Positions 1-35,850 of a stretch of DNA of 35,850 bases are shown in pieces; the stretch's first letter is position 1, and every line of letters begins with the position of its first letter. The notes under the pieces were generated by a model, which saw only the letters and a list, made by a program, of their open reading frames with translations, was not told the origin of the DNA and did no database searches. Source of the stretch: Bacteroidales bacterium (lineage in GTDB: Bacteria > Bacteroidota > Bacteroidia > Bacteroidales > VadinHA17); NCBI GenBank assembly GCA_024762655.1, contig JANTHB010000034.1:1-35850 (forward strand). Reading direction: 5' to 3'. Both the position numbers and the translations under genes were made by a program.

Positions 1-91
1 GGGAGAGATTAGGCTCTGAGAACCTCTAGCAACCCCCCCGGCAACGGAGGAAGGTGCTAAAACCTAATCCCGGCTTTTCGGGAGATGATAA
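1..91 (+). promoter_or_regulatory. SAM-I (S-box) riboswitch aptamer, 5' edge cut by window start
   Basis: The stretch carries the conserved S-box core: AACCTCTAGCAACC (21-34) followed by AAGGTGCTAAAACC (51-64). P3 is capped by CCCCCG-GCAA-CGGAGG (35-50). P4 is CCCG/CGGG (69-72 with 79-82). GATTAGG (7-13) in loop 2 is fully complementary to CCTAATC (63-69), which fits the S-box pseudoknot. The strand AGATGATAA (83-91) should be the 3' half of P1, so its 5' partner lies upstream of base 1. The gene order behind it (metY, metX, hom, metH, metF) fits SAM-dependent repression. No clear intrinsic terminator with a U tract follows, so the expression platform is unclear. Confidence 0.87.
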
Positions 92-107
92 ATTTAATGC
101 TAGGACC

Positions 108-227
108 ATGAAAAAATCAGAGCAGAGTACTACAGTCAAAAAACAGCAGACCGGTACGTCTGTTTCTTACATCCATCTTTCTTTCCGCAATTTCATTATG
201 CCACTCATGCCTATGTGCATGTGCTAG
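108..227 (+). CDS. Candidate Met/Cys-rich leader peptide, 39 aa
   Basis: An ATG at 108, preceded by AGGA, opens a 39-codon frame closed by TAG at 225-227. The N-terminal half is basic and polar (MKKSEQSTT...), then comes SYIHLSFRNFI, and the last nine residues are MPLMPMCMC. Four Met and two Cys codons fall in the final nine codons, directly before the stop. The frame sits between a SAM riboswitch and metY, whose enzyme makes homocysteine from sulfide. This is the arrangement of an attenuation leader peptide, where ribosome speed over codons for the pathway product controls the downstream genes. The strong hairpin at 227-253 starts on the stop codon. I do not recognise it as a named family; translation and function are inferred. 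An internal ATG at 198 is an alternative start. Confidence 0.6.
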   Translation: MKKSEQSTTVKKQQTGTSVSYIHLSFRNFIMPLMPMCMC

Positions 228-253
228 CCTTCAGCCTCATGGGGTTGTAAGGC
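227..253 (+). promoter_or_regulatory. Strong hairpin starting at the leader ORF stop codon
   Basis: GCCTTCAGCCT (227-237) pairs with GGGTTG-T-AAGGC (242-253), giving 11 pairs including two G-U pairs, one bulged T and a CATG loop. The first stem base is the last base of the leader stop codon. A ribosome paused on the Met/Cys codons at 207-224 would cover the 5' strand and block folding. There is no U tract after it. Confidence 0.55.
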
Positions 254-262
254 GAGGATTAC

Positions 263-281
263 CCTGCCATCATCGGGCAGG
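263..281 (+). promoter_or_regulatory. Second hairpin in the metY leader
   Basis: CCTGCC (263-268) pairs with GGCAGG (276-281) around a 7-nt loop. AT-rich sequence follows, but no U tract, so it is not a canonical intrinsic terminator. It lies 50 bases upstream of the metY start and may belong to the expression platform of the riboswitch or leader ORF. Confidence 0.45.
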
Positions 282-285
282 ATAG

Positions 286-1626
<1,341 letters not shown>

Positions 1627-1630
1627 CCCT

Positions 1631-2647
1631 ATGGCCCCGGAAAAAATAAAAATAACGGAACCCTTTCCGCTCGAAGCGGGAGGTGTACTGCCCGGAGTGG
1701 AGATTACCTGGCATACTTTCGGTACCCTGAACCATGCCGGAGACAATGTGATCTGGGTGTGCCATGCCCTGACCGCCAATTCCGACGTAAGTGAATGGTG
1801 GCCGGGCATGGTGGGCCCGGGGCTGTTGCTGGATACGGATAAATATTTTATTGTATGTGCCAATATTCTGGGATCCTGTTACGGTTCTACCGGGCCTATG
1901 TCCGTCAATCCCCAAACGGGAAAACCCTGGTTCCGCTCTTTTCCGCTGATCACTTTCCGGGATGTGGTGAGAGGACACGAACTGGTGCGGAAACACCTGG
2001 GCATAAAAAAGATACGAATGATCATCGGCGGGTCTATCGGGGGACAGCAGGCCCTGGAGTATGCCATTATGTATCCGGACCTGATTGAACGGCTGGTTTT
2101 TTTGGCCTCCAGTGTCCGGTATGCCCCCTGGGGAATTGCTTTCAGCCAGTCTATGCGCCTGGCCATAGAGGCAGATCCTACCTTTGAAAAGGATATCCCG
2201 GGCGGGGGAAACAAAGGGTTGAGGGCTGCCCGTTCCATCGCTTTGCTGAGCTATCGGAATGATGCCATCTATAATAAAACACAGAGGGAAGAAGATGAAA
2301 ACAAACTGAAGGATTTCCGGGCTTCTTCCTATCAAAATTACCAGGGGGACAAGCTGGTACGCCGTTTTGACGCTTATACGTATTATCTGCTTACCCTTTT
2401 GTCAGATACGCACAATGTGGGACGTGGCCGGGGAGGTGTGGAAAAAGCCCTGCAACAGATCAAAGCCCGCGTGCTCTCGGTAGGGATCTCAAGTGATCTG
2501 TTGTTCCCGGTTTATGAACAAAAATACCTTGCGGAACATGTAAAAAACGGGAAGTATGTTGAAATGGATTCCCTGTACGGCCACGACGGGTTCCTGGTAG
2601 AAACGGAAAAACTGACGGAAATGATTAGACCGTTTTTGGAAGAATGA
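1631..2647 (+). CDS. metX: Homoserine O-acyltransferase (MetX type)
   Basis: This alpha/beta-hydrolase-fold enzyme activates homoserine by acyl transfer, giving the substrate of the preceding gene. The expected triad is visible: nucleophile Ser135 in GGSIGGQQAL, Asp289 in SSDLLFP and His318 in GHDGFL. The family core (WHTFGTLN, VCHALTANSD, GSCYGSTGP) is intact, and 338 aa is slightly short of the usual 350-380. Pairing with metY argues for acetyl-CoA as donor. Sequence alone does not exclude succinyl-CoA, since MetX enzymes of both specificities are known. An ATG at 1623 overlapping the metY stop closes after a few codons, so 1631 is the start. Confidence 0.95.
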   Translation: MAPEKIKITEPFPLEAGGVLPGVEITWHTFGTLNHAGDNVIWVCHALTANSDVSEWWPGMVGPGLLLDTDKYFIVCANILGSCYGSTGPMSVNPQTGKPWFRSFPLITFRDVVRGHELVRKHLGIKKIRMIIGGSIGGQQALEYAIMYPDLIERLVFLASSVRYAPWGIAFSQSMRLAIEADPTFEKDIPGGGNKGLRAARSIALLSYRNDAIYNKTQREEDENKLKDFRASSYQNYQGDKLVRRFDAYTYYLLTLLSDTHNVGRGRGGVEKALQQIKARVLSVGISSDLLFPVYEQKYLAEHVKNGKYVEMDSLYGHDGFLVETEKLTEMIRPFLEE

Positions 2648-2719
2648 CTCCTCCCCCTTGTTATCCTTAGTCCGCAAGGCGAAGGATGACCTGCCCTTCC
2701 CTCGGGGAGGGGGTTGGAG
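2648..2719. repeat. Imperfect palindrome in the metX-hom gap
   Basis: CTCC-T-CCCCC (2648-2657) pairs with GGGGG-TT-GGAG (2709-2719). GTTATCCTT (2660-2668) pairs with AAGGATGAC (2682-2690) inside it. The CCCTCGGGGAGGG part could form a competing hairpin. It fills most of the 92-base gap within the operon and looks like a small REP- or MITE-type element, or an intra-operon RNA processing site. Confidence 0.5.
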
Positions 2720-2739
2720 AGGGATAAAAAATATAACAG

Positions 2740-3951
2740 ATGAACCGACAAAACGTAAAAATAGGATTATTCGGCTACGGGGTGGTAGGTCAGGGACTGC
2801 ATGATGTCCTGAACAAAAGCCGTGGTTTTCATGCCGATATCAAACGCATCTGTGTGAAACACCGCAATAAGAAGCGCCGCCTTCCCATGCATTATTTTAC
2901 CTGGGACAAAAAGGATATTCTCAACGATCCGGAAATCAATCTTGTGGTAGAGTTGATAGATGATGCGGAAGAAGCTTTTGACATCGTTTCCACCGCGCTC
3001 TCACAGGGTAAAAACGTGGTAACAGCCAACAAGAAAATGGTGGCCGAACGCATGGACGAATTAATAAGTATTCAGGAAAAAAACAACGTTTCTCTTTTGT
3101 ATGAAGGAGCTGTGTGCGGAGCCATTCCGGTCATCAGAAACCTGGAAGAATATTACGACAACGAGCTGCTTTTCTCCATTCGCGGGATATTCAACGGTTC
3201 AACCAATTATATTTTATCTAAAATGTTCAATGAAAACCGGGACTACGAAGAGGTATTACGGGAAGCTCAGAACCTGGGCTTCGCAGAGAGTGATCCCTGG
3301 CTTGATGTCTCGGGTACCGATGCAAACTATAAGTTGAGTATCATCATGGAACATGCCTATGGGCTTTATATACGGCCTGAAAATATTTTTCATCTGGGGA
3401 TCACCAATATCAATTCACAGGACATGCAGTTTGCCCGGGAGAAAGGGTACCGTATTAAGCTGGTCCCTTATGCCGGGAGGGTAGGAAAGGATGAACTTAC
3501 CGGTTTTGTTTTACCCCGGTTTTTAACTGCTGATAAGAAACTTTTTTCGGTAGATAATGAATTTAACGGCGTGGTGGTTGAAGCCGCTTTCGCGGAAAAG
3601 CAGTTTTTTTATGGCAAAGGTGCCGGGGGACACCCTACCGGGTCGGCGGTCTTGTCGGATATCTCGGCCAATTCATTCTTTTATGCCTATGAATACAAAA
3701 AAAGAAAACAAAATCTGGGATTATATTATACGACTGATGTAACTTTGGAAGTTTATTTCAGGTATCAGGATAAGAAAGACATAGATCTGCTGGATTTTGA
3801 CGAAATTACGGAAAGCTATACAGGACCTGCGTATAATTATAGGATTGGGAAGATACATCTGCAGGAACTCTTTGTAAAGAAAGGAGACCTATTAAAGAAG
3901 AATGTGAGCGTGATCAATACGGGTTTCAAACCGGAAAAAAGAAACATATGA
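2740..3951 (+). CDS. hom: Homoserine dehydrogenase, monofunctional, no recognisable ACT domain
   Basis: It reduces aspartate semialdehyde to homoserine, which MetX then acylates. The Rossmann motif is G12-Y-G14-VV-G17. The catalytic domain shows [34 protein letters not shown] and [19 protein letters not shown], all typical of the family. At 403 aa, the last 80 residues (from about [13 protein letters not shown]) do not read like a normal ACT domain with its hydrophobic PGVLA-type turn, so classical threonine feedback may be missing. That suggests a methionine-dedicated isozyme. Its stop overlaps the metH start (ATGA), implying translational coupling. Confidence 0.92.
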
Positions 3952-6900
3952 AAAAAAAGGAAATACAAAAAATCCTGCAGAATCGCATATTGGTAATGGA
4001 CGGGGCCATGGGGACTATGATCCAGGATTTCGGACTACAGGAAGAGGATTACCGCGGGGAGAGGTTCCGGGATTACGACACCCCTTTGAAAGGCAACAAT
4101 GATTTGCTGGTGCTGACCCGTGCGGAGGTAATACGGAGTATACACGAACAGTATCTTGAGGCGGGGGCTGATTTTATTGAGACGAATACCTTCAATGCCA
4201 ACCGTATATCCCTGGCTGATTACAGGATGGAAGATCTTGCTTATGAGATCAATGTGGCGGCAGCACGCCTGGCACGACAGACGGCTGATGAGTTTACAAA
4301 AAAGACCCCCGGGAAGCCCCGGTTTGTCATTGGCTCCATGGGCCCTACCAATAAAACGGCTTCTATGTCTCCCAAAGTGGAAGATCCGGGATACCGTGCC
4401 GTTACCTTCGATGATCTGAGGGATGCATATGCCATACAGGCGCGGGGGCTGATTGAGGGAGGGGTGGATCTGTTGATGCTGGAGACCGTCTTTGATACCC
4501 TGAACGCCAAAGCCGGACTCTATGGCATTCAGGAAGTTTTCCGGGAAACAGGCAAAGAAGTGCCCGTAATGGTCTCGGCAACGATTGTGGATGCCAGTGG
4601 ACGAACCCTCTCGGGACAGACTCTTGAAGCTTTTGTAATATCCGTGTCTCATGCTCCGTTGTTCAGCATCGGACTGAACTGTTCGCTGGGGGCAAAAGAA
4701 ATAGAGCCGTTTGTGGAAGAACTCTCCGCGATAACCTCTCTGCCCGTAAGCGTGCATCCCAATGCCGGATTTCCTAATCAGTTCGGGGAGTATGAATCTT
4801 CCCCGGAAGAGATGGGAGAAGTACTGGAACGCCTGATGGACGGCGGACATGTTAATATCATCGGGGGATGCTGTGGAACCACTCCTGAACATATTAAAGC
4901 ATTTGTTGCAAGAGCAAAAGGCAAAAAACCGCGTACGCTGCCTGAGAAAAAACCATTGCTTCAACTTAGCGGCCTGGAACCTTTAAAGGTCTTTGAAGAA
5001 AGCAATCTGATCAATATAGGTGAACGAACCAATGTGTCTGGTTCGCGGAAATTTGCCCGTCTGATCAGGGAAGAGAACTATGAAGAAGCTTTGTCCGTGG
5101 CCCGGCAACAGGTGGAAAACGGGGCCCAGGTGATAGATGTGAGCATGGATGATGCTATGCTGGATGCGGAAAAGGCCATGGTATATTTTCTCAACCTGCT
5201 GGCCGCCGACCCGGAAATTGCCCGGGTACCTGTAATGATAGATTCGTCCAAATGGGAAATTCTGGAGGCGGGATTAAAGTGTTTGCAGGGAAAAGGAATC
5301 GTCAACTCCATCAGCCTGAAGGAAGGTGAAGAAGACTTTTTGAATAAAGCGGACAAGATCAGAAAATACGGAGCGGCAGCTATCGTGATGGCCTTTGATG
5401 AAGAGGGTCAGGCAACCACTTTCGAAAGAAAAACAGAGATTGCCCGGAGAGCGTACCGGCTCCTTACGGAAAAAATTCATTTTCCGCCGGAAGACATTGT
5501 TTTTGACCTGAACATTCTGGCGATAGGTACCGGCATGGAAGAGCATGCGGATTATGCGGTCCACTTTATCAAAGCGGTGAAATGGGTGAAGGATAACCTG
5601 CCTTATGTTCATACCAGCGGGGGAGTGAGTAATCTTTCTTTTTCCTTTCGCGGGCATAATGTGATCCGCGAGGCCATACACTCTTCTTTTCTGTATCATG
5701 CCATACAGGCCGGACTGGATATGGCCATTGTCAATGCGGGCAACCTGCCTTTGTATGACGATATCCCTAAGGATTTGCTGGAGCTGGTGGAAGATCTGAT
5801 CTTCAACCGCCGGCCGGATGCTACGGAGCGGTTGCTGGAATATGCCGAAACCGCAGGAAAAACAGAAAGCAAGGGAAAAACGGAAAAAGACGCCTGGCGG
5901 AAAAAACCACTCAAAGAACGGATCATCCATTCCCTGGTAAAAGGTATTGCCGATTTTGTGGAAGAGGATATGCAGGAAGCGATCGGCGCTTATCCTTCAG
6001 CCCTGGACATCATTGAAGGGCCTATGATGGATGGGATGAATATTGTCGGGGATTTGTTCGGATCGGGAAAGATGTTCCTGCCCCAGGTAATAAAGAGCGC
6101 ACGCGTGATGAAAAAAGCGGTGGCTGTTCTGGAACCGGTACTGGAAAAAGAAAAAGCTGCCGGGGGGAAAAGACAAACCGCCGGAAAAGTTTTGCTGGCA
6201 ACGGTGAAAGGAGATGTACACGATATAGGAAAAAATATTGTAGGCATTGTTTTACAGTGTAATAATTATGAAATCATTGACTTGGGGGTGATGGTTCCTG
6301 CAGAGAAAATCCTGGAAACAGCCCACAGGGAAAAAGCGGATATCATCGGGCTGAGCGGACTGATTACCCCTTCGCTTGAGGAAATGGTACATGTGGCGGA
6401 CGAGATGAAAAAGAAAAACTTCGAACAACCCCTCATGATCGGAGGAGCAACCACCTCGGTGCTGCACACAGCCGTAAAAATACAGCCACATTACCCCAAC
6501 GGGGTTATCCATGTCAAAGATGCTTCGAAAAGTGTAACGGTGGTGAGCAACCTTCTCTCGGAAGCAAAAGAGAATTTTCTCAGGGAGGTGGATACCCAAT
6601 ATGAAGATCTCCGGACCATGAACCGCAAAATCCCCAGGAAATTTCTGACGCTGGACAAAGCACGGGAAAACAAACCGAAACTGCCCTGGCAAACTTACAA
6701 ATCTCCTGTGCCACGCCGGCAGGGTATCACGGTCTTTGAGGATGTTCCTTTGCCAACCATTATTCCTTTTATCGACTGGACTTTCTTTTTCCATGTGTGG
6801 GAGCTGAAAGGAAGGTTCCCTGATATTCTCGATCATCCTCAAAAAGGGAAAGAAGCTACCCGTGTTTATAAAGAGGCTTTGGATTTTCTGGACCGTTTGG

Positions 6901-7625
6901 TGGAAGACAGGATACTGAAAGTGCAGGCTGTGACAGGAATCTTTCCGGCTGCTTCCGAAGGAGATGATATCGTGGTGTTTGAGAACGAGGGACGGAAAAA
7001 TCTTAAAGGCAAACTTTTCCAATTGCGACAACAGGAAGCCAAAACCTCTTCGGGACACAATCTTTGTCTGAGTGATTTTGTAGCCCCGGCAGAGAGTGGT
7101 GTAAACGATTATATCGGTACGTTTGCGGTGACCGCTGGTGTAGGTATTGAATATTATCTGGAAAAATATCAGAAAGAGCATGATGACTATGGTGCTGTAA
7201 TGGTAAAGGCCCTGGCAGACAGGCTAGCCGAAGCAGCTACCGAATGGCTTCACCTGAAAGTGAGAAAAGAGCTGTGGGGCTTCTCTTCAGATGAAGAACT
7301 TACGCTGGAAGATCTGTTCCAGACAAGGTACAGGGGTATCAGACCGGCATACGGGTATCCGGCATGTCCGGATCATGCGGGTAAAAAAGACCTGTTTGAA
7401 ATTCTGGAGGCAGAGAAGCACATACATATCCGGTTGACTGAAAATTTTGCCATGGAACCCGGCGCCTCGGTGAGCGGACTGATCTTCTCACATCCCGAAT
7501 CCACATACTTCGACATCAGAAAGATCCTTAATGACCAGCTAGAGGATTATGCAAGAAGAAAAAACCTGCCGGTGGAAACCGTAAAAAAACATTTGCTACA
7601 CATTTTGTATCAGGAAGAAAAATAA
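3948..7625 (+). CDS. metH: Cobalamin-dependent methionine synthase, full length
   Basis: It transfers the methyl group of 5-methyl-THF to homocysteine through methylcobalamin. At 1225 aa it matches the classical four-module protein. The homocysteine/zinc domain spans about 1-325, with ligands Cys245 (LNCSLGAKE) and Cys308-Cys309 ([10 protein letters not shown]). The pterin domain spans about 350-620 ([23 protein letters not shown]). The cobalamin domain spans about 650-890, with His758 in [11 protein letters not shown] and the [11 protein letters not shown] loop. The reactivation domain runs from about 900 to the end ([15 protein letters not shown]). A fused activation domain means a flavodoxin-type reductant is needed. 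I saw no cobalamin riboswitch upstream, so control probably comes from the operon promoter and riboswitch. Confidence 0.98.
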
Positions 7626-7724
7626 TTTTCCCGACCTGTTCTTGTTGTCTTCCGCCTGACAGGAAGCAGGGGTCTGAGAATACAGGAAACATGAAAGAAA
7701 ATAAGAAATAAGAAATAAAAAGAT

Positions 7725-8684
7725 ATGGGGAAAAAAGTAATAGAAACGATCAAAAACGCTGACAAAACGCTCTTTTCATTTGAATTACTCCCTCCGCCAA
7801 AAGGGCAGGGAATTGAGTATATATATAAAATTATGGACTCGCTGATTGAGTTCAATCCGGCCTATGTGAATATTACCTATCATCAGGAAGAAGTGGTATA
7901 CCGGAAGGTCAAAGGGAATCTACTTGAAAGAAGGGTGGTATGGAAAAGACCGGGGACGGTGGCTATTTCGGCAGCCATAAAATATAAATATGGCGTTATG
8001 GTGGTGCCGCATCTGATATGTGGAGGTTTTACCCGTGAGGAGACAGAGAACGCTCTGATTGACCTGAACTTCCTGGACATACACAATGTGTTGGTGGTCA
8101 GGGGAGATCCTTTGCCCGGCAGCAAAGTCTTTATTCCCGAAGAAGGAGGGCATGTCCATGCGATTGACCTGGTGAAGCAGGTAATAGATCTGAACAAAGG
8201 AATTTATATAGACCCGGAGCTGATCAATCCCCAACCTACTGATTTTTCTGTGGGGGTGGCAGGGTACTCTGAGAAACATCCCGAATCGCCGAACTTCGAA
8301 TCGGATATACATTTTCTGAAAAAGAAAGTTGAAGCAGGGGCCGAATATATCGTTACGCAGATGTTTTTTGACAACAGGAAATTTTTTGAATTCGAGAAAC
8401 GCTGCCGGGAGGCGGGGATCAATGTGCCTGTTATCCCGGGGATCAAACCGGTTTCCACCCGAAAGCAACTTACCTATCTGCCCAAAACGTTTAACATTGA
8501 TATGCCCGAAGACCTGGTGAAAGAGATCCTGAAATGTAAGAATAACGAAGAGGTTTATGAACTGGGCATTGAGTGGGGTATCCGGCAGGTCCGGGAACTG
8601 ATGGACCACGGGGTGCCCGTAATACATTTTTACACCATGGGACGCACGGATAATGTGCGCAGAATTGCGGAAGAGGTATTCTAG
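7725..8684 (+). CDS. metF: 5,10-methylenetetrahydrofolate reductase
   Basis: This FAD-dependent enzyme makes 5-methyl-THF, the methyl donor of MetH, and closes the operon's logic. The family's catalytic glutamate is Glu20 in FSFELLPPPKG. VRGDP, QMFFDN and PGIKPVSTRKQ follow in the usual order. At 319 aa it is a normal bacterial length of about 300-320. A 99-base AT-rich gap separates it from metH and has an AAGAAATA-like tandem run just before the start. No promoter is obvious there, so it is probably co-transcribed. Confidence 0.96.
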   Translation: MGKKVIETIKNADKTLFSFELLPPPKGQGIEYIYKIMDSLIEFNPAYVNITYHQEEVVYRKVKGNLLERRVVWKRPGTVAISAAIKYKYGVMVVPHLICGGFTREETENALIDLNFLDIHNVLVVRGDPLPGSKVFIPEEGGHVHAIDLVKQVIDLNKGIYIDPELINPQPTDFSVGVAGYSEKHPESPNFESDIHFLKKKVEAGAEYIVTQMFFDNRKFFEFEKRCREAGINVPVIPGIKPVSTRKQLTYLPKTFNIDMPEDLVKEILKCKNNEEVYELGIEWGIRQVRELMDHGVPVIHFYTMGRTDNVRRIAEEVF

Positions 8685-8740
8685 AACGGATTCTTTGTTT
8701 TCCCTGTTTACTGAATCTTTTCTGCCGGCAGGCCTTCTAT

Positions 8741-9511
8741 CTATGCCGACAAAAGGTTCTCGTTTTTCAGGACCTTCTTCGCCTCTTCATATCCGATCCG
8801 GTACATCTCCCGGGCTTTAGACATATCGAAAATCCCAAATCCTTTCAGTTTTTGCGGATCGATGCGGATATCACATTTTTGCATGTTCTGGTTGACACTG
8901 GCCAGGATACGCAGATAAAAACTCCATTCAGCCACCTTAATCAATCCCGAAATATTCTCTTCTTCGTATTGAGGATTGATATTGACACCGATGAGCCGTG
9001 CACAAAGCTCCTGAATGGGTGTTACCGGCAACACATCGAAGATTCCGCCGTCGAGGTACCGGTATTTCCCAATCCGGTGGGGTTCGAAAAGGACAGGGAT
9101 GCTTGAAGAAGCAATGATCACATCCGGCAGGGGTCCCTGGTGGATATACTCTACTCTTCCCTTGTTAAGATTCGTAACCGTAATCCAAAGCGGCTTTTCC
9201 AGTTCCTCAAAAGTTTTGGCACGCAGATAGGTACGGATCAGATCGCGCAGGCCTGTAAGCTTAAGAAAACCGCTGCGGGGAACGGTAAACTTTATCAGTG
9301 AGAATATCTTCTTTTCGATGAACATGGCAAGAATCTCTTCAGGAGAATACCCATCGGCATAAAAGGCGCCAACGATGGAACCGGCACTGACCCCGGAAAT
9401 AATATCCGGGGAAATCCCTTCTTCTTCCAGGGCCTGAATCACCCCCAGATGTGCAAAACCCCGTGCACCCCCGCCACTTAAGACGAGGCCTGTATTATAA
9501 TTGTGTTTCAT
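8741..9511 (-). CDS. Patatin-like phospholipase family protein (RssA/YlbK type)
   Basis: A 256-aa serine hydrolase of the patatin/NTE fold. The oxyanion-hole motif GGGARG is at residues 13-18. The nucleophile is Ser42 in GVSAG, and the Asp of the catalytic dyad is Asp154 in LDGG. The short single-domain form without a signal peptide or beta-barrel resembles cytosolic RssA/YlbK proteins. The substrate cannot be told from sequence. It converges on metF and diverges from rnr over a 72-base AT-rich gap. Confidence 0.9.
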   Translation of the reverse strand: MKHNYNTGLVLSGGGARGFAHLGVIQALEEEGISPDIISGVSAGSIVGAFYADGYSPEEILAMFIEKKIFSLIKFTVPRSGFLKLTGLRDLIRTYLRAKTFEELEKPLWITVTNLNKGRVEYIHQGPLPDVIIASSSIPVLFEPHRIGKYRYLDGGIFDVLPVTPIQELCARLIGVNINPQYEEENISGLIKVAEWSFYLRILASVNQNMQKCDIRIDPQKLKGFGIFDMSKAREMYRIGYEEAKKVLKNENLLSA

Positions 9512-9583
9512 AATTATATATATATCAAACTAAATCATTAATTTCACAAAAATTTTTTATTCAACAATATACAACAGAATTTT

Positions 9584-11734
9584 ATGACAAAAAAGACTAA
9601 AAAACAGTATTCAACAAATGGAAAAATAAATAAGCAGGCTTTGAGAAACAAGGTAATCGGACTTTTTTCAAGCAAGCCTACCCGTACTTTTAATTACAAA
9701 CAAGTGGCATCGGCACTTGCAATAAAAGATGATCAGCAAAAAAGAGAAATAGAAAAGATCCTGAAAAAACTGAAAAAAGAGAAATATCTGGAGGAGATAA
9801 AACCCGGGAAATACAGACAGAAGAGTAAAGAAGGCTTTATTACAGGTATTGTTGACCTGACTGCTTTCGGCAGTGCATATGTAATCAGTGATGACCTGGA
9901 GGAGGATGTTTTTATCAGCCAGGCCAATCTGCATCATGCGCTTAACGGAGACAAGGTGAAGGTTTACCTGTTTGCCCGCCGTAAAAACCGTCGCCTCGAA
10001 GGAGAGGTGGTAGAGATCCTGGAACGTCACCGAAAGACGTTTGTGGGAACCGTTGAGATCACCGGAAACTTTGCCTTCCTGATCACAGACAACAGGCAAA
10101 TGCCTTATGATATATTTATACCCCTCTCGAAACTGAACGGAGCACAAAACGGCCAGAAAGCCATTGCCCGCATTACCGAATGGCCGGACAGGGTGAAAAA
10201 TCCCTTTGGCGAAATCGTCGAGGTGCTTGGTGAACCCGGAGAACATGAGGTGGAGATGCATGCTATCCTGGCCGAATTTGAGTTGCCCGCAACCTTTACG
10301 GAAGAAATTGAAAATGCAGCCAAAAAGATTAGTGATAAGATCAGAAATAAGGATCTGGAAGGACGGCGCGATTTCAGGCACGTAACAACGTTTACCATCG
10401 ATCCGGCAGATGCCAAAGATTTTGACGATGCTCTCTCGGTACGTTTTCTGCAGGATGGGAATATTGAAGTAGGCGTGCATATTGCAGATGTAACCCATTA
10501 TGTAACGCCGGGGAGTGTGCTCGACCTGGAGGCTTATGACAGGGCAACTTCGGTATATCTGGTCGATCGCGTGGTACCTATGCTGCCCGAAAGACTCTCC
10601 AACAATATCTGCTCACTGAATCCGCATGAAGACAAGCTTTGTTTTTCCGCCGTCTTTAAGATGTCGCCGGAAGCAAAGGTGCTGAAGACCTGGATCGGAA
10701 AAACCGTGATTAACTCCGACAGGCGTTTTACTTATGAAGAAGCCCAGGAAATTATCGAGATAAAAGAGGGAGAATTGTCAAAGGAATTACTCTCCTTGCA
10801 TAAGCTGGCTTCAATTTTACGGAAACAACGTTTTGCTCACGGATCCCTGGATATTGAAAGAGTGGAGGTGAAGTTTGAAATCGATGAAAAGGGAACCCCA
10901 CTGGGCGTGCTCTTCAAGATCAGCAAAGAGGCCAACCAACTGGTAGAAGAGTTTATGCTTCTGGCCAATAAAAAAGTGGCAGAGATGTTTGGGAAGACAG
11001 GGCCCGGGGAAAAAGAAAAAACTTTCGTGTATCGGATCCACGACCGGCCCAAAGAAGATAAACTGGAGGGTTTTACTCGTATTGCACGTAAGCTGGGTTA
11101 TGAAGTACATACCGAGAACAGAAGAGCTCTCTCGCGCTCGATGAACAAACTGATGAAACAGGTGATCGGCAAACCCGAACAAAACCTTATCGAAACGCTG
11201 GCTCTGCGGACGATGGCCAAAGCCGTTTATTCAACACACAATATCGGGCATTACGGACTGGCATTCGACTATTACACTCACTTTACCTCCCCCATACGCC
11301 GCTATCCCGACATGATGGTACACCGCTTGTTGCATGCTTATCAGAATGGTGCCAGGTCAGCCAGCGAAGAAGAGTATGAAGCAAGGTGCAGACACGCTTC
11401 CGAAATGGAACGCAGGTCTATAGATGCCGAAAGAGCTTCCATCAAATACAAACAGGTGGAATATCTGGCCGATAAGGTGGGCGAACAATATGAAGGAATC
11501 ATTACCGGGGTGACAGATTGGGGGATTTATGTGGAGATCAACGAGAACAAATGCGAAGGGATGATTGCCATCCGGGAACTGGCAGACGATTTTTATGAAC
11601 TGGACGAAGAAAATTTCACCATCATCGGCCGCAGAAAAGGCCGTAAATTCCAATTAGGCGACCCTGTCAGGGTGGAGATAGTCCGGGTGAACCTGGAGAA
11701 AAGACAACTGGATCTGGTGTTGGCTGAAGAGTAA
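9584..11734 (+). CDS. rnr: Ribonuclease R (3'-5' exoribonuclease)
   Basis: This processive exoribonuclease degrades structured RNA. The order of domains is a lysine-rich N terminus, a winged helix (about 20-80), cold-shock domains (about 83-220), the RNB catalytic domain (about 255-590) and an S1 domain (about 630-715, EGIITGVTDWGIYVEI). The metal-binding acidic cluster is D273..D276..D279-F-D281-D282 in IDPADAKDFDDAL. HFTSPIRRYPDMMVHRLLH is the conserved C-terminal RNB segment. At 716 aa it is complete. A GC hairpin, CCCCGG/CCGGGG (11735-11762), follows the stop, without a U tract. Confidence 0.96.
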   Translation: MTKKTKKQYSTNGKINKQALRNKVIGLFSSKPTRTFNYKQVASALAIKDDQQKREIEKILKKLKKEKYLEEIKPGKYRQKSKEGFITGIVDLTAFGSAYVISDDLEEDVFISQANLHHALNGDKVKVYLFARRKNRRLEGEVVEILERHRKTFVGTVEITGNFAFLITDNRQMPYDIFIPLSKLNGAQNGQKAIARITEWPDRVKNPFGEIVEVLGEPGEHEVEMHAILAEFELPATFTEEIENAAKKISDKIRNKDLEGRRDFRHVTTFTIDPADAKDFDDALSVRFLQDGNIEVGVHIADVTHYVTPGSVLDLEAYDRATSVYLVDRVVPMLPERLSNNICSLNPHEDKLCFSAVFKMSPEAKVLKTWIGKTVINSDRRFTYEEAQEIIEIKEGELSKELLSLHKLASILRKQRFAHGSLDIERVEVKFEIDEKGTPLGVLFKISKEANQLVEEFMLLANKKVAEMFGKTGPGEKEKTFVYRIHDRPKEDKLEGFTRIARKLGYEVHTENRRALSRSMNKLMKQVIGKPEQNLIETLALRTMAKAVYSTHNIGHYGLAFDYYTHFTSPIRRYPDMMVHRLLHAYQNGARSASEEEYEARCRHASEMERRSIDAERASIKYKQVEYLADKVGEQYEGIITGVTDWGIYVEINENKCEGMIAIRELADDFYELDEENFTIIGRRKGRKFQLGDPVRVEIVRVNLEKRQLDLVLAEE

Positions 11735-11762
11735 CCCCGGGACTGGCAATCCACATCCGGGG
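11735..11762 (+). terminator. GC hairpin after rnr, weak terminator candidate
   Basis: CCCCGG (11735-11740) pairs with CCGGGG (11757-11762) around a 16-nt loop, immediately after the rnr stop. No U tract follows, so termination here is uncertain. Confidence 0.3.
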
Positions 11763-11798
11763 GTGAGGAAAAGGTGAACATTTCATGTACTGAAACAA

Positions 11799-12422
11799 AT
11801 GTATACAGGGTTGAGAAATACGCGTTATCCGGGACATAGAAGACAACTTCGCAGGGAGATTATCCGTGTGGCCAGCGAGGTATTTGCCCGTTTCGGATAC
11901 CGGAAAACCACCGTGGAAGATATCGCCAACAGGTTGCACATGGTGAAAAGTTCCCTGTACTATTATTTCAGGGGGAAAGACGATATTTTTAACGCTGTTG
12001 TGGATTGTGAAGCCAAAAAGATCCGTAATAAACTGACAGATATCCTGGAGCAAAATGATGATCCGCGTACCCGTCTGCGGAAATATATCGTCGCACGCAT
12101 GCAGGCGATGCATGATATTTCTCTTACCTATTCCTCCATCTTTGATCCGGCACTGGTTCATTATGATTTTATTGAAAATGTGCGGAAAAAATACGATCGT
12201 CTTGAGCACTATACCATTCGCAGGATTCTGGAAGAAGGAATAAGCCGGGGTGTCTTTACCGATCAGGATCCGTCGCTTGCATCCACCGTCATTTGCAAAG
12301 CCATGAAAGGATTGGAGATCCCTCTTTTCTGGCGGGAAAAAGAAGGACAGGACTTTCATCATGTGGAGAACCTGGTGCATTTGTTGTTTTATGGACTGGT
12401 AAAAAGACAGGTGTTGAAGTGA
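11799..12422 (+). CDS. TetR/AcrR-family transcriptional regulator
   Basis: A 207-aa one-component repressor. The N-terminal helix-turn-helix covers about residues 17-65: IIRVASEVFARFGYRKTTVEDIANRLHMVKSSLYYYFRGKDDIFNAVV, cut here by domain order as AEVFARFGY-like helix 1, TTVEDIA helix 2 and SSLYYYF recognition helix. The C-terminal ligand-binding half is divergent and does not identify the inducer. It lies 64 bases after rnr. The DUF2147 gene behind it has its own promoter-like sequence. The target genes are unknown; the nearby lipid gene at 16565 is possible but unsupported. Confidence 0.9.
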   Translation: MYTGLRNTRYPGHRRQLRREIIRVASEVFARFGYRKTTVEDIANRLHMVKSSLYYYFRGKDDIFNAVVDCEAKKIRNKLTDILEQNDDPRTRLRKYIVARMQAMHDISLTYSSIFDPALVHYDFIENVRKKYDRLEHYTIRRILEEGISRGVFTDQDPSLASTVICKAMKGLEIPLFWREKEGQDFHHVENLVHLLFYGLVKRQVLK

Positions 12423-12442
12423 TTTTCCCGAAACAGATTGTG

Positions 12443-12471
12443 TTTCCTCTGAAAAAATTTATGTAGGTTTG
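12443..12471 (+). promoter_or_regulatory. Promoter of the DUF2147 gene
   Basis: TAGGTTTG (12464-12471) matches the Bacteroidota -7 consensus TAnnTTTG. TTTC (12443-12446) stands 17 bases upstream as a one-mismatch -33 box. It is 29 bases before the start codon. Confidence 0.5.
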
Positions 12472-12500
12472 TAAACGAAACGTAACAAAAATCAAAGTAT

Positions 12501-12932
12501 ATGAAAACATTGTTTGTCATTTCTTTTATGCTGATGGGTCTCGCTCTCCAGGCACAAAATGCAGATGTGATTCTGGGAAAATGGTACAACGAAGAAAAAG
12601 ATGCCATCATCAAAATTTACAAGGAGGACGGGAAATTTACGGGCAAGATCGTATGGCTTAAGGAGCCGTTCAAGGATGGGAAACCCAAAGTGGATGATAA
12701 AAATCCCGATCCCAAACTGCAAACAAGACCGGTGATGGGCATGAAATTGTTTTGGGGCTTCACCTACGACCCGGACGAAAAGGAATGGACCGACGGAAGA
12801 ATCTATGATCCCAAAAGTGGCAAGACCTATGATTGCTATATGTGGATGGAGGGCCGTGACCTGAAAATCAAAGGATATGTCATGGGGATGAAATTCCTCG
12901 GCCGTAAAACCACTTGGACAAGAGCAGAGTAA
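12501..12932 (+). CDS. DUF2147 domain protein, secreted
   Basis: A 143-aa protein with an N-terminal signal peptide (MKTLFVISFMLMGLALQAQ, cleavage likely near residue 19). A beta-rich domain of the DUF2147 type follows: GKWYNEEKDAIIKIYK at the front, then GKIVWLKEPF, GGRIYDP-like DGRIYDPKSGKTYDCYMWM and LKIKGYVMGMKFLGR at the end. The family is common in Bacteroidota and its biochemical role is not established. The protein should sit in the periplasm. It converges on cysS. Confidence 0.88.
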   Translation: MKTLFVISFMLMGLALQAQNADVILGKWYNEEKDAIIKIYKEDGKFTGKIVWLKEPFKDGKPKVDDKNPDPKLQTRPVMGMKLFWGFTYDPDEKEWTDGRIYDPKSGKTYDCYMWMEGRDLKIKGYVMGMKFLGRKTTWTRAE

Positions 12933-12986
12933 TCGTTCGGAGTTCAGGATTCTCCGGTGTGATGACTATGAACCGGGAACCGGGAA

Positions 12987-14444
12987 CTACTTCCATTCCC
13001 ATTCGTATCCTCCGGGAACATCTTTCACCACGATTCCCAGTCCGGACAACATGTTCCGTATTTTATCGGCGGTCTCAAAGTCTTTTTTCTCTTTAGCTTC
13101 CATGCGGATATCGAGGATAAGACGGATAAGGTCGTCGGCGGCACTCTCCTGTGCCGGTTTATCTTCCTGTTTAAGCCCCAGGATGTCATAAACAAAAGTG
13201 GCAAAGAGCTTTTTCATTTTCTCCAGGTCTTCAGCCGTCAGGCTTCCTTTGCCGGAGGCGACCAGATGGATTTGTTTAACGCCTTCAAAGAGATGGGAGA
13301 TCAATACCGGGGTGTTCAGGTCGTCATCCAGGGCTTCATGGCATTTATTGTATAATTCCTCCGGGTCATAAGTGCTTGTAGCGGAAGCTTCGATCTTTTC
13401 CAGCGTTTCCATGCCGTCGAAGAGACGTTCCAGCCCTTTTTCCGAAGCCTGGACAGCCCGGTTGGAAAAATCGAGCGTGCTGCGGTAATGGGCTTGCAGG
13501 ATGAAAAAACGTACCGCCATGGGCGAGTAGGCTTTTTCCAGCAATTTGTGATCCCCCGAGAACAGTTCGTTGAGAGAGATGGCGTTTCCCAGGGACTTTC
13601 CCATCTTCTGGCCGTTGATGGTGATCAGGTTATTGTGCATCCAGTATCGCACCGATTCTTTGCCCAGGGCGGCGGTGGACTGGGCGATCTCACATTCATG
13701 GTGCGGAAACAACAGATCCATACCTCCTCCGTGAATATCAAAGGTGTCCCCCAGATATTTGGTACTCATCGTAGAGCATTCGATATGCCAGCCCGGGTAC
13801 CCTTCGCTCCACCGGGAAGGCCATTTCATGATGTGACCGGGTGTGGCTTTTTTCCACAAGGCAAAATCATAAGGATGTCTTTTTTCTTCCTGTCCTTCCA
13901 GGTCACGTGTATTGCTGATAAGGTCTTCCAGTTTCCGTCCCGAGAGTTTGCCGTAATGATGATCCCGGTTGTATTTCTCTACGTCAAAATAGATGGATCC
14001 GTTGGATTCATAGGCATAACCGTTTTTCAGAATCTTCTCGGTAAAGAGCTGTTGTTCGATAATGTGGCCCGAAGCATGAGGCTCTATATCCGGAGGCAAT
14101 GTGTTGAGCTGCTCCATGTTGTGATGGTAGCCATTGGTGTAACGTTGTACGATCTCCATGGGCTCCAGCTCCTCCAGCCGGGCACGTTTGCCTATTTTAT
14201 CTTCCCCGAAATCGGCATCATTCTCCAAGTGTCCCACATCGGTGATATTGCGCACATAACGCACTTTGTAACCCAGATGTTTCAGATAACGATACAGCAG
14301 ATCGAAAGTGATCGCTGCCCGTGCATGACCCAGGTGGGCATCCCCGTAAACCGTAGGACCGCATACGTACATCCCTACGTGTGGAGGGTTGATGGGTTTA
14401 AACTCCTCTTTGTGGCGCGAAAGTGTATTGTATATCTTCAACAT
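12987..14444 (-). CDS. cysS: Cysteinyl-tRNA synthetase
   Basis: A class I aminoacyl-tRNA synthetase charging tRNA-Cys, 485 aa. The HIGH motif is H37-L-G-H40 and the KMSKS motif is KMGKS (280-284). The zinc site that selects cysteine fits Cys28 (YVCGPTVY), Cys223 (IECSTM), His248 and Glu252 (HHECE). The C-terminal region (about 340-485) is the DALR and anticodon-binding part. The long open frame on the opposite strand (13488-14570) is an antisense shadow. A terminator upstream (14527-14558) insulates it from the lactonase-like gene. Confidence 0.97.
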
Positions 14445-14526
14445 GACCGGCTCCCTTTCTCAAATGAAATGCAAAATTACAAAAATACCCGGAATATAAG
14501 TGAGAAGGATAAAGTATGTGACCGGC

Positions 14527-14558
14527 TAAAAAATAAAGCCAGGTTTTTGACGCCTGGC
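14527..14558 (-). terminator. Rho-independent terminator of the lactonase-like gene
   Basis: Read on the - strand, GCCAGG (14558-14553) and CCTGGC (14543-14538) form a 6-bp stem with a 9-nt loop, followed by TTTATTTTTTA. It lies 72 bases past the stop of the gene at 14630-15781 and upstream of cysS. Confidence 0.75.
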
Positions 14559-14629
14559 TGCCCTGATTGAATCAAGTATATGTGGAAGATTGCCTGTTGG
14601 TGAATAAAGATCAAAATCTGTGCCAAAAC

Positions 14630-15781
14630 TTATTTTATGGGGATAAAAACAGCACATACCGGTTTGGGAACCTTGATCCTGACATTGGTCCTTTGCAATC
14701 TCCCATCTTTCTTTCTCTTGAATATCACTATGTTGCCGGAATCCTGATTCAGCACCAATAAAAATTTCTCCGTAGGATCCAGGGTGAAAAAACGGGGTGT
14801 TTTACCTCCGCAGGGGTAGTCCCCTGCATGGACAAGATGCCCCTTCTCCCCGATGTGAAAAAAGGCGATGCTGTTATGGCCGCGGTTGGAGGCATACAGA
14901 TATTTTCCGTCGCGGGTGATCTGTAACTCGGCACCGGTATTGCCTGCTTTCCGGGCGCCCTGGGGAAGCAGGGAGACCTGTTGTGTCTTTTTCCAGGTCT
15001 TCCGGTCGGCAGATACCGTAAACACGGTAATCCCCGAACCCATTTCCTGCAAAACATAGAGAGATTTTTCATCCGGAGAAAAAGCCATATGACGGGGTCC
15101 TGATCCGGGGGTCATCTCTAAAAAAGGAGTAGTCCACGGGGCCAGCTTCCCTGTTTGCGCTTTTATCTGATAAATAAACACCTTGTCCAGGCCCAGATCC
15201 GGCACATATAGCAGGTCCAGAGAAGGATCCATGACCACCTCGTGAGCATGCGGGCCTTTTTGCCGGTCGGGATTGATGCTGCACCCGTAATGACGTACGA
15301 GATCGGTACGTTTGCCGACGTTTCCGTCAGGTCCGACCGGAAAAACCGTGATGCTTCCCCCGCCGTAGTTGGCCGTGAACAAAAGTTTGCCGGTATGGTC
15401 CAGCGTAAGATGACAGGGCCCGTTGCTGCCGGTAAGCTCCTGGCCCAGTAAATTCAGGTTGCCGGTGTTGCGGTTGACAAAAAAAGCCGCTACCGCCCCT
15501 CCCTTGTTCTGGTCCTCCGCAACCAGTTCGCTGACAGCATATAGATGCGTCTGGTCCTTGTCCGTGACAAGAAAAGAAGGATTTTCCACCCCGCTGATGA
15601 CGGATTGATAGGTAACCGTGCCGCTGTCTGCAGAAAAACGGTACAGGTAAATCCCCTTACCTCCGTCTTTCGCCAGCGTGTAAGTGCCTACATACATGTA
15701 ATAATCCTGTGCCCGAAGAAGGGACAAGCCCGGGTATAACAAAATGGCAGCAAAAAAGACAAATAATGTTTTTCTAAACAT
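14630..15781 (-). CDS. Lactonase-fold seven-bladed beta-propeller protein (6-phosphogluconolactonase-like), secreted
   Basis: A 383-aa protein with a signal peptide (MFRKTLFVFFAAILLYPGLSLLRAQ), so it is exported. The mature part begins YYMYVGTYT and carries repeated propeller-blade strands such as GPCHLTLDHTGKLLFTANYGGG, GPRHMAFSPDEKSLYVLQEM and ELQITRDGKYLYASNRGHNSIA. These fit the lactonase family (PF10282) that includes cytosolic Pgl. Because it is exported, the substrate is unlikely to be 6-phosphogluconolactone, and another sugar lactone is more plausible. It is flanked by a hairpin upstream and an intrinsic terminator downstream, so it appears to be a single-gene unit. Confidence 0.87.
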   Translation of the reverse strand: MFRKTLFVFFAAILLYPGLSLLRAQDYYMYVGTYTLAKDGGKGIYLYRFSADSGTVTYQSVISGVENPSFLVTDKDQTHLYAVSELVAEDQNKGGAVAAFFVNRNTGNLNLLGQELTGSNGPCHLTLDHTGKLLFTANYGGGSITVFPVGPDGNVGKRTDLVRHYGCSINPDRQKGPHAHEVVMDPSLDLLYVPDLGLDKVFIYQIKAQTGKLAPWTTPFLEMTPGSGPRHMAFSPDEKSLYVLQEMGSGITVFTVSADRKTWKKTQQVSLLPQGARKAGNTGAELQITRDGKYLYASNRGHNSIAFFHIGEKGHLVHAGDYPCGGKTPRFFTLDPTEKFLLVLNQDSGNIVIFKRKKDGRLQRTNVRIKVPKPVCAVFIPIK

Positions 15782-15802
15782 GATATAAAAGTTTTGTTAG
15801 CG

Positions 15803-15829
15803 TTAAGCAGCCCTGACGGGCTGCCTTAA
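15803..15829 (-). terminator. Hairpin between ispD and the lactonase-like gene
   Basis: TTAAG-CAGCCC (15803-15813), loop TGAC, and GGGCTG-C-CTTAA (15818-15829) form an 11-bp stem with one bulge. No long U run follows on either strand. It may end the fadD-ispD transcript or act in the leader of the next gene. Confidence 0.45.
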
Positions 15830-15856
15830 AAAGTTTGCTCATTGTTGGTTTCCATA

Positions 15857-16552
15857 TTAAATTCCTGCTTCCTTTTTTTTGGGAGACCCGCTTAACAGCA
15901 TGCCGGCTATTTGCAGGTCAAATTCCGTCGTGATTTTCATGTTTCTTTTCTCTCCTTCCACCAGATGAACGGGTTCCCCAAGGGTTTCGATCACGGTGGC
16001 CTCGTCGGTAAATTCGGGCCGGTATTCCTGGCGAAAAGCTTTTTTCAGAAGAGGTGTCGGGAAAATCTGGGGAGTCTGGACATAACGGACCCTGTTTCTG
16101 TCCAGAGGCCGGTTTCCTTCGGGGGTGAGGATACGCAAAGAATCGGTGGCAGGCAATACCGGAATGGCATTCCCCTTTTCACGGGCTGTCCGGAATGTTC
16201 TTTCGATCAGCGCGGGAGAAACCAACGGACGGCTGGCATCATGGACCGCCGTAAACCCTTCTTCGGAGATCAGAGCCAGACCGTTCCGTACCGAATGAAA
16301 CCGTGTCTCACCACCGGAAGTTATTTTATAATTCAATGAATGAGAAAATCTGTGGATTTCTTTCTGCCAGTGAGTGATCCAGTCTTTATGCAATACCAGG
16401 ATGACCGGCATGCCGGGATCATAGTTATGAAAAGCCTGCAACGTATGCCACAACACCGGATAATCGCCAAGCATTAAAAACTGTTTGGGGACCAGTTGTC
16501 CCATGCGCTTTCCTTCCCCTCCGGCCACTATAATTACTGAATCTCCCTGCAT
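15857..16552 (-). CDS. ispD: 2-C-methyl-D-erythritol 4-phosphate cytidylyltransferase
   Basis: The third enzyme of the MEP isoprenoid pathway, joining CTP and MEP. At 231 aa it has the family length. The nucleotide-binding loop is AGGEGKRMG near residues 10-18, with PKQF just after. AVHDASRPLVS carries the conserved DxxRP segment, and RNRVRYVQTPQIF and FTDEATVIE are typical C-terminal family motifs. It starts 12 bases after the acyl-CoA synthetase stop and is probably co-transcribed with it. Confidence 0.95.
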   Translation of the reverse strand: MQGDSVIIVAGGEGKRMGQLVPKQFLMLGDYPVLWHTLQAFHNYDPGMPVILVLHKDWITHWQKEIHRFSHSLNYKITSGGETRFHSVRNGLALISEEGFTAVHDASRPLVSPALIERTFRTAREKGNAIPVLPATDSLRILTPEGNRPLDRNRVRYVQTPQIFPTPLLKKAFRQEYRPEFTDEATVIETLGEPVHLVEGEKRNMKITTEFDLQIAGMLLSGSPKKKEAGI

Positions 16553-16564
16553 GAATAAAAGAGA

Positions 16565-18217
16565 TTATTTATACAAGACTCTTTTGATATTGCGCTTGGG
16601 GGTTCGCTGAAAATCATCCTTCATGACCTCCACTTTGGAAATCTGCATAAAGGAAGCCAGCTCCCTGTTGGCTTCTTTTCGTATATCGTCCAGCACCCTG
16701 AGTACTTCCTCGTCTGTCGTTATCCCCTGTTTTTTTAACTGTTCAAAATCGGGATAGACCAACGCTACGACCTTGTGGTCACGACCTACCACCAGGGCTT
16801 CTGAAACAAGAGGATGATTGTTCAGCACAGCCTCAACTTCTTCGGGATAAATGTTTTGTCCCGAAGGTCCCAGGATCATATTTTTGCTTCTGCCGCGAAT
16901 GAAAATATTCTGCTCCCGGTCCATGGTGCCCAGATCACCGGTATGAAGCCATCCGTCGGGTTCCAGTACCTCCCGGGTGGCTTTTTCGTTTTTATAGTAA
17001 CCATCCATAACGTTGTCTCCTTTTACCAGTATTTCACCGGCCTCGTTTTCCGGGTCGTCCGAGTCAATCTTTACCTCCAGGGTATCTACCGGACGTCCGC
17101 AGGAGAACAACTTGCGTGTGTTCCACGAAGCATAGCTGATCAAAGGCCCGCATTCGGTCATGCCGTATCCGACCGTAAACGGGAATTTTATTTTGTGGAA
17201 GAATATTTCCGCTTCCGGATTGAAAGCTGCTCCGCCGATGACAAGTTCCCTGAAATTACCGCCGAACACCTGGTAAATCTTTTTGTTTACGACATTGTAC
17301 AGGATCTTATTGATAAGCGGCACCTTTAAAAGAATGCGCATGGCAGGTTTTTCCAGGGAGGGAACGATCTGTTTTTTGTAAATCTTCTCAATCACCAGGG
17401 GCACCGAGAGGATCAGCCGGGGTCTTATCTCCGCAAAAGCCTTGGTGATGATCTTCGGAGAAGGAGTCTTGGTCAGAAAAGTAATATGACATCCCAGGGT
17501 GAAAGGAAAAAGAAACTCAAAGGCACACCCGTAAGCATGGGCCAACGGCAGGAAAGAGACAATACGGTCGCCGGGATCCAGAGGCATGTGACGATGGGCA
17601 AACCGCACATTGGCAGCCAGCGAATTATGTGACAGCATAACCCCTTTTGAGTTGCCGGTGGTGCCGGAGGTATAACTGATCACGGCCAGCTTGTCATTGT
17701 TGATCTCCGGAAAGTCCAGGTCTTCCCTGCGATATCCCTCAGGGTAAGCTTGCTGAAACAGATCATCCCATTGCCCGAAGAAAGCGGTGACCTTGTCGTC
17801 GGTAGTCTGCAACAGCGAAAAATCTTCCAGGTTAACGACCGTCTTAACCTGTGGAAAAGAGGAAGAATCCAATGGTTCAAACAGGTTCTCCTCGGCGAAG
17901 AGAATTTTTGAGTCGGAGTGATCCACAAGTTTCTGAATATCTTCCGGCCTGAAATCGGGTAACAGCGGAACAATGATCCCCCCATACGTGACCGTGGCCA
18001 GATAAACCACAGCCCAGTGGACCGAATTTTTTCCGATCAGAGCGACCTTGTCCCCTTCTGTAATGCCGTTTTCACGGTAAAAAAGATGGATTCTGGCCAT
18101 CAGAACGGCGATCTCACGGTAGGTGAAATCTTTTCCCATGTAATTGGAAAGGGCTTTGATCTCCCATCCTTTTTCGATGCCGTCACGGATGTAATTAACC
18201 AATGTCTCTTTAAGCAT
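16565..18217 (-). CDS. AMP-binding long-chain fatty-acid--CoA ligase (acyl-CoA synthetase)
   Basis: A 550-aa adenylate-forming enzyme that activates a fatty acid via acyl-AMP. The AMP-binding P-loop is YTSGTTGNSKGVMLSH. The next motifs are GYGMTECGPLISY and DGWLHTGDLGTMD, with the C-terminal hinge and lysine region at IRGRSKNMILGPSGQNIYPEEVE and the final TPKRNIKRVLY. It has no signal peptide or transmembrane segment. The family does not reveal chain length. It leads a likely two-gene unit with ispD. Confidence 0.9.
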   Translation of the reverse strand: MLKETLVNYIRDGIEKGWEIKALSNYMGKDFTYREIAVLMARIHLFYRENGITEGDKVALIGKNSVHWAVVYLATVTYGGIIVPLLPDFRPEDIQKLVDHSDSKILFAEENLFEPLDSSSFPQVKTVVNLEDFSLLQTTDDKVTAFFGQWDDLFQQAYPEGYRREDLDFPEINNDKLAVISYTSGTTGNSKGVMLSHNSLAANVRFAHRHMPLDPGDRIVSFLPLAHAYGCAFEFLFPFTLGCHITFLTKTPSPKIITKAFAEIRPRLILSVPLVIEKIYKKQIVPSLEKPAMRILLKVPLINKILYNVVNKKIYQVFGGNFRELVIGGAAFNPEAEIFFHKIKFPFTVGYGMTECGPLISYASWNTRKLFSCGRPVDTLEVKIDSDDPENEAGEILVKGDNVMDGYYKNEKATREVLEPDGWLHTGDLGTMDREQNIFIRGRSKNMILGPSGQNIYPEEVEAVLNNHPLVSEALVVGRDHKVVALVYPDFEQLKKQGITTDEEVLRVLDDIRKEANRELASFMQISKVEVMKDDFQRTPKRNIKRVLYK

Positions 18218-18354
18218 GATTATGTTTCTTTAGTCATTTTTTGTAAAGGTAAAAATACTTGTGTATTTTATCAACTCTTTTCCCCCCTGCCTGCACAAGG
18301 GTCCTGAAGGGGGATCCGTCAGAGGAAATATCTCAGGGAGAAGAACAGGTATAT

Positions 18355-18756
18355 TCAATCATAGAGGGCCAGTATCTGAAAATACATTATAAAATAAAAC
18401 ACAACAATGGCCAGGTGGAAAAGGGAAAAAGTCCAGTTGTAAAGATGTCTTTTATGCCTGATCTTTTTCCGTACCAACATGATGATGGTGGGAAGAAACA
18501 GGGAGAGAAAGACCAGTATCAGACGAACCGTATTGTAGTATTCGTCGAGATTCTTCTGATAAAAAGCCAAAAAATAAAAAAAGGCAAGGACAACAAAAAG
18601 ATAGATCAGATAACTTACTTTCATAAAAAGATAGGAAAACTTGTGTTTGCGATGGGGCAGATAAGGGCGTAAAAGTACAAGGGCCAGGAAATATAAAACC
18701 CCAAATCCGGCAATAAGTAATATCCTGATTAATATTTGTGTTCCTCCGGGATGCAT
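18355..18756 (-). CDS. Small integral membrane protein of unknown function
   Basis: 133 aa with four hydrophobic segments at about residues 8-27, 45-66, 75-95 and 108-130, separated by short basic loops (RPYLPHRKHK, VRKKIRHKRH). No family is recognised. The start is supported by an unusually good Shine-Dalgarno (AGGAGG, 6 bases before ATG) and a well-placed promoter upstream. It lies between a ROK kinase and an acyl-CoA synthetase on the same strand, without evident functional link. Confidence 0.75.
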   Translation of the reverse strand: MHPGGTQILIRILLIAGFGVLYFLALVLLRPYLPHRKHKFSYLFMKVSYLIYLFVVLAFFYFLAFYQKNLDEYYNTVRLILVFLSLFLPTIIMLVRKKIRHKRHLYNWTFSLFHLAIVVFYFIMYFQILALYD

Positions 18757-18789
18757 GCCTGCCTCCTGTTAAATATGAATCACAAGATA

Positions 18790-18820
18790 CAAAAATATTG
18801 GGATACCGGGATAGCGCAAT
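18790..18820 (-). promoter_or_regulatory. Promoter of the small membrane protein gene
   Basis: On the - strand, ATTG is followed after 19 bases by TATTTTTG, matching the Bacteroidota TTTG/TAnnTTTG pattern with one mismatch in the -33 box. It lies 34 bases before the start. Confidence 0.6.
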
Positions 18821-18873
18821 GAAGAGAACGCTGTATTGTGCTGCTGACAACAGGCTGTCAGAAATTTCTTTAT

Positions 18874-19851
18874 TTACCGGATATCACTTCTATGGTTCCA
18901 CACCAGGGCGCTGGCTCCCAGGACGGCTGCGTTTTGTGTATTTAATTTGGAGGGCAGCAGTTTTACTTTTCCCTTGTATATCTCCAGGAGGTTTTGTTCC
19001 ATGTGGCGGCGGGTGGGCTCGAAAATAAGATCTCCCGACAAAGTCAGTCCTCCAAACAGAAAGATGGCTTCCGGATTGGTATGTGCCACTACATCTGCCA
19101 GTTTGTACCCCAGCATCTTCCCGGTGTGTTCAAATGCCGCCAGAGCGACTTTGTCTCCCTTTTTAGCTGCCTCACTGATGTCGGCGGCTGTCAGCTCGTT
19201 AAAGCTGAGATCTCTCAGGGGACTGTCTTCAATCATATCGCCCAGTAATTTAAATACCGTACGTTTGATGCCGGTGGCGGAGACATAGGTCTCCAGGCAT
19301 CCTTTTCTACCGCAGGCACACTGGCGGTTGCTCTCCCCCGGGCGGATGGACGTGTGCCCGATCTCTCCGGCAAAACCATCATTACCGTAAACCAACTCCC
19401 CGTTGACGACAAAGCCGCTGCCCAGTCCCGTGCCCAGGGTGATAACCACAAAATTCTTCATGCCTTTGGCTCCGCCGTAAACCATTTCACCGATGGCGGC
19501 TGCATTGGCATCATTGGTGACGGTAACCGGAAGCGTTGTAAACTGCTTAAAAAGATCTGCCAGCGGGATGATCCCTTTCCAGGGCAGGTCGGCGGCATAC
19601 TCAATGGTCCCTTTGTTGATATTCCCCATTGGGGCACCTATACCTATGCCCAAAACATCTACTTTCTCATTGAGTTTGCGGAGCTCCAGACGAACTTTCT
19701 CGTTCAGGGCAGCAAGATAAACCTCGATCTCTTCATAGTCCCGGGTTTTCATCTTCCCTTCTGCGAGAAAGTCCCCTTCCTTGTCAACAACCCCGAAGAC
19801 CGTGTTGGTTCCTCCGATATCTATGCCTATGGCAACATGTTTTTTCCCCAT
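18874..19851 (-). CDS. ROK-family sugar kinase (glucokinase-like), first of two
   Basis: 325 aa. The phosphate-binding motif is IGIDIGGTN (8-16), with NDANAAAIGE carrying the catalytic Asp, and LGTGLGSGFV. The ROK zinc site CACGRKGCLETYVSATG is intact, so this is an active-type kinase and not a helix-turn-helix repressor: no N-terminal DNA-binding domain is present. It is clearly paralogous to the kinase at 24020-24997, with the same length and motifs throughout. Its neighbours (SIS isomerase, PIG-L deacetylase, phosphofructokinase) suggest a hexose or hexosamine substrate. A repeat-rich upstream region (19863-19903) is likely its control site. Confidence 0.92.
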   Translation of the reverse strand: MGKKHVAIGIDIGGTNTVFGVVDKEGDFLAEGKMKTRDYEEIEVYLAALNEKVRLELRKLNEKVDVLGIGIGAPMGNINKGTIEYAADLPWKGIIPLADLFKQFTTLPVTVTNDANAAAIGEMVYGGAKGMKNFVVITLGTGLGSGFVVNGELVYGNDGFAGEIGHTSIRPGESNRQCACGRKGCLETYVSATGIKRTVFKLLGDMIEDSPLRDLSFNELTAADISEAAKKGDKVALAAFEHTGKMLGYKLADVVAHTNPEAIFLFGGLTLSGDLIFEPTRRHMEQNLLEIYKGKVKLLPSKLNTQNAAVLGASALVWNHRSDIR

Positions 19852-19862
19852 CGAAAAATTAT

Positions 19863-19903
19863 TTTACGGAACGAAAATATGAAAATATATTCGTTTACGG
19901 AAC
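19863..19903. promoter_or_regulatory. Operator-like repeats upstream of the first ROK kinase
   Basis: TTTACGGAAC occurs twice (19863-19872 and 19894-19903), 31 bp apart, about three helical turns. Between and overlapping them, AACGAAAATAT (19870-19880) and ATATATTCGTT (19885-19895) form an inverted repeat with 10 of 11 matches and a 4-base spacer. It ends 12 bases before the start codon. Confidence 0.45.
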
Positions 19904-19972
19904 CCGCTTCCGAAAAGTTACGGAGAAAAAACATGTGAATATAAATATCCGGGGCTTTTGGATATGTCCTTC

Positions 19973-20989
19973 CTATTTTCCCAGATATTCATTCCCCACC
20001 TTACGTGCCCGGGTAGGTTTGTCCAGGTTGATGTTCAGGGCCAGTCCTATTTCTACCAGTACATTCCATCCGGCGGCCAGCTCGACATAATCCTTGTATT
20101 CGCCTCCGTCGGGAATGAGGATGGTCGGGAAGGAGGTCTGCCGGTGTGAAATGGCTACGACCGTGCAACCGACACCCTCCACCAGCACCTGCGTGAATTT
20201 TTCTTCTTCACTCTCGAAAGGATCGATGACGATAACCACCTCATCGGGATTCATCACTTCCTCAATGCCGTGTACGGCATAGGTGCCTTCCAGGAAATCG
20301 GATTTTTTCCGGGTGATCTCATTGGTTTTGAGTGTCAGCTCTTCGGCTACGCCTGTGTTGCGTCCGGCAAAGTAGATCATCCCGGCATTTTTCATTTTTT
20401 CCACCAGGGCAGGATCCACTTTAACCTTCATGGCTTCATCCACCTGGTCTGCCAGGACGTTGAGTCCGGACATCGTTTTGCCGGTAAGGTTCCGGTAAAG
20501 GCTGTCATAAAACAAGCCTTGTTCAATCACCGATTTGGTGGCGGCAACAGCATCTTCCTTTCCACACTGCAACACATGCGTGTCCAGGGCCAGCTCTTCC
20601 AGCGGGGTGTTTTTATGGGCGGTCAAAGCAAAAAAAGCACTGTGTCCCTGGTCTTTAAGTTGTTTGAAAAGACGGACTACTTCTTTTGTTTTTCCCGAAT
20701 TGGAAGCGCCGAAAACAGCCAGATCCTCCAGCTGGTATTCCAGCGACTGGGTTGCTCCGTCGGTGTAAAGAGGCAAACGGTTCTTATCTTTCATAGAAGC
20801 ATACATGGTCCGTTTGGCCGGGAAAATACGGCTGCTGCCCTCACCGGTCAACAACATCCCCTTTTTGCTGCGAATGGGTTGAACAAAACGCTCCGTACAG
20901 GCCGGATCAAATTTGCGGATCACTTCGGTGGTCTCCAGCATTTCCCTGATCAATGCATATTGCATTTGTTTTTTATCATTTTTATCCAT
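19973..20989 (-). CDS. Double SIS-domain sugar isomerase/deaminase-like protein
   Basis: 338 aa with two SIS (sugar isomerase) domains, at about 35-165 and 180-325. The first includes LLTGEGSSRIFPAKR and FGASNSGKTKEVVRLFKQLK (the phosphosugar-binding serine-rich loop). The second includes YFAGRNTGVAEELTLKTNEITRKK and EGTYAVHGIEEVMNPDE. This resembles the isomerase half of GlmS and the AgaS/FrlB group, without the glutamine amidotransferase domain, so deamination or deglycation of an aminosugar phosphate to a hexose phosphate is plausible. Its start lies 10 bases after the PIG-L stop, so the two are coupled. Exact substrate unknown. Confidence 0.85.
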   Translation of the reverse strand: MDKNDKKQMQYALIREMLETTEVIRKFDPACTERFVQPIRSKKGMLLTGEGSSRIFPAKRTMYASMKDKNRLPLYTDGATQSLEYQLEDLAVFGASNSGKTKEVVRLFKQLKDQGHSAFFALTAHKNTPLEELALDTHVLQCGKEDAVAATKSVIEQGLFYDSLYRNLTGKTMSGLNVLADQVDEAMKVKVDPALVEKMKNAGMIYFAGRNTGVAEELTLKTNEITRKKSDFLEGTYAVHGIEEVMNPDEVVIVIDPFESEEEKFTQVLVEGVGCTVVAISHRQTSFPTILIPDGGEYKDYVELAAGWNVLVEIGLALNINLDKPTRARKVGNEYLGK

Positions 20990-20999
20990 GATATGAAGT

Positions 21000-21767
21000 T
21001 TAAAGTTTCTTAATATAATCTTTTAGTTCTTCCTGAAGGAGCGGGTCTTTCTGAAATCCGCCGCCCAGGTGCTGCCAGAACGGTTCGGCATAGTCCACGC
21101 CGACCATTTGACCGTAATTTACATTATTTTTCTTCATCTCCCCAAAAAAATCATCCATTTTATGCATGTGTCGCATCAGATCCATCTGGGATTGATGGTG
21201 AGAGAGCATATCCATTTTGGCATCGATCACGCTGGTGATATTTACGAAGAAGGAGGGAGTAGCGATCTTGTTCCCGATAGGGTCGGAAAGGGTCAGGGGT
21301 GCGGAATGGTAAAGCAGCGGGGTAATCTCCACCGGCGTTTCGTCCAGCGGAACATTGGGCAACGAGGAAATCATGGCTGCCGACTCGACGATGTTGCAGG
21401 TGGTGCGGTGGTCGCTGTGGTAGTCCACCGGAAGATGAGTGATGACAATCCCGGCTTGCACCTTGCGGATCAGCGCGATGGTTTTGAGACGCATCTCCGT
21501 CGTATCGTAAAGGAACCCGTCGCGGCCGTCCATACAGTAATAGTCGGCATCCAGGACCGCCGCCGCCTTCCGCGCTTCTTCCTTGCGCATTTCGATGGTT
21601 TTTTCTTCGGTGGAGTTGATCCCTCCCATGCCTCCGGCAGTCATGGTAGCAATGACAATACGGTACCCCCGGTCTTTTAAGAGTTTCAGGGTTCCTGCAC
21701 AGAAAGCTTCCGTATCGTCCGGGTGGGCATGAAACGAAAGCACGGTTTTGTTAAATTGATGTTCCAT
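21000..21767 (-). CDS. PIG-L/LmbE-family deacetylase
   Basis: 255 aa with the family's zinc motif HAHPDDTE (13-20) and the second metal site YHSDHRTT, which together bind Zn and define N-acetylglucosamine-type deacetylases. There is no signal peptide, so it acts in the cytosol. Placed directly before the SIS isomerase and near a ROK kinase, it probably deacetylates GlcNAc or a related N-acetyl sugar. Known members also act on GlcNAc-inositol, lipids and antibiotics, so the substrate is inferred from context. Confidence 0.88.
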   Translation of the reverse strand: MEHQFNKTVLSFHAHPDDTEAFCAGTLKLLKDRGYRIVIATMTAGGMGGINSTEEKTIEMRKEEARKAAAVLDADYYCMDGRDGFLYDTTEMRLKTIALIRKVQAGIVITHLPVDYHSDHRTTCNIVESAAMISSLPNVPLDETPVEITPLLYHSAPLTLSDPIGNKIATPSFFVNITSVIDAKMDMLSHHQSQMDLMRHMHKMDDFFGEMKKNNVNYGQMVGVDYAEPFWQHLGGGFQKDPLLQEELKDYIKKL

Positions 21768-21812
21768 TTTTTTACTTATTTTAATTTCATTTTAAATTTA
21801 CATTCTTTCTAA

Positions 21813-21891
21813 TTTGTTATCCCTGTATTCAATGTTTCTTTTATTACCTGAAACACAAAGGGCAGGCTTTTCTGTTTTATGGGATAACAAA
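21813..21891. repeat. 11-bp inverted repeat upstream of the PIG-L gene
   Basis: TTTGTTATCCC (21813-21823) and GGGATAACAAA (21881-21891) are perfect inverted copies 57 bases apart. They sit in the 129-base gap between the phosphofructokinase and the PIG-L gene. The core GGGATAACA also occurs at 23202-23210 upstream of the phosphofructokinase promoter, suggesting a shared regulator site. Confidence 0.45.
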
Positions 21892-21896
21892 ATGTC

Positions 21897-23105
21897 CTAC
21901 AATCTTTTGGCCTGTATGGGCTTCAGTCTTACAAATTCAGGCAGCGGTTCTGTCAACGGTTTCATATATTCTATAAACCGGTCGCTGACAAAATTACCCT
22001 CCTCATTGAAATAATCTCTGGGCATGGGTTTGGCTTTCACGGCCACATCATTTAAGGGTACCTGGTCGTATTGTATCCGGTAAGGATCGTTTGAGATCCG
22101 CTGCATAGACACCATCATGCCGCTTACTCCCTCTTGGGCCATTTCGACCGCCCGGACGCCACACTGGTAAGCTTCTTCGATATCCCGCTCTACGGCCCGA
22201 TCTTCGGCCGACATAATCAAGGATTCGGTAATCTGAAACTCTCCGCGGAAACCGAATTTTTCGCTGATCATCCGGTGCATATTTATGGCCACACTCGTAC
22301 CGCCCATTGCTCCGAATTCAATGTTGGAAAATTTGTCTCTGGTCTGTGAAGCGCTCACCGGGGTGCCGTCGGCATATTTAATACCCTCGCCACAGACAAT
22401 GGAAACCCAGCCGTATTGTTTATAAACTTTTTCAAAATCAGCCAGGAATTTTTCCTTGTCAAAATCAAACTCCGGGGCATAGATAAGGTGCGGAGCATCG
22501 TCTTCCGATTTTTTGGCCATCGCTGTGGCGGCAGCCAGCCAGCCGGCATCACGGCCTATGGTCTGGTAGATGACAAACTGGTCTACACGTTTCATGTCGC
22601 GGGCCAGAAAACCTGCCTGCATCACATTCAGTATATTGGAGCGGGCCGCCGAAGCAAAACCGGGTGTATGGTCGGTGCCGAAAAGGTCGTTGTCCACCGT
22701 CTTGGGGATGCCTATGCCCGTAAGTTCATAGCCGGCTTTCCGGCAAAATTGTTCCACCCTGTTGATGGTGTCCATGGTGTCATTGCCTCCGATCAGAAAA
22801 AAATACCGGATATCATATTTCTTCAGCACCTCCAGGATTACGGGAAAATCTTCTTCCTGTACCTTGTGCCGTGTGGAGCCCAGGGCGGAGGAGGGAGTGT
22901 GCTTTAATCCTTCAATGATCCCTGCGGGCTGGTTTCCCAGATCAAGGATTTCTTCTTTCATAAACCCTTCAATGCCGTATTGCATCCCGTAAACATTTTT
23001 GATCTGCGGAATATTACGGGCTGCCTCCACCACGCCGGCAAGAGAAGCGTTTATAACTGCTGTCGGACCTCCCGACTGTCCTACGATAGCATTTCCGGTC
23101 AACAT
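21897..23105 (-). CDS. 6-phosphofructokinase, PPi-dependent type
   Basis: 402 aa, phosphorylating fructose-6-phosphate. The phosphoryl-donor loop reads GGND (106-109) and the following motif is PKTVDND (134-140). In the family, Asp109 and Lys135 are at the positions where ATP enzymes have Gly, and this pair marks the pyrophosphate-using type, allowing a reversible reaction. GQSGGPTAVIN at 9-19 is the N-terminal donor-binding segment. It has a textbook promoter upstream. It leads the PIG-L, SIS and ROK genes on the same strand and would channel fructose-6-phosphate from aminosugars into glycolysis. Confidence 0.92.
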   Translation of the reverse strand: MLTGNAIVGQSGGPTAVINASLAGVVEAARNIPQIKNVYGMQYGIEGFMKEEILDLGNQPAGIIEGLKHTPSSALGSTRHKVQEEDFPVILEVLKKYDIRYFFLIGGNDTMDTINRVEQFCRKAGYELTGIGIPKTVDNDLFGTDHTPGFASAARSNILNVMQAGFLARDMKRVDQFVIYQTIGRDAGWLAAATAMAKKSEDDAPHLIYAPEFDFDKEKFLADFEKVYKQYGWVSIVCGEGIKYADGTPVSASQTRDKFSNIEFGAMGGTSVAINMHRMISEKFGFRGEFQITESLIMSAEDRAVERDIEEAYQCGVRAVEMAQEGVSGMMVSMQRISNDPYRIQYDQVPLNDVAVKAKPMPRDYFNEEGNFVSDRFIEYMKPLTEPLPEFVRLKPIQAKRL

Positions 23106-23148
23106 AATCAGTGTTTTTAATTATTATTTAGTTCCAAACAAAACGAAC

Positions 23149-23179
23149 CAAAAATACAAAAAAATAATGACCTGGCAAA
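23149..23179 (-). promoter_or_regulatory. Promoter of the phosphofructokinase gene
   Basis: On the - strand, TTTG (23179-23176), a 19-base spacer, then TATTTTTG (23156-23149), a perfect match to the Bacteroidota sigma consensus. It ends 43 bases before the start codon. Confidence 0.78.
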
Positions 23180-23201
23180 ACAGAAACGGATATTCTTTTA
23201 C

Positions 23202-23210
23202 GGGATAACA
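23202..23210. promoter_or_regulatory. GGGATAACA site upstream of the phosphofructokinase promoter
   Basis: Third copy of the 9-base core seen as an inverted pair at 21813-21891. It lies 22 bases upstream of the -33 box. A regulator site is inferred from recurrence only. Confidence 0.35.
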
Positions 23211-23308
23211 GATGCTATGGCTGAGGGTGCAAAATTTTGAAAAAGCGAGCTGAACCCTGCGATAGTTTTTTTAAATACCCCGTGTAATGATGCACGGAGA
23301 AGAAAATG

Positions 23309-23336
23309 TTTCCTACGTAGGCGCCTACGTAGGAAA
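23309..23336. repeat. Perfect 28-bp palindrome
   Basis: TTTCCTACGTAGGC (23309-23322) is followed without spacer by its exact reverse complement (23323-23336). Each half also contains CCTACGTAGG, itself a 10-bp palindrome, so the site is both inverted and direct repeat. It lies 30 bases past the stop of the CBM9-like gene and upstream of the phosphofructokinase promoter. It could be a terminator stem for the upstream operon (CATTTTCTTCT follows on the - strand) or a protein-binding site. Confidence 0.75.
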
Positions 23337-23366
23337 GACCGGCTGTCCTGTATTGCCGGTCCGGAC

Positions 23367-24023
23367 CTATGAAATGAATCTTATTTTTCCGAAAAACTCC
23401 GGACGGTGGTAATCCGGTTCGGGTGTTTTTACAGGATGCCAGGTGAGATAATGTTTCCGGGACAGATCATCTCCGATCTTGTAAAAATTAGCCCGGAAAG
23501 TTTTTCCTTCGAAAGTATCGATGGGGTGATCCGTAAACACTTCTTTGGGGATAACCAGCAGCAAGTCCCAGGTGAAATCTCCAGTTTTTTCTTCAAAAGG
23601 AGCTACCCCCAGCGAAGGATAGCGCTTGATATGGGCAAGAAGTGGCGGCGGCAGTTTCTCTCGCGGTGACCGCGAAAAACCTTTTTCTGCCAGACACGTG
23701 CCGATACAGTTGGTTTCAAAGTTGTAATACATCCCGTCCTCTCCGGGAGCTACAAAAAACTCCACGCAACTATCCTGCCATACGGGGCTGTTATCTTCGG
23801 TAAAGCGGGCCCGTATGACCGGCTCGCGGACAAAATATTTCAGGATAATATGCCCGGGATCCCAGGCAATCGTAAAATGAACTTCCGGTTTCTCCGGAAA
23901 ATCTTTCCAGTTAATTTTGTCGATAGGCTGCTTTTCCTGCGTATCCATAAATTGTGATAAAGCATGGATATCTTCCGGAGAAAGAGCAGAAGGGATTCTT
24001 TGAATTGTAAGGGTTTCCATCAT
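23367..24023 (-). CDS. CBM9-like carbohydrate-binding family protein, cytosolic
   Basis: 218 aa without signal peptide. The sequence is beta-rich and matches the CBM9-like family seen in Bacteroidota: VHFTIAWDPGHIILKYFVREPVIRARFTEDN in the front sheet, then SPVWQDSCVEFFVAPGEDGMYYNFETNCIGTC, and FRANFYKIGDDLSRKHYLTWHPV near the end. The family usually binds sugar ends in exported enzymes, and here it stands alone in the cytosol. Its ATG overlaps the stop of the ROK kinase (ATGA), so the two are translated together. The role is unknown, perhaps sensing or presenting a sugar. Confidence 0.78.
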   Translation of the reverse strand: MMETLTIQRIPSALSPEDIHALSQFMDTQEKQPIDKINWKDFPEKPEVHFTIAWDPGHIILKYFVREPVIRARFTEDNSPVWQDSCVEFFVAPGEDGMYYNFETNCIGTCLAEKGFSRSPREKLPPPLLAHIKRYPSLGVAPFEEKTGDFTWDLLLVIPKEVFTDHPIDTFEGKTFRANFYKIGDDLSRKHYLTWHPVKTPEPDYHRPEFFGKIRFIS

Positions 24024-24997
24024 TTATCCGTATTAATTTTTTCCAGTTCTTTCCAGGCCAGCGCGCTGGATCCCAATATTGCAGCATTATTTTCAGGGAT
24101 CAAAGAAGGCAGGATTTTTACGGTTCCTTTAAAAATAGACTGGATTTTTTCGTTTACATATTTCTCTGTAGGTTCAAAGATATATTTTCCGGCGTTTGAT
24201 AAGCCGCCGAAGAGGAAGATTGCTTCCGGACTGGAGAAAGCTACCGAATTGACGATAGAAAGAGCCAGCATGTCAGCTGTTTTATCAAACGCTTCCAGGG
24301 CGATGGCATCCCCCTGCTGTGCCGCTTCGGTAATCATCTTGGCGGTAAGCTGATCCGAGGGTACGTCCCGGAGGGGACTGTGAACACGTCGTTTGGCAAA
24401 CAGCTCTTCCACGGTCCGGACGATACCGGTGGCAGATACGTAAGTCTCCAGACAGCCCTGGCGTCCGCATCCGCAGTCACGTCCTCCCGGCACCATGATG
24501 GTGTGACCGACCTCACCGGCAAACCCGGTATGCCCGTATAAAACTTCTCCGTTGATCACAATTCCGCTGCCCAGACCTGTGCCCAGGGTATAGATGATAA
24601 AATTTTTCATCTCTTTGGCCCCGCCGTATATCATCTCTCCCAAAGCCGCGGCATTGGCATCGTTGGTAAGTACCACCGGTTCCGTGAAATATTTTGACAT
24701 CAGTTTACACAGAGGAGTAACCCCTTCCCAGATAAGATTGGGAGGATATTCTATGGTTCCGTTATAATAATTACCATTGGGAGCGCCTATACCGATGGCT
24801 TTTAATTCGATTTCTTCGGGGATCTTATTCAGCATCTCCCGGATGGCTTCCTGCAAGGCAGAAACATAATCATTGATATCAGGATAGTCTGTGGTGGAAA
24901 TACGGTTTTCTCCAAGGATGTTTCCGTCACGATCTACAGCACCCATCACACTGTTGGTGCCTCCGATATCGATTCCTACGGTAATGGCTTTTTTCAT
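24020..24997 (-). CDS. ROK-family sugar kinase, second of two
   Basis: 325 aa with VGIDIGGTNSVMGAVDRDG at the N terminus, NDANAAALGEMIYGGAKEMKNF with the catalytic Asp, TLGTGLGSGIV and the zinc motif CGCGRQGCLETYVSATG. It has no DNA-binding domain. It is a close paralogue of the kinase at 18874-19851 but differs between motifs, so the two may phosphorylate different sugars. It follows the MFS transporter by 28 bases and is coupled to the CBM9-like gene. With the secreted GH125 mannosidase upstream, mannose is a reasonable substrate guess. Confidence 0.92.
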   Translation of the reverse strand: MKKAITVGIDIGGTNSVMGAVDRDGNILGENRISTTDYPDINDYVSALQEAIREMLNKIPEEIELKAIGIGAPNGNYYNGTIEYPPNLIWEGVTPLCKLMSKYFTEPVVLTNDANAAALGEMIYGGAKEMKNFIIYTLGTGLGSGIVINGEVLYGHTGFAGEVGHTIMVPGGRDCGCGRQGCLETYVSATGIVRTVEELFAKRRVHSPLRDVPSDQLTAKMITEAAQQGDAIALEAFDKTADMLALSIVNSVAFSSPEAIFLFGGLSNAGKYIFEPTEKYVNEKIQSIFKGTVKILPSLIPENNAAILGSSALAWKELEKINTDK

Positions 24998-25025
24998 GAA
25001 AAAATAATTTTTTTGGATTAGGTAA

Positions 25026-26228
25026 TTAGATCTTATTCAGGGCTTTATTAACCCTGAGAGAATAAAAAGAAAGGTACAGTATGTACAGGATGGCTGCCAA
25101 CGGGACAAAAAATCCCACGGTGGTGTTGAACAGGTCTGCTACCTTTCCCATGATGGGGGGCAGGACAGCTCCTCCGACAATGGCCGTGATCATCAGGCCC
25201 GACAATTCGTTGGTGCGTTCCGGCATATCATCAATGGTAATCGAAAAAATTAACGGGAAAATATTGGCAAAGCTAATGCCTATCAATGAGATACTTACAA
25301 CAGCCAGAGATTTTCCGCCTGCCAGAAGCAGAAAAATTCCGGCCAGTGAAAAGAGAACCGTGAGAATAAGGAATCGCGTGGCTTTCATCCAGGTGAGGAT
25401 CACGGCTCCCAGAAAACGCCCGGTCATCAGCCAGAAAAAGAAAAGGCCGGTACCGGCAACGCCCAGCTTCTGAATGTCGATATTGTATTTTTCGTTCAGG
25501 TAGATGGGGATTCCCGAGCTAAAAGATTGTTCAGCTCCTACATAAAGAAAAATACCCAAAACCATCAGGGCGACAAACGGATTTTTCAACAGGCTGAAAC
25601 TGGACCGGAAAGAAGCAGGGTGTGAATTTGGATCTTTTCTTTCGTGAATGGGCGTCGGAATGAGGATAAGCAGCGTGATGAACAAGGAGATGGAATAAAT
25701 AGGAAAAATCACCTCCCATCCTACATTGAAAAACCACCGGGCAACAATCACCGGGATGAGTGATCCCGAGAGTGAGCCGATGGTTTTGACAAACTGTGCC
25801 AGGGAAAGATTACGCGAGTATCTCCCTTCCGGAGATACATCCCGCATGATGGGATTGCCGGCAACCTGCAGGATGGCGTTCCCGCTGCCCAGCAACAATA
25901 CGGTCAACAACAAAAATATATAAGGAAAAGAACCGGGCTCCTGGGAATTCAGTCCTCCTATGATGGGGATTATCAGGCCGAGGAGAGCAACCCCCAGCCC
26001 CAGGACCAATACATGCTTCTTTCCTTTTTTATCCTGGTATATCCCCATAGGGATAGATAAAATCAGAAACATCAGCAAACCCATAAACTGGATCAATGTA
26101 GCTGAAAAATTACTCAGCTCATAGTGTTTTTTGGCCAGCCCCACCAGGGGGCCTATAACATCACCGAATCCCATACATAGAAAAGCCAAAAAAACCGCAG
26201 TCGTCTGAAGTTTGGAAGGTCTTGTCAT
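25026..26228 (-). CDS. MFS sugar transporter (FHS/FucP-like)
   Basis: 400 aa with about twelve hydrophobic segments, and the cytoplasmic MFS signature after TM2 (GIYQDKKGKKHVLVLG). It looks like the FucP/GluP-type hexose:proton symporters common in this phylum, though the sugar is not readable. It starts the unit transporter-ROK kinase-CBM9-like protein. A clear promoter and a LacI-type palindrome lie in its leader, so it is probably sugar-induced. Confidence 0.88.
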   Translation of the reverse strand: MTRPSKLQTTAVFLAFLCMGFGDVIGPLVGLAKKHYELSNFSATLIQFMGLLMFLILSIPMGIYQDKKGKKHVLVLGLGVALLGLIIPIIGGLNSQEPGSFPYIFLLLTVLLLGSGNAILQVAGNPIMRDVSPEGRYSRNLSLAQFVKTIGSLSGSLIPVIVARWFFNVGWEVIFPIYSISLFITLLILIPTPIHERKDPNSHPASFRSSFSLLKNPFVALMVLGIFLYVGAEQSFSSGIPIYLNEKYNIDIQKLGVAGTGLFFFWLMTGRFLGAVILTWMKATRFLILTVLFSLAGIFLLLAGGKSLAVVSISLIGISFANIFPLIFSITIDDMPERTNELSGLMITAIVGGAVLPPIMGKVADLFNTTVGFFVPLAAILYILYLSFYSLRVNKALNKI

Positions 26229-26240
26229 AATATATTGTGT

Positions 26241-26252
26241 TAAAACGTTTTA
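26241..26252. promoter_or_regulatory. LacI-type operator in the MFS transporter leader
   Basis: TAAAACGTTTTA is a perfect 12-bp palindrome with the central CG typical of LacI/GalR-family operators. It lies between the -7 box (26266-26273) and the start codon (26228), where bound repressor would block transcription. No LacI-family gene is in this window. Confidence 0.62.
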
Positions 26253-26265
26253 GTTAACAGAACAA

Positions 26266-26295
26266 CAAAAATAAAAACTTTTCCCCAAAAACAAA
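26266..26295 (-). promoter_or_regulatory. Promoter of the MFS transporter operon
   Basis: On the - strand, TTTG (26295-26292), an 18-base spacer, then TATTTTTG (26273-26266), an exact match to the Bacteroidota pattern. Confidence 0.72.
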
Positions 26296-26348
26296 AGATT
26301 GCTATAAAACTTCCATCCTGGAACACAGGTTTCTCTTTTTCTTTAATT

Positions 26349-27776
26349 TTATCTTTCCAGCAGATATTTTTTCTCCCTGTGTATTTTGAGGATCAGTTCT
26401 CCAAAAAGCGTGTTGGCCCAGGCGAACCATTTGCGGGTAAAGTTGGCCGGGTTGTCTTTGTGAAAAGATTCGTGCATGAAGCCTGTGCCTGCATGGGTAT
26501 GTTGCAGCATATCCAGGCAAAAGGCGATTTCCTTATCATCGTTGCTGGTGAGCGCCCGCGTGATGATGCTCATGGGCCAGATCATGTCCGGTCCCACATG
26601 TGGTCCGCCAATGCCCTCGGCGGCTTTTCCCTGAAAAAAATACGGATTATCTTCCCCCAGCACAAATTTTCGGGTATTTTGATATACAGGGTCGTCGGCA
26701 GGGACACTGTCAAGATAAGGCATGGAAAGCAGACCCGGGATATTGGCATCATCCATGAAAAGGCGGTTTCCGTATCCGTCTGTCTCCAAAGGATAAATAT
26801 TTCCGTAATGGAGATGAGCGGTTACGGCATATTTTTTCAGAGCTGTCTCCACTTCGTTGGCCAGGGCGCGGCAGGAGGCGGCAAAAGCAGGTTCCTGTTT
26901 TTCGGTCTCCACCATCTCTGCCAGTTGACGCAAGGAGGTTACGGCAAAGAAATTGGAAGGGACCAGGAAAAGAAAAATAGTGGCATCGTCAGAAGGACGG
27001 AACACTGAACAGATCATGCCCGTGGGACGTATGGGATTCCCGTAACCCATGCCGGCTACCGTGTCGGTCTGCCGTGCTGTGACCCTCATAAATGAATAAG
27101 GGCCGTGTCCCTCTTTGCGCTGCTGTTCCCGGAAGGTCCGGAGGACCCCTTTCATGGCCTTCATCCAGTCGTTATCCATGAAAGAGGCATCACCCGTGGT
27201 TTTCCAGTAACCGTGAGCCAGCCGGACAGGATAGCACAACGAGTCCACTTCCCATTTCCTTTCGTGCAGCCACGGATTCATTCTGGTCAGGTCTTTGTCC
27301 CATTCGCTGCCGGTAGGACCGTCGTTGAAAGCATTGGCGTAGGGATCGATCAGGATACAGCGGGTCTGCCTGCGGATAACTCCCTCCAGCAGGTCTTTCA
27401 ACTTTTTATCTTCTTTGGCCAGAGGAAGATAAGGCCATACCTGAGCAGAGGAATCTCTCAGCCACATGGCATGGATATCGCCCGTAATCACAAAAGTGTC
27501 CGGCTTTCCGTTTTTCAGGGAGAAGTTGACGGTGGTATCCAGGGTGTTGGGGAAACAGTTTTCAAAGAGCCATGCCAACTCGGGATTGGCGATGTCTTTC
27601 TTCACCGAAAGAATCGTTTCTTCCACGGCCTCACTCACGAACTTGCGTTCTTTCACCGGTGGCCGCCGGGAAGGATAATGCTTTGTCGTGGTTACAGACC
27701 AGCCCGGCATACCGGACACGGCCAGTCCTCCGGCCACCAGACCGGTTCTCTTCATGAAATTCCTGCGTGTTGTCAT
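26349..27776 (-). CDS. GH125 exo-alpha-1,6-mannosidase, Tat-exported
   Basis: 475 aa of the GH125 family (formerly DUF1237), which removes terminal alpha-1,6-linked mannose from glycans. [20 protein letters not shown] at the N terminus is a twin-arginine signal, so it is exported folded. Characteristic segments are [59 protein letters not shown] and [21 protein letters not shown]. It lies 120 bases upstream of the transporter operon. The gap holds the transporter promoter, so the two may be separate units serving one pathway: mannose release outside, then uptake and phosphorylation. Confidence 0.93.
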
Positions 27777-27872
27777 GACGTCTTTTTAATTTACCATTCA
27801 AAATTCTGTCTCTGTTTCTTCAGGGCCCGGGAGATTCCTTCTTTGTTTACATAAAAACAGGGCGGACCCCTT

Positions 27873-29651
27873 TCACCTTCTCTTCCTTTTCCTTTCCTTT
27901 AATCTGGGAGCAAAATCATATTTTACTTCCCAGGTTTCTTCTACATCCCAGTTGGCTTTGATATTGACCACTTTGGCAAAGTATGCTACCGGCTCGGGTT
28001 GTATCTTCTCCAGGAACATCCCGGGATCCCATTTTTTATTTTGATTCTTATCAGATACAGTCTTAATAATATATTTTCCGGGATCCAGGTATCCGAAATA
28101 AACAGACGTGTCGGTGTGGACAATCTGTTGTCTGATACGACTTTGTTCGGATGCATCCCACAACTGAACGAGGGTCTGTCCGTGGATGTTTAACAGATTG
28201 AGTTTGAAATTGCCGTAGTCTTCCATTCTGCGGGTCTGGAAGTCGATCTCCGTTGTGTCGATGGTGTTCCCGTAAATATCTGTGAAAGCTCCCGGCAAAA
28301 GGACCAGTTTGTATTTGGTGTTTTCTTTCCACGGGCAGGTAACAATATACCGTCTGAGGAAGAAGGAATCCTTCCGGAAAAGATAAGGCTGCCGCACATA
28401 AAGGGTGTCTTCAAGGCGGAAGAAAAGGATTCCGGAGGTATCCGTTTCGCCGGCTGGCGCGGAGGATTCCAGGAGCAAGGGCTGGTTCAGTTCCTGTCTG
28501 CCCTGTGAGGCGCTGGAGATAATCTGCAGCAGGGATTGAGCCTTTTCTGTCTTTCGGGAAGATTTTTTTCCTTTTTTTGGTGTCTTGAGCCGCAGGGTGA
28601 TCGTATCTGTGATCCGGGAGGGATTGCCCAGCGAGTCGGTGACCAGGTAGTTTACGGCCAGGTCAAAACGGTCCAGATGGATCAGAGAGGTATCTGTCAG
28701 CCATAATCCCAATGTGTCTCCCGTAACCGATTTTTCAGGGATATACCAGGAGGCCGGTACGTCAGCTGTCAGGGGGGTTATCTCAGGATGCAGGGCGGGC
28801 AGGTTAAAGATCAGAAGAATCATCTCCTTGCGGGGCCGGGATGAATTTTTCAGGTACTGCTGTTCCATTTCTTCGGTGAACAAACGGAGCAGGAAACGGG
28901 GCCCCGGGAGTACCCGCAGACTATCGGTCGTTGTGGTGTCATGGGTAGGAGAGAAAGAGGGTGTGGGCTCTACATAAATCAGGCTGTCTAAAAAGCCTAC
29001 CATGTCCTGCCCCGGGTCGTACATATAATTCAGGTTCCCGTCCACCAGCGCTACGAGACGAAATGTGTCGGCTTTCAGATTCTGCAGGGAAAAATTCCCG
29101 TCCTCATCTGCCTTACTCACATAAAGGGGTTTTTCCAGAAGCGGGACGGAATCGCCCAGATGATCATACAGCAGGACAAAAGCTTCTTCAGGAGGGTGCA
29201 GGGTGAAAGCATCTTCCAGTAGTCCGTGGATCTGCAGGGAGTCGAGCGCAGGACCGGTAGAGAAAACAAAAGCATAGTTTTCCAGGATATTTCCCTCGTT
29301 GATGTCCCGGATGGCGTCTCCGAAGTTTAAGGTATAGGTAGTGTTGTCAAGAAGAGGGTTGTTCAGCTTTATGACCAGCGTCTTTCCCTTCATACGAATA
29401 TCCGGCCGCTTGGGCAGGGGTGGCGAAACGATCAGTTTCTTTTGGACGTTGTCCAGCTCAACGAATTCATCAAAGCGTATCTCGATCGTGTTGCCCGTAA
29501 AGTGGACCGAATGGTTTGCCGGTGTGGACGCAAGGACTTTCGGAGGGGTCGTATCCTTGGGCCCGCCGGGAGGAGAGCCTACGCGGGCACAGGCTCCCGC
29601 AAACAATGCTGCAGCCACAATTCCGGCGATGACGATATGCTCTTTCTTCAC
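27873..29651 (-). CDS. Ig-like (Big_5) domain lipoprotein; GTG start preferred
   Basis: The open frame begins at 29678 (601 aa), but a promoter -7 box (29680-29687) abuts that ATG. Starting at GTG 29651 gives 592 aa and a clean lipoprotein signal, KKEHIVIAGIVAAALFAGAC, with Cys as the acylated residue. The Big_5 Ig-like domain follows at about residues 35-125 (DTTPPKVLASTPAN..., IRFDEFVELDN, TYTLNFGDAIRDINEGN). Then come carboxypeptidase-regulatory-like beta segments (EDGNFSLQNLKADTFRLVALVDGNLN). It ends in a basic tail, RLKERKRKRR. It is surface or periplasmic; the partner is unknown. It diverges from lgt, which makes the lipid anchor. Confidence 0.82.
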   Translation of the reverse strand: MKKEHIVIAGIVAAALFAGACARVGSPPGGPKDTTPPKVLASTPANHSVHFTGNTIEIRFDEFVELDNVQKKLIVSPPLPKRPDIRMKGKTLVIKLNNPLLDNTTYTLNFGDAIRDINEGNILENYAFVFSTGPALDSLQIHGLLEDAFTLHPPEEAFVLLYDHLGDSVPLLEKPLYVSKADEDGNFSLQNLKADTFRLVALVDGNLNYMYDPGQDMVGFLDSLIYVEPTPSFSPTHDTTTTDSLRVLPGPRFLLRLFTEEMEQQYLKNSSRPRKEMILLIFNLPALHPEITPLTADVPASWYIPEKSVTGDTLGLWLTDTSLIHLDRFDLAVNYLVTDSLGNPSRITDTITLRLKTPKKGKKSSRKTEKAQSLLQIISSASQGRQELNQPLLLESSAPAGETDTSGILFFRLEDTLYVRQPYLFRKDSFFLRRYIVTCPWKENTKYKLVLLPGAFTDIYGNTIDTTEIDFQTRRMEDYGNFKLNLLNIHGQTLVQLWDASEQSRIRQQIVHTDTSVYFGYLDPGKYIIKTVSDKNQNKKWDPGMFLEKIQPEPVAYFAKVVNIKANWDVEETWEVKYDFAPRLKERKRKRR

Positions 29652-29679
29652 GATATAATTCCGACAAACTGAAAACATA

Positions 29680-29687
29680 CAAACCTA
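29680..29687 (-). promoter_or_regulatory. -7 element of the Ig-like lipoprotein gene
   Basis: TAGGTTTG on the - strand fits TAnnTTTG. Its predicted start of transcription falls at about 29674, downstream of the ATG at 29678, which argues for the GTG at 29651. The -33 box (TTTA or CTTT) is weak. Confidence 0.55.
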
Positions 29688-29817
29688 CATAATTTTTTTT
29701 ATGTAAAGACATATAAGCTAGGCGGAAGTTGACAGGAAACCTCCTTTAGATCATCAGCTGCTCCCGATTTATGGACATTCGACTTTTCGACTTTTGGACC
29801 AGAGGTCTTTTAATCTT

Positions 29818-29846
29818 TTTGACCTTGATTTTTTTTTATAGCTTTG
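29818..29846 (+). promoter_or_regulatory. Promoter of lgt
   Basis: TTTG (29818-29821), a 17-base spacer, then TAGCTTTG (29839-29846). It ends 16 bases before the lgt start. Confidence 0.68.
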
Positions 29847-29862
29847 GTCAAAATTTAGCAAC

Positions 29863-30678
29863 ATGATTCTGGAATATATTCGCTGGAATGTAAACCCGGA
29901 GATCTTCCGTCTGGGCAACTTTGCGGTGCGCTGGTATGGTCTGTTTTTCGCACTGGCTTTCCTGTTGGGTTATATCATTGTGGGAAAGATGTTTAAGAAA
30001 GAAGGGGTTCCCGAGCCTTTGCTGGATAAACTGACCCTTTATATGGCACTGGGAACCATTATAGGCGCCCGTCTGGGGCATGTGTGCTTCTACGAACCCA
30101 CTTATTTTTGCCAGCATCCTGATGAAATCCTGAAAATCTGGCACGGCGGACTGGCCAGCCACGGGGCTGGCATCGGTATTCTTTTGGCGCTGTGGCTCTT
30201 TGCCAGAAACACCAAACGGCATTTCCTGTGGGTCATAGACCGGGTTGTCGTGGTGGTAGCCCTCTCCGGCTTCTTTATACGTATGGGAAACCTGATGAAC
30301 TCTGAAATATACGGGATTCCCACGCATCTGCCCTGGGGATTTATTTTTGTCCGCAACGGCGAGACCGTTCCGAAACACCCCACACAGATCTATGAAGCCC
30401 TCTCCTATCTGATCATTTTCGTGGTGCTTTATTGGATCTATCTGAAAAAGCAGGGAAAAGTGCTGGAAGGATACCTTTTCAGTCTTTTCCTGATTATGAC
30501 ATTTACAGCACGTTTTCTTATCGAATTTATCAAGGAGGTTCAGGAACCTTTTGAAAGGCACCTGCCCCTGGATATGGGACAACTGCTGAGCATCCCCTTT
30601 ATCCTCACAGGCGTTATCCTGTTGATTATTATCCTCAGAAAAAGGAAGATGCCGGTTGCAGGAGGGGGGAGGGATTAA
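29863..30678 (+). CDS. lgt: Prolipoprotein diacylglyceryl transferase
   Basis: An inner-membrane enzyme that attaches diacylglycerol to the lipobox cysteine of prelipoproteins. At 271 aa it is family-typical, with about seven hydrophobic segments. The signature region is RMGNLMNSEIYG, and the conserved WHGGLASHGAGIG contains the essential His. KHPTQIYEAL and RFLIEFIKEVQEPFE are other family segments. It is followed 17 bases later by another lipoprotein gene and diverges from a lipoprotein gene, so lipoproteins and their modifying enzyme are grouped. Confidence 0.96.
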   Translation: MILEYIRWNVNPEIFRLGNFAVRWYGLFFALAFLLGYIIVGKMFKKEGVPEPLLDKLTLYMALGTIIGARLGHVCFYEPTYFCQHPDEILKIWHGGLASHGAGIGILLALWLFARNTKRHFLWVIDRVVVVVALSGFFIRMGNLMNSEIYGIPTHLPWGFIFVRNGETVPKHPTQIYEALSYLIIFVVLYWIYLKKQGKVLEGYLFSLFLIMTFTARFLIEFIKEVQEPFERHLPLDMGQLLSIPFILTGVILLIIILRKRKMPVAGGGRD

Positions 30679-30695
30679 TAAAACTCCCGGCCGCC

Positions 30696-31745
30696 ATGAA
30701 ACCAAAACACATATTTATCTTCATACTTTTTTTCTTTTCGGGATGTGTCACCGACCAAAAAGTCACCACTTATTTCCATCCCGACGGCACCGTCACACGG
30801 GAAGTGACTTTTAAAACAAACCGGAAAAAGTTCGACCCGGAGCAACTGGCAGTGCCGGTGGATTCAACCTGGACCCTTACCATGCAAAAAGACACTGCGG
30901 ATACTACCCTGTTCCTTGTGCGGGCAGAAAAAGTCTTTGGCAGCGTGCAATGGCTGAATAATGACTATAAAATGATCCCCAATGCGCTTTCGGGTGTAAA
31001 AAGGGAGGTTTCCTTTGAACGGAAGTTCATGTGGTTCTATACCTTTTATTACTATCAGGAAACCGTCTCGAAAGTTCTTGACCAGCATCCGCTGTCGGAA
31101 TTCCTGACGAAGGAAGAACTCGGATATCTGAAAGCAGAAGATCCGAAGAAAGAAAAAATGACGGCGGGACTGGATTCTTTGGCCCGTGAAAAATATGACG
31201 ACAGGGTAAATAAAAAATATATGCAATGGCTCGCTGCCTGCATGTTTGACGAGTTGTTTGCCGGGCTGACAAAAGCAGTACAAAACCATCCTTCCGGGGC
31301 TTTTACCGTTGAGAACCTGACCTCCGGAAAAGACTCACTGAAGGCAAAATATACCGGGATGATTGTCAATATGGAAGGCGATAATGCGTTTGCACAATAT
31401 TTTTCGGGTCGTTATGGTGTTGTTCCCGATTCCCTGATGAAACGTTATCCTTCCGTTTTTAAAAAGTATGTTGAACTACAGGATATTCTTTCCTCGGCTT
31501 TTTTTACAGAATATGAGAACAGAGTGCAACTGCCGGGCAGACTCTTTGATTCGAATGCAGACACGGTAAAAAACGACCTTTGTGCATGGCGGGTCAGCCC
31601 TGCCAGGTATATGGGAGAAGATATGGATATGTTTGCTGCTGCACGCAAAGCCAACCTGTGGGCATGGTTCGTGGCAGGCGTGATCATCCTTTTTGCCGTG
31701 GTATTATGGATGCCGAAAAAAAAGCAAGGAGAAAGAAGAAATTAG
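30696..31745 (+). CDS. Putative lipoprotein with C-terminal membrane segment, unknown function
   Basis: 349 aa. The N terminus MKPKHIFIFILFFFSGC is a lipoprotein signal, with Cys17 as the acylation site. A mostly alpha/beta soluble part follows, beginning VTDQKVTTYFHPDGTVTREVTFKT. A hydrophobic segment near the end (about 322-340, LWAWFVAGVIILFAVVLWM) is followed by a basic tail. The two anchors suggest a periplasmic domain tied at both ends. No family is recognised. It is probably co-transcribed with lgt. Confidence 0.8.
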   Translation: MKPKHIFIFILFFFSGCVTDQKVTTYFHPDGTVTREVTFKTNRKKFDPEQLAVPVDSTWTLTMQKDTADTTLFLVRAEKVFGSVQWLNNDYKMIPNALSGVKREVSFERKFMWFYTFYYYQETVSKVLDQHPLSEFLTKEELGYLKAEDPKKEKMTAGLDSLAREKYDDRVNKKYMQWLAACMFDELFAGLTKAVQNHPSGAFTVENLTSGKDSLKAKYTGMIVNMEGDNAFAQYFSGRYGVVPDSLMKRYPSVFKKYVELQDILSSAFFTEYENRVQLPGRLFDSNADTVKNDLCAWRVSPARYMGEDMDMFAAARKANLWAWFVAGVIILFAVVLWMPKKKQGERRN

Positions 31746-31837
31746 CAGGGTCGAAGCGTCTGAAAAATCGAAAAGTGTTGTTGTACGGGAGGCCTGGGGG
31801 AGTTAATTCCAAAAAATAACTACCAATAAAGCCTGTA

Positions 31838-31867
31838 TTAGTGGTAAATAATTTTTTATTATTTTTG
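31838..31867 (+). promoter_or_regulatory. Promoter of tRNA-Val
   Basis: TTAG (31838-31841), 18-base spacer, TATTTTTG (31860-31867). The -7 box is perfect, the -33 box has one mismatch. The tRNA begins 15 bases downstream. Confidence 0.55.
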
Positions 31868-31881
31868 CACCACTCAAAAAG

Positions 31882-31956
31882 GGGGTATTAGCTCAGTTGG
31901 TTTAGAGCGCATGCTTGACAGGCATGAGGTCACTGGTTCGACTCCAGTATATCCCA
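31882..31956 (+). tRNA. tRNA-Val(GAC)
   Basis: A full cloverleaf: acceptor GGGGTAT/ATATCCC with one G-U pair, D arm GCTC/GAGC, anticodon stem CATGC/GCATG around TTGACAG with anticodon GAC (31917-31919), T arm ACTGG/CCAGT with loop TTCGACT, discriminator A. CCA is not encoded, as is usual in this phylum. It is the only gene between 31746 and 32153, and a GIY-YIG-like remnant starts 33 bases downstream. Confidence 0.95.
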
Positions 31957-31972
31957 CAAAGGCTTTTTTTTC

Positions 31973-32056
31973 GTGGAAGAGGGTCATTATGTATATGTGC
32001 TCTATGCTGAATTATTGGGTCAGCGGTATGGTTCGTGCCCCTGGTCGTTGAAATAA
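31973..32056 (+). pseudogene. Possible GIY-YIG endonuclease N-terminal remnant
   Basis: Beginning at GTG 31973, the frame reads VEEGHYVYVLYAELLGQ and continues to a TAA at 32054-32056. HYVYVLYAE resembles the first strand of GIY-YIG domains (YYVYVLYSE-like). The rest does not continue as the domain. The similarity is short, so the call is tentative. The remaining bases to 32153 show no gene. Confidence 0.35.
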
Positions 32057-32153
32057 TTTCAGTTAAAAGTATAATATATCAGGCATACATAAAAACTGTT
32101 GATTGAAAACGAGGTAGCGGCATTAACTATTACCGCATGTTATGCTTCGTAGA

Positions 32154-32414
32154 CTATTTGTCATAATGATATTTACAACTGTATATTAATATCTCTTCGT
32201 CGATAACCTGATAGACAAGCCTGTGTTCCCGGTCAATGCGCCGGGACCAAAAACCAGCCAAGTCATATTTCAATGGTTCAGGATTTCCAATTCCTTGATA
32301 AGGTGTCCGTTGAATGTCTTTTATCAATTGATTAATTCTTTTCAATATCTTTTTGTCTTCTTTCTGCCATGAAAGATAGTCTTCCCATGAGATTTTTGAA
32401 AAAGTTACTTTCAT
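32154..32414 (-). CDS. yoeB: YoeB-family toxin (ribosome-dependent mRNA interferase)
   Basis: 86 aa, RelE-superfamily toxin that cleaves mRNA at the ribosome A site. The catalytic set of the family is present at the expected positions: Glu46, Arg65 and His83 (NPEPLKY, REHRLVY, KYHYDK). The start overlaps the last base of the antitoxin stop (TGATG), typical of coupled antitoxin-toxin pairs. The toxin looks intact. Confidence 0.93.
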   Translation of the reverse strand: MKVTFSKISWEDYLSWQKEDKKILKRINQLIKDIQRTPYQGIGNPEPLKYDLAGFWSRRIDREHRLVYQVIDEEILIYSCKYHYDK

Positions 32415-32668
32415 CAGTCCTCTATTAAACCGGGGGTTACTGTTTCTCCTTTTTTCATTTGTTGAATTGATTGATAAAGCCGGTCAGCATTTGCTTTTGA
32501 GCTCAATAAATGTACAGTTTCCATGATTGAGTTGTATTCATCCAATGAAATCATAACAGCTCCTTTCCCGGATTTTCTTTTTATCACCAACGTTTCATGA
32601 TTATTTTCAACGTTATCAAGATATTTTTTTAATGCAGTCCTAAATTCTGTGAAATTTGCAGCAATCAT
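32414..32668 (-). CDS. yefM: YefM/Phd-family antitoxin
   Basis: 84 aa. The N-terminal DNA-binding fold (MIAANFTEFRTALKKYLDNV) and the VIKRKSGKGAVMISLDEYNSIMETVHLL core are typical of YefM. The C-terminal tail (KGETVTPGLIED) would wrap the toxin. It represses its own operon, and the palindrome at 32676-32695 is a fitting operator. Confidence 0.92.
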   Translation of the reverse strand: MIAANFTEFRTALKKYLDNVENNHETLVIKRKSGKGAVMISLDEYNSIMETVHLLSSKANADRLYQSIQQMKKGETVTPGLIED

Positions 32669-32675
32669 TATTTTT

Positions 32676-32695
32676 CATATTAAGTTATTAATATG
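32676..32695. promoter_or_regulatory. Operator-like palindrome of yefM-yoeB
   Basis: CATATTA (32676-32682) and TAATATG (32689-32695) are perfect inverted copies around 6 bases, located between the -7 box and the yefM start. Confidence 0.55.
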
Positions 32696-32698
32696 GTA

Positions 32699-32730
32699 CA
32701 AATATAAGTACTTATTCCGGTTTTTACAAA
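32699..32730 (-). promoter_or_regulatory. Promoter of yefM-yoeB
   Basis: On the - strand, TTTG (32730-32727), a 20-base spacer, then TATATTTG (32706-32699), an exact Bacteroidota match. Confidence 0.72.
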
Positions 32731-32753
32731 TCTTTTTTCTTGTATCTTTCTGT

Positions 32754-32830
32754 ATGCAGTATATCGATAAGATATATATCGGTAGCTCTTCTGACCCTAA
32801 GAAAAGGTTCCTCTCTCATAATCCCGGATT
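32754..32830 (+). pseudogene. GIY-YIG endonuclease remnant
   Basis: ATG at 32754 reads MQYIDKIYIGSSSDPKKRFL, then SHNPG. The KIYIGSSSDPxKR..SHN pattern is the core of GIY-YIG domains (second Tyr, Gly, then Arg). The match ends where the sequence becomes the 3' end of pepT on the other strand. Upstream bases in shifted frames (FFLYLS-like) may be the lost first strand. It is therefore a fragment of about 25 codons, not a functional gene. Confidence 0.6.
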
Positions 32831-34051
32831 TTTTGTTCCCATCCCGATAATCTTCAATATCACCTCAACCGCTTTTTCCATAGACTGTATGGGGATAAAC
32901 TCATACCTGCCGTGAAAGTTATGCCCTCCGGTAAACAGGTTGGGTGTGGGGAGTCCCATATAGGAGAGACGGGCGCCGTCCGTTCCCCCCCGTATCGGAT
33001 TGACAATGGGGGTTACCCCGCACTGAACCATAGCCTCCCTGGCCAGGTCAACGATGTATTTTACCGGTTCGATTTTTTCTTTCATATTATAATACTGATC
33101 CTTGATCTCAAGTTGCACCGAACCGTTGCCATACTTTACCTGCAACAAAGAAATACATTCTTTGAGAAAACTTTTGCGTTGTTCAAAACGTTTCTTGTCA
33201 TGGTCTCTGACCAGGTACCGCATGGTAGTTTGTTCCACGGTTCCTTGTATGTCGATAAGGTGATAGAAACCTTCATACCCCTCGGTATGCTCGGGACGCT
33301 CGTTGGGAGGGAGCAGGGCATTGAACTCCATCGCCAGGTGCATGGAGTTGATCATCTTGTCTTTGGCTGTGCCGGGGTGCACGTTGCGTCCTGTGAATGT
33401 AAGCGTTGCCAGGGCCGCGTTGAAATTTTCATATTCCAGTTCTCCCAATTTGCCCCCATCCACAGTGTAAGCAAAATCAGCGCCGAATTTTTGCACATCA
33501 AAATGGTCGGCGCCCCTTCCGATCTCTTCGTCAGGAGTGAAAGCTACCTTCAGGGTGGTATGCGGGATCTCTGGATGCTCCTGAAGATAAGCCAGCGCAG
33601 TCATGATCCCGGCAATACCGGCTTTATCATCAGCTCCCAGGAGTGTGGTGCCGTCGGTGGTAATCAGATCCTCGCCTACATAATCAAGCAACTCCGGGAA
33701 ATCGGCCGGCGACAGAACGATGTTCTCTTTTCTGTTTAGAACAATATCCTTTCCATCATAGTCTCTATGGAGCTGCGGGTTGACATGGTCGGCCGTAAAG
33801 TCGGGACTCGTGTCCATGTGTGCGATCCAGCCGATGACCGGCCTTTTTTTGTCTGTGTTGGCCGGCAGGGTAGCCATAACATAACCGTTCTGATCTGCCG
33901 AAGCATCTTTCAGACCACACTCTTTTAGTTCTTTTACCAGCATCTTTGCCAGCACAAGCTGTTTTTTGGTGCTGGGCACCGTTACCGAATGCTCATCCGA
34001 CTGGGTATCGATCTTCGCATACCTGAGAAATCTTTCTGTCACTGTTTCCAT
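32816..34051 (-). CDS. pepT: Peptidase T (tripeptide aminopeptidase, M20 family)
   Basis: 411 aa, cytosolic di-zinc exopeptidase releasing N-terminal residues from tripeptides. Metal ligands and catalytic residues are visible at His78 and Asp80 (IAHMDTSPD), GADDKAG (bridging Asp) and [10 protein letters not shown] (catalytic Glu pair). [13 protein letters not shown] and [29 protein letters not shown] complete the family pattern. Its last codons overlap the GIY-YIG remnant on the opposite strand, suggesting the remnant was left by an insertion just past pepT. Confidence 0.96.
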
Positions 34052-34101
34052 GTTTCCTTACATTTTTATGTTATTCAAACCCATCTGTAATCACGGTTTA
34101 C

Positions 34102-34128
34102 CAAAGATAAGCAACCCATGAGTACAAA
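34102..34128 (-). promoter_or_regulatory. Possible promoter of pepT
   Basis: On the - strand, TTTG (34128-34125), a short 15-base spacer, then TATCTTTG (34109-34102). Boxes are perfect, spacing is below usual. Confidence 0.45.
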
Positions 34129-34131
34129 TCT

Positions 34132-35535
34132 TTACGAACCTCCCGTTATCCTGACAAACTCAGGATCCCCTCTTAAAAACGCAAAATCCTGATCTGTTGC
34201 CAGCTCATCTTTCTTATCAAACCCCAGATCCACCGCTTTCCGTAACAAATTCAGGGCTTTTTCCCGGTCTCCTGTCCGGGCCGCAAGAATGGCTGAAAAA
34301 TAATATACATAGGCATTGTCAGGATCCACCAGCTTGTAGATGGATACATATTTCCCGGCTTCCGTATCCTTATGTTGGTGCAAGGCGGCGTCAGCCTGCA
34401 TATAGGCGGCCAGACTGAGAAAATGCATAAGCCGTAGTTTGGAAGACTTGCTGTCTCCTGTGCTCTGCCGGATCTCCCGGTTCAGATTGTGCACTGCATC
34501 TTTCCACCACAGGAGGCTCTTTGAGGGGAAAGCCCTGATATAAAACTGTTGCTGTTGGCTCTCTTCCCTGAGCAGGGCAGCGAACGCTTTCTGCTGTTGC
34601 TGATAGGCGGAACTGGCATACAGGGAGGTTAACTGTTTTTCATATTTTTCCGTGGGAGCCAGTCCCTGCAGAAAAGTGATCATCCTGGAAAGCAGTTCGG
34701 CCTTCTTCCGGACCGATGTGGATGGCAGACGATGCATAGCATCAAGTGTGTTGTTTTCAAATAGCTGTATCAGGGAGTCGTCTTGGGGGATAAGACTGTC
34801 TTTCATAGCATTGAAATCGAGCCAGAAAAATGCATTTTTGAATACAAGCGAGTCGGGCCATTCATGTTTCCCGGGGAAACGGATCAGAAAATGACGGCAT
34901 GACTGCGACTGCAGGTATTGATCCAGATCAAGCAGTTCGGGAAGATTGAAATCTTCGTTTCCGGCGAACAAAAGGAAATCAAAACGTATTGACGGCAACT
35001 GTCGGGTGTTGGGCAGTCCACCGCCACAGGCAATCACACCCCGTACCGACGGGTCGGTGATGGCTATGGTAGAAGCCACCCGGGCTCCTCCCGAAAATCC
35101 TGCTACGGTAATCCTTTTTTCATCCAGAGAAAAGCGTTTGTACGTATCATCAAAAAAAGAACGGATATACCGGTTCATCTCATCGGAGGCCATCCTGTTT
35201 TTCAGATTATTGGAACCGAAAAGGATATAACCGAACTGCTCTGCCCAGGAGGAATATTTTTTTACGGGCAGAGCCCCGGCAGCCTGTGGATCGAAAAAAT
35301 AAATCACAGGCCATTTCAGACTGTCATGATACCCTTTCGGAAGATATACGGCATAAGACTGAACGGAATCGCCCGTAACCGTTACCTTTTGAACGATGCC
35401 TTGTGTAAAATACTGTTTTTTCACAGGGGTCCAGATGGCAGAGAGGTCTTTTTCTTTCTTTGATGGAGTACGGGAATGACAGGAGAACAGGAAAAAGACC
35501 GGTAAAAGCAACAAGACTGTTTTATAACGTTTCAT
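34132..35535 (-). CDS. Alpha/beta-hydrolase lipoprotein with C-terminal TPR-like region
   Basis: 467 aa with lipoprotein signal MKRYKTVLLLLPVFFLFSC (Cys19). The hydrolase part (about 45-235) resembles the esterase/PHB-depolymerase group: YAVYLPKGY, WPVIYFFDPQ, nucleophile Ser148 in AGFSGGAR, and a candidate catalytic His in FPGKHEWPD. After a helical linker, the C terminus (about 395-467, AYVYYFSAILAARTGDREKALNLLRKAVDLG) looks like one or two tetratricopeptide repeats. It is probably periplasmic or outer-membrane-anchored. Substrate unknown; the TPR part suggests a protein partner. Confidence 0.82.
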   Translation of the reverse strand: MKRYKTVLLLLPVFFLFSCHSRTPSKKEKDLSAIWTPVKKQYFTQGIVQKVTVTGDSVQSYAVYLPKGYHDSLKWPVIYFFDPQAAGALPVKKYSSWAEQFGYILFGSNNLKNRMASDEMNRYIRSFFDDTYKRFSLDEKRITVAGFSGGARVASTIAITDPSVRGVIACGGGLPNTRQLPSIRFDFLLFAGNEDFNLPELLDLDQYLQSQSCRHFLIRFPGKHEWPDSLVFKNAFFWLDFNAMKDSLIPQDDSLIQLFENNTLDAMHRLPSTSVRKKAELLSRMITFLQGLAPTEKYEKQLTSLYASSAYQQQQKAFAALLREESQQQQFYIRAFPSKSLLWWKDAVHNLNREIRQSTGDSKSSKLRLMHFLSLAAYMQADAALHQHKDTEAGKYVSIYKLVDPDNAYVYYFSAILAARTGDREKALNLLRKAVDLGFDKKDELATDQDFAFLRGDPEFVRITGGS

Positions 35536-35608
35536 AGGTTTTTGTCTTTTGTCAGGATGATAAAATCCGGTATGTAAAATAAATCATTTTTTAAGGGAAA
35601 TAAAATCA

Positions 35609-35640
35609 TTTGATAATTTATAAAGCATTATGTAAATTTG
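35609..35640 (+). promoter_or_regulatory. Strong promoter before the tRNA-like leader
   Basis: TTTG (35609-35612), 20-base spacer, TAAATTTG (35633-35640), both boxes perfect. It ends 15 bases before the tRNA-like segment. Together with the BoxA-like site it looks like the promoter of a stable-RNA operon. Confidence 0.72.
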
Positions 35641-35655
35641 CACTCCTGTTTTGCA

Positions 35656-35720
35656 GGGCCCATAGCTCAGCTGGTTACCCGCCCGTACCGAACGGTACGT
35701 TCGGGCGGGGAGCACCTGAC
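35656..35720 (+). pseudogene. tRNA 5' half with a hairpin inserted in the D loop
   Basis: GGGCCCATAGCTCAGCTGGTTA (acceptor strand, T8-A9, D stem and loop; 35656-35677) is typical of a tRNA. A 32-nt element (35678-35709) follows, then GAGCACCTGAC (35710-35720), the rest of the D stem and the start of the anticodon arm. After that the sequence no longer reads as a tRNA: there is no matching anticodon stem, T arm or acceptor 3' strand before the window end. Confidence 0.6.
35678..35709. repeat. GC-rich inverted-repeat insertion
   Basis: CCCGCC pairs with GGCGGG (outer 6 bp), and CGTACCG pairs with CGGTACG (inner 7 bp) around AA, with a TTCG bulge on the 3' side. It sits exactly between D loop and D stem of the tRNA-like sequence, like a small palindromic repeat that has jumped in. 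Confidence 0.7.
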
Positions 35721-35809
35721 ACGGGGAACTGATGGGAAGGAAAGCAGGACGGATGCACATTGCGTAGCAGAGTGAGGCATATGAAGAGCGAAAAAGTTAC
35801 GTGGAGAAA

Positions 35810-35819
35810 TGTTCTTTGA
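35810..35819 (+). promoter_or_regulatory. BoxA-like antitermination site of an rRNA leader
   Basis: TGTTCTTTGA resembles BoxA (TGCTCTTTAACA in E. coli) and the GTTCTTTGA sequence seen before 16S genes in Bacteroidota. The 16S gene itself would begin past the window edge. The stretch 35721-35809 shows no gene. Confidence 0.5.
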
Positions 35820-35850
35820 TTATTGTAAATTTAGCAAAACAGGATACACC

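Follow-up and report, generated by a model that had tools for sequence, protein, structure and literature searches.

We report that, in a Bacteroidales bacterium, a SAM-I (S box) riboswitch is followed by a short leader peptide ORF with a Met/Cys-rich tail, and that both together probably form a two-input 5′ control region of the methionine operon, in which the riboswitch lies right at the site where leader translation would begin. On the sequence side, the ORF, the Met/Cys tail specific to its frame, the conserved slot of its start and the hairpin at the stop codon were observed in the window (i.e., the whole stretch of 35,850 nucleotides that was analysed) and among its relatives. From these elements we infer leader translation, ribosome stalling, the sign of the response and the involvement of Rho, and the reading that we consider probable is that SAM gates leader translation and that the leader reads the charging of Met-tRNA and Cys-tRNA, through Rho or through a stop-codon hairpin that a stalled ribosome masks. 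At high SAM, the leader would probably remain untranslated and the operon off, and at low SAM the leader would be translated. A shortage of charged Met-tRNA or Cys-tRNA would make the ribosome stall at a Met or Cys codon within the last nine codons, its front edge would cover the 5′ arm of the stop-codon hairpin, and transcription would proceed into metY. When both tRNAs are plentiful, the ribosome would leave, the hairpin would form, the RNA behind would be exposed and transcription would end early, presumably by Rho at loci like the window (which has no U tract) and by intrinsic termination in a few relatives such as L040.

Table 1. Features of the methionine operon and of its putative 5′ control region in the window.
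Feature	Positions	Strand	Basis
SAM-I (S box) riboswitch aptamer	1..94	+	RF00162, 44.4 bits, model 17-108; 5′ side missing at contig end
A/T-rich spacer and leader translation start region	95..107	+	start slot conserved among leaders
Leader peptide ORF, 39 codons + TAG	108..227	+	sequence; same frame and length in three congeners
Putative control-codon tail, ATG CCA CTC ATG CCT ATG TGC ATG TGC	198..224	+	low tail pN/pS, window and three congeners
Hairpin H1, 5′ arm from the last base of the stop codon	227..253	+	-14.9 kcal/mol, z -3.7
Hairpin H2, CCUGCC...GGGCAGG, without U tract	263..281	+	-11.1 kcal/mol, z -2.6; no terminator call on the + strand
metY, O-acetylhomoserine sulfhydrylase	331..1626	+	TIGR01326 668 bits, cut-off 495
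metX, homoserine O-acetyltransferase	1631..2647	+	NF001209 339 bits, cut-off 331
hom, homoserine dehydrogenase	2740..3951	+	NF004976 319 bits, cut-off 205
metH, methionine synthase	3948..7625	+	NF007024 1947 bits, cut-off 1497
metF, methylenetetrahydrofolate reductase	7725..8684	+	TIGR00676 297.4 bits, cut-off 293.7

A terminator or the start of the first gene is expected behind a SAM-I aptamer. The window carries such an RF00162 aptamer and, unlike this expected layout, a leader ORF stands behind it. Because the 5′ side of the aptamer is removed by the start of the contig at base 1, the RF00162 score of the window just equals the gathering score, and the complete aptamer was found in the congeners L039 (73.6 bits) and L043 (72.1 bits). 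The leader starts with the ATG at 108-110, ends with the TAG at 225-227 and is translated as MKKSEQSTTVKKQQTGTSVSYIHLSFRNFIMPLMPMCMC. The initial annotation had placed a 39-codon ORF with the tail MPLMPMCMC between the riboswitch and metY, and had counted six Met or Cys among its last nine codons; the coordinates proved right, as did the count (four Met and two Cys). A GTG start at 54 taken from the program-made ORF list, which falls inside the riboswitch, was set aside, and the relatives share the ATG at 108. To our knowledge, a Shine-Dalgarno sequence is not needed for translation starts in the Bacteroidota phylum. Note that metX, assigned with NF001209, falls under the TIGR01392 cut-off (361 of 500 bits).

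To place this locus in a larger context, RF00162 was searched in 36 relatives (17 matched) and in 393 genomes of the order (114 matched), from which 139 SAM-I sites above the cut-off were taken and oriented, the weaker rows G309 and G320 being excluded. Leaders were called from the first ATG at most 45 nt behind the riboswitch, with a length of 12–70 aa; this rule overlooks tails located in a second ORF (L164, L170 and L171, and a short one in L037), so that the counts lean low. A short ORF was found close behind the riboswitch at 96 of the 139 sites, corresponding to 95 distinct peptides, in which Met and Cys together make up 26.5% of the last ten residues (4.9% +/- 0.7 in 500 shuffles). Met alone accounts for 18.7% of the tail vs 1.4% of the body and is restricted to approximately the last 12 residues. 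Among the 95 distinct leaders, 71 carry two or more Met/Cys within their final ten residues (8.2 on average in shuffles), 45 three or more (1.0) and 29 four or more (0.1); the 71 tailed leaders are spread over 28 families, as numbered by the tool, and 24 of the 95 ORFs fail the tail rule. The strongest single result is the frame specificity of ATG, which occurs in the last 36 nt of these 95 leaders 189 times in frame against 8 and 9 times out of frame, when the counts per frame are 10/7/5 ahead of the tail and 17/19/19 past the stop. The tail is thus a property of the codons and not of a pattern of RNA letters. As a control, the same rule was passed by 1 of 30 TPP riboswitch sites (those that came with the loci, not all listed TPP matches) vs 71 of the 139 SAM sites. 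Genes could be assigned at 137 of the 139 SAM sites, namely metY, metH, lysC, the HcyBio family, metX or hom. Under one common rule, the arrangement was found at 3 of 47 SAM sites beyond the order, themselves a selection from a longer list of sites, vs 50 of 139 inside it, and thus looks rare outside the order. The three are L187 (G690), L277 (G561) and L291 (G425); one of them has six Cys, and for two of the three ORFs the index behind the riboswitch is 109 and 152.

The initial annotation had proposed that SAM and tRNA charging are read in series and had named conservation of the frame and of the Met/Cys tail in relatives as the check; the outcome supports this reading. Closer to the window, the frame and the tail are kept in other genera of the family and, within the genus, in 4 of 7 genomes (the window plus G002, G003 and G006), three congeners having a leader of the same frame and length (L004/L256, L005/L246 and L243). 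A genus-wide pattern search had matched 5 of the 7 genomes, and the match in G004 was discarded as a chance one, in DNA with neither such a leader nor RF00162. In the window and the three congeners, pN/pS is 0.13 for the last 12 codons vs 0.76 for codons 2-27, values that are only indicative because few changes are involved. The exceptions within the genus are G005 (L042, before metY) and G004 (L044, before metX), in which a SAM riboswitch is followed by a short ORF in the slot (MKGSVSIFCLPCDRGYRFLPVIHDPLM and MKKCFLSPAYLFLFLRVSIR, respectively) without Met/Cys in its tail, the tail being lost or never present there. In G001, a congener that is 85% complete, the RF00162 search gave no match. 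In addition, the metY protein was matched in 58 of 60 genomes, many of the matches being paralogues; in the DNA upstream of 30 metY loci, a Met/Cys-tailed short ORF was found by a script rule in 12 (6/20 + 6/10) and judged by eye also at L012, L014, L016, L026 and L028, and at the remaining loci the upstream DNA was another gene or no such ORF was seen. In other genera of the family the tail is kept and the bodies differ, as in MKDTTKLLQKQYLGFRLKIYFHLTFSDFIMPLMPMCMR and MNSIHLTHNNFIMPLMPMCMCR.

Species-level genomes were also scanned for the pattern CCNYTNMTGCCTATGTSCATG, which yielded 70 stretches, 53 with Bacteroidota-type names and 17 without, according to our own reading of the names. A SAM core was recognised by script ahead of 40 of the 53 Bacteroidota-type stretches and of none of the 17 others, and RF00162 was confirmed at 27 of 35 loci chosen from the scan (11/16 + 16/19), plus L243. 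Since the scan pattern fixes the letters of the tail, only the head codons provide independent evidence for L202-L271, and a conserved tail does not. In the 22-codon leaders (24 distinct), the head codons 2-10, which lie outside the search pattern, display a pN/pS of 0.29, again only indicative because of the few changes. For other families, tail pN/pS is 0.44 in 11 pairs, a set obtained after removal of L171, L100 and the pair L134/L135; in a first pooling, which gave 0.75 for the tail and 0.53 for the body, the ORF taken for L171 had been the wrong one and the row of L100 was shifted. Purifying selection on the tail is therefore clear in some groups only.

The tails differ from family to family (MPLMPMCMC, LPMSMPR, MPRMR, MRMRPCAQ, MDMRCMR and MFMRGMRSMLS); what is kept across families is the amino acid, Met or Cys, and no single motif. 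This diversity bears on the possibility of an arrest peptide. The nascent chain of TnaC, while in the exit tunnel, arrests the ribosome that makes it, and the leader chain (F-x-M-P-L-M-P-M-C-M) could do likewise, with SAM or Met as a possible ligand and no role for charged tRNA. Such a reading, which we regard as unlikely, would fit the near invariance of the tail across 12 aligned sequences from the window's family (CCT in 12/12, TGC in 11/12), the constrained head of the 22-codon group, and the recurrence of Pro and of the MR-stop ending. The latter is the commonest leader ending (18/71), and Arg is also enriched in the tails of the 95 leaders (11.6% vs 4.7%, mostly CGC and CGA). The Arg enrichment and the MR-stop ending, like the conserved wobble bases of CCT and TGC in the window's family, are left unexplained by Met/Cys sensing and give some scope to an arrest peptide. 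However, tails such as MPRMR, MRMRPCAQ, MDMRCMR and CCCCCCC are wholly different at constant Met/Cys content, and plain Met runs occur at L032; a single arrest motif would not vary so. Among the individual genomes, G290 has three SAM sites, with leaders that end in CCCCCCC (L085), FIPRMR (L080) and FCCCFCCC (L114), the Cys runs being written with both TGT and TGC; for the gene after the CCCCCCC leader, the 139 aa that were read matched neither NCBIfam nor Pfam.

Coming back to Met/Cys sensing behind a riboswitch, the position of the leader start is itself conserved. With positions indexed from a point 6 nt ahead of where the riboswitch match ends, 66 of the 71 Met/Cys leaders begin at index 15–22 (median 18), and metH itself begins in this slot (index 17–21) at 8 short sites, so that the slot looks like a natural target of the riboswitch. 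The riboswitch thus seems to be built to control a start codon at the slot, whether that of metH or that of a leader. According to riboswitch-gene distances estimated from alignments (two sites having no assigned gene), a leader is present at 0/17 sites below 100 nt, 5/34 at 100–150 nt, 9/17 at 150–200 nt, 20/28 at 200–250 nt and 35/41 above 250 nt. Leaders before metY or metH were also found without an RF00162 match (L218, L222, L235 (= L026), L253, L254 and L015); L209 was dropped from this group, its riboswitch being interrupted by an assembly gap. Another locus without SAM riboswitch, L032 (G050, metY, positions 1150-1450), displays tandem poly-Met ORFs (...MMMSMMM... and ...MMMGMMQMMMHIM...) and, behind each of them, a hairpin with a T run, the first identified by the terminator scan and the second visible in the sequence as an inverted repeat then T; it may represent a double attenuator of the classical type for methionine. 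Upstream of metY in L028 (G057), a Met-rich ORF, MMNIKTYLLVPPFWMQDMLMLLG (WMQDMLMLLG), likewise has no RF00162 match and bears a strong hairpin, GGGGTAAGC...GCTTACCCC, directly at its stop codon. On the other side of the riboswitch, an inverted element, CAAATATTC...GGGTGTTTG, lies between the promoter and the stem P1 in L004, L005, L258 (with the variant CAGATATTC) and L205, and might either fold into a hairpin or act as a competitor of P1.

The fixed slot could also mean that the leader is a mere translated target of the riboswitch, whose translation at low SAM would shield the RNA from Rho, the Met/Cys content having no sensing role. Rho loading sites are C-rich and G-poor, and the leader body has this composition (C/G 1.72 in 67 leaders), which would suit Rho. 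The tail-less ORFs in the slot of G004 and G005 are in line with this reading, and a precedent is found in the excerpts of a study of the Mycobacterium tuberculosis Mbox, a riboswitch that controls an upstream ORF (uORF) with Rho termination (PMC12810186). However, a mere target explains neither a frame-specific Met/Cys tail in 28 families nor the leaders that have no riboswitch, and we consider it more improbable still than an arrest peptide. Natural variants with the riboswitch only, the leader only or both do exist. We also advance, tentatively, an extension of tRNA-charge reading, which falls somewhat short of being probable: the riboswitch would have no output of its own and would only license the leader, the leader would read Met-tRNA and Cys-tRNA charging, and the operon would be open only at low SAM and with a short amino acid. 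The riboswitch and the leader would then be exchangeable modules, each able to stand alone before the same genes, with codons retuned (Met, Cys or both) per operon.

Regarding the RNA behind the leader, the folding energy of 40-nt stretches relative to dinucleotide shuffles reaches its extreme in the stretch beginning at the stop codon in the 71 leaders (mean z -0.97 +/- 0.19, with 24% of the leaders below z -2), neighbouring stretches being weaker; in the window, the z of the whole region 95-330 is only -1.1. Using RNAalifold on 12 family members, the post-stop hairpin was not recovered, and only a small CATGC-GCATG stem without compensatory changes was found. Because the post-stop stem was misaligned in this 12-member alignment, covariation was assessed on five members picked for stems aligning with at most one gap (a set excluding the window, L256, L246, L041, L206, L225 and L242), in which the stem equivalent to H1 has nine pairs that are 100% standard, three of them changed on both sides. 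This covariation score was equalled by 8 of 500 shuffles, and slid versions of the stem were at most 56% paired.

The conserved letters and the small stem might instead point to a conserved RNA element (GCCUAUGNNCAUG plus a small hairpin) in which the ORF is incidental. In fact CCTATGTGCATG hardly varies within the window's family, and CAUGC is paired with GCAUG by RNAalifold; nevertheless, no pair of this stem is changed on both sides, the flanking Pro and Leu codons vary synonymously (CCA/CCG/CCT/CCC and CTC/CTG/CTT/TTA), ATG stands in frame 189 times vs 17, and CCTATGNNCATG occurs at 25 of the 139 sites vs 71 for the tail, other families keeping the Met/Cys codons without the sequence, which makes this reading very improbable. 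Met and Cys bind metals, and a functional small protein, e.g., a metal-binding Met/Cys peptide, would agree with the conservation of the peptide within some groups, but it is just as improbable, as 137 of the 139 SAM sites precede methionine-pathway genes and no single motif is common to the families.

How transcription would end in the proposed Met/Cys sensing seems to vary among loci. Behind the leader of the window, the terminator scan of the + strand gave no hairpin followed by a U tract. A terminator-like site after the leader was found in 19 of the 71 leaders (shuffled mean 10.5 +/- 2.3), L040 being a clean case with the stop codon, GACTTCAGGC...GTTTGAAGTC and then GTTTTT. The alignment of 21 sequences of the 22-codon group contained no single conserved terminator, and no conserved alternative pairing was found as an antiterminator in the folds examined. 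Amino-acid leader attenuators of the his, trp, leu and thr type combine a short ORF, a run of product codons near its stop and RNA hairpins behind. The present leaders resemble them in having a short ORF before a biosynthetic operon, product codons near the stop and hairpins behind, and differ from them in the Met/Cys codons, the SAM riboswitch ahead, the hairpin that starts at the stop codon and the lack of a canonical terminator in the window. The initial annotation had seen here the form of a classical attenuation leader, of which the conserved frame and the Met/Cys excess near the end of the ORF hold, and the intrinsic terminator is missing in the window; the leader is therefore described as attenuator-like rather than as a classical attenuator. 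The same genome contains, by our reading, a classical His leader (L347, G000:C87) approximately half a kilobase ahead of a hisG match, namely the His-rich ORF MIRTCHHHHFFVSCR with a GC hairpin and then six T behind it, and its Met leader is built differently. Similar His-rich short ORFs (CHHHHFF, HHHHHH) were seen before hisG in congeners (L344-L346 and L348), followed by a GC hairpin and TTTTTT.

Several described systems share parts of this arrangement. In the excerpts of PMC1262725, actinobacterial cys-operon leaders display a run of control codons near the stop and no conserved terminator, Rho being proposed; the window likewise has putative control codons near the stop and no canonical terminator. 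These leaders differ in that they contain Cys only and belong to another phylum, and the excerpts mention no riboswitch ahead of them and report no conserved RNA structure ahead of the methionine operons of Actinobacteria (PMC1262725). The M. tuberculosis Mbox and B12 riboswitches with uORFs are alike in that a riboswitch and the translation of a small upstream ORF act together, and differ in their ligands (Mg2+ and B12), pathway amino-acid codons in the uORF not being described in the excerpts (PMC12810186, PMC11260477). The Sinorhizobium meliloti metA riboswitch has an AUG close behind it (AUG1, in frame with metA and not used in that context) and a terminator ahead of the used start; it is also a SAM riboswitch, but of the SAM-II class, and a Met/Cys leader is not described in the excerpts (PMC9373788). 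General remarks on leader attenuation in Bacteroidota are found in the excerpts of PMC7366714 and PMC9723704, and those of PMC2258182, PMC2965389, PMC9386245 and PMC2864571 contained nothing closer to a Met/Cys leader. As neither a methionine leader nor a Met/Cys leader behind a SAM-I riboswitch was described in the excerpts of the open-licence PubMed Central literature, the Met/Cys leader behind a SAM riboswitch may represent a new class.

Altogether, SAM riboswitches of Bacteroidota often come without a recognisable expression platform, and if the platform is a translated leader, the missing piece would be filled for much of one order. If true, methionine control would pass through two serial steps on one RNA, the sensing of a metabolite and that of tRNA charge. 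The same arrangement is kept in many relatives, so that these cells probably use the leader to gauge their capacity to make protein with Met and Cys before switching on methionine synthesis.
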